Positions 1 to 52,084 of a stretch of DNA of 52,084 nt are shown piece by piece. The DNA lies in contig SVRJ01000011.1 of NCBI GenBank assembly GCA_015064885.1, forward strand, positions 1 through 52,084, given 5' to 3'. The position numbers and the translations under genes are program-made. This DNA comes from Oscillospiraceae bacterium. Lineage in GTDB: Bacteria > Bacillota > Clostridia > Oscillospirales > CAG-272. The first letter of the stretch is position 1. Every line of letters begins with the position of its first letter. The notes beneath the pieces were generated by a model. The model was not told where the DNA came from. It did no database searches and saw nothing but the letters and a program-made list of their open reading frames with translations.

Positions 1-2
1 CG

Positions 3-386
3 CTCGGATACAATACGCTTGCCGGTTATTTCGAAATAAGCGACAGCGGAACACCGAGAGTCGCATACTACTATCCAAATGAGCTTATACGACATATCGG
101 AGCACGCGATCTCTGGAAAAATCACGACACGGACATTCTGCACGCAAGAATAGACCTCGTTCTTAACGTTATAAAATACAGAGAGCTTGAACAAAAGCTC
201 ACAGAGATATACCGTGATCCCCATCGCTCGGGCTTTATCGAGATAATGATACACGAGCAGTATTTTTATCCCGAATACAAAAACTATATTCCCGAGTTTT
301 CAAAAATGGTGATCGAAGCTGCGGGATGGCTGCACGCACACGGATACACCGGAACCTTCACGGATAAAATTACATCTCGTCTATAA
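3..386 (+). CDS. C-terminal part of an unrecognised protein (5' end outside window)
   Basis: An open frame enters from the left edge and ends at TAA 384-386, giving the last 127 residues of a protein. I do not recognise the family with confidence. The tail (IHEQYFYPEYKNY, then a helix ending WLHAHGYTGTF) is the kind of ending seen in deacetylase-like or glycosidase-like beta/alpha-barrel proteins, but this is only an impression. No membrane segment is visible. The MATE exporter starts 17 bases downstream behind its own ribosome site, so the two are probably co-transcribed. Confidence 0.6.
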   Translation, partial: LGYNTLAGYFEISDSGTPRVAYYYPNELIRHIGARDLWKNHDTDILHARIDLVLNVIKYRELEQKLTEIYRDPHRSGFIEIMIHEQYFYPEYKNYIPEFSKMVIEAAGWLHAHGYTGTFTDKITSRL

Positions 387-403
387 AGCAAACGGAGAAC
401 AAT

Positions 404-1714
404 ATGGACTTACTTAACGGAAAAATAAAAAGCATATATCTGAAATACTTTGCAGCAGCGTTCGGCAGCGCATTCATCGCAAGCATATACAGCCTTGTCG
501 ATCTTGCAATGGTAGGGCACTATCACGGTCCGGTCGGAACCGCCGCAATGGTGGTCGCCTCTCCTATGTGGAATATACTCTACAGTCTGGGAATGCTCTC
601 CGGTCTCGGAGGAGCGGTTCTTTACAGTACCGAAAAAGGTAAAGGAAAAAGCGGAAACAGCGTGTTTACACTTTCCCTTCTCATTACTGCGGTATTTTCT
701 CTTATAGCATGGATAGGACTTATACTGTTTGATACCGAGCTTATGTATCTTTTCGGTGCAACAGAGGAAAATCTCGAGCTCGCACTCATGTACGTAAAGC
801 CATTTAAATTTGCCGTTCCGCTTCTTATATTCAGCCAGTTTCTCTCCGCATTTCTCCGAAACGACAACGACCCCGGGCTTGCAACGGCAGCGGTGCTCGG
901 AGGAGGAATATTCAACGTTTTCGGCGATTGGCTGTTCGTATTTGCGCTTGACATGGGAATTCTCGGTGCGGGAACAGCGTCTGTTACGGGAATGCTTGTA
1001 ACAGATGCTATAATGTGCACCCACTTCTTCAAAAAGAAGAACACCCTGAAGCTCGAAAAAATAAGCAAGCCTCTGAAGAACACGCTTTCCGTCATCGTCA
1101 CGGGCGCTCCATCGGCATTTACCGACATCGCCATGGGAATACTGAATATAATCTTCAATCATCAGATAGTGCGCTATCTGAACGGAGACGCTCTTGCGGT
1201 ATATGCCGTGATCGTAAATATAAGCACCTTTGTACAGTGTTGCGCTTACAGTGTGGGGCAGGCATCCCAGCCGATAATCTCTATCAACTACGGTGCGTCA
1301 AAGCCAAAGAGAATATCCGAGATACTGAGATATGCGCTCATCTCCTCAGCGGCATTCGCTCTTTTCTGGACTGCAATAGTATTTATCATTCCAAACGGAT
1401 TTACATATCTTTTTATGACTCCCACAGATGGGGTTCTGAAGGTAGCGCCTTCTATTCTGCGTGCATATTCGCTCTCCTTCCTTCTTCTCCCCTTCAATAT
1501 ATTCGCCACCTACTATTTTCAGGCGGTACTGAAGCCGGGCGTATCCTTTATAATCTCACTTGCACGAGGACTTGTACTGAGCTCTGCGCTTCTGATCCTT
1601 CTTCCGCTAATATCCCCTTCCCTTCTCTGGTACGCTATGCTTGTGTGTGAGGCGCTTACACTCATCTACGTTATCGTTACGATGAGAAGCACACGTATGG
1701 TGGCTGAAAAATAA
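404..1714 (+). CDS. MATE family multidrug/cation antiporter
   Basis: A 436-residue integral membrane protein with about twelve hydrophobic helices in two similar halves, the usual size and layout of MATE exporters. These couple Na+ or H+ influx to export of cationic compounds across the cytoplasmic membrane. Typical family features are the N-terminal stretch around SLVDLAMVGHY (residues about 26-36) and the QASQPIISINYGA segment at about 286-298, which is the MATE motif at the start of the second half. The start has a GGAG site 7 bases upstream. The gene follows an unknown upstream gene by 17 bases. The substrate cannot be told from sequence. Confidence 0.9.
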   Translation: MDLLNGKIKSIYLKYFAAAFGSAFIASIYSLVDLAMVGHYHGPVGTAAMVVASPMWNILYSLGMLSGLGGAVLYSTEKGKGKSGNSVFTLSLLITAVFSLIAWIGLILFDTELMYLFGATEENLELALMYVKPFKFAVPLLIFSQFLSAFLRNDNDPGLATAAVLGGGIFNVFGDWLFVFALDMGILGAGTASVTGMLVTDAIMCTHFFKKKNTLKLEKISKPLKNTLSVIVTGAPSAFTDIAMGILNIIFNHQIVRYLNGDALAVYAVIVNISTFVQCCAYSVGQASQPIISINYGASKPKRISEILRYALISSAAFALFWTAIVFIIPNGFTYLFMTPTDGVLKVAPSILRAYSLSFLLLPFNIFATYYFQAVLKPGVSFIISLARGLVLSSALLILLPLISPSLLWYAMLVCEALTLIYVIVTMRSTRMVAEK

Positions 1715-1789
1715 ATCCTTTCTTTAGTTATATTCAACAAATCAATTTTAAGAATTTTAAACAACCCTTACAAACTTTTAGCACGGGTA

Positions 1790-1818
1790 TTGACAAAACG
1801 TCTTACCCGTGCTATAAT
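1790..1818 (+). promoter_or_regulatory. sigma-A promoter for the membrane protein at 1868
   Basis: TTGACA at 1790-1795 and TATAAT at 1813-1818 are separated by exactly 17 bases, a perfect consensus promoter. It settles the start of the next gene, because a longer reading frame would begin inside the -35 box. Confidence 0.85.
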
Positions 1819-1867
1819 TGTTTTACAGAAGGAGCAACGCATTTTTTTAAAAAAGGAGGAAACTGAT

Positions 1868-2539
1868 ATGACAGAGCTTTGGCTTATCCCTATCGCACTA
1901 TACTCTGCCTATTTTGCAGTAATGACACCCATTGCCGCGTCATACGGCGGAGACTGGGGTGGTATCGGCGCGGTACTTATCGGACACACCGTATTGCTGT
2001 TTGTCATTCTCCCTGTCGCCTCAGCTATTTTCGGCATAAGAGCGGCACAAAAAAAGCAAGAAAAAATATACTGCTTCTATTTTGCTCTTGTAAATCTCGT
2101 AATTTCATTAGTAACTCTCGGAGTATTTTCTGTTGCTGCGTTTATCATTTCCTGGATTTCAAGTCTGCCTGTACATATAGCTTATTTTTCGTATCTTGAA
2201 AAGAGAGGAGCAGACGCGGTGCTGCAAAAGAAAAACGCAACTTTTTATTCGCACCCTCTTACCATAACCTCCCCGAATCTTCTCCACACCCTGAAAATTC
2301 AAGAATGGAAAGCAAACGGCCGCGGAGGAGCAAGTGTTCACTACAGAGCGGGAACGAGGCTGATGTTCAAAAAAGTCGGCTCACCGTCGTCGGAAGGATG
2401 GCTCTCTCCGTTTGAGCACGGAAATTATGAGATCGATTGGGGCAAAACGTATATCACCTTGCGTTTTTACAGCGGAAAGGGCACGTCTCAGATCGCCGAT
2501 GATAAAAGCACGTGGGAAACACTTACTATATCGATTTGA
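1868..2539 (+). CDS. Membrane protein of unknown function
   Basis: A 223-residue protein. The ATG at 1868 is chosen because AAAAAGGAGG lies just upstream and a consensus promoter sits at 1790-1818; a TTG-initiated extension would start within that promoter. About three hydrophobic helices cover residues 5-110, with a short charged loop (AAQKKQEK) between the second and third. The C-terminal 100 residues look soluble and beta-rich (LRFYSGKGTSQIADD). I do not recognise the family. It is a single-gene transcription unit bounded by its own promoter and the terminator at 2563-2589. Confidence 0.75.
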   Translation: MTELWLIPIALYSAYFAVMTPIAASYGGDWGGIGAVLIGHTVLLFVILPVASAIFGIRAAQKKQEKIYCFYFALVNLVISLVTLGVFSVAAFIISWISSLPVHIAYFSYLEKRGADAVLQKKNATFYSHPLTITSPNLLHTLKIQEWKANGRGGASVHYRAGTRLMFKKVGSPSSEGWLSPFEHGNYEIDWGKTYITLRFYSGKGTSQIADDKSTWETLTISI

Positions 2540-2562
2540 TAAAACAAAACTACCGAAATAGA

Positions 2563-2589
2563 AAAGGCGCAGATATTATCTGCGCCTTT
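2563..2589. terminator. Bidirectional rho-independent terminator
   Basis: A 12-bp perfect stem (AAAGGCGCAGAT / ATCTGCGCCTTT) with a 3-base loop lies between the convergent membrane protein and rubrerythrin genes. A/T tracts on both sides let it serve both strands. Confidence 0.85.
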
Positions 2590-2615
2590 ATGTATATATG
2601 TTACGATGAAAAGAA

Positions 2616-3155
2616 TCAATAGTTGTCAGCCTTGATCTCGAAGTAAGCCTTGGGATGACGGCATACGGGGCAAAGCTCAGGAGCCTTCTTACCAACCATG
2701 ATGTGTCCGCAGTTTCTGCATACCCAAACCATATCTCCGTCTCTGGAGAATACGAGCTCGCCTTCAACGTTAGCGAGGAGCTTGCGGTATCTTTCCTCGT
2801 GTGTCTTCTCAATTGCCGCTACTGCCTTGAAAAGGTATGCGATCTGCTTGAAGCCTTCTTCTTCAGCTTCCTTTGCGAACGTATCATACATATCTGTCCA
2901 CTCGTAGTTTTCACCCTCGGCTGCTGCGAGAAGGTTTTCTGCCGTTGTGGGAACTTCTCCGCCGTGAAGGAGCTTAAACCACATCTTAGCGTGCTCTTTT
3001 TCATTGTTTGCGGTTTCTTCGAATATAGCAGCTATCTGCTCATAGCCCTCCTTCTTTGCCTTGGATGCAAAGTAAGAGTATTTGTTTCTTGCCTGAGATT
3101 CTCCTGCAAATGCTGCCTGGAGATTAGCTTCTGTTTTTGTGCCCTTAAGTTCCAT
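2616..3155 (-). CDS. rbr: Rubrerythrin (diiron peroxidase)
   Basis: A 179-residue rubrerythrin that reduces hydrogen peroxide in anaerobes with electrons from rubredoxin or NADH-linked partners in the cytoplasm. The N-terminal ferritin-like four-helix domain (1-135) carries Glu19 and the two ExxH motifs of the diiron site (E52-x2-H55 and E116-x2-H119). The C-terminal rubredoxin domain has the iron-binding cysteine pairs C146/C149 and C162/C165. Length and domain order are standard. It starts behind TAAGGAG and lies 25 bases downstream of the PerR-type repressor gene, so both are read from the promoter at 3613-3641. Confidence 0.96.
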
Positions 3156-3180
3156 GTTATTTACTCCTTAAAAATTATAA

Positions 3181-3552
3181 TTATTTATTATTCTCAGCCA
3201 TCCTGCATTTCTCGCAAGGAAAGCTAACTGTCAGTTGATAAGAATTTATCTGATTTCCGAGCGTCTTCTCTATCGCTCCGTCTATACTCTCGGACGGAAT
3301 GTCGTACACCTCTCCGCACAGTGGACAATGCCCGTGAGGATGAGATGTCGCTCTTTTGTCAAATCTTGCCGATCCGGACGGAATAGATACGTGACCTATC
3401 ATCCCTTTCTCGGTCATGGCGGTGAGGTTTCTGTAAATGGTAGCGACCGATATCGTAGGATAGCTTTGCTTTGCGATAAAGTATATCCTGTCAGCGGTCA
3501 GGTGCTCTTCACTGTGTGCGATTATATCAAGCAGTATTTCCTGTGTTGTCAT
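3181..3552 (-). CDS. perR: Fur-family peroxide-responsive repressor (PerR-like)
   Basis: A 123-residue Fur-superfamily metalloregulator: N-terminal winged helix (recognition helix around VATIYRNLTAM, 36-46) and C-terminal metal-binding dimerisation domain. Structural zinc ligands are visible as C76-x2-C79 and C113-x2-C116. The histidine cluster H71/H73/H75 and Asp65 in the RFD motif correspond to the regulatory metal site; Asp here is typical of peroxide-sensing PerR, where Fur usually has Glu. It is the first gene of an operon with rubrerythrin, as expected for a peroxide regulon. A Fur-type operator overlaps its own transcription start, pointing to autoregulation. An iron-sensing Fur cannot be fully excluded. 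Confidence 0.88.
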   Translation of the reverse strand: MTTQEILLDIIAHSEEHLTADRIYFIAKQSYPTISVATIYRNLTAMTEKGMIGHVSIPSGSARFDKRATSHPHGHCPLCGEVYDIPSESIDGAIEKTLGNQINSYQLTVSFPCEKCRMAENNK

Positions 3553-3583
3553 CAGAAGCCTCCTTTCGTCTTGTTAAAATGAG

Positions 3584-3602
3584 AATGAGAATGATTCTCA
3601 TT
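3584..3602. promoter_or_regulatory. Fur/PerR-type operator
   Basis: A perfect 9-1-9 palindrome (AATGAGAAT-G-ATTCTCATT), preceded by one more GAGAAT-type half unit, sits just downstream of the -10 box at 3613-3618, about where transcription should start. A repressor bound here would block the perR-rbr promoter. The 7-1-7 core TGAGAAT/ATTCTCA is closer to a Fur box than to the classical B. subtilis Per box. Confidence 0.82.
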
Positions 3603-3612
3603 CCTCTATAAT

Positions 3613-3641
3613 ATTATACCATAATCAAATCGGTTTGTCAA
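3613..3641 (-). promoter_or_regulatory. sigma-A promoter of perR-rbr
   Basis: On the minus strand TTGACA (3641-3636) and TATAAT (3618-3613) are spaced by 17 bases. Predicted transcription start is near 3606, inside or beside the palindrome at 3584-3602. Confidence 0.85.
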
Positions 3642-3660
3642 TAGGTTTTTGAAAATTTTC

Positions 3661-3689
3661 TTGACAAATTTCAAAAAAAATGATATAAT
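3661..3689 (+). promoter_or_regulatory. sigma-A promoter of the LUD-domain gene
   Basis: TTGACA at 3661-3666 and TATAAT at 3684-3689 with a 17-base spacer, running divergently from the perR promoter; the two -35 boxes are only 19 bases apart. Confidence 0.85.
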
Positions 3690-3721
3690 AATTTCAAACC
3701 AATGAAAGCGAGGGATAATGA

Positions 3722-4366
3722 ATGTCTATCTTCACGGCAAAAGCAGACAGAAACAGACTGCTGGCAGAAAAAACGGTTAAAAGTCTGAAGGAAAGAAATT
3801 TTGACGCATACTATACGGAAAACAAAAGCGAGGCTCTTGAGCTTGCCTTGAGTCTTATTGATAAAAACGATACGGTATCCTTTGGCGGCTCACTGACTAT
3901 GGACGAGCTCGGTATAGTCGAAAAGCTTTATGAAAGAGGAAATCCCGTTATCGACAGAAACAAGGCAGAGACGCGCGAAGAGTCTCTCGAAATAATGAGG
4001 CAGGGGCTTCTTTCAGATACGTTTATCATGAGCTCGAATGCAATAAGCTCTGACGGCATACTCTTCAATATAGACGGAACCGGAAACAGAATTGCCGCGC
4101 TCATATACGGACCTAAAAGCGTCATAGTTCTTGCAGGAGTAAATAAGATAACGGCGGATAAAGAATCAGCTCACCACCGGGCAAGAAATGTTGCCGCTCC
4201 TACAAATTCACAGAGATTCGATTTTGAGAATCCGTGCAAACGTGACGGTCTCTGTCATGACTGCAAATCTCCTACGTGCATATGCTCGCATATAGTTGAA
4301 ACGAGGATGTGCAGACCCGCGGGAAGAATAAAGGTCATCATCATAGGAGAAGAGCTCGGAATGTAA
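3722..4366 (+). CDS. LUD-domain protein (LutC/YkgG-like lactate utilisation family)
   Basis: A 214-residue protein of the LUD (DUF162) family. The NagB-like fold shows the family stretches TVSFGGSLTMDELG (51-64), LLSDTFIMSSNAISSDG (96-112) and PKSVIVLAGVNKI (131-143). The C-terminal end is cysteine-rich (C172, C178, C181, C186, C188, C197), which suggests metal or Fe-S binding, as in stand-alone clostridial LUD proteins. No lutA or lutB neighbour is present, so a role in lactate oxidation is not established and I withhold a symbol. It has its own promoter and terminator. Confidence 0.85.
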   Translation: MSIFTAKADRNRLLAEKTVKSLKERNFDAYYTENKSEALELALSLIDKNDTVSFGGSLTMDELGIVEKLYERGNPVIDRNKAETREESLEIMRQGLLSDTFIMSSNAISSDGILFNIDGTGNRIAALIYGPKSVIVLAGVNKITADKESAHHRARNVAAPTNSQRFDFENPCKRDGLCHDCKSPTCICSHIVETRMCRPAGRIKVIIIGEELGM

Positions 4367-4388
4367 GAAATACTGCTTCTTACAAAAT

Positions 4389-4427
4389 AATACCCCCCGA
4401 CAGACTTTAAATGCCGTCGGGGGTATT
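4389..4427. terminator. Rho-independent terminator (likely bidirectional)
   Basis: A G/C-rich stem (AATACCCCCCGAC against GTCGGGGGTATT, one bulged C) followed by TTATTG on the plus strand and TATTATTTTG on the minus strand. It ends the LUD gene and can also stop the minus-strand transcript of the binding-protein gene. Confidence 0.8.
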
Positions 4428-4484
4428 TTATTGTCGCTGTCTGTCGCAAGCTTAACGCTTTTGCTGCATCCGACCGCATTTTTA

Positions 4485-6050
4485 TTATTTAAATCTTACG
4501 ATACCGTCTTCCGAGAGACAGTACTTATCGGCATCACTCGAATAAAAATCAACGTATGCGTTTATTACCGGAAAAACAAGCGCGCTCTCCTCAAGCAATG
4601 CGAGGGCATCAGCATATTTTTCGTTTGCCTTATCGGTATCGGATATCCGAACCAGTACCGCGCTGTCATATATACCGCCCTTAACGACCTCTGACATAGT
4701 GTCGTTATATATTGAATCGGATCTGAACAGAGAGAGAAGCTCACCGGCTGAAAGCGAATTGTACGTCCAGCTGTTAAAGAGCATAGAGTATTCGCCGTTG
4801 GTTCTTGCTAAAAGGAATTCTTCCCACGTGCAATTAACTGTTTGAAGGCTTATTCCCTGCTCGGACAAGTATGACGAAATACGGCTCCATCTTTTCTGCT
4901 CCTTTTCTCTGTCCGCGTTTATAGCGGTGAGTATAGGAAATTCGTACACCCGTCCGTCCTGGCTTGTAAATCTTCCCGACGTGGCGGCAACGTCCGCAAG
5001 GAGAGAGTCTGCGTATTCCTCTGTCATATTTGAGAGGTGATCTCCCTTCTTCAAGCACGGAACGAGAGCGGGCTCGCTTTCACTTCCGTCAGAAAACGCT
5101 CCGGAGATAGCAACGTATACAGATATAGCTCTGCGTATCTTAGCCTTTTCCTCATCGGTATAGGCTCCGAGTGCACTGTCTTCACCGTTAAAGGATATAT
5201 AACCTGAAGCGCACACTGTTTGCGAGGTCTTATTAAGCATAAGCGAGGTATCTGTGTCAAGCTTTGCAAAAGTGAGCTTACCTTTATCATACGCCTTTTC
5301 TGCCTCGTCTATGTCAAAAAAGAATTTGATACTGTCAGCAGAGGTGTTTTCGGCATCGCGGTATCTTTCGTTTTTTACTACCGTAAGGCTATCCTTGTCG
5401 AGAGATCCGAGGGTGTATCTGCCGTTAGAGGCAAAATCCTCTGCAAAGACGTCCCAATCATCACTGTCTCTGAGAGCTATTCGGCTTACAGGGAACATCG
5501 GTGTTTCTGTCGTATATCCGAGGAATCTCTCGCTGTCCTCTTTTACCACCACACAAAAGCTCCTCTTACCGTTATCGTACGACATATTGAGCTTTGCATC
5601 CTCTTCATATTCGACAAAGCTTTCATAACCGTCTATAAGCGAAAACAAATAGCTTTTATCCGTGTATACGAGATTTTTTGCCGCTCGGTTCCACGAATAC
5701 ACATAATCCTCGGGAGTTACGGGCTCACCGTTGCTCCATAGAAGCCCTTCCTTCAGCCTGAAGGTAAGCTCATAAAGCCCCCCCTCAAGCACTCTGACGT
5801 CCGGCAGGTCTTCCGCGTCCTCGGGAACAAGGACGGGAAGGCCGTCTTCTCCGTACGTATAAGAATACAATCCGGAATAGAGATTTGCTATATAGGTTTG
5901 CTCGGCTTTGGTCGTACACAATGTCGGATCAAGCGAGGTAGCTCTTCCGCCTACGTATGCGTAAAGAGTTATTTTGTTTTTATCCGCACATCCTGCAAGC
6001 ACGGCAAGAATTATAAGCACTGCAAGAATAGCAGAAATAATTTTTTTCAA
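4485..6050 (-). CDS. Oligopeptide-type ABC transporter substrate-binding lipoprotein
   Basis: A family-5 extracellular solute-binding protein (OppA/DppA type) of about 521 residues that would capture peptides or other solutes outside the membrane. The TTG at 6050 is chosen because a GGAGG sits 9 bases upstream and the product then begins MKKIISAILAVL with a lipobox LAGC, a clean lipoprotein signal. The in-frame ATG at 6080 lacks a ribosome site. Family features include the early SLDPTLCTTKAEQTYIANLY stretch and FRLKEGLLWSNGEPVTPEDY. It follows the rhamnosidase gene by 32 bases. No permease or ATPase genes adjoin it, so it must use components encoded elsewhere. Confidence 0.86.
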   Translation of the reverse strand: MKKIISAILAVLIILAVLAGCADKNKITLYAYVGGRATSLDPTLCTTKAEQTYIANLYSGLYSYTYGEDGLPVLVPEDAEDLPDVRVLEGGLYELTFRLKEGLLWSNGEPVTPEDYVYSWNRAAKNLVYTDKSYLFSLIDGYESFVEYEEDAKLNMSYDNGKRSFCVVVKEDSERFLGYTTETPMFPVSRIALRDSDDWDVFAEDFASNGRYTLGSLDKDSLTVVKNERYRDAENTSADSIKFFFDIDEAEKAYDKGKLTFAKLDTDTSLMLNKTSQTVCASGYISFNGEDSALGAYTDEEKAKIRRAISVYVAISGAFSDGSESEPALVPCLKKGDHLSNMTEEYADSLLADVAATSGRFTSQDGRVYEFPILTAINADREKEQKRWSRISSYLSEQGISLQTVNCTWEEFLLARTNGEYSMLFNSWTYNSLSAGELLSLFRSDSIYNDTMSEVVKGGIYDSAVLVRISDTDKANEKYADALALLEESALVFPVINAYVDFYSSDADKYCLSEDGIVRFK

Positions 6051-6082
6051 ATCAACAGACCTCCGTGCAGCAAAGCGCATTT

Positions 6083-8602
6083 TTATTTTACCGTATAGGT
6101 TCCTTCCGAAAGCTCGAATACGAGTCTTCCCTTTGTTACGACCGCACCGAGGGCAGATACGTCAATGTCAACTCCGTTGATATTCAACGTAGCGGGCTTG
6201 CTCTTTACGGGTATGCATACCTTTGCCGACGTTCCTTCGGGAATCGTGAATTTGTATTCAAATTTGCCTTCAACTATTTCCCATGCGCTTTCTATCATTC
6301 CGCGGTTGGAATTATAGGACGCCTTACATGAGGTGATCGGCTGCTGACCCTTGGGGAGACGCTTTCTTGTATCGGGTGTAGGACGGAGAACAAACTTCTT
6401 GAATCCGCCCTTAAGTGTATTCGGAGCTATACCTGCCATATAGGAGTACATCCATTCAAGAACAACACCGTAAGCATAGTGGTTGAACGAGTTCATTCCT
6501 ACGTTGCCAAAGCCGGTCTCCTTGGTGTAAGAGTTCCATCTCTCCCAAACGGTAGTTGCACCCTGACGTACGCTGTAGAGCCATGAGGGGTCTTTAGTCT
6601 GGAGGAGAAGCGAATATGCGAGATCGTCAAGTCCGCACTCGCTGAGGGTCTGACAGAGACAACCCGTTCCAACAAATCCGGTAGAGAGAGTATAGTCGTT
6701 ATCGATTATCTTTCCGCAGAGTTCTTTTACTGCCTTCTTCTTAAGGTCGCCGTCGAGCATACCGAAGTATATCGGGAGGAGATAGCCGGTCTGTGTCTGA
6801 ACGACAAATTCTCCGTTCTCCATATACTTTTCGATATATGCTTCTTTTATCTGCTGCATGAGATCGCTGTAGTGATCGCGTCTGTCCTTCTTTCCGAGGA
6901 GTGACGAGAACTTCTTCATAAGTGCCGCGTCATAGTAATAGTAGCAGATACTGATATATTCCTTGGGAGTTACGTCATAGTTGAGCCAGTCGCCGTATCT
7001 TGCAACAGGACCTCTCATACCGTACTTTGAGAGCATATTCATATATATCTCGAGGCTGTCGTAGTTCTCCTCTATGATGCTCTTATCGCCGTACATAAGC
7101 CACATCTTGTACGGAACTATTATAGCGGCGTCTCCCCATGCTGCGCCCGCTGCGTCCTTATCGGGGTCAAATGCCTGTCCGCCTATCTTCATCTTGTTTC
7201 CGAAGACCTTCGGTATAACGTCACAGAAGCCGTCGCATATCTTCTGCGAATCACGCATATCTGTCATCCACTTGCGCATAAATTCGAGAATTTCGCCGTT
7301 ATATGCACCCGCCTGGCAGAATATCTGCGTATCTCCCGTCCATCCGAGACGCTCGTCTCTCTGAGGGCAGTCTGTGGGAACAGACAGATAGTTGCTTCTC
7401 TGACCCCAGAGAATATTGGATATGAGCTTATTGACCTCAGCGTTAGAGGTAGTTATGCTGCCCGTCTCACGGATATCAGAGCCTACTACACACGCCTTTA
7501 CGGAAAGTATCTCTACGTCTCCCTCCGCTTCAAGCATAAAGTATCTGTAGCCGTAGAAGGTATAAAGAGGCTTATAGGTCTCTTCTCCGCTTCCGTTTGC
7601 TATATAGTTGAGCTTTGCTCTTGCGGAGCGATAGTTCGCAACGTAAAGCGCTCCCTCGGGTCCGTCGTTTCCTCTGTCGAGTCTTCCGCTGTCATTGAGA
7701 AGCTCGGAGAAATGTCCCTTAACACGGGTACCTTCTTTTGCCTTTATAACTATTTCGGGGCGGCCGACCTGATTCTGACCGAAATCAAGTATCATGACTT
7801 CTCCGCTCTTCAAGTATTCCTTTTCACAGCCCTTACCGACTCTGACTCTCTTAACGTTGATCTTTCCAAAGTCGCTTCCGTTATCAACCGTACCTTCGTA
7901 GACTGTCGCGCTGATAGGTGAAAGGAAGAGATTCTTTCTCTCTCTTATAGGAGGTCCCATCTGCTCAACTATCTTGGGAAGTTCAAAGCCCGAGCAGAGT
8001 TTTACACCTTCCCAGTCGAAGCCATCAGCACAAGCGTATGCGGGAGTGATACGCGCGTCGTAATATTCACCATCATAGATGTCAGCGGCAAGAATAGGAC
8101 CTCCGAGAGTCGTAAGCCAGCTCTCGTCGGTAGCGCACACCACTTTTTCCTCTCCTGCTTTTCCGGAAACGACCTCTGCGCACACTGCGGTCTGTCTGTA
8201 GCCGTAAGCACCGAAGGATATTCTTCCTGACCACCAGCCCTTTGAAACGCATGCAACTATTCTGTTTTCTCCCTTTTTAACGTACGGAGTAACGTCATAA
8301 ACAAATTCAAACACACGGAATCTGTAGTCTGTCCATCCCGGCTTGAGCTCATCATATACCGTTTCGTTTTGGCGGACGTCACCTACTCTGTTACCGTTTA
8401 TATATATCTCGAAGATACCGAGTGCCGTAGCATTAAGAGTTACCTTATCGTATACATCAAGTTCAAATGTCTTTGTAAAAAGGGCAATTCCGCCCTCGGG
8501 AGCCTGCTGATTCAGAAAGCTGTTGTTATTATCGTGTGACCACGCTTTTTCGTATTTTTTACACGTTTCTTTTTCGTTGAATATAAATTTTCCTTGTTTC
8601 AT
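6083..8602 (-). CDS. Alpha-L-rhamnosidase, glycoside hydrolase family 78
   Basis: An 839-residue protein with the GH78 layout: N-terminal beta-sandwich domains (INGNRVGD near residue 70, then a YDELKPGWTDY loop), a central (alpha/alpha)6 barrel and a C-terminal beta domain. The diagnostic acidic motif CPQRDERLGWTGD lies at about 410-425 and contains the putative general acid; TTVWERWNSY at about 683-693 contains the expected second catalytic Glu. It would release terminal L-rhamnose from glycosides. There is no signal peptide, so it should act on imported oligosaccharides in the cytoplasm. It is first in a two-gene unit with the binding lipoprotein, behind a consensus promoter. The ribosome site is loosely spaced from the ATG. 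Confidence 0.93.
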   Translation of the reverse strand: MKQGKFIFNEKETCKKYEKAWSHDNNNSFLNQQAPEGGIALFTKTFELDVYDKVTLNATALGIFEIYINGNRVGDVRQNETVYDELKPGWTDYRFRVFEFVYDVTPYVKKGENRIVACVSKGWWSGRISFGAYGYRQTAVCAEVVSGKAGEEKVVCATDESWLTTLGGPILAADIYDGEYYDARITPAYACADGFDWEGVKLCSGFELPKIVEQMGPPIRERKNLFLSPISATVYEGTVDNGSDFGKINVKRVRVGKGCEKEYLKSGEVMILDFGQNQVGRPEIVIKAKEGTRVKGHFSELLNDSGRLDRGNDGPEGALYVANYRSARAKLNYIANGSGEETYKPLYTFYGYRYFMLEAEGDVEILSVKACVVGSDIRETGSITTSNAEVNKLISNILWGQRSNYLSVPTDCPQRDERLGWTGDTQIFCQAGAYNGEILEFMRKWMTDMRDSQKICDGFCDVIPKVFGNKMKIGGQAFDPDKDAAGAAWGDAAIIVPYKMWLMYGDKSIIEENYDSLEIYMNMLSKYGMRGPVARYGDWLNYDVTPKEYISICYYYYDAALMKKFSSLLGKKDRRDHYSDLMQQIKEAYIEKYMENGEFVVQTQTGYLLPIYFGMLDGDLKKKAVKELCGKIIDNDYTLSTGFVGTGCLCQTLSECGLDDLAYSLLLQTKDPSWLYSVRQGATTVWERWNSYTKETGFGNVGMNSFNHYAYGVVLEWMYSYMAGIAPNTLKGGFKKFVLRPTPDTRKRLPKGQQPITSCKASYNSNRGMIESAWEIVEGKFEYKFTIPEGTSAKVCIPVKSKPATLNINGVDIDVSALGAVVTKGRLVFELSEGTYTVK

Positions 8603-8649
8603 AGCTTAATCAGATCCTCAGATCTTCTCCTTCCTGATCGGTTGAAATA

Positions 8650-8678
8650 ATTATATCACTTTTATAATATATTGTCAA
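8650..8678 (-). promoter_or_regulatory. sigma-A promoter of the rhamnosidase unit
   Basis: On the minus strand TTGACA (8678-8673) and TATAAT (8655-8650) have a 17-base spacer. Between it and the start codon lies a G/A-rich leader with two GATCTGA-like repeats of unknown role. Confidence 0.82.
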
Positions 8679-8681
8679 GTC

Positions 8682-9776
8682 TTAATCGCATTTTTCATCC
8701 GAATTAATCTTATTTCCGCCTATAAGCGCAACCGCCGCAATCGGAAGCAGTATCATACCTAACACTCCGAAAAGCTTATACCCCGTAAAGATAGCAATAA
8801 GAGTGATGAGCGGGTCAAGACCGATGCTCCTTCCTATTATCCTCGGTTCCGCAAGCTGACGAACAAGAGTAATTACCGCGTATAGTGAGATCAAACTTAC
8901 AAAAACCCCCATATTCCCGGCAGTAAGCTCTGCAAGAGCCCAGGGAACGAGAACTATCCCCACTCCGAAAACGGGCAAAATGTCTACGGTAGCAATAAGT
9001 AAAGCGAGTATAAATCCGTTTCTCTTATGCATAAGGGTAAATCCGAGCCACAGCTCAGAGAAGGTTATAAGATATATGAGCGAATAGCCTTTGAAATAAG
9101 CTTTTAGCGCGGCGTATGCTCTCGCCTTGAAATCGAGTACACGTTTTCTGTAAGCCTTGGGAATAAGCCCGATAAGAAAGGCGTTTACGCCTTCCATCCT
9201 CGAGCATATATAAACGGATGCTATAACGGTAACGAAAATATGCAAAAATATTTCGGGCAAAGACTTTATTACTGACGCTATGAAATCCCCTATATCCGTA
9301 CTTATCTTTTTTAAGAAATCGTTCACCGAGGAATGAACGAATTCGTCTATACCCTCGCATATCCTCGAAAGCTCCTTGTTTTCTCCGAGCTCGCTGAGTG
9401 ATGGTATAAGCGATGTTATGCTTTCTGTTTTTGACAGAACAGAGCTTATCGCCCCGGCTATTCCGTTCCCACCGTCTGCAAATCTGTCGAGAAGCTCTGC
9501 GGCCTCGTTCATCAGCTTCAAAAGCCCAAGCCATACAGCTCCACATATAAGAGCTATAAGCAACGCGACCATTACGGCGGAAACTATACCTATAGGGATC
9601 TTTGACCTTTCCGACAGGAAGGATGCCGGCCGATACACCGCACGCGCTACTATATACGCCGAAGCAAAAGGAATGAGCACCGAGAGCACACTTCCCAGCA
9701 AAAGCTTTACGCCCACGGCTATAACAGCCGCTATTATACATATGTCCGCAAGGGCGGAGAGAGATTCTTTTTTCAT
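8682..9776 (-). CDS. AI-2E family transporter (YtvI/PerM-like permease)
   Basis: A 364-residue polytopic membrane protein with about eight hydrophobic helices and the large central soluble region (roughly 90-150) typical of the AI-2E / YtvI-type family. The C-terminal half shows the conserved DILPVFGVGIVLVPWAL segment and RIIGRSIGLDPLITL. Members export varied solutes (signals, ions) or act in sporulation, and the substrate cannot be inferred. It stands alone between the divergent redox operon and the rhamnosidase unit. No terminator is visible after its stop, so some read-through into the rhamnosidase gene is possible. Confidence 0.87.
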   Translation of the reverse strand: MKKESLSALADICIIAAVIAVGVKLLLGSVLSVLIPFASAYIVARAVYRPASFLSERSKIPIGIVSAVMVALLIALICGAVWLGLLKLMNEAAELLDRFADGGNGIAGAISSVLSKTESITSLIPSLSELGENKELSRICEGIDEFVHSSVNDFLKKISTDIGDFIASVIKSLPEIFLHIFVTVIASVYICSRMEGVNAFLIGLIPKAYRKRVLDFKARAYAALKAYFKGYSLIYLITFSELWLGFTLMHKRNGFILALLIATVDILPVFGVGIVLVPWALAELTAGNMGVFVSLISLYAVITLVRQLAEPRIIGRSIGLDPLITLIAIFTGYKLFGVLGMILLPIAAVALIGGNKINSDEKCD

Positions 9777-9977
9777 AGCAAGTTCCCCGTAATAAGATAT
9801 TTATACTGATAATTATATTGTCGGACACGCGCAATTTATACACCTCAACATACGCTCAAAGACAATTCCGCTCCGTTCTTGTGATCAGCTTAGGTCATAT
9901 ATATATTGTTTGAAGGCAATCTCAAAGATTTGATAAAAATATAACAAAGAAAACATTATCTTTTTTCACAAATCGCC

Positions 9978-10006
9978 TTGACTTTTTGCTAAAAAAATGA
10001 TAAAAT
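9978..10006 (+). promoter_or_regulatory. Promoter of the GlpA-like redox operon
   Basis: TTGACT at 9978-9983 and TAAAAT at 10001-10006 with a 17-base spacer and an extended -10 TG at 9998-9999. The rest of the 273-base gap (9777-10049) is AT-rich with no other feature I can name. Confidence 0.7.
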
Positions 10007-10049
10007 ATTATGAAGATAAAATTATATTTAGCGAAAGGAAACAACGATT

Positions 10050-11498
10050 ATGTATGACGTGCTTATCATAGGATGCGGCATAGTGGGTGCGGCAACCGCT
10101 TTTGAGCTTTCAAAATACGATCTCAAGGTAGGCGTTCTTGAAAGATACAATGACGTAGCCAACGGTGCGACAAAAGCGAACAGTGCTATCCTCCATGCAG
10201 GATTTGACCCCAAGCCCACCACAAAGATGGCTCCCCTTAACGTTAAAGGAGTAAAACTCGCAAAACAGATCTGCAAGGATATGTCGGTAGAATACAGAGA
10301 GCTTCCCTCTTTGGTTCTCGCCTTCAACGAAAGAGATCTTAAACATATAAACGTACTCTATAAAAGAGGTCTTGACAACGGTGTTGAGGGTATGAAGATA
10401 CTCACCAAGGAAGAAACTCTTACTCTTGAGCCCGAGGTTGCACCGAACGTTCTCGGCGCTCTTTACGCTCCCGCTGCTATAGTTAACCCTTGGGGATACG
10501 CTCTTGCGCTGGCAGAGGTAGCGGTAGTCAACGGTGTCAAGCTCCATCTCAGCTGCGAGGTAAAGGCTATTGAAAAATGCGAGGATTCCACTTTTGAGGT
10601 AACTACCACGGGAGGAACCTTCAGATCAAAGTACATAGTTAACGCCGCAGGTGCATTCTCGGAAAACATTCACGAGATGGTAGGCGGCACGGGATTCATT
10701 CAGGACAACGTATGCGGTCAGTATTACGTCCTTGACAAGAGCGAGGGCAAGCGAGTCAATTCTGTAATTTTCCAATGCCCCGATGAAAGAGGAAAGGGCG
10801 TTCTCGTCTCTCCCACCGTTCACGGTAATCTCATAGTAGGCCCCGACGCATACAGAGTAAACGACGGTGACGCGGTCGCTACGGATAAGGATACCATCCA
10901 TCTGCTCAAGGCCCGCGGAATGAAGTCTGTTCCCGGAATAAATTTCAGAGAGGTCATTCACGAGTATGCCGGCGTTCGTCCCAACACTCAGATAGACGAC
11001 TTTATAATTGAGGAGTCACCCTACTGCAAGAATTTCGTAAATCTCGCAGGTATAAAGTCTCCGGGTCTCTCCGCGGCCCCCGCAATAGCTATTGAGGCGG
11101 CAGAGATCCTCGCCTCGTGCGGACTTGCTATGAATAAAAAGGACTCCTATGAAACAAAGAGAGAGTGCATAGCCTTCAGACATCTTTCCGATGAAGAAAA
11201 GATAGAGGTAATTAAAAAGAATCCTCTCTACGGTCACATAATCTGCCGTTGCGAAACGGTTACGGAAGGCGAAATAGTAGACGCTATCCACCGTCCTATA
11301 GTTCCCCGCTCTATCGATGCTATCAAGCGCAGATGCAATGCGGGCATGGGCCGTTGTCAGGGAGGCTTCTGCTCACCTAAGGTGCACGAGATACTCGCAA
11401 GAGAGCTCGGTTGCAGCATGGACGATATAATCATGGATGAGGACGGAAGCTACATTCTTATCGGAAGAACCAAGGAGGGTATCCACTATGAAAAATAA
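10050..11498 (+). CDS. FAD-dependent glycerol-3-phosphate dehydrogenase-like oxidoreductase (GlpA type) with BFD-like [2Fe-2S] domain
   Basis: A 482-residue flavoprotein. The N-terminus has the dinucleotide-binding motif IIGCGIVGAATA, followed by the DAO-fold substrate domain common to glycerol-3-phosphate dehydrogenases. The C-terminal 90 residues form a BFD-like Fer2 domain: a CRCE pair near residue 400 and cysteines of RRCNAGMGRCQGGFC at about 429-440 that should bind [2Fe-2S]. The expected reaction is oxidation of glycerol-3-phosphate or a similar 2-hydroxy acid, passing electrons to the next gene product. It overlaps the downstream flavoprotein gene by 11 bases. No glycerol kinase gene adjoins it, so the substrate is an inference. 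Confidence 0.88.
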   Translation: MYDVLIIGCGIVGAATAFELSKYDLKVGVLERYNDVANGATKANSAILHAGFDPKPTTKMAPLNVKGVKLAKQICKDMSVEYRELPSLVLAFNERDLKHINVLYKRGLDNGVEGMKILTKEETLTLEPEVAPNVLGALYAPAAIVNPWGYALALAEVAVVNGVKLHLSCEVKAIEKCEDSTFEVTTTGGTFRSKYIVNAAGAFSENIHEMVGGTGFIQDNVCGQYYVLDKSEGKRVNSVIFQCPDERGKGVLVSPTVHGNLIVGPDAYRVNDGDAVATDKDTIHLLKARGMKSVPGINFREVIHEYAGVRPNTQIDDFIIEESPYCKNFVNLAGIKSPGLSAAPAIAIEAAEILASCGLAMNKKDSYETKRECIAFRHLSDEEKIEVIKKNPLYGHIICRCETVTEGEIVDAIHRPIVPRSIDAIKRRCNAGMGRCQGGFCSPKVHEILARELGCSMDDIIMDEDGSYILIGRTKEGIHYEK

Positions 11499-12753
11499 TT
11501 ACGACGTAGTTATCATAGGCGGCGGCCCCGCAGGTCTTGCGGCGGCGATATCCGCATATGAAACAGGCGCAAGCGTTCTCGTTGTAGAAAGAGACAGAGA
11601 GGTTGGCGGTATTCTCAATCAGTGCATTCACAACGGCTTCGGTCTTCACTACTTCAAGGAAGAGCTTACCGGTCCCGAATACGCAGGCAAGTTTGCTGAC
11701 AAGCTTTCGCAAACAGAGGCAGACGTGCTTATCGACACAATGGTTCTTAAGATAGAAAATGCAGGCGATATCAAAAAGGTACACTGCATAAGCACAGAAA
11801 ACGGATATCAGATAATCGATGCAAAGAGCGTTGTTCTTTGTATGGGCTGCAGAGAAAGAACGAGAGGAGCTATTGCCATTCCCGGTGACAGACCTGCAGG
11901 CGTTCTCACCGCAGGCACCGCTCAGAGATACGTAAACATTGAGGGTTGGATGCCCGGTAAGAGAATAGTTATTCTCGGCTCGGGTGACATCGGTCTTATC
12001 ATGGCAAGAAGAATGACACTCGAGGGAGCAAAGGTCCTCGCTTGTATCGAGCTTTGTCCCTACTCTAACGGTCTGACAAGAAATATCGTTCAGTGCCTTG
12101 ACGACTTTGACATTCCGCTTTATCTCTCTCACACAATAACCGACATAGTCGGAAGACAGAGAGTTGAAAAGGTAGTTGTAAGCAAGGTGGATGAGAACAG
12201 AATGCCCATTCCCGGAAGCGAGTTTGAGATCGAGTGCGATACTCTTCTCCTCTCGGTAGGTCTTATACCCGAAAACGAGCTTACTAAGGGTGCTGGAATC
12301 GAGCTTGACAGAAGAACGAACGGAGCCTTCGTTTACGAAAACATGCAGACCTCGGTTGACGGAATATTCGCATCGGGTAACGTAGTGCACGTTCACGACC
12401 TTGTTGACTTTGTTACCGCAGAGAGCACCAAGGCGGGCAAGGCGGCCGCAGAATATGCGCTTGGTAAGCGCGTTGACTCAAACGACTGCATCACGGTAAA
12501 TAACGGCCCCGGAGTAAACTACACCGTTCCTCAGAGAATACGCACATCTAATCTTGACAAGGTGGTTGAGGTGTTCTTCAGAACGAATGCAGTAAGAGGC
12601 GCTTCCGTAATAAAGGTACTCTCGGGCGACACTGTAGTCGGTGAATACAAACGCGAAAGAATGGCTCCCGGTGAAATGGAAAAGATCGTTCTTCCCGCTG
12701 CAAAGCTTAAAGCACTTTCGGCTGATATCACCGTAAGCGTTGAAAGTCTTTGA
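11488..12753 (+). CDS. NAD(P)/FAD-dependent oxidoreductase, partner of the GlpA-like protein
   Basis: A 421-residue pyridine nucleotide-disulfide oxidoreductase-type flavoprotein. The ATG at 11488 has AAGGAGGG just upstream and overlaps the stop of the previous gene. Two Rossmann motifs are visible: VVIIGGGPAGLAAA near the N-terminus (FAD) and IVILGSGDIGLIMA near residue 165 (NAD(P)H). The VLCMGCRERTRG and CIHNGFG segments are typical of the flavoproteins that accompany GlpA-like proteins and DUF1667. It probably shuttles electrons between the dehydrogenase and NAD(H) in the cytoplasm. It is not the classical membrane GlpB, so that symbol is not used. Confidence 0.88.
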   Translation: MKNNYDVVIIGGGPAGLAAAISAYETGASVLVVERDREVGGILNQCIHNGFGLHYFKEELTGPEYAGKFADKLSQTEADVLIDTMVLKIENAGDIKKVHCISTENGYQIIDAKSVVLCMGCRERTRGAIAIPGDRPAGVLTAGTAQRYVNIEGWMPGKRIVILGSGDIGLIMARRMTLEGAKVLACIELCPYSNGLTRNIVQCLDDFDIPLYLSHTITDIVGRQRVEKVVVSKVDENRMPIPGSEFEIECDTLLLSVGLIPENELTKGAGIELDRRTNGAFVYENMQTSVDGIFASGNVVHVHDLVDFVTAESTKAGKAAAEYALGKRVDSNDCITVNNGPGVNYTVPQRIRTSNLDKVVEVFFRTNAVRGASVIKVLSGDTVVGEYKRERMAPGEMEKIVLPAAKLKALSADITVSVESL

Positions 12754-12780
12754 TCAAAAGGAAAGGTAGGGTAAATTTAT

Positions 12781-13125
12781 ATGATAAATCTTGTATGTAT
12801 TATATGCCCCCGCGGATGCCGACTCACAGTAGATGAGAAGCACGGAAATGCAGTAAGCGGCAACCTCTGCCCCAGAGGCGCGGCCTATGCGCTTTCCGAG
12901 GTTACAGACTCGAGAAGAACAATAACCTCCACGATAAAGATAGAAGGCAGCTACTGCCAGAGATGTCCTGTAAAATCCGAGCGTCCTATTCCGAAGGGAC
13001 TTATGTTCGAAGCCATGAAGGAGCTTAATGCTGCAAGCATCAAGGCTCCCGTAAAGGTCGGAGACGTCGTTCTGGAAAACGTTTGCGGAACGGGAATCAA
13101 CTTTATATCAACAAAAACAATGTAA
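12781..13125 (+). CDS. DUF1667 cysteine-rich protein
   Basis: A 114-residue DUF1667 protein, third gene of the redox operon, 27 bases after the flavoprotein behind AAAGGTAGGG. Cysteines C6, C9, C13 and C30 make a C-x2-C-x3-C-x16-C pattern like the N-terminal [4Fe-4S] motif of molybdopterin oxidoreductases; C59/C62 and C102 follow. This suggests an Fe-S electron-transfer subunit for the two upstream flavoproteins, although the domain has no established function. The invariant co-occurrence of the trio in clostridia is recalled from family knowledge, not tested here. Confidence 0.86.
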   Translation: MINLVCIICPRGCRLTVDEKHGNAVSGNLCPRGAAYALSEVTDSRRTITSTIKIEGSYCQRCPVKSERPIPKGLMFEAMKELNAASIKAPVKVGDVVLENVCGTGINFISTKTM

Positions 13126-13136
13126 TAAACAAAAAG

Positions 13137-13165
13137 AACGTCAGGCTCCGGCAGAGTCTGACGTT
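13137..13165. terminator. Bidirectional rho-independent terminator
   Basis: The hairpin AACGTCAG-G-CTC / GAG-T-CTGACGTT with loop CGGCA is followed by a run of eight T on the plus strand and by CTTTTTG on the minus strand. It separates the redox operon from the convergent DMT transporter. Confidence 0.88.
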
Positions 13166-13184
13166 ATTTTTTTATTCTTTTTTA

Positions 13185-14087
13185 TTATTTTTTCTTTCTT
13201 TCGAATATGTCTCCCGGTATCTGCGCGAGCATTATTGCAACAAATATGAGCACACATCCGATATAACCGATAAAGCTTATATTATCCGTTCCGAACTGTG
13301 CGCCTCCGATCGCTCCGAAAACACTCTCAGTCGAAAGGATTATGGCAACGGTAGTAGGATTCGACGCATATTTCTGACCAACTATCTGAAGTGTATACGC
13401 AACCCCGACAGAAAGCAGACCGCAATAGAGTATAGCAACAGATGCCCTTTCAACGTTCTCAAAGGCAAACTCGCTTCTTTCGAATATAAAAGCGGAAAGC
13501 GCGCTCAAAAATGCGCAGGCATAAAACTGACAGCATGCGAACTTAAGCGTGTAGACGTCGGCTACTATCTTATCCACAAGCAGAATGTGTGCCGTCCAGA
13601 ACACCGTTCCCGCAAGCAGGGACAGCTCTCCGAGTCCGAAGGAAAATCCCTCCTCGGTCATACAAAGCATAAAAAGACCGATTATTGACATTACAGAACT
13701 TACCCATACTGTAGCGGCAGTCTTCTTCTTAAATATAAGAAGATACGCTATCGGAGTAAGAATATTATATATTCCGGTAATAAAGCCGCTGACTCCCGAG
13801 CTTGACGTAATATCCGCACCTATCTGCTGAAGGGTAGCCGCCGTAAACAAGATCGCGCCCGCCATAAGTGCGTACACGACGGTTTTGCGAAGTCTCACCT
13901 TGTCCTTAAAATCTCTTTCAAAGATAAATATAACGGGAATGAGAGAGCATGCACCGAGAGTAAAGCGTATCGCATTAAAGGTAAAGGAAGAAAGATATTC
14001 AGCCCCTTTGACCTGAGCGACAAACGCATATCCCCATATTATTGCCGTAATAAAAAGTATAATTGTAGAAAGTAGATTTTTCTTCAT
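13185..14087 (-). CDS. DMT superfamily (EamA) transporter
   Basis: A 300-residue protein with ten hydrophobic helices arranged as two EamA repeats, the standard form of drug/metabolite exporters in the cytoplasmic membrane. The N-terminus LLSTIILFITAIIWGYAFVA and the first-repeat segment FTFNAIRFTLGACSLIP are family-typical. The ATG at 14087 is preferred over a TTG at 14099 because GGAG lies 6-7 bases before it. It is the last gene behind the ftsEX-greA operon, but a terminator-like hairpin ends only 17 bases before its start codon. The substrate is unknown. Confidence 0.88.
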   Translation of the reverse strand: MKKNLLSTIILFITAIIWGYAFVAQVKGAEYLSSFTFNAIRFTLGACSLIPVIFIFERDFKDKVRLRKTVVYALMAGAILFTAATLQQIGADITSSSGVSGFITGIYNILTPIAYLLIFKKKTAATVWVSSVMSIIGLFMLCMTEEGFSFGLGELSLLAGTVFWTAHILLVDKIVADVYTLKFACCQFYACAFLSALSAFIFERSEFAFENVERASVAILYCGLLSVGVAYTLQIVGQKYASNPTTVAIILSTESVFGAIGGAQFGTDNISFIGYIGCVLIFVAIMLAQIPGDIFERKKK

Positions 14088-14104
14088 TATGGTCTCCAAA
14101 AATT

Positions 14105-14135
14105 AAGTGAAGACAATATAGCGTTGCCTTCACTT
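14105..14135 (-). terminator. Terminator or attenuator hairpin upstream of the DMT transporter
   Basis: On the minus strand AAGTGAAG-G-CAA pairs with TTG-T-CTTCACTT and is followed by AATTTTTG. It should end transcripts of the membrane protein gene at 14141. The DMT gene's ribosome site follows at once, leaving no space for a separate promoter. Confidence 0.75.
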
Positions 14136-14140
14136 AAAAT

Positions 14141-14914
14141 TTATTCTTCGATGCTTTTGTAATTAAGTATTGCCTTGAAGGTCTCTATAGCCTGTGAATA
14201 TTTTTCATCGGCTGAGCTTTTGTTGAATATAGAATTCATCACACCTTGAGTACGGAGGCATATGACAGTGCTTTCAGGAAGATCCTTAAAGCAATCAAAG
14301 CTTTTCGCAAACTCGGTTTCGGAAAATCTCACCGCATATTCGTCTATTGCTCCTGTGGGAATACCGTCCGGGAATATCTCTGCAAGAGGTCTGAAACCGC
14401 CCGCATCCTTAACGTCTTCGTAAAGCCACATGTCAATGATACATACCGAATATTCACCCGCCATTATCAGATTATGAAATCCCTTGAGATTTTCAGCGTT
14501 AAGCGATGAATTTATGAGCGGAGACTCGCCGTTTTCCGCCTTGTACTCATTCTTGAATTCTATAAGCTGATCCTTCGAGTACACCTCTATATGAGCGGCA
14601 GAGACGTTTTTTTCGCCGTCTCCGTTGAGATCATACGGAAGTACCGTCTCAAACGCGTCAGATATGGAATGGCTCTGAGATACCGAGGGCTTATATGGTC
14701 CTGCTGTGAGAATAACTATATCGTCACTGTCTCTCTCAGTCATCTGAAATATAACCGTGACCAGAACGAATATAACCGCAACAGCGATAAGCAGATGCCA
14801 TTTATGATAAAACCAGAAGTTCTCTGCCCATCTGAAAAATTTATTGTCAATAACTATATCCGCAGAAGCGTTTTTGGCTTGCCTTTCAAAATTATCGACC
14901 TTTTCTTCACTCAT
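14141..14914 (-). CDS. Single-pass membrane protein of unknown function
   Basis: A 257-residue protein starting at the ATG at 14914, which has GAGGTG 5 bases upstream; a longer frame lacks a ribosome site. A cytoplasmic N-terminus of about 37 residues is followed by one membrane helix (LLIAVAVIFVLVTVIF) and an extracytoplasmic domain of about 195 residues. That domain contains DLNGDGEKN, a calcium-loop-like sequence as in EF-hand or dockerin motifs. I do not recognise the family. It begins 10 bases after greA and ends the ftsE-to-greA transcription unit. Confidence 0.78.
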   Translation of the reverse strand: MSEEKVDNFERQAKNASADIVIDNKFFRWAENFWFYHKWHLLIAVAVIFVLVTVIFQMTERDSDDIVILTAGPYKPSVSQSHSISDAFETVLPYDLNGDGEKNVSAAHIEVYSKDQLIEFKNEYKAENGESPLINSSLNAENLKGFHNLIMAGEYSVCIIDMWLYEDVKDAGGFRPLAEIFPDGIPTGAIDEYAVRFSETEFAKSFDCFKDLPESTVICLRTQGVMNSIFNKSSADEKYSQAIETFKAILNYKSIEE

Positions 14915-14924
14915 GGAGCACCTC

Positions 14925-15413
14925 TTATACCGAAGCTCTTGCAACCGACTTTATCTTAAGCTCGATAACTCCTCTGGGTGTTGTAACAGAAACAGTATCT
15001 CCGCTGCGCTTTCCCGAAAGAGCAAGTCCTATCGGGCAAACGTCGCTTATCTTTCCCTTAAGAGGATCAACCTCGTTGGAACCGACGATACAGTACTCTG
15101 TCTGCTTGCCTGTAGCAAGATTCTGTACTACTACGGTTGAGCCGACACTTACAACGCTTGTATCTATATGAGCCTCGTCAACGACCTCTGCGTTTTCGAT
15201 GAGAGCCTCAAGCTCTACTATTCTTGCCTCTACCTTTGCCTGTTCGTTTCTGGCCTCGTCATACTCGGCGTTCTCGGAAAGGTCACCGAAAGAACGTGCG
15301 AGAGCTATTGCCTCCTTGACCTCGTTTCTTCTTGTACCCTTGAGATATTCAAGCTCTTCCACAAGCTTGTTGTAACCATCCTGAGTATACGTCATAACTT
15401 TGCTGTTTGCCAT
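14925..15413 (-). CDS. greA: Transcription elongation factor GreA
   Basis: A 162-residue GreA, which binds the secondary channel of RNA polymerase and stimulates cleavage of backtracked transcripts. The N-terminal coiled coil (about 10-80) contains the acidic tip motif FGDLSENAEYDEAR, and the C-terminal globular domain contains CPIGLALSGKRSGDTVSV and PRGVIELKI. Length and motifs are standard. It lies 36 bases downstream of the S41 protease gene and 10 bases ahead of a membrane protein gene, so it appears embedded in the cell-envelope operon. Confidence 0.96.
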   Translation of the reverse strand: MANSKVMTYTQDGYNKLVEELEYLKGTRRNEVKEAIALARSFGDLSENAEYDEARNEQAKVEARIVELEALIENAEVVDEAHIDTSVVSVGSTVVVQNLATGKQTEYCIVGSNEVDPLKGKISDVCPIGLALSGKRSGDTVSVTTPRGVIELKIKSVARASV

Positions 15414-15449
15414 TTTATCTTTCCTCCGATAAATAAATATTAAAAATTA

Positions 15450-16907
15450 TTACTTTATAGAATCAACAGCCGCTTTGAGCTGATTATCATCCTTATCACC
15501 GATAAGATATATATTTTTGTCTGCGATCTCATCCGCAAGCTCTACCGTAACGTCGGGGGTTATTCCGATTCCGTCATAGCCCTCAGAGTAAGGCGGGAGA
15601 TAATGATACACCGTCATTTTTATTCCGCGGTCTCCGGTAAGATTAAGAGTAGACTGCATACTTCCCTTTCCAAAGGTCTTGACACCGACGGTAACTGCTC
15701 TGTTATAGTCCATAAGCGCAGAAGTGAACAGCTCTGCCGCGCTGGCGGTGTTCTCGTTTGCGAGAACGGCAAACTTCACGTCTGTATATTTTGCATTCTT
15801 ATCAGAGTCTATCTGCTGAACCACGGTACCGTCTTTATTTACTATTCTTATTATAGGGCCCTCGGGAAGAATGCTGTCGAGTATTTTTACGATAGAATCA
15901 AGGCTGCCGCCGGGATTGTTTCTGACGTCAAATACTACCTTGCGTATTCCTTTACCGTAAAGATCGTTCATCGCTTCTTCAAACTGACCCGGTGTAAGTC
16001 CGTCAAAGCCTGTTATCCTGATAACGCCGACAGTATTGTCAAGCTCGTAAATATGATGGGTAACGCTTTGATTTTCATACTCGGATCTCATTATGGAGAA
16101 TTCTGTCTCTTTTCCGTTTCTCGAAACTATGAATTCAGCCTTTGTTCCCTTCACTCCCTGAAGTCTTGTAATAGCTTCGGAGTATCCGATATCCGACACG
16201 TACTCAGCCTTGTCTCCGATACCGACGGCAACTATAAGGTCACCGGGAAGCACCCCTCCGTTGCTTGCGGGTGAGTTAGGCATAACGTTTATAACGTATA
16301 TTGCATCTGCGTCCGCGTCATAAGTTATACTCACGCCTATTCCCTGATTTTCTCCTTTAAGTGAAGCCAGCATCTGCAGATAAGCTTCCTCATTATAGTA
16401 CTCGGCATACGGATCGCCGACCGCCGACGCATATGCAGAAAGAATATAGTCTGTTATTACGCTGTATTCGTACTCGTCAAATTCATACGCATCAAACATG
16501 GTGTCGAGCTCAAGCAGATATTCGTAAAGCTTCAGACGCTCGGCATCGGTTATCTGAACTCCGAGAACAGAGGAATTTATAAGATCGAGCTTTTGATTTA
16601 TCTCGTCTACGGATTCCGAGAAGACCTTGTCCTTGTAATTTGAAACGAAAAGACAGGTCACCATAAAGGTTATTATTACCGTGAAAACAAGCGAAATTAT
16701 AAGGGTGGATATCGAAACCTTTTTTACAGATCCGAAATTATTACCGCCAAGATGGGGGTCGCTTTCATTTTTCGCATGATCGTCCGAAAAGAAATACTCG
16801 CTCTTCTCAGATCGGTTTTCAGAGGACTCGGCTTCTTCCTTGATTTCCTGAGCATCCGATATCTCTTCGGTGCTGTTTATTTGGTTTTGTTCGTTATTTG
16901 TATTCAT
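15450..16907 (-). CDS. S41 family carboxyl-terminal processing protease (CtpA/CtpB type)
   Basis: A 485-residue membrane-anchored protease. An acidic cytoplasmic N-terminus (about 65 residues rich in Glu, Asp and Ser) precedes one membrane helix (about 70-95). A PDZ domain follows (GIGVSITYDADADAIYV to PASNGGVLPGDLIVAVG), then the S41 peptidase domain. The Ser-Lys dyad is visible as ENTASAAEL and GVKTFGKGSMQ. It should cleave exported proteins at their C-termini. It sits directly after an FtsX-linked murein hydrolase, and related ctpB genes also lie near ftsEX in B. subtilis, so envelope or sporulation processing is plausible. Confidence 0.93.
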   Translation of the reverse strand: MNTNNEQNQINSTEEISDAQEIKEEAESSENRSEKSEYFFSDDHAKNESDPHLGGNNFGSVKKVSISTLIISLVFTVIITFMVTCLFVSNYKDKVFSESVDEINQKLDLINSSVLGVQITDAERLKLYEYLLELDTMFDAYEFDEYEYSVITDYILSAYASAVGDPYAEYYNEEAYLQMLASLKGENQGIGVSITYDADADAIYVINVMPNSPASNGGVLPGDLIVAVGIGDKAEYVSDIGYSEAITRLQGVKGTKAEFIVSRNGKETEFSIMRSEYENQSVTHHIYELDNTVGVIRITGFDGLTPGQFEEAMNDLYGKGIRKVVFDVRNNPGGSLDSIVKILDSILPEGPIIRIVNKDGTVVQQIDSDKNAKYTDVKFAVLANENTASAAELFTSALMDYNRAVTVGVKTFGKGSMQSTLNLTGDRGIKMTVYHYLPPYSEGYDGIGITPDVTVELADEIADKNIYLIGDKDDNQLKAAVDSIK

Positions 16908-16941
16908 TTGGATCTTGGGATTCCTTCCGTATTTTTATGTA

Positions 16942-18183
16942 TCAATCGGGCAGATTGAGATAACTCGACATCCCCGTGATTCCAACCGATTTTGCTTTAA
17001 GAGGATTTACGTTCGAGCCGTTTACACGGATCTCAAAATGCAGGTGAGGACCTGTAGACCATCCGGTATTTCCGGAAACGCCTATAAGCTCTCTTGCGCT
17101 CACCTTCTGACCGACCTTCACGTCAAGCTTACTCAAATGAGCGTACAAGGTCTGAATGTTGTTTCCGTGGTCGATAACGATATAATATCCGTACGAATTT
17201 GAATATTTTGCGGTAATGACCGTTCCCGCACGCGCGGCATATACGTTCTCGTAGCGAAGGTTGATATCTATACCCTTGTGATAGTTTTTGGAGCCTTCAA
17301 CCTCTCTGCCTCCGTAATAGGAAGTAATGTATTTATCGTCGCCCGGCCAGAACCAGTTGTTGTATCCGAAATCGTTTATGTCCTGATTTACGTTGTCAAG
17401 GCTTGCGAGAACGTCCTTGATCTCATTTTCAACCTGAGTCATATCGTTTTCCTTGAGCTTAATAAGCTCCTCGAGCAAAAGCGAGTCGCTGCTGAGAGCG
17501 GAAAGCTCATTCATACATTCGGATATGATCTCATCGTATTTGATACGTCTGCTTTCAAGGAGTGCGAGTGTTTCCTCCTGTTTGCTCTTGAGTTCAAGAC
17601 ATTCGGCTTTTTTTGCGGTAAGCTCGGCGTTTGTCTTCTCAACGTCGCGAAGCAACGTATCGTGATAATCGAGAATAGAGGTAACGTACTCATATCTGTT
17701 AAGAAAATCGATTATATCAGTACTTCCGAGAAGAAATTCGATATATCCGAGACCGTCGTTCTCCTGAAGATTTCTGACCGTCTTGACAAGGCTATCCTCA
17801 AGATATACCTTTCTGTCCTCAAGTGTGATTATCTCGGTATCGATAGAAGATATGAGCTCTTCCGTAACAGCGAGCAGTTCCCTTTCGGAAGATAACTGCT
17901 GGAGACAGGCGTTGAGCAAGGCAGTATAGCTCTGTTCCTTGAGCGTAAGATCTCCGCTTGCCTGTATGTTTCCTATAAGCTCACTGTGCATATCTCCGAT
18001 CTCTTTGTTTATACGATCAAGCTCGCCCTCGAGCTTTTCGTTCTGTGCAATAAGCTCGTCGCGCTTTTTTATGCTTTCGTTATAGTCGTCATAGCCTGCT
18101 GAGTTTCCCGCAAGCAAAAAGCAGGAGATCATTGCAACAAGCGCAAAGACAACTATCAACGTTTTTATAACTGTTTTTTTCAT
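16942..18183 (-). CDS. Murein hydrolase activator-like protein with M23 (LytM) peptidase domain
   Basis: A 413-residue secreted protein. An N-terminal hydrophobic signal (residues 5-27) is followed by a long coiled coil (about 35-265) and a C-terminal M23 domain. The zinc-site motifs are complete: H302-K-G-I-D306 and H380-L-H382-F-E. The domain therefore looks catalytically competent, unlike degenerate EnvC. The layout matches EnvC/PcsB-type partners that the FtsEX complex activates through the coiled coil to cut peptidoglycan at division. It lies directly downstream of ftsX, which supports that pairing. Confidence 0.92.
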   Translation of the reverse strand: MKKTVIKTLIVVFALVAMISCFLLAGNSAGYDDYNESIKKRDELIAQNEKLEGELDRINKEIGDMHSELIGNIQASGDLTLKEQSYTALLNACLQQLSSERELLAVTEELISSIDTEIITLEDRKVYLEDSLVKTVRNLQENDGLGYIEFLLGSTDIIDFLNRYEYVTSILDYHDTLLRDVEKTNAELTAKKAECLELKSKQEETLALLESRRIKYDEIISECMNELSALSSDSLLLEELIKLKENDMTQVENEIKDVLASLDNVNQDINDFGYNNWFWPGDDKYITSYYGGREVEGSKNYHKGIDINLRYENVYAARAGTVITAKYSNSYGYYIVIDHGNNIQTLYAHLSKLDVKVGQKVSARELIGVSGNTGWSTGPHLHFEIRVNGSNVNPLKAKSVGITGMSSYLNLPD

Positions 18184-18208
18184 ATATACCCTTTCATACG
18201 AGGATGAT

Positions 18209-19246
18209 TTAAGAATTCAAATTTTTTCTGAGCGAGATAACACTTCCGCAAAGTCCGCAAAGAACGCCCACAGCAAGGAATGAGAGCCATACGAACCATC
18301 CGCAATCTCCGACTGAAACAAGATAGATCATAGAATTGAAGGCATCCTTGGTTGCGTCTATTATATGTGAATACAGCGCAAGCTGAACACCGGTGGCGAT
18401 AAGAGAGGCGAAAAATCCTATTATCGCACCCTCGAGAATAAACGGCGACAAAACGAAAACGTTTGTAGCTCCGACGTATTTCATTACCGTTATATCATAG
18501 CGTCTGAAGTGAAGAGCAAGCTTTATCGTATTTATAATAACGAACAAGCTGGTAACGAGCAGGAGCCCGAAGAATCCCGCGAAGACAAAAATTATACCTC
18601 TTCTTATGTTTTCTACCTTTACCGATATCTCGGCTCTGTTGTTTACCCGCCTTACTCCTTCTATTGATGAAAGCTCGTAAACCAGGTCTCCGACATATTC
18701 GTTATCCGCATATCCGATAACGAAGGAGTCGGATAGAGGATTATAATTCTCATCCTTCATGGTCTGGAATATTCCGCTGTACGAAAAATAATCGCTTATC
18801 ATCTCGTCGAGAGCGGCTTCCTTTGATACAGGCTCAACAGAGGTAACGTTGCTGAGAGAAAGAAGCTTGGTCTCTATTGCGGCAAGCTCTGCCTCACCGA
18901 GATCGTATTCACAATATACCACTATTTTATTCAGCTCTCCGACTCTGTCAAGGTTGAGATCAACGTTAAGAAGAACGAGGAAAAAGCTTCCCATTACGAC
19001 AAGGCAGCTTGCAAGAACGGCAAGTGATGCTATCGTCATTCCAATATTGTTTCTCATACTCTTCAAAGCAAGCTGGAGAAAATAGAGGACGTCATACTTT
19101 TTATTCTTTCGCGCAGGGGGAGCCTGCTTTATTTCGGGCTTTCCATGAGACGGTGCGGTATTTTGAACGGTTTCCTTTTCTGTTACTTCCGGAGCCGACT
19201 CAAGCTCAACAGCATCCGCGGTGTTTTTTTCAATAGTATTTGACAT
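18209..19246 (-). CDS. ftsX: Cell division protein FtsX
   Basis: A 345-residue permease-like subunit of the FtsEX complex. The ATG at 19246 has GAGG 8 bases upstream and leaves a 25-base gap to ftsE. After a cytoplasmic Pro/Glu-rich N-terminus (about 60 residues) there is one membrane helix (IGMTIASLAVLASCLVVMGS), a large extracellular loop that should contact the coiled-coil hydrolase, then three more helices. Family signatures include VEPVSKEAALDEM and YVGATNVFVLSPFILEGAIIG. It does not transport solutes but transmits ATP-driven changes from FtsE across the membrane. Confidence 0.94.
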   Translation of the reverse strand: MSNTIEKNTADAVELESAPEVTEKETVQNTAPSHGKPEIKQAPPARKNKKYDVLYFLQLALKSMRNNIGMTIASLAVLASCLVVMGSFFLVLLNVDLNLDRVGELNKIVVYCEYDLGEAELAAIETKLLSLSNVTSVEPVSKEAALDEMISDYFSYSGIFQTMKDENYNPLSDSFVIGYADNEYVGDLVYELSSIEGVRRVNNRAEISVKVENIRRGIIFVFAGFFGLLLVTSLFVIINTIKLALHFRRYDITVMKYVGATNVFVLSPFILEGAIIGFFASLIATGVQLALYSHIIDATKDAFNSMIYLVSVGDCGWFVWLSFLAVGVLCGLCGSVISLRKNLNS

Positions 19247-19271
19247 ATCAATAACCTCAATTACCGTAAAA

Positions 19272-19955
19272 TCAGACTCTTCCGTTTTCGCCGATCTTTT
19301 CGGCACTGATAACCTTTCCGTGACTGAGACCTATTACCCTTGCATTCATCTGCTCGACTATCTTCCAATCGTGAGTAACAACGATCACCGTTTTTCCGAG
19401 TGCGTTGACCTTGAGAAGGAGATTCATTATTTCAAGACTCATATTGGGGTCAACGTTTCCGGTAGGCTCATCCGCAATGAGGATGTCGGGGTTGTTTGCG
19501 ATCGCTCTGGCGAGTGCAATTCTCTGCGACTCTCCTCCCGAGAGTTCACTCTGAAGTCTGTCTGCGGCATACTGCATATTCACAAGAGAAAGAAGCGCGG
19601 GAACTCTTTGCTTTATCTCTGCCGCGGGAGTTCCTACCGCACGCATGGCAAACGCAACGTTCTCATATGCGGTCTTGTCTCCGAAGAGCATAAAGTCCTG
19701 AAAAACTATACCGAGTTTTCTTCTGTATGCGGGAATATCCCTGTTCTTCAACGCTGCAATATCTACACCGTCAACGATGATCTTTCCGTCGGTGGGAAGC
19801 TCCTGACGTAAAAGGAGACGCGTCATTGTCGATTTTCCCGCGCCGGACGCTCCGACGACAAATACCATCTCTCCTTTTTCAATTTTAAAATTAACACAAT
19901 CAAGTGCTATGGCTGTGGGGGAATACATTTTCGTAACGTTGCAAAATTCAACCAT
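19272..19955 (-). CDS. ftsE: Cell division ATP-binding protein FtsE
   Basis: A 228-residue ABC ATPase beginning at the ATG at 19955, preceded by GCGGAGG. Walker A GASGAGKST lies at 35-43, the signature LSGGESQRIALARA near 135, and Walker B ILIADEPTGNVD near 158. The sequence is FtsE-like, with MVEFCNVTKMY at the start, and pairs with FtsX encoded just downstream. It powers the membrane complex that controls septal peptidoglycan hydrolysis. No clear promoter was found in the 157 bases upstream, so the operon may depend partly on read-through from the regulator gene at 20113. Confidence 0.95.
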   Translation of the reverse strand: MVEFCNVTKMYSPTAIALDCVNFKIEKGEMVFVVGASGAGKSTMTRLLLRQELPTDGKIIVDGVDIAALKNRDIPAYRRKLGIVFQDFMLFGDKTAYENVAFAMRAVGTPAAEIKQRVPALLSLVNMQYAADRLQSELSGGESQRIALARAIANNPDILIADEPTGNVDPNMSLEIMNLLLKVNALGKTVIVVTHDWKIVEQMNARVIGLSHGKVISAEKIGENGRV

Positions 19956-20062
19956 GATGACCTCCGCAAAAGAAAATTCAAACAAACAAAAAGCCTCTTT
20001 CGACCTTTCTTACGCAAATAAGACAAAAAAGTCATAAAATCGAACGAGGGTGAAAATAGCCG

Positions 20063-20098
20063 TACAACCGAGAAAAGACTCCGCTCTTCCCGGTTGCA
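20063..20098 (-). terminator. Probable rho-independent terminator after the PucR/CdaR-type regulator
   Basis: On the minus strand GCAACCGGGAAGAG pairs with CTTTTCTCGGTTGT around a CGGAGT loop, followed by a short T tract (TATTTTC). The weak T tract leaves room for read-through into ftsE. Confidence 0.6.
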
Positions 20099-20112
20099 CA
20101 AGTGTAATATGA

Positions 20113-21201
20113 TCAGAACTTGATAGGCTTTGAGTTGAGGTACTTCTTTACCATCAGAGCAACCTTAAAGGTTATCGCATGCTCAAACTCACGCAGGTCG
20201 AGTCCTGTGATCTTTTTTATTTTTTCGAGTCTGTACACAAGAGTATTTCTGTGTACGAAAAGCTTTCTGCTCGTTTCGGAAACGTTCAGATTGTTTTCAA
20301 AGAAGCACTGTATAGTCATCAGCGTTTCTCTGTCGAGAGACTCAAGTGTTCCTCTCTTGAAGACCTCTGAGATGAACATTTCGCAAAGAGTTGTGGGAAG
20401 CTGATAAATAAGACGGCCTATTCCGAGGTTATCGTAGCTGAGAATGTTCTTTTCCGTCTCAAATACCTTACCTACCTCTATAGCTATCTGAGCCTCTTTA
20501 TATGCTCTTGCGAGATCCTTAAGGTTTTCAACAGCGGTAGATATACCTATAGATACCTTTGAGTAGAACTCTGTGCTGAGCGTATCGGCGATATTTGTAG
20601 CGATCTTTTCGATATCCTTGACCTCTATATTGGGCTTTACCTCTTTTACAAGAACGACGTCCTGCTCACCGACACTTACAACGTAATCGCGCGTTTTATC
20701 GGGGAACATATTCTGGAGCATCTCAAAGGGAAGCATCTCGGGCTTTCCGAGAAATTTAATAAGGAAAACAACTCTGACCTCTTCGGTGTTGAAGTGCAGC
20801 TCCTTACTCTTTATGTATATATCGCTGGGAAGAATGTTGTCGAGAATGATGTTTTTAATAAATGAACCCTTATCGTATTTTTCGTCATAAAGGTTTTTGA
20901 TATTACCGAGAGAAATAGAGAGAAGTCTGGACATTTTGTCTGCCATCTTATCCTCACCCTCAACGAATACAACGTACTCTGTCTTTGTGCCGTTGTATAT
21001 CAAAGCGCGGTAGGTAGCTCCGCCCGAAACGAGCACATCAGAACTATAAGCCATCTCGTCCTTTATTTTTGTTCTGAATTCTCCGATTCTTACAAGCTCG
21101 GAGCATGCAATTATAACTCCGTTCTCATCAATAACACCTATAACGCGATCTACTGCGTCCTTCATCTGGTGTATAACACTCTGGAACAATCTGTTCGACA
21201 T
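20113..21201 (-). CDS. PucR/CdaR-type transcriptional regulator
   Basis: A 362-residue regulator. The N-terminal 130 residues form a PAS/diacid-recognition-like sensor (VIGVIDENGVIIACS), the middle resembles a degenerate GGDEF-like or PucR central domain (VSIGISTAVENLKDLARAYKE is the typical patch), and the C-terminus is the PucR helix-turn-helix (NLNVSETSRKLFVHRNTLVY). Such proteins control small-molecule catabolism genes. The inducer and targets are unknown, and there are no obvious catabolic neighbours. It lies 69 bases after rsmE on the same strand and probably shares the promoter at 22066-22094. Confidence 0.85.
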   Translation of the reverse strand: MSNRLFQSVIHQMKDAVDRVIGVIDENGVIIACSELVRIGEFRTKIKDEMAYSSDVLVSGGATYRALIYNGTKTEYVVFVEGEDKMADKMSRLLSISLGNIKNLYDEKYDKGSFIKNIILDNILPSDIYIKSKELHFNTEEVRVVFLIKFLGKPEMLPFEMLQNMFPDKTRDYVVSVGEQDVVLVKEVKPNIEVKDIEKIATNIADTLSTEFYSKVSIGISTAVENLKDLARAYKEAQIAIEVGKVFETEKNILSYDNLGIGRLIYQLPTTLCEMFISEVFKRGTLESLDRETLMTIQCFFENNLNVSETSRKLFVHRNTLVYRLEKIKKITGLDLREFEHAITFKVALMVKKYLNSKPIKF

Positions 21202-21270
21202 AAATTTTACCCTTCCTTAGCAATGTGGTCTTCTTTTTGTAAGTAAATCGTAAATGAATCGTATTTTGCG

Positions 21271-22020
21271 TTACAGCTCAAACGCAAAGCTAAGCGCTGA
21301 CAAAACGAACATACCCGCGCTCTCGCAACGGAGTATCCTCTGTCCGAGGCTCACAGAAAGCGCCCCGGCCTGCTCAAGGATGCGTGCTTCCTTTTCGGAG
21401 AAACCTCCCTCGCTTCCGATGATTATTGCTATTCTCTTTCCCGAAAGATCCTGCCTCGCGAAAAGATCCGCAATAGAATTATCATCTTCGTTCTCATAGC
21501 AAAAAAGGATTACGTCTTTTTCTGCAAGCGACGACACCATCTCGCCGAACGAAAGCGTTCTTTCCACTGTTGGGATCACGGTTCTTCCGCACTGCTTTGC
21601 AGCCTCGTAAGCGATCTTGTTGCGACGTATAAGCTTCTTCTGCTCGGATTGGTCATCCTTAACCTTTACCGTACAAAATTCACTTGTAAACGGAATTATG
21701 GAATGCGCGCCGCATTCAACACTTTTCTGTATAACGGTTTCAAGCTTATCGCCCTTAGGCATTGCCTGATATATTTCCGCAAAATAAGGAGGCTCACCCG
21801 TGCGCCCCAGATCTTCGACAATATTCGCCACAGACTCGCTGTCGCGTATAGACGAAAGAACGCAAGCATATTTCTGCTCGCAGTCACTGACGGTAACTCT
21901 GTCCCCAACAGCCATTCTGAGTGAACGTGCTATGTGGTAGGCGTCGTCCCCGTAAATATGAACAACACCTTGTTTTTTGTCGATATCATCATTTTTCACA
22001 AAAAATATGGGCATAAACAT
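21271..22020 (-). CDS. rsmE: 16S rRNA (uracil-1498-N3)-methyltransferase RsmE
   Basis: A 249-residue SPOUT-class methyltransferase that methylates U1498 of 16S rRNA in the 30S subunit. The N-terminal PUA-like domain has DAYHIARSLRMAVGD, and the SPOUT core shows KGDKLETVIQKSVECGAHSIIPF, RIAIIIGSEGGFSEKEA (the knotted SAM site) and SLGQRILRCESAGMFVLSAL. Length is standard. The start is either the first Met or Met3; both are close together. It is transcribed from a consensus promoter and followed by the PucR/CdaR-type regulator. Confidence 0.95.
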   Translation of the reverse strand: MFMPIFFVKNDDIDKKQGVVHIYGDDAYHIARSLRMAVGDRVTVSDCEQKYACVLSSIRDSESVANIVEDLGRTGEPPYFAEIYQAMPKGDKLETVIQKSVECGAHSIIPFTSEFCTVKVKDDQSEQKKLIRRNKIAYEAAKQCGRTVIPTVERTLSFGEMVSSLAEKDVILFCYENEDDNSIADLFARQDLSGKRIAIIIGSEGGFSEKEARILEQAGALSVSLGQRILRCESAGMFVLSALSFAFEL

Positions 22021-22065
22021 TCCTCAAAGGCGCGTTTTATGGTCATTTTACACAATCGTGCTTAT

Positions 22066-22094
22066 ATTATATCGCATTTTAACCAATTTGTCAA
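22066..22094 (-). promoter_or_regulatory. sigma-A promoter of rsmE
   Basis: On the minus strand TTGACA (22094-22089) and TATAAT (22071-22066) with a 17-base spacer. Confidence 0.85.
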
Positions 22095-22308
22095 GTCCAA
22101 ATTTGGTGTATTTCACGATTTATTTTTATATTTTTTACATATTTAAATGCTCAGCTTTGATTTTTATACACAAGTTGACCAAGTATTATTTTTGCACAAA
22201 AAGATCAGCCATCCCCCTTTTTTGGTATTCTACCCGCATTATTTAGCAGTCATCACCCGCCAAATTGCGCGTTTAACAATAAATTCACAAAAAGTACATC
22301 AATAGTTA

Positions 22309-22337
22309 TTGAAAATCCGGCTGAAAAGTGGTAAATT
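22309..22337 (+). promoter_or_regulatory. sigma-A promoter of the hrcA-dnaK operon
   Basis: TTGAAA at 22309-22314 and TAAATT at 22332-22337 with a 17-base spacer. The predicted start near 22344 is immediately followed by CIRCE, the usual arrangement for HrcA repression. Confidence 0.75.
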
Positions 22338-22347
22338 ATATACGCAG

Positions 22348-22374
22348 TTAGCACTTAGCGCAAACGAGTGCTAA
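22348..22374. promoter_or_regulatory. CIRCE operator (HrcA binding site)
   Basis: TTAGCACTT, nine bases, then GAGTGCTAA. This is the CIRCE inverted repeat with one mismatch: the last base of the left arm is T instead of C. It lies between the promoter and the hrcA start, so HrcA should autoregulate the whole heat-shock operon. Confidence 0.95.
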
Positions 22375-22406
22375 AAACAATTCAAAAAAGAGAGGAGTGA
22401 TCACAC

Positions 22407-23489
22407 GTGTACGGAAACGATCTGAGCGAAAGAAAAAAGACTATTCTCAAAGCAGTAATAGAGGCACACATTCTCGGTGGTGAACCGGTAGGCTCAAAGT
22501 ATATTCTTGAGAACACGGCACTCTCCTGCTCCTCCGCAACCATACGTAATGAGATGGCAGAGCTTGAATCGCTCGGATACCTCGAGCAACCGCACACGTC
22601 AGCGGGAAGAGTTCCTTCTGTCCTCGGCTACAGATTTTACGTAGACAGTCTTATGAGCCGATACGCAATGACGTCTTATGAAATAGCACAGATAAACGGG
22701 CTTCTCAAGAATAAGCTTTACGAGATAGATTCTATCCTTGAGCTCGCATCGCGAGTTGCATCCTCTCTTACAAATTATACCGGAATAGCTCTTACACCGT
22801 CGAGAAGCGCGCTTCACGTTACAAGATTTGAAACCGTGTATATCGACAGCTCAAGCTTTATTCTTATAATGATACTTTCGAACACAGAGGTAAAGAGTAA
22901 GCAGTTTATGCTCAATCGTGAGATAGACAGAGATACGGTTGAACGCATAGCCATAGTCCTCAACAGAAATATGACGGGACTCACCGCAGACAAGATCACG
23001 CTCAGCGCTATGATGCAGACAGAAAGCGAGATGGGAGATTACGCTTCCGATATAATCAATACGGTCGTCCGCTATATCTGCAAGTCACTTGAGGTTTCGG
23101 ACAACAACTCGCTTAAGCTCAGCGGACTCAACCATCTGCTCGAGTATCCCGAATACTCGGACTCGGATAAGCTCAAACGTCTTCTCGGAAGAATAGAGAG
23201 CGGCGGAAAGGACCTTAGGCGTCTTATCGACGAGGGAGGCGAGGGAGTCAACGTCTATATAGGCTCTGAAAGCACTATAGAAGAAATGAACGATTCCGCA
23301 CTCGTATTCAAGCCGATAAAGATGAACGGTCACACAATAGGAGCGGTAGGCGTTATCGGTCCCAAGCGTATGGACTACGGAAAGGTCCTTGCAACGATAG
23401 ATAACCTCAGCGGAAACATTTCCCTGCTGATGTCGGATACAAAATTTATCGGTCCGGGAAACGACGATACCCCCGATGAACTAAAATAG
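22407..23489 (+). CDS. hrcA: Heat-inducible transcription repressor HrcA
   Basis: A 360-residue HrcA. It starts at GTG 22407 behind GAGGAG. The N-terminal winged helix (SERKKTILKAVIEAHI; SSATIRNEMAELESLGYLEQPHTSAGRVPS) binds CIRCE, and the C-terminal domain ends with the family segment GAVGVIGPKRMDYGK. HrcA is kept active by GroEL in other Firmicutes and loses activity on heat shock. First gene of the operon hrcA-grpE-dnaK-dnaJ-prmA. Confidence 0.97.
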   Translation: MYGNDLSERKKTILKAVIEAHILGGEPVGSKYILENTALSCSSATIRNEMAELESLGYLEQPHTSAGRVPSVLGYRFYVDSLMSRYAMTSYEIAQINGLLKNKLYEIDSILELASRVASSLTNYTGIALTPSRSALHVTRFETVYIDSSSFILIMILSNTEVKSKQFMLNREIDRDTVERIAIVLNRNMTGLTADKITLSAMMQTESEMGDYASDIINTVVRYICKSLEVSDNNSLKLSGLNHLLEYPEYSDSDKLKRLLGRIESGGKDLRRLIDEGGEGVNVYIGSESTIEEMNDSALVFKPIKMNGHTIGAVGVIGPKRMDYGKVLATIDNLSGNISLLMSDTKFIGPGNDDTPDELK

Positions 23490-23508
23490 AAAGGTGTTAC
23501 AGAGTAAA

Positions 23509-24111
23509 ATGTCAGAAGAAATCAAAAAGCAAGACCTTCAAGGCGAGGGAGAAGAGTGCGTAGAAAACACCGCAAAAGCTCCCGAGACAGACGTGAAGGA
23601 AACAAAGGAAAGCAAAGAAAACGAAAAGAAAAAGAAGATAAAGAAGCTTGAAGGCGAGCTTGCCGCTAAAGAAAAGGCACTTTCGGAGGCGGAAGCAAAA
23701 TATGCGGAGCTCGACGACAAATACATGAGGCTGTACGCGGAGTACGAAAATTTCAGGAAAAGAAGCGCAAAGGAAAAGGAATCTATCTATTCGGATGCAT
23801 GTGCAGACGTTCTCACGTCTATACTTCCGATAGCAGATACGCTTGACCGCGCGGCAAACACGGAGGGGGATGCCGAGCAGGTGCGTAAGGGACTTATGAT
23901 GATACTGAAAAGCTTTGAGGAAACACTCGGAAAGCTCGGTGTCAAGGAAATGGACTGCCTCGGCAAGGAATTTGACCCCAACCTTCAGAACGCGGTAATG
24001 CACGTCGAAGATGAAAGCTACGGCGAAAACGTAGTGGTCGAGGTCCTTATGAAGGGCTACGAAAAGGACGGAAAGGTGATCCGTCATGCGATGGTAAAGG
24101 TCGCAAACTGA
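23509..24111 (+). CDS. grpE: Nucleotide exchange factor GrpE
   Basis: A 201-residue GrpE, the ADP/ATP exchange factor for DnaK. A low-complexity acidic/lysine-rich N-terminus (about 1-45) and a long coiled coil are followed by the conserved RLYAEYENFRKRSAKEKE stretch and the C-terminal beta domain (LGKEFDPNLQNAVMHVED; GYEKDGKVIRHAMVKVA). ATG 23509 is preferred; an upstream in-frame GTG at 23494 has no ribosome site in front. It lies 19 bases after hrcA. Confidence 0.95.
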   Translation: MSEEIKKQDLQGEGEECVENTAKAPETDVKETKESKENEKKKKIKKLEGELAAKEKALSEAEAKYAELDDKYMRLYAEYENFRKRSAKEKESIYSDACADVLTSILPIADTLDRAANTEGDAEQVRKGLMMILKSFEETLGKLGVKEMDCLGKEFDPNLQNAVMHVEDESYGENVVVEVLMKGYEKDGKVIRHAMVKVAN

Positions 24112-24133
24112 CAAAACACAAACAAAAAACTAA

Positions 24134-26020
<1,887 letters not shown>

Positions 26021-26036
26021 TCACCTTTAACCGTTT

Positions 26037-26061
26037 CCCCGGAGGAATATATCTTCCGGGG
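26037..26061 (+). other. Hairpin between dnaK and dnaJ
   Basis: A 10-bp stem (CCCCGGAGGA / TCTTCCGGGG, one G-U pair) with loop ATATA follows dnaK. Only a weak T-rich stretch follows, so it is more likely a partial terminator or mRNA-stability element that lowers dnaJ relative to dnaK than a full stop. Confidence 0.6.
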
Positions 26062-26104
26062 AGCGTTTGACGTTTTAACTTTATATAATTCACTAAGAAA
26101 GGAC

Positions 26105-26130
26105 GATCTTCTGCCTTGGGGCAGACGATC
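26105..26130 (+). promoter_or_regulatory. Hairpin between Shine-Dalgarno and start codon of dnaJ
   Basis: GATC-T-TCTGCC, loop TTGG, GGCAGA-C-GATC. The only good ribosome site (AAAGGA, 26098-26103) lies directly before this stem and 41 bases from the ATG; folding reduces the effective distance to about 15 bases. Confidence 0.6.
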
Positions 26131-26144
26131 CTATCATTCCCAAA

Positions 26145-27287
26145 ATGGCCGGAAAAGCAGATTTTTATGAGGTCCTCGGCGTAAGCAAGAGTGCCTCTGC
26201 CGATGAGATAAAAAAAGCTTACAGAACACTTGCAAAAAAATATCACCCGGACGTAAACCCCGGAGACTCCTCTGCGGAGGCTAAGTTCAAGGAGGTCAAC
26301 GAGGCATACGCCATCCTTTCCGACCCGGAAAAAAAGCAGCAGTACGACCAGTTCGGTCACGCTGCATTTGAAAACGGTGGCGCGGGCGGATACTCATACG
26401 GAAATATGGATTTCGGAGACCTTGGAGATATTTTCGGTTCGTTCTTTGGCGGATTCGGAGGATTTGGCGGCTCTTCGCAGAGAAGAAACGGTCCGATGAA
26501 GGGCGAGGACCTCGGTGCTGAGGTGTATCTCACCTTTGAGGAAGCGGTATTCGGAACCAAAAAGGACGTTTCCTATCAGAGAGTGGTGAAGTGCGACTCC
26601 TGCGACGGAAGCGGAGCGGAAAAAGGAACCAAGGTCGAGACCTGCAGCGCATGTCAGGGCCGAGGTCAGCGCACCGTGGTAAAACGTGTCGGTCCTATGC
26701 AGTATCAGAGCGTCGAAACCTGCCCCAACTGTAAGGGAACGGGTAAGATAATACAGTCGCCCTGCAGATCCTGCCGCGGAAACGGCTACGTCAGAAAGAA
26801 CAAGACGATATCCGTAACCTTCAATGCGGGAATAGACGATGGAAATACTATCGCCCTCCGCGGAATGGGCAACGAAGGAAAGAATGGCGGTCCTGCGGGA
26901 GATCTCTATATCGAGGTACACGTCCAGAAGCATAAGACCTTCGTAAGAAAGGGCAATAACCTTTACTGCGACCTTCCGATAACGGTATCCGAGGCGATAC
27001 TCGGTGCGGAGGTGGATATTCCCACGCTTGAGGGCGCAGAGAAGTTCACGATCCCCGAGGGAACACAAAACGGCAAAGTATTCACTCTTTCGGGCAAGGG
27101 TGTTCCCTACTATAACACCCCTTCAAGAAGAGGAGATCTTATCCTCACGGTAACCGTAGAGATACCTAAAGGACTTACTGAAAAGCAGAAGGAACATATC
27201 CGCGCATTTGCAGATTCCTGCGGTGACGGCAACTATCAGAAAACAAGCAAGTTCTTCAAGAACATTAAAAAATTATTTGACAAATAA
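26145..27287 (+). CDS. dnaJ: Chaperone protein DnaJ (Hsp40)
   Basis: A 380-residue type I DnaJ, the co-chaperone that stimulates DnaK ATPase. The J domain begins [20 protein letters not shown] and has the HPD triad (YHPDVNPGD). A Gly/Phe-rich region follows (about 75-115). The zinc domain has four CxxCxGxG repeats ([32 protein letters not shown]). The C-terminal substrate domains are complete. ATG 26145 is the only usable start in this frame, yet its ribosome site is 41 bases away behind a hairpin. The prmA gene follows after 12 bases. Confidence 0.97.
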
Positions 27288-27299
27288 GAGGATCACTAT

Positions 27300-28241
27300 A
27301 TGGAAAAGATGGGCAGCGACTACGGTTACAGCTACAGCACGTGGACACAGATACGTGTCACGGGAAAGCTTGAACAGCTTAACGACATCACAGCGATCAT
27401 GAGTATGATCGACGTAAATCTTCAGATAGAGGATTACAGCGACATCGATCTTAAAAGCGTATACGGAGATCTCATTGACGAAGCTATCCTCAACGCAGAC
27501 AAAACGATTGCCTCCGTATCGGTATACATCCCCGAAGAAAAAAGCTATACCGACGCCATAGCCTTTATAAAGGACAGACTCAACGCTGAAAACATAGATG
27601 CCAAGGTCGAGGTGATCGGTGTTGACGAGGAGGACTGGGCTAACTCCTGGAAGCAGTACTACAAGCCGCTTCATATCGGAAGGATAGTTATAGTTCCCGC
27701 ATGGGAAAAATACGAGGCGACAGACGGTGAGATAGTAGTTACCATGGACCCCGGCATGGCGTTCGGAACAGGCTCTCACGAAACCACACGCCTTGAGATA
27801 GAGCTTCTCCAAAAATACGTAACAGCCGGATGTAATATGCTTGACGTCGGAACCGGAAGCGGAATACTCGCCATATGTGCATCAAAGCTCGGTGCGGGAG
27901 AATGCGAAGCATACGACATAGACCCTATGGCGGTAAGAGTTGCACGAGAAAACGTTGAGGGTGCCGGCATCAAGAACATCAAATGCGCGCAGAGCAACCT
28001 TCTCGCGGGAATAGAAAAGAAGCCATTCGACGTTATATGCGCAAACATAGTTGCGGATATAATCCTCAGAATGCTTCCCGACATTCACGAATACATGCAC
28101 GAAAAGACAGTTCTCCTCGCTTCGGGAATAATTTCCGAGCGTGCGCAGGAGATACTCGACGCGCTTGATAAAAACGGCCTTCGCTGCGTTGACTTCAACG
28201 AGGACAACGGATGGTGTGCTATAGGCATATCGCTCAAATAA
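27300..28241 (+). CDS. prmA: Ribosomal protein L11 methyltransferase PrmA
   Basis: A 313-residue class I SAM-dependent methyltransferase that trimethylates ribosomal protein L11. The N-terminal substrate-recognition domain (about 1-110) is followed by EDWANSWKQYYKP, the GMAFGTGSHETTR segment, motif I LDVGTGSGILAICASKLGA and the catalytic-region ANIVADIILRMLPD. It is the last gene of the heat-shock operon, a common placement downstream of dnaJ in clostridia, and is closed by a strong terminator. Confidence 0.95.
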   Translation: MEKMGSDYGYSYSTWTQIRVTGKLEQLNDITAIMSMIDVNLQIEDYSDIDLKSVYGDLIDEAILNADKTIASVSVYIPEEKSYTDAIAFIKDRLNAENIDAKVEVIGVDEEDWANSWKQYYKPLHIGRIVIVPAWEKYEATDGEIVVTMDPGMAFGTGSHETTRLEIELLQKYVTAGCNMLDVGTGSGILAICASKLGAGECEAYDIDPMAVRVARENVEGAGIKNIKCAQSNLLAGIEKKPFDVICANIVADIILRMLPDIHEYMHEKTVLLASGIISERAQEILDALDKNGLRCVDFNEDNGWCAIGISLK

Positions 28242-28271
28242 GCAGGAGATCCTATAAGAGTTACTTTTTCA

Positions 28272-28316
28272 AATAATGATCCCCGACAGATCTCGTGTCT
28301 GTCGGGGATTATTATT
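28272..28316. terminator. Strong bidirectional terminator after prmA
   Basis: AATAAT-G-ATCCCCGACAGA pairs with TCTGTCGGGGAT-T-ATTATT around loop TCTCGTG, 18 paired bases. The right arm reaches the stop codon of the convergent zinc protein gene, so it ends both operons. Confidence 0.9.
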
Positions 28317-28567
28317 TAAAACCAATATTCATTCATTTCCGATAAAAATTCAACTGTTATCGGTAAGCCCGAATATTCTCCTATAACAGAGTCTATACCA
28401 CAATAAGGGCATCTGGCCGTTCCTCTGCTATCGGGTATCCACTCCTTGATTTCGGTAGGAGAAAATATATTCAGGCAATAAAAGCAACCACAGATCTTAT
28501 CTTTTTGCAGTGCTTCCTTATTGTTAGTACAAAATTCATGTGCTGCTATAATTCTATCTTTGTTCAT
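28316..28567 (-). CDS. Small conserved zinc-binding-like protein
   Basis: An 83-residue protein. The ATG at 28567 is chosen because AAAGGAG lies 7-8 bases upstream; an ATG two codons earlier is too close to it. Two CxxC pairs (CGCFYCLNIF and ARCPYCGIDSVIGE) suggest a zinc ribbon. It resembles short cytoplasmic proteins of unknown function widely found in bacteria. It is the third gene of an operon with a PrsA-like lipoprotein and a membrane protein, 35 bases after the latter. No function can be assigned. Confidence 0.75.
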   Translation of the reverse strand: MNKDRIIAAHEFCTNNKEALQKDKICGCFYCLNIFSPTEIKEWIPDSRGTARCPYCGIDSVIGEYSGLPITVEFLSEMNEYWF

Positions 28568-28602
28568 ACGCATACTCCTTTCAGAGTTATAACGACAGCA
28601 TT

Positions 28603-29562
28603 CTAAGATATTATATCATAACTTTCGATTCCAAGCTCGGATATAAGGAGCTTTACCTCCTCAAGTGCCTCGTCTGTCGGGGCGTAAAATCTTATTCTGA
28701 GAGAATACTTGGCTATAAGAAGTGCGTTCTCATTTATTATGGAATACGCTTCGGTATATCCCGAGGAAAGTGCATCATCCGAGCCATCCGTGCCTTCCGT
28801 TTCACCCTCGAAGGAGATATGAGACATATCCACAACGCAGAAGTCGAAAAGGCTGTAATACCGTTTGATAGCTTTTTCCTTCTCGGATACGATACCGTCA
28901 AATACCGAATTCGGAAGAAGGATACCAAGGTCAATATCTTCTACACCGCTTACGTATTCGGAAGCCTCAGTGATCAGCTTATCCGAAACGTCGTGTCTCT
29001 CGAGGAGTATTTCATTTATATCATGCCCGGAGAGCTCTTTTATGAGGGCAAGTGAGCATGAGTCCGCAAAATCCTGATTATCATCAAGAACAAACGGCTT
29101 AAAGCAAGCTGATATTGCATTTGACTTTATATCCGCACTGTTGACTGCGGCTGCTATCGGCTTCATTGTAGTCGAAAACGAGCTGCCGTACATAAGTGAG
29201 GATACTGATGAGAGGTAGGTAAGCTTCCCTTCCCCGTCCGTCAAGTGAATGCTGACCGTATTATACGGCACCGTATCCTCTTTCCCGAGAGAAAGAACGA
29301 CAGCCTTGACTTTTTTCACGTCCTTGAAATCGAAGTCAGGCGCGGTAGTCACCTCATCCTCGGGGAACTGCGTATTGCTTCCGCCCGGAGGTGTGGTAAA
29401 ATCAAGACCCTTATCGGCATTTCGTCCGAGAGTTATGCCTATGAAGGAAAAGAGCACGGAAAATGAAATTGCAAGCACCACCGTCAGGATCACCCTGAAG
29501 ACGATCCTTCTCTTTTCTTGACCGCCGTGCGAGAGGCGTTCTCTGTAACGTTTTTTATGCAC
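28603..29562 (-). CDS. Membrane-anchored protein of unknown function
   Basis: A 319-residue protein with a short basic cytoplasmic tail, one membrane helix (VILTVVLAISFSVLFSFIG, about 24-42), a Pro/Thr-rich linker (FTTPPGGSNTQFPEDEV) and an extracytoplasmic domain of about 240 residues. The domain looks alpha/beta and contains DIDLGILLPNSVFDGI and FDFCVVDMSHI, possibly a degenerate enzyme-like fold, but I do not recognise a family. It starts 12 bases after the PrsA-like gene, so the two are translationally close. Confidence 0.75.
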   Translation of the reverse strand: MHKKRYRERLSHGGQEKRRIVFRVILTVVLAISFSVLFSFIGITLGRNADKGLDFTTPPGGSNTQFPEDEVTTAPDFDFKDVKKVKAVVLSLGKEDTVPYNTVSIHLTDGEGKLTYLSSVSSLMYGSSFSTTMKPIAAAVNSADIKSNAISACFKPFVLDDNQDFADSCSLALIKELSGHDINEILLERHDVSDKLITEASEYVSGVEDIDLGILLPNSVFDGIVSEKEKAIKRYYSLFDFCVVDMSHISFEGETEGTDGSDDALSSGYTEAYSIINENALLIAKYSLRIRFYAPTDEALEEVKLLISELGIESYDIIS

Positions 29563-29574
29563 TCGTTATACCTC

Positions 29575-30558
29575 TTATTTCATACCGTAAAGATCAAGCG
29601 AGAGACCGTAATCGTTTAACGTAAACGTAAGTTTTTCCTGCTGCTCGGATACTTTGTTGTAGGTAAGGGCATACTGTATCTGGTTCTTCAGATCTGCGAA
29701 ATGGTCGTCCATATATTCCTCATCCTTTTCGCATTTCATAATGATATAGTATCCGTACGAGGTCTCTATTATTTCACTGTATTCGTATTCGTCAAGCTCG
29801 AATGCGGCTTCCTCATAATTCTTATCCATTTCTCCGTACGTGAAGTAGTAGCCGTTACCGGTGTCCTGATAGTCCTCACTGTACATTCCGATAAGATCCT
29901 CAAAAAGAGCACCGCCTTCAAGCTCATCGTAGATCATTTCTATCTTTGCCTTTACTGCCGCGGGAGCAGAATCATCCTTAAGAACGCATATATGTCTTGT
30001 GCAGATAAAATCGTCACTGTTCATATATTCTTTGATCTCGTCGTCGGTTCCGGGTATAAATCCGAAGTCATCCGCGAAAACGTACTTAAGCTCTCTCTCG
30101 GCATAGTTCATCTGGAGATATATCCTGTAGAAGCGGTCTGTGAGGAAAAGGCTGTCAAGCTGCTTTTTATATTCCTTTTTGCCGCCCGCCTCCTCTATAG
30201 TCTCGTCAACGTAAAGATCGACCTGCTCAAGAATGGTCTCAGCCTCATAGTCTACCGAAAAACCGTCGCAAAGAAGCATGACCGCATAGTTTCTCGTTAT
30301 AGCGGCTCCAACGTATTCCATAAGCTCTGCCTCATATTCGGCTATCTTTTCGGGATCTCCGCTTATGTCGCCGTATTTGGAATCGAGAACCTGAGTCTTA
30401 TAGTTCATTACAAAATATCTCAATTCATCGTAGTAGACCTCATAGTCTCCGACTTTGCCTACGACTGTAAGATCCTGCTCCGTGGGAGAAAGCGAAGTAC
30501 ACCCGGGCAAAAGGATCGCCGCAAGAAGAAGGATCGCGATAATTGATATTCTTTTCAT
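29575..30558 (-). CDS. PrsA/SurA-like peptidyl-prolyl isomerase lipoprotein
   Basis: A 327-residue lipoprotein starting at the ATG at 30558 behind GCGAGG. The signal MKRISIIAILLLAAILLPGC ends in a lipobox cysteine. An N-terminal SurA/trigger-factor-like helical domain (about 30-185) precedes a parvulin-like domain (about 190-290) recognisable by CTRHICVLKDD, YSEDYQDTGNGYYF and ETSYGYYIIM. It should help fold exported proteins outside the membrane. Whether the parvulin site is active is uncertain, as several usual residues are not evident. First gene of a three-gene operon. Confidence 0.84.
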   Translation of the reverse strand: MKRISIIAILLLAAILLPGCTSLSPTEQDLTVVGKVGDYEVYYDELRYFVMNYKTQVLDSKYGDISGDPEKIAEYEAELMEYVGAAITRNYAVMLLCDGFSVDYEAETILEQVDLYVDETIEEAGGKKEYKKQLDSLFLTDRFYRIYLQMNYAERELKYVFADDFGFIPGTDDEIKEYMNSDDFICTRHICVLKDDSAPAAVKAKIEMIYDELEGGALFEDLIGMYSEDYQDTGNGYYFTYGEMDKNYEEAAFELDEYEYSEIIETSYGYYIIMKCEKDEEYMDDHFADLKNQIQYALTYNKVSEQQEKLTFTLNDYGLSLDLYGMK

Positions 30559-30711
30559 ATTTAATCCTCGCATAAATTATAATTCATTATATTATACAAT
30601 AATTTTGTTTCATCCTTGTGAAGATTTGATTGCCAAATTGATACTTTAAATATATTAACATTTTCTTTTCATTTTTGAACAAAAGTGCGGTCAATTTTAT
30701 TAAAAAAGCAC

Positions 30712-30740
30712 TTGAAATAAAAAACATTGTATGATACAAT
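30712..30740 (+). promoter_or_regulatory. Promoter of hprK
   Basis: TTGAAA at 30712-30717, 17 bases, TACAAT at 30735-30740 with an extended -10 TG at 30732-30733. The rest of the 216-base divergent gap (30559-30774) is AT-rich without other clear features. Confidence 0.75.
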
Positions 30741-30774
30741 ATAATGACACTTTGTATTATCAAGGAGGTGCGCT

Positions 30775-31704
30775 ATGGAAAACAAGCACACGATTTCTTT
30801 GCGTAAGCTTATTTCCGAGTTCTCGTTTGAAGAAATATATATGCCCGAGGAAGAGATCCTCATATCAAACCCCGACGTAAGCCGTCCGGGTCTTGCTCTC
30901 AGCGGATATTTCGAGCTGTTTGACGAAACCAGAATAGAGGTTATAGGAAGAGTCGAACACGCATATCTTTCGGGTCTTTCGGGTGAGGTGAGAAAAAAGA
31001 TCGTCGACGCGCTGCTCTCACGAAAGCCCCCTGCCCTTCTCGTTTCGACCAACCTTGACATCTTCCCCGAGCTTCTCGACAGTGCAAGAGCGAACAACGT
31101 TCCTCTCCTTCGCACAAAAGAAAGGACCAGCTCTATACTTGCGGCCCTCATAGCCTCTCTGAACGTACACCTTGCTCCGCGTATAACCCGCCACGGTGTC
31201 CTCATAGAGGTATACGGTGAAGGTCTTCTCCTGCTCGGTGACAGCGGCGTCGGAAAAAGCGAAACTGCCATAGAGCTTATAAAGCGCGGTCACAGACTCA
31301 TTGCTGACGATGCGGTGGAGATACGCCGTGTCAGCGCAAAAACTCTTGTAGGCCAAGCCCCCGAAATAATCAGACACTACGTTGAGCTGCGCGGAATCGG
31401 AATCGTCGACATAAGACGTCTTTTCGGTATGGGCGCGATAAAAAACACTGAAAGAATAGACCTTGTCATAAAGCTCGAACCGTGGGTACAGGGAAAAATG
31501 TACGACAGACTCGGTCTTGACGAGGAAACGGTAGACATTCTCGGAATAAAGATACCCGCGATCACAATACCGGTAAGACCGGGACGAAATCTTGCTATTA
31601 TTCTCGAAATAGCGGCTATGAACTACCGTCAGAAGAAAATGGGATATAACACTGCCGAGGAATTCAACAAAAAGCTGATGGCACAGATGGGAATATCCGA
31701 ATAA
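30775..31704 (+). CDS. hprK: HPr kinase/phosphorylase
   Basis: A 309-residue bifunctional HPr kinase/phosphorylase that phosphorylates HPr (and Crh) on Ser46, the central step of carbon catabolite repression in Firmicutes. The N-terminal domain (1-130) is followed by the kinase core with His140-Gly, the P-loop GDSGVGKS (155-162) and the family signature ELRGIGIVDIRRLFG. The ribosome site AAGGAGG is strong. It heads a run of genes (fusion esterase, DUF6320, Nudix) with gaps of at most 19 bases. Confidence 0.97.
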   Translation: MENKHTISLRKLISEFSFEEIYMPEEEILISNPDVSRPGLALSGYFELFDETRIEVIGRVEHAYLSGLSGEVRKKIVDALLSRKPPALLVSTNLDIFPELLDSARANNVPLLRTKERTSSILAALIASLNVHLAPRITRHGVLIEVYGEGLLLLGDSGVGKSETAIELIKRGHRLIADDAVEIRRVSAKTLVGQAPEIIRHYVELRGIGIVDIRRLFGMGAIKNTERIDLVIKLEPWVQGKMYDRLGLDEETVDILGIKIPAITIPVRPGRNLAIILEIAAMNYRQKKMGYNTAEEFNKKLMAQMGISE

Positions 31705-31723
31705 ATTCAGATAGGAAAACGAT

Positions 31724-33904
31724 ATGGCTTTATCAAGCAAGCTTCTAAAATCACAACTCAATCTGCTCAAGCCGATAGTGTCCACCTGCTCTATCGAGCT
31801 TGCACGTGCCGGTCAGAATAAGATAGGCGATCTTATGATGCACGGAAGCAGAAAAGACGTTGAAATAGAAAAGCGCTTTTTTTGCAACTTTGAAGCCGCA
31901 TGGATAACTCCGTACGGCGAACCGAGAGGAGGGGTCATACTCTATCTTCACGGTGGAGGATACGTCTGCGGCGGAATAGACTATGCAGTAGGCTTTGGCT
32001 CAGTGCTCGCAAAGAAGCTGTCCGTACCCGTATTTTGCCCGGCCTACAGGCTCGCTCCCGAAAACAGATTTCCCGCGGCACTTGACGACGCCTTTGAGGC
32101 ATATACTTATCTTATAGAAAGCGGCTACAGCGCAGACAAAATTGTTCTCTGCGGTGAGAGCGCGGGCGGAGGTCTTATATATTCTCTTTGCCTTAAGCTG
32201 AAGCAACTGAACATGCCCCTTCCCTGCGGCATAGTTGCAATATCACCGTGGACCGACCTTACGGCTTCGGGAAGCTCGTACGAAGAAAACAAGGACAAGG
32301 ATCCTTCTATGACAAAGGAGCGTCTTTCCTTCTTTGCCGACGCATATACAGACAGAGAAAACAGATCCGACCCGTTCGTCTCTCCCCTCTTCGGCGATCT
32401 CTCAAATCTTCCGCCTTCTATTATTTTTGCGGGCGGAGACGAAATAATGCTCGACGATGCTACCGCGATCTACAAGGCACTTACCGAGGCAGGATGCCGT
32501 GCATCCATCCATATAGCACCCGGACTCTGGCACGGTTATATGCTTTACAACATAAAGGAAGCCGCTTCCGACTTCAACCTTATAAACAGCTTTCTCAAAA
32601 GCGTTCTTCCGTTTGAAAGAAGGCTCCGCTGGATGCCTCTTGACAACTCTGCGAAGATATACCCCGCTTCAAGAAGCAGACACTGGAACAATATATTCAG
32701 ACTTTCGGCAAACCTTACCGAAAACGTTGACAAAAAGACACTGCAGACCGCTCTTGACGTGACCGTAAGAAGATTCCCATCGATCGCGGTAAGGCTGAGA
32801 CGGGGTGCCTTCTGGTACTATCTTGAGGAAATACCGACCGCTCCGAGAATATCCGACGAGGCGTCATATCCTCTGGTTAAGATGTCGGAAAAGCAGATAA
32901 AGTCCTGCGCCTTCAGAGTTATAGCGTATAAAAACCGCATAGCAGTCGAGTTTTTCCATGCGCTGACAGACGCCAACGGAGGAATGATATTCCTCAAAAC
33001 TCTTCTTGCGGAATATATAAAGCAGAAATACGGGGTGAACGCAAGCTGCGAATATGGGGTTCTCGACAGATACGAGGAACCGCGTCCCGAGGAGCTTGAG
33101 GACAGCTTTATGACCAGCGATGGTGACATAAGCAAGAGCCGTGCGGATACAAATGCATTCAAATTCAAGGGAACACCCGAGCCTGACGGATTTCTCAACC
33201 TTACTACCTTCATAATAAAAACAGAAGATATACTCGCGATATCACATCAAAAGAAGGTCACGCTTACCACCCTCCTTTCTGCCGCAATGATATACGCTCT
33301 GATAAAAATACAAGACGAGCAGTGCCCGCGCAGAAAACATCAAAAGCACGTAAAGGTGCTCATTCCGGTAAATCTGCGACCCATGTTCAAAAGCAAGACG
33401 CTGCGAAACTTCGTCCTTTATATAACTCCCGGTGTTGACCCCAAAATGGGAAAATGGGAGCTTGACGAAATATGCGAAACGGTGCATCATCTTATGAATC
33501 TTCAGACAACGAAGAAGGAGATGATGACGAGAATAACCGCAAACGTAAAGAGCGAGCGAGCATGGATACTCAAGATCATGCCTCTCTTTATAAAGAACTT
33601 TGCCATGAAGGCGGTATACAACGCCGTAGGCGAAAAGAAGAGCTGTCTCACGCTCTCAAATATAGGACGTATCACTCTCCCCGAGGAGATGCAGCCCTAC
33701 GTCACACGTATGGACTTTTCTATCGGAAGGCTCTCAAATCTTCCTCATACGTGCGGGGTACTCTCATACGGAGACAATCTCTATATAAATATGACACGCT
33801 GCGTCAAGGAATCAGACCTTGAACTGAAATTCTTCGAGGTTCTCAGATCGCTCGGTATCCCTGTAACGGTCGAGAGTAATATGCGTAATGACCGAAAGGA
33901 GTAA
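31724..33904 (+). CDS. Fusion of an HSL-family alpha/beta-hydrolase and a condensation/alcohol-acetyltransferase-like domain
   Basis: A 726-residue two-domain protein. Residues about 50-300 are an HSL-type esterase with oxyanion HGGG (76-79), nucleophile Ser146 in GESAG, and Asp239 and His270 completing the triad. From about residue 305 a second domain resembles the CoA-dependent acyltransferase / condensation superfamily (alcohol acetyltransferase-like); HALTD (412-416) matches its HxxxD catalytic motif, and FVLYITPGVDPKMGKW and CLTLSNIGRI fit family strands. The two activities, acyl transfer and ester cleavage, may act on the same ester or lipid. A DUF6320 membrane protein gene follows after 6 bases. 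No signal peptide, so it is cytoplasmic. Confidence 0.88.
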   Translation: MALSSKLLKSQLNLLKPIVSTCSIELARAGQNKIGDLMMHGSRKDVEIEKRFFCNFEAAWITPYGEPRGGVILYLHGGGYVCGGIDYAVGFGSVLAKKLSVPVFCPAYRLAPENRFPAALDDAFEAYTYLIESGYSADKIVLCGESAGGGLIYSLCLKLKQLNMPLPCGIVAISPWTDLTASGSSYEENKDKDPSMTKERLSFFADAYTDRENRSDPFVSPLFGDLSNLPPSIIFAGGDEIMLDDATAIYKALTEAGCRASIHIAPGLWHGYMLYNIKEAASDFNLINSFLKSVLPFERRLRWMPLDNSAKIYPASRSRHWNNIFRLSANLTENVDKKTLQTALDVTVRRFPSIAVRLRRGAFWYYLEEIPTAPRISDEASYPLVKMSEKQIKSCAFRVIAYKNRIAVEFFHALTDANGGMIFLKTLLAEYIKQKYGVNASCEYGVLDRYEEPRPEELEDSFMTSDGDISKSRADTNAFKFKGTPEPDGFLNLTTFIIKTEDILAISHQKKVTLTTLLSAAMIYALIKIQDEQCPRRKHQKHVKVLIPVNLRPMFKSKTLRNFVLYITPGVDPKMGKWELDEICETVHHLMNLQTTKKEMMTRITANVKSERAWILKIMPLFIKNFAMKAVYNAVGEKKSCLTLSNIGRITLPEEMQPYVTRMDFSIGRLSNLPHTCGVLSYGDNLYINMTRCVKESDLELKFFEVLRSLGIPVTVESNMRNDRKE

Positions 33905-33910
33905 TACAAA

Positions 33911-34606
33911 ATGTACTGTGCAAACTGCGGAGTAAAGCTCGCGGACAGCGAAAAGGTGTGCCCTCTTTGTAAGACCGTCGCTTATCATCCGGATATAAAA
34001 AGAGAAATATCCCCTCCCCCCTACCCTCAAAAAACCATTATCAACGAAACGGTAAATCCCTTTGGACTTCTTTTCGTTGTAACCTTCATTTTTCTTCAGC
34101 CCATAATCATAACTCTTCTCTGTGACTTTCAACTTAACGGAGGCATCACTTGGTCGGCGTATTCGGCGGGCGGAGTTCTGCTCGGATATATTATCTTTGT
34201 GCTTCCTAATTGGTTCAGAAAGCCAAACCCCGTAATTTTCGCGCCGATAGATTTCGTGGCCTCCGGACTTATGCTGCTTTACATCAACTGTGCGACCGGC
34301 TCCTCATGGTTTATGAGCTTTGCCTTCCCCCTTCTCGTTTACTCTTGTGTTCTCGTATGCACTGTGATCACCCTCTGCAAATACGTACGCAAGGGCTACC
34401 TCTATATTTTCGGAGGAAGCTTTATAGGACTTGCGGGCTTCTTTATCATGATAGAGATATTCGCGGCGCTTGCATTCGGTAATACGATAAGGATAGTCTG
34501 GTCGATATATCCGGCAATATCCTGCATCATTCTCGGAATAATGCTTATCATAATAGCTATCTGCAAGCCTCTCAAGGAATCGCTCAGAAAGAAGCTTTTC
34601 CTATAA
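33911..34606 (+). CDS. DUF6320-like zinc-ribbon membrane protein
   Basis: A 231-residue protein. An N-terminal zinc ribbon has C3-x2-C6 and C17-x2-C20 (MYCANCGVKL and VCPLCKTV). It is followed by about six membrane helices from residue 55 on. This matches DUF6320-type proteins, which in my recollection accompany esterase and alcohol acetyltransferase-like genes in clostridia. It follows the fusion gene by 6 bases behind GAAAGGAG, so the products probably work together at the membrane. Function unknown. Confidence 0.78.
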   Translation: MYCANCGVKLADSEKVCPLCKTVAYHPDIKREISPPPYPQKTIINETVNPFGLLFVVTFIFLQPIIITLLCDFQLNGGITWSAYSAGGVLLGYIIFVLPNWFRKPNPVIFAPIDFVASGLMLLYINCATGSSWFMSFAFPLLVYSCVLVCTVITLCKYVRKGYLYIFGGSFIGLAGFFIMIEIFAALAFGNTIRIVWSIYPAISCIILGIMLIIIAICKPLKESLRKKLFL

Positions 34607-34624
34607 CAGTCAAAGGAGATCCTT

Positions 34625-35065
34625 ATGCGCGCACCCTTTCAGATACTTGCTATTCCCTACAGACGGAACAAGGACTGCATTCTCTTTTGCGCTTTTCGCA
34701 GATCCGATTCTGACCTGTGGCAATTCATAGCCGGCGGAGGCGAGGATAGCGAAACGCCGAGTGAGGCAGCAAAAAGAGAAATATACGAGGAGAGCGGTAT
34801 CGAGTGTAGCGATCTCATCAGCCTCACTTCTATGTGCTACCTTCCCGTGACCATATTTCCAATGCTCAAAAATTACAATTGGCAAAAGGACACATACGTT
34901 ATTCCCGAATACGCCTTCGGATTCGAATGTAACGAAGATATATCTCTCTCACGCGAGCACACCGAATGCGTGTGGATGACGTATGAAAAGGCAAAGGAAA
35001 TCCTCGCATATGATTCAAACAAAACTGCGATGTACGAGCTTTTTCGCAGGCTTACGGCAATATAA
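34625..35065 (+). CDS. Nudix hydrolase (dATP pyrophosphohydrolase-like)
   Basis: A 146-residue Nudix enzyme that would hydrolyse a nucleoside diphosphate linked to another moiety. The Nudix box GGGEDSETPSEAAKREIYEE continues into SGI, with the catalytic REIYEE glutamates intact. The N-terminus (FQILAIPYRR, then WQFIAGG) resembles dihydroneopterin-triphosphate/dATP pyrophosphatases. It lies 18 bases after DUF6320 behind AAAGGAG and ends at a strong terminator. The natural substrate is not determined by sequence. Confidence 0.9.
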   Translation: MRAPFQILAIPYRRNKDCILFCAFRRSDSDLWQFIAGGGEDSETPSEAAKREIYEESGIECSDLISLTSMCYLPVTIFPMLKNYNWQKDTYVIPEYAFGFECNEDISLSREHTECVWMTYEKAKEILAYDSNKTAMYELFRRLTAI

Positions 35066-35106
35066 AAAGCAACCGACTGTCATTCTTCAGACAGTCGGTT
35101 GCTTTT
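35065..35106. terminator. Strong bidirectional terminator
   Basis: A 17-bp perfect stem (AAAAGCAACCGACTGTC and its complement at 35090-35106) with loop ATTCTTCA, T-rich on both strands. It ends the hprK operon and the convergent DUF3048 gene. Confidence 0.92.
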
Positions 35107-35111
35107 ATTTA

Positions 35112-36272
35112 TTATTTCCCGTTAAGAAGTATTCCCGAAAGCTTTGAAGGTGAGAAGAAGCCCATATAGCTTTTTCCTGCCGGCACCTCGAGCTCTGTTC
35201 CGTCGGTCTTGTAGAACTTGAACACGCCCGCAGAATCACGCACCCAGCTTATCGAGATATATTTTCCGTTGCAGACGTAGAAGCCGTTTCCTCTTCCGCC
35301 CACAGTAAGCTTTATCTCGTCCTCGGCAAGCGTATAATTATCCGTTCCCGAAAGGAGGAAGAGATTCTTGAACGCTACCGCACCGTCATTTGTAGCATCC
35401 GTGTGCGGTTCGGTACCAAAATGGTATCTGTAGTACATCTTTGAGCTTTCACTATAGACAAACTGAATATGCTGCTTTTCAGACGCTTCTATATATACAC
35501 CGCTTGAGGTCCTGCCTGCAAGTGAGTATTCACGGTCGCCCGTATAGAAGTTGAAAACCTTTGAAAACGCTTCGTTAGATGATACCGATGTTCCCATAGA
35601 TGAAACGAGCGAAAAGAGTCTTGCACCCTCTCCCATTACGGAATACTTGTATCCCATCTCGTTCTTCCTGTCGGATGCCTCGAAGAAACCGAACGGAAGC
35701 GAGCTTCCCTCATAGGTATACAGATAAGACGGAGCTGACTGAGAGTCCTTCATGCTCTGAGTCATATCTCTTGAGAAGGTCAAGGCATCAAAGCATTTTG
35801 CAAGATCGAGTAAAACCTTATTTGCGGTTCCGAGCGGGCCCATACGCGAGGCATCCTCGGGATTTTTACATACAGCCAACAAGACTGTATCTCCGTCATT
35901 TCCTATGACCTCACACAAAATATCGGCTTTTGCTATTCCGTCCTGAGGAGCAGAAAGATAAGAATTGTCGACTACAAATGCAACTGCTCTGGATTTTGTG
36001 AGATCGTACTTACACGGAAGACCGGTATAAGGATTTATAAAATCCATTTCGATCTCGGGAATAGGAAAAGTAACCGCCGTACCGTCTACAGTAGTAGTAT
36101 CTTCGGGCGTTTCTGTCGTATCCGCCCCGGGAGTGGTAGTAACAGCCTCGGTAGTGGTGACGTCACCGTTCTTATCGTAAAATTCACGCAGATATGAGCA
36201 CGAGCTTGCGCTGAGTGCGAAAATAATTACGAGAAAAATACAAACTAAACCTTTTGCTTTTTTAAAAATCAT
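35112..36272 (-). CDS. DUF3048 (YerB-like) lipoprotein
   Basis: A 386-residue exported lipoprotein. The signal ends in the lipobox SASSC near residue 25, followed by a Thr/Glu/Pro-rich linker (about 35-65). The mature part has the DUF3048 features NPYTGLPCKYDLTKSRAVAFVVDN, split here only by normal residues, then ADILCEVI and the SRMGPLG stretch. Family members such as YerB are cell-surface proteins of unknown biochemical role. It is 36 bases after the small protein gene at 36308 on the same strand and ends at the bidirectional terminator. Confidence 0.88.
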   Translation of the reverse strand: MIFKKAKGLVCIFLVIIFALSASSCSYLREFYDKNGDVTTTEAVTTTPGADTTETPEDTTTVDGTAVTFPIPEIEMDFINPYTGLPCKYDLTKSRAVAFVVDNSYLSAPQDGIAKADILCEVIGNDGDTVLLAVCKNPEDASRMGPLGTANKVLLDLAKCFDALTFSRDMTQSMKDSQSAPSYLYTYEGSSLPFGFFEASDRKNEMGYKYSVMGEGARLFSLVSSMGTSVSSNEAFSKVFNFYTGDREYSLAGRTSSGVYIEASEKQHIQFVYSESSKMYYRYHFGTEPHTDATNDGAVAFKNLFLLSGTDNYTLAEDEIKLTVGGRGNGFYVCNGKYISISWVRDSAGVFKFYKTDGTELEVPAGKSYMGFFSPSKLSGILLNGK

Positions 36273-36307
36273 ATAAGCCTTTCATTAACGGACGAGCCGC
36301 AGATCAT

Positions 36308-36607
36308 TTACTGTTTTTTTGAATACCTTTCAAACCAGATAAGTCCGAGTGAGAATGCCTCTGTGAGAGTGGGCTTATCTCCCTGCTTGAGTATCTTTGC
36401 GGGGTTGGCGGAATCGACTATCTGAATAAAGATCCCCGAGGGAACCTCTATCCCCTTGACCGTCTTGCTTCCGATTATTTCGAGAATGAGGAAGCATGCG
36501 TCAGTCTCTCTGTCTCCGTAGCATATAGTATTTCCTTCTCTTACGAGAGGCTTGTTTTTATACATCAGATATTTGCCTTCAACCGGCAAAGTGTTCATAT
36601 CAACCAT
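36308..36607 (-). CDS. Small conserved protein of unknown function
   Basis: A 99-residue soluble protein without cysteines or membrane segments. The start has AAAGGAG 7 bases upstream. The sequence (KYLMYKNKPLVREGNTICYG, then GDKPTLTEAFSLGLIWFER) resembles a short protein that I have seen as conserved hypothetical in clostridia; I know no function. A TTGATT-18-TAAAAT promoter candidate lies in the 86-base gap to tmcAL. Confidence 0.72.
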   Translation of the reverse strand: MVDMNTLPVEGKYLMYKNKPLVREGNTICYGDRETDACFLILEIIGSKTVKGIEVPSGIFIQIVDSANPAKILKQGDKPTLTEAFSLGLIWFERYSKKQ

Positions 36608-36693
36608 TGTCTTCTCCTTTTATGCTGTAATATTTACATTATATTTTACCATAATATCAAAGGGGCAATCAAGAGTATATTGTAAAATATTCT

Positions 36694-37812
36694 TTAAGAT
36701 TGATGTATATACGGAGGTGTGAGCGAATAATTCTCTCTTTTTCCGCTCTCCTTCAGCCTTATGAGTGAATACAAGCCGTCAAATCGCTTTTCATATTCGA
36801 ACGAAGCGTATTTTTTCTTTTGCCGCATAGTGGTACATATCTCGATCTCACTTTTGAGAGAGGATATGTATTCTCTTCCCCTCGCGCTTACGCCGAGAAG
36901 GGAAAGATACTCCGGAGGTGTCTTTATTGCATCAGCCTCTATCTCGCACAAAGCGCACAGAGATGCTCTTCTTATCCTTCCGTTAGTATACACCTTGGTT
37001 GCCGCAAGGCGGTAAAAATCATCAAGGTCTACTGCGTGTTCCGCTGCCTTTTTTATTCTCTGGGCAAGTCCTCCCGACAAGAAAGCAAGCTCGGAAAGTC
37101 TGTCTGACGGAGTATAGATAAGCTTCGGCATAAGCATATCGAAAAGCGTTTTCTTTCTTCCCTCCACGTCAAAGTCAGAAAGCGAAGAAGCGAGCGCCGT
37201 AAAAGCCTCCGCAGGCATACAGCTTGATATTCTTTCAAGATCTCTGTCGGAAAGAAGCTTGCGTATAGCACTTGCAGAAGGGTATCTCACGTCACAGTCG
37301 TCCGAAAGATATCCTCCTCCCTCCCTTTTGTGTGTCAGCGGAATGATACGCGCCCTTTGCTTTTTTATCGCACGTATATACTCGATACCGAGAATATCGT
37401 TGGACATGAATTCTGTTCCGCAAAGCTCGGTTCTCGCGGCACCGTTGCCGGGCTCGGCATTTCTTTGAATGCCCGAATGTGCCTCAAGCGCGGAAAGATC
37501 TCCGCACTCACTGCCAAAGCTGAGAACGTCCGCACCAAAAGCCTCTGCCGCAAGTACTCCCGCATATGCAAAGTATTCTGCACTCGCGCACGAAAACGGA
37601 GCGGGAAGCTCCGCGACAACGTCCGCGCCGCAACAAATAGCCGCTCTTGCTCTTGCATACTTATCGGCGCAGGCGAGCTCCCCTCGCTGAACTATATTTC
37701 CGCTCATTATCGCAATGACCAACTCAAAGCCGTCAGCCTTCAGCTTGTCTATCTGATATTTATGACCGAAATGAAACGGATTGTATTCACTGATTATAGC
37801 TGCTGTTTTCAT
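36694..37812 (-). CDS. tmcAL: tRNA(Met) cytidine acetate ligase TmcAL
   Basis: A 372-residue nucleotidyltransferase-fold enzyme of the TmcAL (YlbM) family, which activates acetate with ATP to form N4-acetylcytidine at the wobble position of elongator tRNA-Met. The N-terminus IISEYNPFHFGHKYQ contains the HxGH ATP-binding motif. IMSGNIVQRGELACADKYAR and GADVVAELPAPFSCASAEYFA are family signatures, as is RYPSASAIRKL near residue 180. It is divergent from the acetate kinase gene, 111 bases away. Confidence 0.94.
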   Translation of the reverse strand: MKTAAIISEYNPFHFGHKYQIDKLKADGFELVIAIMSGNIVQRGELACADKYARARAAICCGADVVAELPAPFSCASAEYFAYAGVLAAEAFGADVLSFGSECGDLSALEAHSGIQRNAEPGNGAARTELCGTEFMSNDILGIEYIRAIKKQRARIIPLTHKREGGGYLSDDCDVRYPSASAIRKLLSDRDLERISSCMPAEAFTALASSLSDFDVEGRKKTLFDMLMPKLIYTPSDRLSELAFLSGGLAQRIKKAAEHAVDLDDFYRLAATKVYTNGRIRRASLCALCEIEADAIKTPPEYLSLLGVSARGREYISSLKSEIEICTTMRQKKKYASFEYEKRFDGLYSLIRLKESGKRENYSLTPPYIHQS

Positions 37813-37850
37813 AAAAATTCGCCTTTGTAAAATAAATTTTAAAATAGGTA

Positions 37851-37879
37851 TTGCATTTTATCAAAAAATGTTGTATAAT
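37851..37879 (+). promoter_or_regulatory. Promoter of ackA
   Basis: TTGCAT at 37851-37856 and TATAAT at 37874-37879 with a 17-base spacer. Confidence 0.75.
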
Positions 37880-37923
37880 ATTATAGTAAAATTTTAATAT
37901 CCAATATCGGAGGAAAGCAAATA

Positions 37924-39132
37924 ATGAATGTTTTGGTTGTAAACGCAGGTTCAAGCTCGCTTAAGTACCAGCTTTTCGACACTTCAAACGACACTGTTGT
38001 AGCAAAGGGACTTTGCGACAGAATCGGTATCGACGGGACTCTCGAGCACAAGCGCCTCGCTGACGGCAAGGTATATTCAGCGCAGGTCAAGATGGACAAC
38101 CACTCCCAGGCTCTCAAGTATCTCGTTGAAGCACTTCTCGACAAGGATCACGGCTGTGTGTCCAGCATGTCCGACATCGAAGCTATAGGTCACCGCGTAG
38201 TGCACGGCGGTGCTTACTTCTCTGAATCTGTTCTCGTTACAGAGGACGTTCTCGCAAAGCTCGAGCTTTGCCGCGATCTCGCTCCTCTCCACACAGGTGC
38301 TCACATTATGGGTATCCAGGGCTGTCTCGACGTTATGCCGAACACTCCTCAGGTTCTCGTATTTGACACCGCATTCCATCAGACTATGCCCAAGGAAGCT
38401 TATATGTACGCTCTTGACTACGACGTATATGAAAAGTACGCGGTTCGTCGCTACGGCGCACACGGAACGTCTCACAGATATGTTGCCGGCGAGATGCTCA
38501 AGCTTCTCGACAAGCCCGTTGAAGAAACGAAGATCATCACATGCCACCTTGGAAACGGTTCTTCCATCTCCGCAGTAAAGGGCGGCAAGGTAATCGACAC
38601 AAGTATGGGCTTCACTCCCCTTGCAGGTGTTATGATGGGAACACGTTGCGGCGATATGGACCCTGCTATCGTTCCCTTCCTTATGCAGAAGCTCGATCTC
38701 AATCCCGATGAGGTAAACACCTATATGAACAAGAAGTGCGGATTCCTCGGAATATCGGGCGTATCCTCTGACTGCAGAGATATCGAAGCAGCTATCGCAC
38801 AGGGCAACGAAAGAGCAGCTCTCTCGATAAAGATGCTCGGCTACCAGATCCGTAAGTATATCGGTTCTTACACAGCTGCTATGGACGGCGTTGATGCTAT
38901 CGTATTTACAGCGGGAATCGGTGAGAACACAGCATCCGTAAGAGCGGAAGCACTCAGAAACCTCTCTTACTTCGGAATCGAATTTGACGAGGAGGTCAAC
39001 GCGGCCACAAAGGGACGCAGCGGAGTTACAAAGCTCTCTACAGAGAACTCCAAGGTTGCGATCTACATGATCCCCACAAACGAGGAGCTTGTTATCGCAC
39101 GCGATACTGAAGCTATCGTAAAGGCTCTTTGA
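37924..39132 (+). CDS. ackA: Acetate kinase
   Basis: A 402-residue ASKHA-fold kinase converting acetyl phosphate and ADP to acetate and ATP, the ATP-yielding end step of acetogenic fermentation. Signatures are MNVLVVNAGSSSLKYQL at the start, IGHRVVHGGAYF, VFDTAFHQTMPKEAYMYALD, RYGAHGTSHRYV, HLGNGSSISAVKGGK and FTAGIGENTASVR. Start ATG has GGAGG upstream. No phosphotransacetylase gene adjoins; the gene has its own promoter and terminator. Codon use suggests high expression. Confidence 0.98.
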   Translation: MNVLVVNAGSSSLKYQLFDTSNDTVVAKGLCDRIGIDGTLEHKRLADGKVYSAQVKMDNHSQALKYLVEALLDKDHGCVSSMSDIEAIGHRVVHGGAYFSESVLVTEDVLAKLELCRDLAPLHTGAHIMGIQGCLDVMPNTPQVLVFDTAFHQTMPKEAYMYALDYDVYEKYAVRRYGAHGTSHRYVAGEMLKLLDKPVEETKIITCHLGNGSSISAVKGGKVIDTSMGFTPLAGVMMGTRCGDMDPAIVPFLMQKLDLNPDEVNTYMNKKCGFLGISGVSSDCRDIEAAIAQGNERAALSIKMLGYQIRKYIGSYTAAMDGVDAIVFTAGIGENTASVRAEALRNLSYFGIEFDEEVNAATKGRSGVTKLSTENSKVAIYMIPTNEELVIARDTEAIVKAL

Positions 39133-39141
39133 TCCTGTTTT

Positions 39142-39166
39142 GTACCGCACCGAAACGGTGCGGTAC
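39142..39166 (+). terminator. Terminator of ackA
   Basis: GTACCGCACCG, loop AAA, CGGTGCGGTAC, followed by TTTTCTTTATTT. Confidence 0.93.
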
Positions 39167-39213
39167 TTTTCTTTATTTAATTATAACAGAAAACTTCGGA
39201 TTTTACAATACCT

Positions 39214-40298
39214 TTAAAGATTTTCTTCTATCCATTTTTCAGAAAATTCTTCTTTTGCGGAAAAGTCCATAGCGTCGATATATATTCGCTCAAGTTCAAA
39301 ATGAGCCTCTCTCATTCTTTCCATCTCGGATTCGCCCCTCGCTCTCAGTTCCTTTATAGCCTTTTCACACGACCGTACGTCGTATTTTATTTCCTTTAAG
39401 CTTTCGGACTCGACAAATCTCTGCATATTTATACGCTTTCGGCACTTTTCAAGAGATACGCATATCCCCGACACGTCGCTTATTAGCGAAAGAGACATTG
39501 AGGGGATATAAACTGCGTCGAGCTTTTCGGGATCGATGCTGCTGTACGAGCGGTAAGATGATATACTGAATCTTCTCAAATGCGAAAGAATAGACTCAAG
39601 ATATGCGTGAGCGAGAGAGAGCGAATCGTCTATTATTATAATATCGTCGCAAACAGAGGTATAGGTATCGAGGGTGCATTCTCCGAACATGCCGAATGAC
39701 GACCTGAGACCTATCCTTTCAAAATATACGTCGCTTGCGTCAACTCCGCGCAGTATCCTTTGACTCGCATTGTTGAGCTTTTCTTTTTTTATACTCGCAT
39801 ATGCCTCCTCCTTTGCAGTTCTCGTAAGTTCAAAAACCGCACGCAATGCCTCGGAGGCTTTTTTGTATGCAATACTTTTCTTTCTCATAAGCCTTTCTAT
39901 CTCTCCCCGAAGCTCGGAAAGCTTATTAGGATCCCAAAAAGCACCAAGGTCTATTATCTCATCTCTCGCTCCCGGAATATCGGCATCACAGTCGTGCGGA
40001 GCCGTTCCGTCTATTATGCAAGTTCTTCCCTTTGTCGGGTGATCTATTATAATTCCGTCAAGAGAGGTCGGATCGGACGAGCAATAATAATACTCGACCG
40101 GATATCCGCATGAACGTGCATGATCTGCACTCTCTCGCATAAACCGACTTTTTCCCGTTCCGGGTCCACCCTTTATTATATATCTCCTTGCTATCTCCCC
40201 GTTTTCGAAAACTTCACCGTAAAAGCTGTAGAATCCGAGTCCTGAGTTTGCTGCCGCAAAAATGCTTTCTCACCTGATTTGTTTATTTTTTCTTTCAT
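39214..40298 (-). CDS. P-loop ATPase (PRK06851-like), interrupted by an apparent 1-nt frameshift
   Basis: The frame ending at 39214 is intact back to about 40284, but has no start codon before the ATG at 40140, which would remove the P-loop. Read through, it encodes GFYSFYGEVF and the Walker A GGPGTGKS just upstream of that ATG. A good start (ATG 40298, GGAGGTGG site, consensus promoter) lies in another frame encoding MKEKINKSGEKAF. One extra T in the minus-strand T5 run at 40258-40262 joins both into a protein of about 361 residues with FFAAANSGLGFYSFYG, the expected beginning of PRK06851-type ATPases. Either a sequencing or assembly error or a fresh mutation. Function of the family is unknown. 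Confidence 0.82.
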
Positions 40299-40315
40299 AT
40301 GCCACCTCCGCTTTT

Positions 40316-40344
40316 ATTATATGTCCGCTTTCATGATGTGTCAA
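40316..40344 (-). promoter_or_regulatory. sigma-A promoter of the P-loop ATPase gene
   Basis: On the minus strand TTGACA (40344-40339) and TATAAT (40321-40316), 17-base spacer, upstream of the ATG at 40298. Its -35 is 15 bases from that of the divergent gatC promoter. Confidence 0.85.
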
Positions 40345-40359
40345 CATTGATAAATACTA

Positions 40360-40388
40360 TTGACAAAAATATTTTTATGTGATATAAT
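40360..40388 (+). promoter_or_regulatory. sigma-A promoter of the gatCAB operon
   Basis: TTGACA at 40360-40365 and TATAAT at 40383-40388, 17-base spacer, with an extended -10 TG at 40380-40381. Confidence 0.88.
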
Positions 40389-40423
40389 CATCTGGTAAGA
40401 TTTTTTCGGGAGATCATCCTTTT

Positions 40424-40741
40424 ATGCAAAACATCAAAAACTTCGACATAAAAAAATATGCGAGTCTCTCTATGCTGACTCTCAACGATGACGAACGCAG
40501 AAAAGCAGAAGCAGACATGCAGGCACTTCTATCGATCGCGAACGGTATACTTTCATTTGATGAAAGCCGTGAGATCTGTAAAAGCGGTGGATATCATTTG
40601 GATTCTTTAAGAGAGGATATCCCCACTGAGAGTTTTAGTGCCGCAGATATGCTAAAAAACACCGCAGAGACGTGTGGGGATCTCATATCGCTTTCGGCAA
40701 AGACAGTCAAATTCAAAAAAGAAAACGGATCGGAGGACTGA
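40424..40741 (+). CDS. gatC: Aspartyl/glutamyl-tRNA amidotransferase subunit C
   Basis: A 105-residue GatC-like subunit that stabilises the GatA-GatB complex. It is divergent in sequence but has the family's N-terminal helix pair (YASLSMLTLNDDERRKAEAD) and the LREDIP motif near residue 66 that corresponds to the conserved R-E-D segment. Position directly before gatA, with gatA's ribosome site inside its last codons, makes the call firm. First gene of the gatCAB-GNAT-eno run. Confidence 0.87.
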   Translation: MQNIKNFDIKKYASLSMLTLNDDERRKAEADMQALLSIANGILSFDESREICKSGGYHLDSLREDIPTESFSAADMLKNTAETCGDLISLSAKTVKFKKENGSED

Positions 40742-40742
40742 T

Positions 40743-42200
40743 ATGTCATACACAAACGACCTTACCTCTCTTTCCGCTATCAAAGCCGCTTCGCTGCTTA
40801 AAGAAAGACAAATTTCTTCGCAAGAGCTTACTCTTTCATATCTTGAAAGAATAGAAAAAACAGATGCCGACATAGGCGCATTTATAACAGTGTGCAGAGA
40901 GCACGCTTTCGCTTCTGCGGCAAAGGCGGACGAAGCAATAAAAAACAACGACGTCTCTCCTCTGTGCGGTATTCCGTTCGCACTTAAGGACAATATGTGC
41001 ACAAGCGGAATAAGAACCACCTGCGCCTCGCGAATGCTCGAGGATTTCATTCCTCCGTACGACGCTTTTGCGGCAAGGATACTCAAAGACCAAAATGCCG
41101 TCCTTCTCGGAAAGACAAATCTCGACGAGTTCTCGATGGGCTCGTTTACCGAAAACAGCGCGCTCAAAAAGACGGTAAATCCGCTTGACAGTAAAAGGGC
41201 GGTCGGCGGAAGCTCGGGCGGCTCTGCCACTGCCGTATGCGCAAGAGAAGCAGTTTTCTCGCTCGGTTCTGATACCGGCGGTTCCGTGCGTCTTCCCGCA
41301 TCCTTCTGCGGAGTAGTGGGAATGGCACCCACGTACGGCGCTGTTTCAAGAAACGGACTTATAGCATTTGCCTCCTCACTTGACAGAATAGGCCCTATAA
41401 CGAAAACCATAAAAGACAATGCATTCGTTTTATCCGAAATCGCAAGGAAAGACCCTCTCGATCCGACTTCGGTCGGGCTCTGCGAAAATGATCTTCTCAA
41501 TAATATAGAAAAAGGCGTTGCCGGCATGAAATTCGCCATACCCCAAGAGCTGTTCGGAAATAACGTTTCAAAGGATATCAAAGAAGCAATGATCCGTGCC
41601 GTGTCAACATACGAAAAGCTCGGAGCGAGCGTGGACACTGTTTCCATCCCATCAATAAGCCACGCCCTCAGCGCATACTACGTCATATCAAGCGCAGAGG
41701 CATCAGCCAACCTTTCACGCTACGACGGAATAAGGTTCGGTGCCCGAAAAAAAGGCGATACACTTGAAGAGATATACCAAAACACCCGATCTTCCATGCT
41801 CGGCAGTGAGGTAAAAAGGCGCATAATGCTCGGTACCTTCATACTTTCGGAGGGATATTACGATCAATACTACAAAAAGGCCGTAACGGTAAGAGAAAGA
41901 CTTAAAGAAGAATTCAAAGTCATATTCTCAAAGTACGACGCTCTTCTTTCCCCCATATATCCTTCATCGCCGCCCCTATGCGGATCGAACACCATAGATT
42001 CCGAAAGTGTATATAAAAACGATTCCTTTACCGTGCCGTCAAGTATAGTCGGACTCCCTGCTCTCACGCTCCCCTGCGGAAAGGACAGTATAGGACTTCC
42101 CGTAGGAATACAAATAATCGGAAAAGCGTTTTCCGAAAAAAAGCTTTACAGGATAGGCTTTGCGCTTGAAAGTGAGATAACGGAGGCATGCCATGAATAA
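40743..42200 (+). CDS. gatA: Aspartyl/glutamyl-tRNA amidotransferase subunit A
   Basis: A 485-residue amidase-signature enzyme releasing ammonia from glutamine for transamidation of Glu-tRNA(Gln) or Asp-tRNA(Asn). The Ser-cisSer-Lys site is visible: Lys in IPFALKDNMC, the glycine/serine loop VGGSSGGSATA and the nucleophile in SDTGGSVRLPASFCG. ATG 40743 has GGAGG 6 bases upstream; an extension into gatC lacks one. The stop overlaps the gatB start by 8 bases, implying coupled translation. Confidence 0.96.
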   Translation: MSYTNDLTSLSAIKAASLLKERQISSQELTLSYLERIEKTDADIGAFITVCREHAFASAAKADEAIKNNDVSPLCGIPFALKDNMCTSGIRTTCASRMLEDFIPPYDAFAARILKDQNAVLLGKTNLDEFSMGSFTENSALKKTVNPLDSKRAVGGSSGGSATAVCAREAVFSLGSDTGGSVRLPASFCGVVGMAPTYGAVSRNGLIAFASSLDRIGPITKTIKDNAFVLSEIARKDPLDPTSVGLCENDLLNNIEKGVAGMKFAIPQELFGNNVSKDIKEAMIRAVSTYEKLGASVDTVSIPSISHALSAYYVISSAEASANLSRYDGIRFGARKKGDTLEEIYQNTRSSMLGSEVKRRIMLGTFILSEGYYDQYYKKAVTVRERLKEEFKVIFSKYDALLSPIYPSSPPLCGSNTIDSESVYKNDSFTVPSSIVGLPALTLPCGKDSIGLPVGIQIIGKAFSEKKLYRIGFALESEITEACHE

Positions 42201-43629
42201 CACATACGAAACGGTAATAGGTCTTGAGATCCATGCCGAGCTCAGCACCAAAACAAAGATATTCTGCTCATGCAAGACGGATTTCGGAGCTCCGCCAAAC
42301 TCACAATGCTGTCCCGTATGTATGGGAATGCCGGGTACTTTGCCTACCCTTAACCAAAAAGCTGTCGAATATGCGGTACGCGCAGGGCTTGCCACCAACT
42401 GTGAGATATCGCTTTATTCGCGCTTCGACAGAAAGAATTACTTTTATCCCGACCTTCCGAAGGGATATCAGATAACACAATACGAATTTCCGATATGTAA
42501 GAACGGCTACCTTGACATAGATACCGATCTCGGTAAAAAGCGCATCCGTATAACACGTATACACCTTGAGGAGGATGCGGGAAAGCTGATACACGACTCG
42601 GGTTGCGGAACGCTTGTAGACTGTAACAGGTGCGGCGTCCCGCTTATAGAAATAGTAACCGAGCCCGATATACGCTCGTCGGGTGAGGCGGAGGCGTTTC
42701 TTCGCACTCTGCGCTCTGTTCTTATGTTTGCCGGCGTTTCAGACTGCAGAATGAACGAGGGCTCTTTCAGATGCGATATAAACGTATCGGTGAGAAAGAT
42801 CGGAGACAGCACTCTCGGAACGAGAAGTGAGATCAAGAATCTCAACTCCTTCTCATTCGTAACAAAGGCTATTGAATACGAACACAAGCGTCAAACAGAG
42901 CTCATCGCTTCAAGCGGCCGCGTAAAACGCGAAACGAGACGCTTTGACGAAAGTGACGGAAAGACCTACTCTATGAGAAGCAAGGAGGAGGAAAACGATT
43001 ATCGCTTTTTTGAGGAGCCCGATATCCCAGCACTCATTCTCCGCGAGGAGGATATAGAAAGAATAAAAAAAGAGCTCCCTATGCTGCCGGATGAACGTAT
43101 GAAGCTATATCTTGAGGAATACAGACTCACGTCTGATACCGCAAAAGTGATACTCTCGGATATCAGTCTGGCAGGCTTCTTTGAGGAAGCCGCAAAAGCC
43201 TCAAAATCTCCGCGCACGACCGCAAATATACTCGTCTCGGACATTCTTTCATATTCAAACGAAGGCGTTTTTTCTTCAAAAATTCAAGCATCACAGCTTG
43301 CCGTGCTTTCAGACTTATTCTTCACCGAGCAAATAAACAGCTCTACACAAAAGAAGCTTATAAAAAGGATGTGGGAGGAAGGAATCGATCCTATGCTCAC
43401 AGTACGCGAAGAAGATCTGCTGCAGATAAACGATGCCGATATTCTTTCCGCTATCGTCGACGAGGTAATACTCGAAAACCCGAAATGCGTCGAGGATATC
43501 AGACGAGGAAAGACCGCTGCGACAAAGACGGTTATCGGAAAAGCGATGGCTAAAAGCCTGGGTAAAGCAAACCCAAGAATAATAAACGAGATAGTTGCAT
43601 CAAAATTCAAAAACGAAGAAAAAACATAA
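42193..43629 (+). CDS. gatB: Aspartyl/glutamyl-tRNA amidotransferase subunit B
   Basis: A 478-residue GatB that binds the misacylated tRNA, phosphorylates its side chain with ATP and carries out the amidation. Signatures are VIGLEIHAELSTKTKIFCSC with nearby zinc cysteines (CCPVCMGMPG), FDRKNYFYPDLPKGYQITQY, and HLEEDAGKLIHD. The C-terminal YqeY-like tail domain is complete. The start overlaps the gatA stop. With gatC and gatA it gives a full indirect aminoacylation route. Confidence 0.97.
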   Translation: MNNTYETVIGLEIHAELSTKTKIFCSCKTDFGAPPNSQCCPVCMGMPGTLPTLNQKAVEYAVRAGLATNCEISLYSRFDRKNYFYPDLPKGYQITQYEFPICKNGYLDIDTDLGKKRIRITRIHLEEDAGKLIHDSGCGTLVDCNRCGVPLIEIVTEPDIRSSGEAEAFLRTLRSVLMFAGVSDCRMNEGSFRCDINVSVRKIGDSTLGTRSEIKNLNSFSFVTKAIEYEHKRQTELIASSGRVKRETRRFDESDGKTYSMRSKEEENDYRFFEEPDIPALILREEDIERIKKELPMLPDERMKLYLEEYRLTSDTAKVILSDISLAGFFEEAAKASKSPRTTANILVSDILSYSNEGVFSSKIQASQLAVLSDLFFTEQINSSTQKKLIKRMWEEGIDPMLTVREEDLLQINDADILSAIVDEVILENPKCVEDIRRGKTAATKTVIGKAMAKSLGKANPRIINEIVASKFKNEEKT

Positions 43630-43645
43630 TAAAAGGAGGTATATT

Positions 43646-44131
43646 ATGCAAAATAATTTTTCATTCAGAAGGGCGGAGAGACAGGACACCCCTCTTGTTC
43701 TCTCCTTTATAAGAAAGATAGCGGACTACGAGGGTCTGCTGGACGAGGTCTCAGCAACAGTGGAATCTCTGGAATACTGGCTTTTTGACGAGAAGAAGGC
43801 CGATGTGGTATTTGCCTGCGTCGACGGCAAGGAGATAGGCTTTGCTCTATACTTTTATAACTTCTCCACCTTTGTGGGCAAGGCGGGCATCTATCTCGAG
43901 GATATTTTCGTAGACAAGGAATACAGAGGAAACGGATATGGAAAGGCTCTGTTCAAATACGTAGCAAGCATAGCGGTAAGACGCGGCTGCGGAAGAATGG
44001 ACTGGTGCTGTCTCGACTGGAATGAGCCGAGTATACGCTTTTACAAGTCTATGGGCGCTATACCTATGGATGAATGGACGATATACCGTCTTCAGGGCGA
44101 GGCGCTTCAAAAATTCGGAGCAGACTCTTAA
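43646..44131 (+). CDS. GNAT N-acetyltransferase (diamine/SSAT-like)
   Basis: A 161-residue acetyl-CoA-dependent N-acetyltransferase. ATG 43646 has AAAGGAGG 7 bases upstream; an upstream extension overlaps gatB. The acetyl-CoA loop is EYRGNGYGKALFK (about 91-103). The pattern IADYEGL, IGFALYFYNFSTFVGKAGIY, RRGCGRMDWCCLDWNEPSI and FYKSMGA is characteristic of the spermidine/spermine or thialysine acetyltransferase group, so a polyamine or amino acid amine is the likely acceptor (inferred). It is 16 bases after gatB. Confidence 0.9.
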   Translation: MQNNFSFRRAERQDTPLVLSFIRKIADYEGLLDEVSATVESLEYWLFDEKKADVVFACVDGKEIGFALYFYNFSTFVGKAGIYLEDIFVDKEYRGNGYGKALFKYVASIAVRRGCGRMDWCCLDWNEPSIRFYKSMGAIPMDEWTIYRLQGEALQKFGADS

Positions 44132-44221
44132 AAGTCTTTGTTCCCACGCAATGTATAATAATACTTCATTTGCAAATAATATAGATACAAATCACTTTTC
44201 ACAAAGGAAGGTCACAACAAT

Positions 44222-45490
44222 ATGCAGAAACCTCAAATATCAAAGTGCTGTGCCAGGGAGATACTTGACTCACGCGGCAATCCCACGGTAGAGGCTACGG
44301 TAATACTGTATGACGGAACCGTAGGAGTGGCAAGTGTGCCCTCGGGCGCATCAACAGGAATTTACGAAGCCCACGAGCTTCGCGACAATGATAGATCGAG
44401 ATACTTCGGTAAAGGAGTTACCGATGCCGTAACAAACGTATGCAAAATAATTTCTCCGTCAATATGCGGAATATGTGCAAGCGAGCAGAGTGAGATAGAC
44501 AGAATACTAACAGAGCTTGACGGAAGCGAAAACAGATCCGTCCTCGGAGCTAACGCTATTCTGTCGGTATCTCTCGCATGTGCGCGTGCCGCGGCAAACT
44601 TCTATCACATCCCGATATACAAATACATCGGAGGTATCTTTGCACAGAAGCTTCCGATACCGATGTTCAACGTGCTCAACGGCGGCGCGCACGCCTCGAA
44701 CAATATTGAGATACAGGAATTCATGATAGTTCCGAGGGGAGCCGACAGCTTCTCGGAAGCACTCCGAATGGGCAGTGAGATATATCACACTCTCGGAAGA
44801 CTTCTTAAAGACGCAAAAAAGAGCACCGCGGTCGGAGACGAGGGAGGATATGCTCCAATGCTTGAGGACGACGAGGAGGCAATAGAATATATCTGCCGCG
44901 CAATAGACGAAAGCGGATATAACAGCGAGCTCGTCGGAATAGCACTTGATGCCGCAAGCGGAGAATGGTACGACGACGGAATATACTCGATGAAAAAACG
45001 GGGAGTAAAAAAGAGCGGCGCTCAGCTTATATCCTACTACGAGGAGCTATGCTCCAAATACCCGATTATTTCTATCGAGGACGGCCTTGACGTCAGAGAC
45101 CCTGACGGTTGGGTGGATATGACAAAGCGTCTCGGCGGCAAAATAAAGCTTGTCGGAGACGATCTGTTCGTAACAAATCCAAAAAGGTTCAAGGAAGGAA
45201 TCGAGTCGGGCATTGCGAACTCGATTTTGATAAAACCGAATCAGATCGGTACTCTCAGCGAGGTCCTCAGAGTAATTCACCTTGCCCGCGAGAACGGATA
45301 CTCTTATATACTTTCTCACCGCTCGGGAGAAACCGAGGACACGACGATATCCGATATTGCGGTCGGAACAAACGCCCATTTTATCAAATCAGGTGCTCCG
45401 TGCAGGAGTGAACGGGTAGCAAAATACAACAGACTGCTACGCATTGAGGCTTGTCTTAATTCGGGTGCTTGCTTTGGAGATCTTATATAA
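44222..45490 (+). CDS. eno: Enolase
   Basis: A 422-residue enolase converting 2-phosphoglycerate to phosphoenolpyruvate. The N-terminus AREILDSRGNPTVEATV, the loop VPSGASTGIYEAHELRD, the metal-ligand regions around SIEDGLD and LVGDDLFVTN, and catalytic-lysine segment ILIKPNQIGT with SHRSGETED are all present. Slightly shorter and more divergent than typical (IKPNQ, SIEDGLDVRDPDG), yet all key residues are kept. It follows the GNAT gene by 90 bases; no classical promoter was found in the gap. Terminated by a strong hairpin. Confidence 0.96.
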   Translation: MQKPQISKCCAREILDSRGNPTVEATVILYDGTVGVASVPSGASTGIYEAHELRDNDRSRYFGKGVTDAVTNVCKIISPSICGICASEQSEIDRILTELDGSENRSVLGANAILSVSLACARAAANFYHIPIYKYIGGIFAQKLPIPMFNVLNGGAHASNNIEIQEFMIVPRGADSFSEALRMGSEIYHTLGRLLKDAKKSTAVGDEGGYAPMLEDDEEAIEYICRAIDESGYNSELVGIALDAASGEWYDDGIYSMKKRGVKKSGAQLISYYEELCSKYPIISIEDGLDVRDPDGWVDMTKRLGGKIKLVGDDLFVTNPKRFKEGIESGIANSILIKPNQIGTLSEVLRVIHLARENGYSYILSHRSGETEDTTISDIAVGTNAHFIKSGAPCRSERVAKYNRLLRIEACLNSGACFGDLI

Positions 45491-45636
45491 AAAACAGAAC
45501 GGAGCTGTACTGCAGCTCCGTTCTGTTTTTCTTCTTTTCTTTTTCGGTTGTGTGACCGTTTCTTTATTACCAAATACAATGGCACGTGCGCTGATGGGAA
45601 ATATTTACCCCCACAGATAGCCTTCATCTATTTGTT
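45484..45636 (-). ncRNA. Candidate small RNA between eno and the phosphodiesterase operon
   Basis: A consensus promoter (45643-45671, minus) predicts a start near 45636. About 110 bases downstream lies the 17-bp hairpin at 45529-45491, followed on this strand by TTTTTTAT, so a transcript of about 150 nt is bounded by a promoter and a terminator. It can fold local stems: CTG-T-GGG/CCC-AT-CAG, TGCCA/TGGTA and CGGT/ACCG. An ATG at 45627 opens a frame (MKAICGGKYF...) with no ribosome site that runs through the terminator and is probably not translated. It does not match 6S, SRP, tmRNA, RNase P or riboswitches that I can recognise. The 3' stem is shared with the eno terminator. Confidence 0.5.
45491..45529. 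terminator. Bidirectional terminator of eno and the candidate small RNA
   Basis: A 17-bp perfect stem (AAAACAGAACGGAGCTG and its complement at 45513-45529) with loop TACTG; T tracts on both sides. Confidence 0.92.
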
Positions 45637-45642
45637 GACAAT

Positions 45643-45671
45643 ATTATATCACACCAAATTCATTTTGTCAA
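45643..45671 (-). promoter_or_regulatory. sigma-A promoter of the candidate small RNA
   Basis: On the minus strand TTGACA (45671-45666) and TATAAT (45648-45643), 17-base spacer. No protein gene with a ribosome site lies downstream. A 9-bp inverted repeat (TGTTGACAA at 45633-45641, TTGTCAACA at 45665-45673) flanks the -10. Confidence 0.8.
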
Positions 45672-45742
45672 CACGTAAAATGCAAAATATCTGTTTTGCA
45701 TAAAAAAAGAGATCTTAATTTGTGCACAATGACGAAAGAAAA

Positions 45743-45770
45743 CGGCGGTTTGCATATATGCAAACCGCCG
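45743..45770 (-). terminator. Terminator of the phosphodiesterase / TIM-barrel operon
   Basis: A 13-bp perfect stem (CGGCGGTTTGCAT / ATGCAAACCGCCG) around AT, followed on the minus strand by TTTTCTTTC. It lies 11 bases after the stop of the isomerase-like gene. Confidence 0.88.
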
Positions 45771-45781
45771 AAAGCTTAAAT

Positions 45782-46687
45782 TTATGCTTTTTCGTACAAA
45801 GACATCAAATACATACCCACGTCATATGCGAACCTTCCCGCCTGCATGCGCAGAGAATCGGGCAGGCTGCTGAAGAATCCGTGTATCTCGTACGTAAAAT
45901 CGCCCTCATATCCTATTTCCTTGAGTATGGGCATCAGTTCCTCCCACCTTGTCTTTCCTCTGATAAAGGGAATAAAGTGGTCGTCGCCGTTTCCGTCATT
46001 CTCCTGAACGTGTGTAGCTCTGAGTCTGTGACCGAGTTTTCTGAGAGCGGGTGCCTGATCGTTATATACGAGTTGGGCATGTCCGAAATCCCAGGTTGCA
46101 CCTACCGACGAATCGTTAAAGGAATCGATCAGAGCTATCTGCTCCTCAACCGTTGCGGTAAAACGCATTTTCGTCTTCGCAATATTGAATTCGGCCATAT
46201 TTTCGATAGCTATACCGGTACCGTGCTTTTTGGCGCATTCGATTATCGGAGAATAAAAATCATGGTTGACTCTCATATTCTCATCAAAATCAAGCTCGCT
46301 TTCAAGCACTGCCGTCTGTGCGTGTGTGGTGACCCATTTCACACCAAGCCTTCCGCTTGCTATCACGGTACGAAGAACGATCTCCTTATACCAATCGTTC
46401 TCCTCTTCGGTGCGCTTGTTGTCAAGTCGGTATATGTTTGAATCGTACGGGGCATGTGACTGTGAAAATTCTACTCCGTATTTTACGCCGCACTCGCCGA
46501 GCGTATCCACATACCGCTCCCAACCGTCCTTTTGAAACGGAGAGTCCTTCTTTGTGGCGTTACAAAAGTTAAGGTCTATTATTTTGAATCCGCATTCCGA
46601 AAGCATTTTTATCGCTTCCGGAAGAGGGGTTTCCCCGGCACCGTTTCTCCTCGACGGAAAGGTACATGTAGATGATGCAAGTCTCAT
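45782..46687 (-). CDS. Sugar phosphate isomerase/epimerase-like TIM-barrel protein
   Basis: A 301-residue protein of the xylose isomerase-like AP-endonuclease-2 TIM-barrel family. Putative metal and substrate residues lie in IAIENMAEF, ATWDFGHAQ, ATHVQENDGNGDDH and FTYEIHGFF, in the order seen in inosose dehydratases, hydroxypyruvate isomerases and sugar epimerases. The exact reaction is not predictable. It follows the phosphodiesterase gene by 14 bases and shares its promoter, suggesting both act on one sugar or phosphorylated sugar. Confidence 0.88.
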   Translation of the reverse strand: MRLASSTCTFPSRRNGAGETPLPEAIKMLSECGFKIIDLNFCNATKKDSPFQKDGWERYVDTLGECGVKYGVEFSQSHAPYDSNIYRLDNKRTEEENDWYKEIVLRTVIASGRLGVKWVTTHAQTAVLESELDFDENMRVNHDFYSPIIECAKKHGTGIAIENMAEFNIAKTKMRFTATVEEQIALIDSFNDSSVGATWDFGHAQLVYNDQAPALRKLGHRLRATHVQENDGNGDDHFIPFIRGKTRWEELMPILKEIGYEGDFTYEIHGFFSSLPDSLRMQAGRFAYDVGMYLMSLYEKA

Positions 46688-46701
46688 AGTGCTTTCTCCG
46701 C

Positions 46702-48006
46702 TCAGTCAAGTTCAAGTATTTCGTCTATTGCAGATCCGTCTGCCCAAGGCATCTCAACACCGAGTATCCTTGCATAAGTTGGGGCTTCGTCTACGGTGTT
46801 TTTTCTTTCGAGAACGACGCCCTTCTTTATATGAGGACCGAAGGCTGTAAATACGGGCTGAGGACCGAGGTCGGGCAGATATCCGTGGGTAGCCTTACCG
46901 AATCTGTAGTCGCTGTTATCAAGCACCTTTACGACCGGTCTGCGCCAATCGTCCGAGAAAGACGTATATCCGTCCGTTTCCACAACAAACGAGAATTCGC
47001 CGTTGAGATGCTCTTTTTCGTCTATCTCCTCTGCGGTAAAGACCTCGCCTATGCCGTATATTCCCTCCTCCTTCATATGGAGAAGAAGCTCGTATACCTT
47101 GTTATAAAGCTCTTTATCATCGGGATCCTTAAGGCGTATCTGCGACGACATTCCCGTAGAATGAGAATACGCCTGCCAATCTGTAAGCTTTCCGTTTATA
47201 TCCGTGGTTATAAGGCCGGCATCAGCAAAGAAAACGTTAAGCTTTATGGATCGGTTAATGTTTCTCTGACCATGATCGGAAACGAGGAAGAAATCCGTCT
47301 CCTCGAAAACTCCTGCCTCTCTTGCCGCATCAAAGAGCATTCCGAGCCACTCGTCGGTTTCGTCAAGGCCCTTTGTTATCTTCTCGTTGAAGAGTCCGCT
47401 TCCGTGTCTGTAGGAGTCGAGATTAGCAGGATGTATCATAAGAAGATTCGGCTTATACTTCTTTATCATCTCGCACGCGCATTTGATTATAAATTCGTCG
47501 GTTTCGGGATGCTTTCTTATTTTTATCTCATCTATAAACGGAGCCACGGTATCGTTATACACCTGCTCTGTCGTACCTGAGCGGAGAAAAACGTTCTTCT
47601 TTTTATCTCCGTCATACTGCGGCCAGTACTCGTCTACAAGATAGTCGATATACTTATGGTTTCCCGTAACCGGCCAGAAAATAGCGGCGGTAGTAAGTCC
47701 GGCATCCTTCGCTGCCTTAAATATATCCGGGGTCTTTATAACATCAGCAAACCAGTTCCACGGAACGTCCTTTGCAAGACCGGGGCAGAACTCGTTATTG
47801 TTTACCACACCGTGCTTATTAGGATAGCAACCGGTAGACATCGTAACGTGTGCAGGATAAGTAACAGACGGGTAGCAGGTCTTCATCGTCTTGATGATAG
47901 AGCCTCTCTCGCAAAGAAGCGAAAAATTAGGCTTGGTCTTAAGATATTCAAGATCCTCATAGACCATAGCATCCGCCGAAATAACAACTATTCTTTTTTC
48001 TTTCAT
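46702..48006 (-). CDS. Alkaline phosphatase superfamily phosphodiesterase (nucleotide pyrophosphatase type)
   Basis: A 434-residue type I phosphodiesterase / nucleotide pyrophosphatase-like metal enzyme. ATG 48006 has AAGGTG 6 bases upstream. VVISADAMVYED near the start supplies a metal Asp, YPSVTYPAHVTMSTGCYPNK holds the nucleophilic Thr, and LVSDHGQRN and HGYLP carry further metal ligands. There is no signal peptide, so it acts in the cytoplasm. Substrate could be a sugar nucleotide or phosphodiester; the partner TIM-barrel enzyme and the divergent GH106-like gene point to sugar metabolism (inferred). Confidence 0.9.
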   Translation of the reverse strand: MKEKRIVVISADAMVYEDLEYLKTKPNFSLLCERGSIIKTMKTCYPSVTYPAHVTMSTGCYPNKHGVVNNNEFCPGLAKDVPWNWFADVIKTPDIFKAAKDAGLTTAAIFWPVTGNHKYIDYLVDEYWPQYDGDKKKNVFLRSGTTEQVYNDTVAPFIDEIKIRKHPETDEFIIKCACEMIKKYKPNLLMIHPANLDSYRHGSGLFNEKITKGLDETDEWLGMLFDAAREAGVFEETDFFLVSDHGQRNINRSIKLNVFFADAGLITTDINGKLTDWQAYSHSTGMSSQIRLKDPDDKELYNKVYELLLHMKEEGIYGIGEVFTAEEIDEKEHLNGEFSFVVETDGYTSFSDDWRRPVVKVLDNSDYRFGKATHGYLPDLGPQPVFTAFGPHIKKGVVLERKNTVDEAPTYARILGVEMPWADGSAIDEILELD

Positions 48007-48050
48007 AAGTCTCACCTTAAACTCAGCACTAAGCTTTCTTTAATACTTAT

Positions 48051-48079
48051 ATTATAATACAAAAAGCAACGTATGTCAA
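48051..48079 (-). promoter_or_regulatory. sigma-A promoter of the phosphodiesterase operon
   Basis: On the minus strand TTGACA (48079-48074) and TATAAT (48056-48051), 17-base spacer, 44 bases before the start codon. Confidence 0.85.
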
Positions 48080-48165
48080 GGGTTTTGCGAGCTTTTGGCG
48101 GTAGATTCCACAAAGTATGCGGAAATTATTTAACGTGCATATTCTTCAAAGATACAAATTTTATA

Positions 48166-48194
48166 TTGACTTTGGAGCGCGGTTATGATATAAT
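48166..48194 (+). promoter_or_regulatory. sigma-A promoter of the GH106-like gene
   Basis: TTGACT at 48166-48171 and TATAAT at 48189-48194, 17-base spacer, with an extended -10 TG at 48186-48187. It shows that the gene starts at 48238 and not further upstream. Confidence 0.82.
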
Positions 48195-48237
48195 TATAGC
48201 GTTAAAAAATTCTTTACACTGCATCGGAGGTAAAGGA

Positions 48238-50508
48238 ATGGACTCTGTCAGACAAAAAGCGTTTAATGATCTTAAGGAAGTCTTTATAGAGACTCCCGAC
48301 GAATATACACCGTGCTCGTATTCCGTCCCCTCTCTCCCGGTAAACCCAAATGAGCTTCGCCGCGAGCTTTCAAAAAAGAAAAAGAACGGCATGCATTACG
48401 TTATTCCCGAGCTTATGAAAAGCGGAAAAGCCTACTCAAGAGAGGAAATACTCGATTTTTATAAAATATATTTTGATATATGCTCATCTCTCGGGCTTAA
48501 AACTTTTTTCAACTTTGAAGCCGAGTATGAGAATATGATCCTCGACGAAAGCTCGGAATATGACACCTCGTCTTATGCGAAAATATTGAATTTTTATTCA
48601 TATCGCTGCTTTGAGAACGAAAAGCTCAGCTATAATCTACATCGTGGAGTGCTTATGAGCATCGTCGCATACGACGGCTATATGCAGATACGCGACCTGC
48701 GTGAATTCATAGACGGCGACGTGCTTCGTTGGGACGTGCCCAGAGGAAACTGGGAGATACTCGAATTTGTTTGTATGCCCGACACGTATTCCGGAAGAAT
48801 AGATTACCTTGACTACAGGCATTCTCTGAACTACCTTTCGGTTGCTGCGGAATACTTCGGAGGAATAACCGGAGCGAGCATGCCCGAGTCGGTGGTCGGA
48901 ATAAAATACAACGACATCGGATTTGTAGGCAAAAACCGCCGTATGTGGTGCGGAGATTTCAATCGAATATTCGAAGAAAAGTATGATTTTGACCCCGCTC
49001 CATTCTACCCCGCTCTGTTTTTCGATATAGGTCCGGATACCGCAAGACTCAAGGCGCAGTTCTTCAACTGCCGTTCTGAAATATTCCAAAACGGATTTAT
49101 AAAGGCGGCTCGCGATTTTGCGTCAGAATATGATATTGACGTCATCGGAGGTCTCATCGAGCCTAAGCTTACCGCATGCTCGCAGACAGTAGGTGACGCT
49201 ATGCTCAGCAGTGCATTCTCCCCGTCCGCTCTTATGGATAAAGCGTACCTCTACGGAATAAACTCAATAAAGATAGCCGCAGGCACCGCATATAACTTTG
49301 ACTGCGCTACCGTAAGCTGCGATCTTTTCCGCGACTATATGGATATAGATCTCGATATCGCATACAAGGATGCGATGCACTCACTGGCAAGAGGAGCTAA
49401 CAGTCTTTTCGTTCATTCTCCGAAATTTGAAGACAGTAACGCTCCTTCTATAAAAAAGATGATATTCGGCGAAGACAATACCGCGGCATTCGCAAAATTC
49501 ATCTCAAAGGTGCAGGCTGTCCTTCGAGGAGGACGCCACGTCGCCGATATCGCTCTGCTATACCCTATATATTCGTTACACTCAAGTGTGTATTTTTACG
49601 ATTACGATACGACAGGCTTTGAATATCCGAGCACACCCGCAAGCGCAGACTACATGAGTGTTATAAACAGTATCTCGATATACTCAGGTCACGATCTCAC
49701 AGTGATCCACCCTAAGACGTTAAATAAGCACTGCCACGCAAACGCAGGTTGTCTGTATCTCGATAATGAAATAAACAAGGAAAAGTACAGCATTCTCGTT
49801 CTCCCGTCAACCTCGGTCATCAGCATCAAAAGTCTTGAGATAATTTCCGAGTTTTTCGACTGCGGAGGAAAAATAATCGCCACAGGCTCGCTTCCCTCCT
49901 ACGCGCTTGAAAGCACGAAGGATAAGAACCTCGACGGTCGTGTAAAAGAGCTCGTCGCCCACGTGTTCGGTGAGGACGCTTCCGACTCGGGCATCATGAG
50001 AGATTATTGCCTCAATACCAATATAAACGGTGGAATGGCATATACTCTTTATCATTCTCTCACCGCAGCTGACGGCACGGGAATGACAAACAGTGCTACT
50101 CTCACAGACGCACTCGAAAGCTTTGGCGTTCCGTTCGACGTAAGCATTCCGAATATGATGAGATACGAGGCAACCGGATCTCTCAATACGATATATCCCG
50201 TATTCAAAAAGCTCGGTCTGACCAGCCATTTTTCAAGCGGCGGAATGATAAATCATATACATAAAAAACGCGGTGATATAGATATATATTACGTATCAAA
50301 TACAACAGATAACAATTTCACCTCAAAGGTTAAGCTCCGCGGTGAAATGTTCATCGAGGAATGGAATCCTCATACGGGTAAAATGCGAAGACTCGCTTCT
50401 TCCTATTCGTCGGAAAAATATAAAAACGTCGATATTCCCTTTACCGAGGTCTCACTTGATATCCCCGCTGCAAGATCTGTAATTCTCATAGGAACTCCGA
50501 TCAATTAA
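48238..50508 (+). CDS. GH106-like putative glycoside hydrolase
   Basis: A 756-residue protein starting at ATG 48238 behind GGAGG and below its own promoter. The layout resembles the GH106 group: a barrel-like first half with VPRGNWEILEFVCMPDTYSG (matching the family's VPxGxWxIL motif), a long helical barrel section (about 245-400), then a class-I amidotransferase-like domain (ILVLPSTSVISIKSLEII, about 520-540) and a C-terminal beta domain (YYVSNTTDNNFTSKV; IEEWNPHTGKMRRL). It is shorter than usual GH106 enzymes and has no signal peptide. Catalytic residues could not be assigned. A role in degrading rhamnose- or galactose-containing oligosaccharides is inferred. Confidence 0.7.
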   Translation: MDSVRQKAFNDLKEVFIETPDEYTPCSYSVPSLPVNPNELRRELSKKKKNGMHYVIPELMKSGKAYSREEILDFYKIYFDICSSLGLKTFFNFEAEYENMILDESSEYDTSSYAKILNFYSYRCFENEKLSYNLHRGVLMSIVAYDGYMQIRDLREFIDGDVLRWDVPRGNWEILEFVCMPDTYSGRIDYLDYRHSLNYLSVAAEYFGGITGASMPESVVGIKYNDIGFVGKNRRMWCGDFNRIFEEKYDFDPAPFYPALFFDIGPDTARLKAQFFNCRSEIFQNGFIKAARDFASEYDIDVIGGLIEPKLTACSQTVGDAMLSSAFSPSALMDKAYLYGINSIKIAAGTAYNFDCATVSCDLFRDYMDIDLDIAYKDAMHSLARGANSLFVHSPKFEDSNAPSIKKMIFGEDNTAAFAKFISKVQAVLRGGRHVADIALLYPIYSLHSSVYFYDYDTTGFEYPSTPASADYMSVINSISIYSGHDLTVIHPKTLNKHCHANAGCLYLDNEINKEKYSILVLPSTSVISIKSLEIISEFFDCGGKIIATGSLPSYALESTKDKNLDGRVKELVAHVFGEDASDSGIMRDYCLNTNINGGMAYTLYHSLTAADGTGMTNSATLTDALESFGVPFDVSIPNMMRYEATGSLNTIYPVFKKLGLTSHFSSGGMINHIHKKRGDIDIYYVSNTTDNNFTSKVKLRGEMFIEEWNPHTGKMRRLASSYSSEKYKNVDIPFTEVSLDIPAARSVILIGTPIN

Positions 50509-50516
50509 ATAAAAAG

Positions 50517-50571
50517 CCGCAGGATCTTTTCCTGATACTCCAATCGTGGTATCACGCAAAAATTCCTGCGG
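50517..50571. terminator. Bidirectional terminator between the GH106-like gene and nrdR
   Basis: Outer stem CCGCAGGA / TCCTGCGG encloses an inner stem TGATAC / GTATCA; TTATTTTTT follows on the plus strand. The convergent nrdR gene ends 12 bases further on. Confidence 0.8.
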
Positions 50572-50582
50572 TTATTTTTTCG

Positions 50583-51029
50583 TCAATCGCGTTTTTCACG
50601 CAGAATGTCGAGTTCTTTCATAAAGGTCTCTATATCCTTGAATTCTCTGTAGACAGACGCAAAGCGCACGTATGCAACTCCGTCGACTTCTTTGAGCTTT
50701 TCCATAACCTTTTCGCCGATGGAAGCTGTGGTCACCTCATGTTGCATTCCATTTCTGAGCTCGCTTTCTATCTCGTCTGCAAGCTTTTCTGCGTCTACAG
50801 GCCGCTTCTGACACGCCTTGAGAAGACCCGAGAGGAGCTTTGCCTTGTCAAACAATTCTTTTGTTCCGTCTTTCTTCACCACGATGAGCTGATACGTCTC
50901 TATCGTCTCGTACGTAGTGTAACGCGATTTGCACGCCTCACATTCTCTTCTTCTTTTTATTGCGTTATTTTCTGCAGGTCTCGAATCTATTACACGAAGG
51001 TCTGCACTGCCGCAGTTCGGACATCTCAT
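50583..51029 (-). CDS. nrdR: Transcriptional repressor NrdR
   Basis: A 148-residue NrdR, which senses ATP/dATP and represses ribonucleotide reductase genes through NrdR boxes. The zinc ribbon cysteines are C3, C6, C30 and C33 (MRCPNCGS; RECEACKSRYTTYE), followed by the ATP-cone domain (LIVVKKDGTKELFDKAKLLSGL). ATG 51029 has AAGGAG 7 bases upstream; the longer frame includes the promoter. C-terminal VAYVRFASVYREFKD is diagnostic. It is monocistronic and divergent from sigK. Confidence 0.97.
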   Translation of the reverse strand: MRCPNCGSADLRVIDSRPAENNAIKRRRECEACKSRYTTYETIETYQLIVVKKDGTKELFDKAKLLSGLLKACQKRPVDAEKLADEIESELRNGMQHEVTTASIGEKVMEKLKEVDGVAYVRFASVYREFKDIETFMKELDILREKRD

Positions 51030-51063
51030 AAGCAACTCCTTAGATAAAATATTAACTCTATTT

Positions 51064-51092
51064 ATTATATCATTTTTCCTTGTATTTGTCAA
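51064..51092 (-). promoter_or_regulatory. sigma-A promoter of nrdR
   Basis: On the minus strand TTGACA (51092-51087) and TATAAT (51069-51064), 17-base spacer. Confidence 0.85.
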
Positions 51093-51163
51093 GGATATTT
51101 TTAAAAATAGATATAACAAAAAGAGCTTTCACATATACTTGCAAAAAAAGAAGAGGTGATCCT

Positions 51164-51853
51164 ATGCTCGGTCATATGCTTTATGTTTTTGCACATTTTT
51201 TGCACGTCGGTCTTACAGTTTCCCCCTCATCATCATATCCCGAGGCGCTCGAGCCGTCCGAGGAGAGAGTGCTGTTTACAGAAGCAAGAAAAGGAAACGC
51301 AAAGGCACGAGAAAAGCTTATACTCCACAATCTCCGCCTTGTCTCCCATCTGATAAGAAAATACTATTCCTCGCATCCCGCCACTGAAGACCTTAACTCT
51401 ATCGGAACTATCGGACTCATAAAGGCGGTAGACAGCTTTGACGTAAGGAACGGGGCGAAATTCGCAACTTATGCCGCCAGATGTATACAGAATGAGATAC
51501 TCATGTACTTCCGCCACGAAAAAAAGCAAAATGCCGTCATCTCGATAAATGAAACAATAGACGTTGATAAGGACGGAAATCCGCTTACGTACGCAGACGT
51601 TCTCGGATCTGAAGAAAACATAGACGAAGAAATAGACCGTAATATAATGTGTGAAAAGCTCAAGGACGCAATAGAGTCTGTCCTCGGAGAACGCGAAAGA
51701 AGTGTTATTATAAAACGCTATGGGCTTGAAAACGGAGCTCCCCTTTCTCAAAAAGAGGTTGCCGTCCTGCTCGGAATATCACGATCATATATAAGCAGAA
51801 TAGAAAAGACCGCAATCGAAAAGCTCAGAGATGCACTCGGCATAAAGCTTTGA
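51164..51853 (+). CDS. sigK: Sporulation sigma factor, SigK type
   Basis: A 229-residue sigma-70 family factor. ATG 51164 has GAGGTG 6 bases upstream. The first 20 residues are hydrophobic (MLGHMLYVFAHFLHVGLTVS), matching the removable pro-sequence of SigK. Region 2 shows NLRLVSHLIRKYYSSHPATED, SIGTIGLIKAVDSFD and KFATYAARCIQNEI; region 4 shows RERSVIIKRYGLENG and the helix-turn-helix SQKEVAVLLGISRSYISRIE. SigK acts late in the mother cell during sporulation. The gene is intact, with no skin-like element. SigE is the main alternative, but the sequence fits SigK better. Confidence 0.88.
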   Translation: MLGHMLYVFAHFLHVGLTVSPSSSYPEALEPSEERVLFTEARKGNAKAREKLILHNLRLVSHLIRKYYSSHPATEDLNSIGTIGLIKAVDSFDVRNGAKFATYAARCIQNEILMYFRHEKKQNAVISINETIDVDKDGNPLTYADVLGSEENIDEEIDRNIMCEKLKDAIESVLGERERSVIIKRYGLENGAPLSQKEVAVLLGISRSYISRIEKTAIEKLRDALGIKL

Positions 51854-51921
51854 TCGCGGTCATATTTCACGGCGGTAGCGCTCGTCGGTTATACGTTCTT
51901 GGCTATACAATAGAAATCCCC

Positions 51922-51936
51922 CACCTCAGTGAGGTG
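51922..51936 (+). other. Short hairpin covering a ribosome-site-like sequence
   Basis: CACCTC, loop AGT, GAGGTG. The right arm is a Shine-Dalgarno-like GAGGTG placed 6 bases before ATG 51943, which opens a 15-residue frame (MKISSLYSRYIYCIK) ending at 51990. The 231-base end region 51854-52084 has no other feature I can name. Confidence 0.3.
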
Positions 51937-52084
51937 AGTAATATGAAAATTTCGTCACTTTATTCTCGATATATTTACTGTATTAAGTAAAGCTTTAATT
52001 TTTATATTCTTAATCACTTACCTCTAAGCATACAGAAGAGATCATCTTTAGTGAAATTACGCCTTGAGTCCACTTAAGCTTTGA

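Follow-up and report, generated by a model that had tools for sequence, protein, structure and literature searches.

A fused esterase–acyltransferase gene and its zinc-ribbon DUF6320 membrane partner in an Oscillospiraceae genome, and the Bacillota gene cassette to which they belong

The stretch of DNA analyzed here (the window; 52,084 nt from contig SVRJ01000011.1 of an Oscillospiraceae bacterium) encodes a fused esterase–acyltransferase, followed after 6 nt by the gene for a DUF6320 membrane protein (Table 1). These lie closely spaced on one strand with the gene for a NUDIX hydrolase and with hprK, the product of which is a carbon-catabolite regulator kinase, and the four genes are probably co-transcribed; the terminator-like hairpin that closes the unit is a strong one. 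Neither hprK nor the NUDIX hydrolase gene recurs beside the other two in relatives. The fusion gene has no stop within its frame, and the maximum 19-residue hydropathy of its product is 1.5. The two halves, an esterase domain (HYD) and an acyltransferase domain (ACYL), are joined by a linker of 5–9 residues. An AlphaFold2 (AF2) model of the whole fusion, built from 44 sequences, has a mean pLDDT of 92.3 and a pTM of 0.72.

Table 1. Genes, domains, and other features at the fusion locus (window positions)
Feature	Coordinates	Strand	Basis and details
hprK (HPr kinase/phosphorylase)	30775..31704	+	TIGR00679 E 3.6e-108; 19 nt upstream of fusion gene
Fused esterase–acyltransferase gene	31724..33904	+	726 aa, no TM segment; fused in 12 genomes
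HYD, HSL/family IV esterase domain, aa 1-296	31724..32611	+	S146, E240, H270, HGGG 76-79
ACYL, CoA-dependent-acyltransferase-fold domain, aa 300-726	32621..33901	+	H412xxxD416; profile-profile match, AF2 topology, invariant H and D
DUF6320 membrane protein	33911..34606	+	231 aa; PF19845 E 6.8e-5, Zn_Ribbon_1 E 0.0011
NUDIX hydrolase	34625..35065	+	PF00293 E 1e-13; 18 nt downstream of DUF6320 gene
Intrinsic-terminator-like hairpin	35065..35106	+	17-pair stem, T-rich tail; ends unit

The esterase half carries the complete fold and motifs of the bacterial HSL/family IV esterases. Residues 72–273 match Abhydrolase_3 (PF07859; E 9.9e-52, 176.2 bits) in a Pfam search, and residues 1–296 align to solved HSL esterases with VIA-align Z scores of 41–44 (for 9izt, Z 43.9 and rmsd 1.9 over 293 residues), giving an alpha/beta-hydrolase fold with an N-terminal cap. 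The oxyanion motif HGGG (76–79), the GESAGG motif around S146, and H270 are all present. An initial reading of this DNA from its letters and open reading frames (the sequence-only reading) had named S146, D239, and H270 as the catalytic triad; the serine, the histidine, and the oxyanion motif are borne out, but the acid is E240. Among 54 HSL proteins aligned from the genomes surveyed, column 239 takes any of ten residues (D, N, C, H, A, R, E, Y, F, or G), which rules out D239, whereas 53 have E or D in column 240. E240 begins the sequence E-I-M in the position of the (E/D)xL motif, and published family IV esterases use a Glu as catalytic acid in this motif, examples being the triads S144/E238/H268 and S160/E253/H283 (PMC5789746, PMC10385968). 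Identity to Aes72 (9izt), EstD11 (7at0), and E40 (4xvc) is ~30–34%, and the Glu acid is common to both sides; the known HSL/family IV esterases are stand-alone enzymes, whereas HYD in the window is half of a fusion.

An acyltransferase-type fold for the second half is well supported by modelling and comparison. All 22 divergent ACYL proteins compared (21–49% identity to the window's domain) keep H412 and D416, and the G-x-G columns past D416 are nearly invariant among them. The alignment of these members matches that of nine NRPS condensation domains (hhalign Prob 96.6, E 5.6e-10, 272 columns), with HxxxD of ACYL aligned on the second His of the condensation-domain HHxxxDG. In the AF2 model, a strand (405–411) is followed by H412xxxD416 and a helix (417–436), an order that fits the acyltransferase fold. 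Finally, relatives fall at or near Pfam cut-offs that the window's domain does not reach: within residues 499–666 the latter matches AATase (PF07247; E 0.0036, 16.4 bits, gathering cut-off 22) and PapA_C (PF16911; E 0.003, 17.3 bits, gathering cut-off 30), relative L058 scores 27.0 bits against AATase, and relative L043 scores 29.9 bits against PapA_C. AATase (the Atf family) is the most frequent Pfam match among ACYL members (27 of 44 rows at E <= 0.01). By these scores, the window's domain appears to lie near the AATase family while not being assignable to it by the Pfam cut-off. A PDB sequence search with ACYL profiles gave no significant match; the five sub-threshold matches listed for the A4 profile include an NRPS, VibH, DGAT, and PapA5, all members of the CoA-dependent acyltransferase superfamily. 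A structure search with the whole fusion returned lists taken up by esterase matches for the first half. ACYL has in common with PapA5, WS/DGAT, and NRPS condensation domains an HxxxD before a long helix, but differs from them as a family of its own with LDNAAKIYP, FWYY, and TLRNF signatures; it has a single His, in contrast to the HHxxxDG of condensation domains, and no carrier protein is encoded close by. The sequence-only reading had described this half as condensation/alcohol acetyltransferase-like with an HxxxD motif, and had named the fold in advance as one point on which it could fail; the invariance of the motif, the condensation-domain match, and the AF2 order all agree with that description. 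Elsewhere in the window's own genome, an NRPS-like ORF of ~2459 aa encodes two condensation domains (G000:C75:1317-5735; L080, L085).

The membrane protein of the window scores 23.2 bits against PF19845, under the gathering cut-off of 29.9. Relatives at the equivalent position exceed this cut-off (L030, a gene of genome G071, scores 30.3 bits), and a profile of family alignment A2, which includes L030, detects the DUF6320 proteins of L043–L051 in the equivalent position. We count the window's protein as DUF6320 because it shares both homology and position with proteins above the cut-off. The HMM search suggested by the sequence-only reading yields a strong Abhydrolase_3 match, whereas AATase, PapA_C, and DUF6320 all remain below cut-off in the window itself, with relatives passing for AATase and DUF6320. 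None of the papers searched names DUF6320, and a search of phages found no relative of the window's protein.

Relatives were surveyed in 97 genomes including that of the window, 42 of which encode a relative of the fusion. Three arrangements occur: a fused HYD-ACYL followed by DUF6320; separate HYD, ACYL, and DUF6320 genes; and ACYL-DUF6320 with no linked esterase. The in-frame fusion is found in 12 of the 97 genomes (that of the window counted) and is real; the earlier expectation that these parts are usually separate genes beside DUF6320 is correct. In split relatives the HYD and ACYL genes often share a few to tens of bases, an overlap from which an annotation or assembly error might fashion an apparent fusion; but the frame runs on without a break in 12 independent genomes, and their aligned junctions are near-constant in length, which refutes such an artefact and leaves it practically no probability.

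In 95 relatives there are 43 strong ACYL genes, and DUF6320 is the next gene downstream of 41 of them when divergent copies recognized on direct inspection are included; the two exceptions are G009, with an intervening ORF, and G046, with no adjacent copy. A second sample, drawn evenly from Bacillota, comprised 299 genomes; 14 of these hold the 15 confident DUF6320 genes, every one of which lies immediately downstream of ACYL when coordinates are compared, and 15 of 20 ACYL genes have DUF6320. HYD is fused to or directly upstream of ACYL in 30 of 55 ACYL loci; in the cassette order HYD-ACYL-DUF6320 its 5' place is conserved, and cassette esterases keep the triad. At 23 of the 55 loci there is no linked esterase, and ACYL-DUF6320 is mostly kept. 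From this near-constant pairing, set against an esterase that is fused, neighboring, or absent, ACYL and DUF6320 constitute a near-obligate core and the esterase is a frequent accessory. The trio proposed by the sequence-only reading is therefore co-conserved in its ACYL-DUF6320 part, with the esterase optional. It is well supported that the window's fusion belongs, in fused form, to a widespread, uncharacterized Bacillota cassette, HYD-ACYL-DUF6320.

HYD might act as an editing or detoxifying partner: ACYL would acylate its own membrane substrate (e.g., a glycolipid or cell-envelope component), and HYD would strip wrong or excess acyl groups or cleave unrelated short esters. Its absence at those 23 loci, as for an accessory, is in keeping with such a role, as are the broad-range carboxylesterases that are the nearest solved relatives of HYD; however, the 12 genomes with a fusion across so short a linker, and the tight coupling seen repeatedly, suggest that the stoichiometry of the two is matched, and we regard editing as a rather unlikely role, if one to be taken seriously.

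Genes beyond the cassette include no conserved neighbors among relatives and indicate no pathway, and operon context was accordingly dropped as a guide to substrate. Some loci do lie near carbohydrate genes: L052 near GH120, pectin acetylesterase, and alpha-fucosidase genes; L064 near a melibiase gene; L032 near a GH5-like gene; and L088 near genes for a sugar kinase and LacI. These could suggest that the cassette O-acylates and deacylates sugars or oligosaccharides imported by gut bacteria, but such neighbors are a minority and differ at every locus, and soluble sugars would not call for a membrane partner; this substrate class is improbable. Anaerotruncus colihominis VE303-02 carries the L088 cassette (NZ_CP094683.1 27208-31008; K5I23_RS17220-17230) in split form, on a plasmid of 52 kb. 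This cassette has the three parts in the window's order, with genes overlapping or almost touching, but its esterase and acyltransferase are separate proteins, and the esterase belongs to another HSL clade (GDSAG, AxYDPLRDE). A diacylglycerol kinase family gene lies 22 nt beyond this cassette, a hint of a link to lipids. At L041:3685-5632, ACYL has no DUF6320 and is followed after 2 nt by a gene for a YccF-family inner-membrane protein (PF03733 E 3e-25), which is perhaps a substitute membrane partner.

In the ACYL tree, one supported clade of 17 takes in 11 of the 12 fused proteins together with six esterase-less members; the remaining fused protein (L012) falls outside it. A clade of fused rows alone is rejected (p 7e-8), the six esterase-less rows lying inside, while the AU test does not reject a single origin of the fusion with later losses (p 0.11). 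On this basis, the fusion appears to have arisen once or twice within the window's order, as a lineage-specific variant rather than a general feature of the cassette, and the esterase-less members of the fused clade probably lost the HYD half later. The HYD tree resolves the cassette esterases as two deep clades. This suggests two independent recruitments of HSL esterases, which we do not claim since a single clade is not rejected (AU p 0.35).

The DUF6320 protein consists of a zinc ribbon (aa 3–20) and six TM helices (aa 50–217) in an AF2 model with a pLDDT of 90.4, and the four zinc-ribbon Cys are invariant in all 33 DUF6320 relatives compared. Across these relatives, Lys and Arg average 1.8, 2.8, and 4.6 per sequence in loop 2, loop 4, and the C-terminal tail, respectively, vs. 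0.1–0.8 in loops 1, 3, and 5; from this positive-inside pattern, both termini and the zinc ribbon are predicted to be cytoplasmic. Fold searches returned nothing above noise for DUF6320 (best Foldseek E 0.75, best VIA-align Z 7.5). DUF6320 could be a transporter or flippase of the acylated product rather than a dock, acylation marking the compound for export: the six TM helices, the conserved Trp, the membrane Glu E182 (in 30 of 33 relatives), the near-obligate pairing with ACYL, and the secretion of acetylated sterols in yeast (PMC4076087) would all suit such a function. Yet DUF6320 has no transporter fold match, the best VIA-align match, a 108-residue alignment with a ZnT zinc transporter, being at a Z level common among unrelated helical bundles, and we consider transport unlikely. 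At L042:3891-6171 and L123:2035-4189, DUF6320 lacks the zinc ribbon and the adjoining ACYL has an extra N-terminal extension of ~80–150 aa, possibly a swap of docking modules within a single lineage. At L044:4476-5137, DUF6320 is split into two overlapping ORFs near intact esterase and acyltransferase genes, likely a pseudogene or a sequence error.

In yeast, Atf2 acetylates sterols, and acetylated sterols are secreted unless Say1 deacetylates them (PMC4076087). The cassette has in common with this pair its two enzyme superfamilies (AATase, PF07247, for Atf2; PF10340 for Say1) and a putative add-and-remove cycle at the membrane. The window's HYD scores 63.2 bits against Say1_Mug180 (PF10340), above the gathering cut-off of 21, although PF07859 scores higher. 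At the E limits used, PF10340 matches are found for all 20 esterases in the clade set of the window's HYD and for 15 of 17 in the second cassette clade (35/37 in total), but for 0/14 solo HSL esterases from the same related genomes, a contrast between two cassette clades and three solo clades that is a lead rather than proof. The yeast enzymes have TM or amphipathic helices of their own, whereas membrane attachment in the bacterial cassette is proposed to be via the separate zinc-ribbon protein; unlike Atf2 and Say1, both enzymes in the window are bacterial and form one polypeptide, and ACYL falls below the AATase cut-off. Literature searches on gut steroid acetylation and on COG4908 found nothing specific and nothing relevant, respectively.

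Because the enzyme families are those of Atf2 and Say1, and given the PF10340 signal, we tentatively propose a membrane-docked cycle of acylation and deacylation on a hydrophobic alcohol, with DUF6320 as the dock; taken as a whole, this proposal has somewhat less than an even chance of being correct. It builds on the fold, motifs, topology pattern, gene order, and co-conservation observed here; we infer the acyl-CoA donor, the hydrophobic acceptor, the making and cleaving of the same ester, and the contact with DUF6320. In ACYL, H412 would serve as general base and D416 would be structural, and a short acyl group would pass from acyl-CoA to the hydroxyl of an acceptor that partitions into the membrane, which could be a terpenoid or steroid alcohol, or a lipid. 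The S146-E240-H270 triad of HYD would hydrolyze the same ester class, and the fusion, holding the transferase and hydrolase activities at 1:1, would set the acylation state of the substrate in the manner of Atf2 and Say1. By its cytoplasmic zinc ribbon, DUF6320 would dock the enzyme, itself soluble, on the inner face of the membrane and give it access to substrate; the loss of the ribbon and extension of ACYL in the L042/L123 lineage are consistent with docking, as a module swap would predict. Since an esterase is not linked at 23 of the 55 ACYL loci, the deacylation half-cycle would not be obligatory. The suggestion of the sequence-only reading, an ester- or lipid-modifying system that makes and trims an acyl ester, is kept in conditional form. 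It is quite unlikely that the cassette is specifically a bacterial counterpart of yeast sterol acetylation and deacetylation, in which one bifunctional protein and a zinc-ribbon tether would control how gut Clostridia acylate (and perhaps export or detoxify) alcohols of the steroid, bile-acid-like, or terpenoid type.

Of most use is the pairing of DUF6320 with the acyltransferase: for a family of unknown function, near-obligate association with ACYL provides a concrete, testable role, that of docking an O-acyltransferase or otherwise serving as its partner. With the fused form, a single protein that can be expressed would allow acyl transfer and hydrolysis of one and the same ester to be assayed side by side. 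Should the acceptor prove to be a steroid or terpenoid alcohol, the cassette would represent an unrecognized route by which gut bacteria modify such compounds. In three related MAGs, the gene for a second, unrelated zinc-ribbon protein lies ~4 kb upstream of the cassette (L036:521-1033, L037:522-1034, L038:462-1034).
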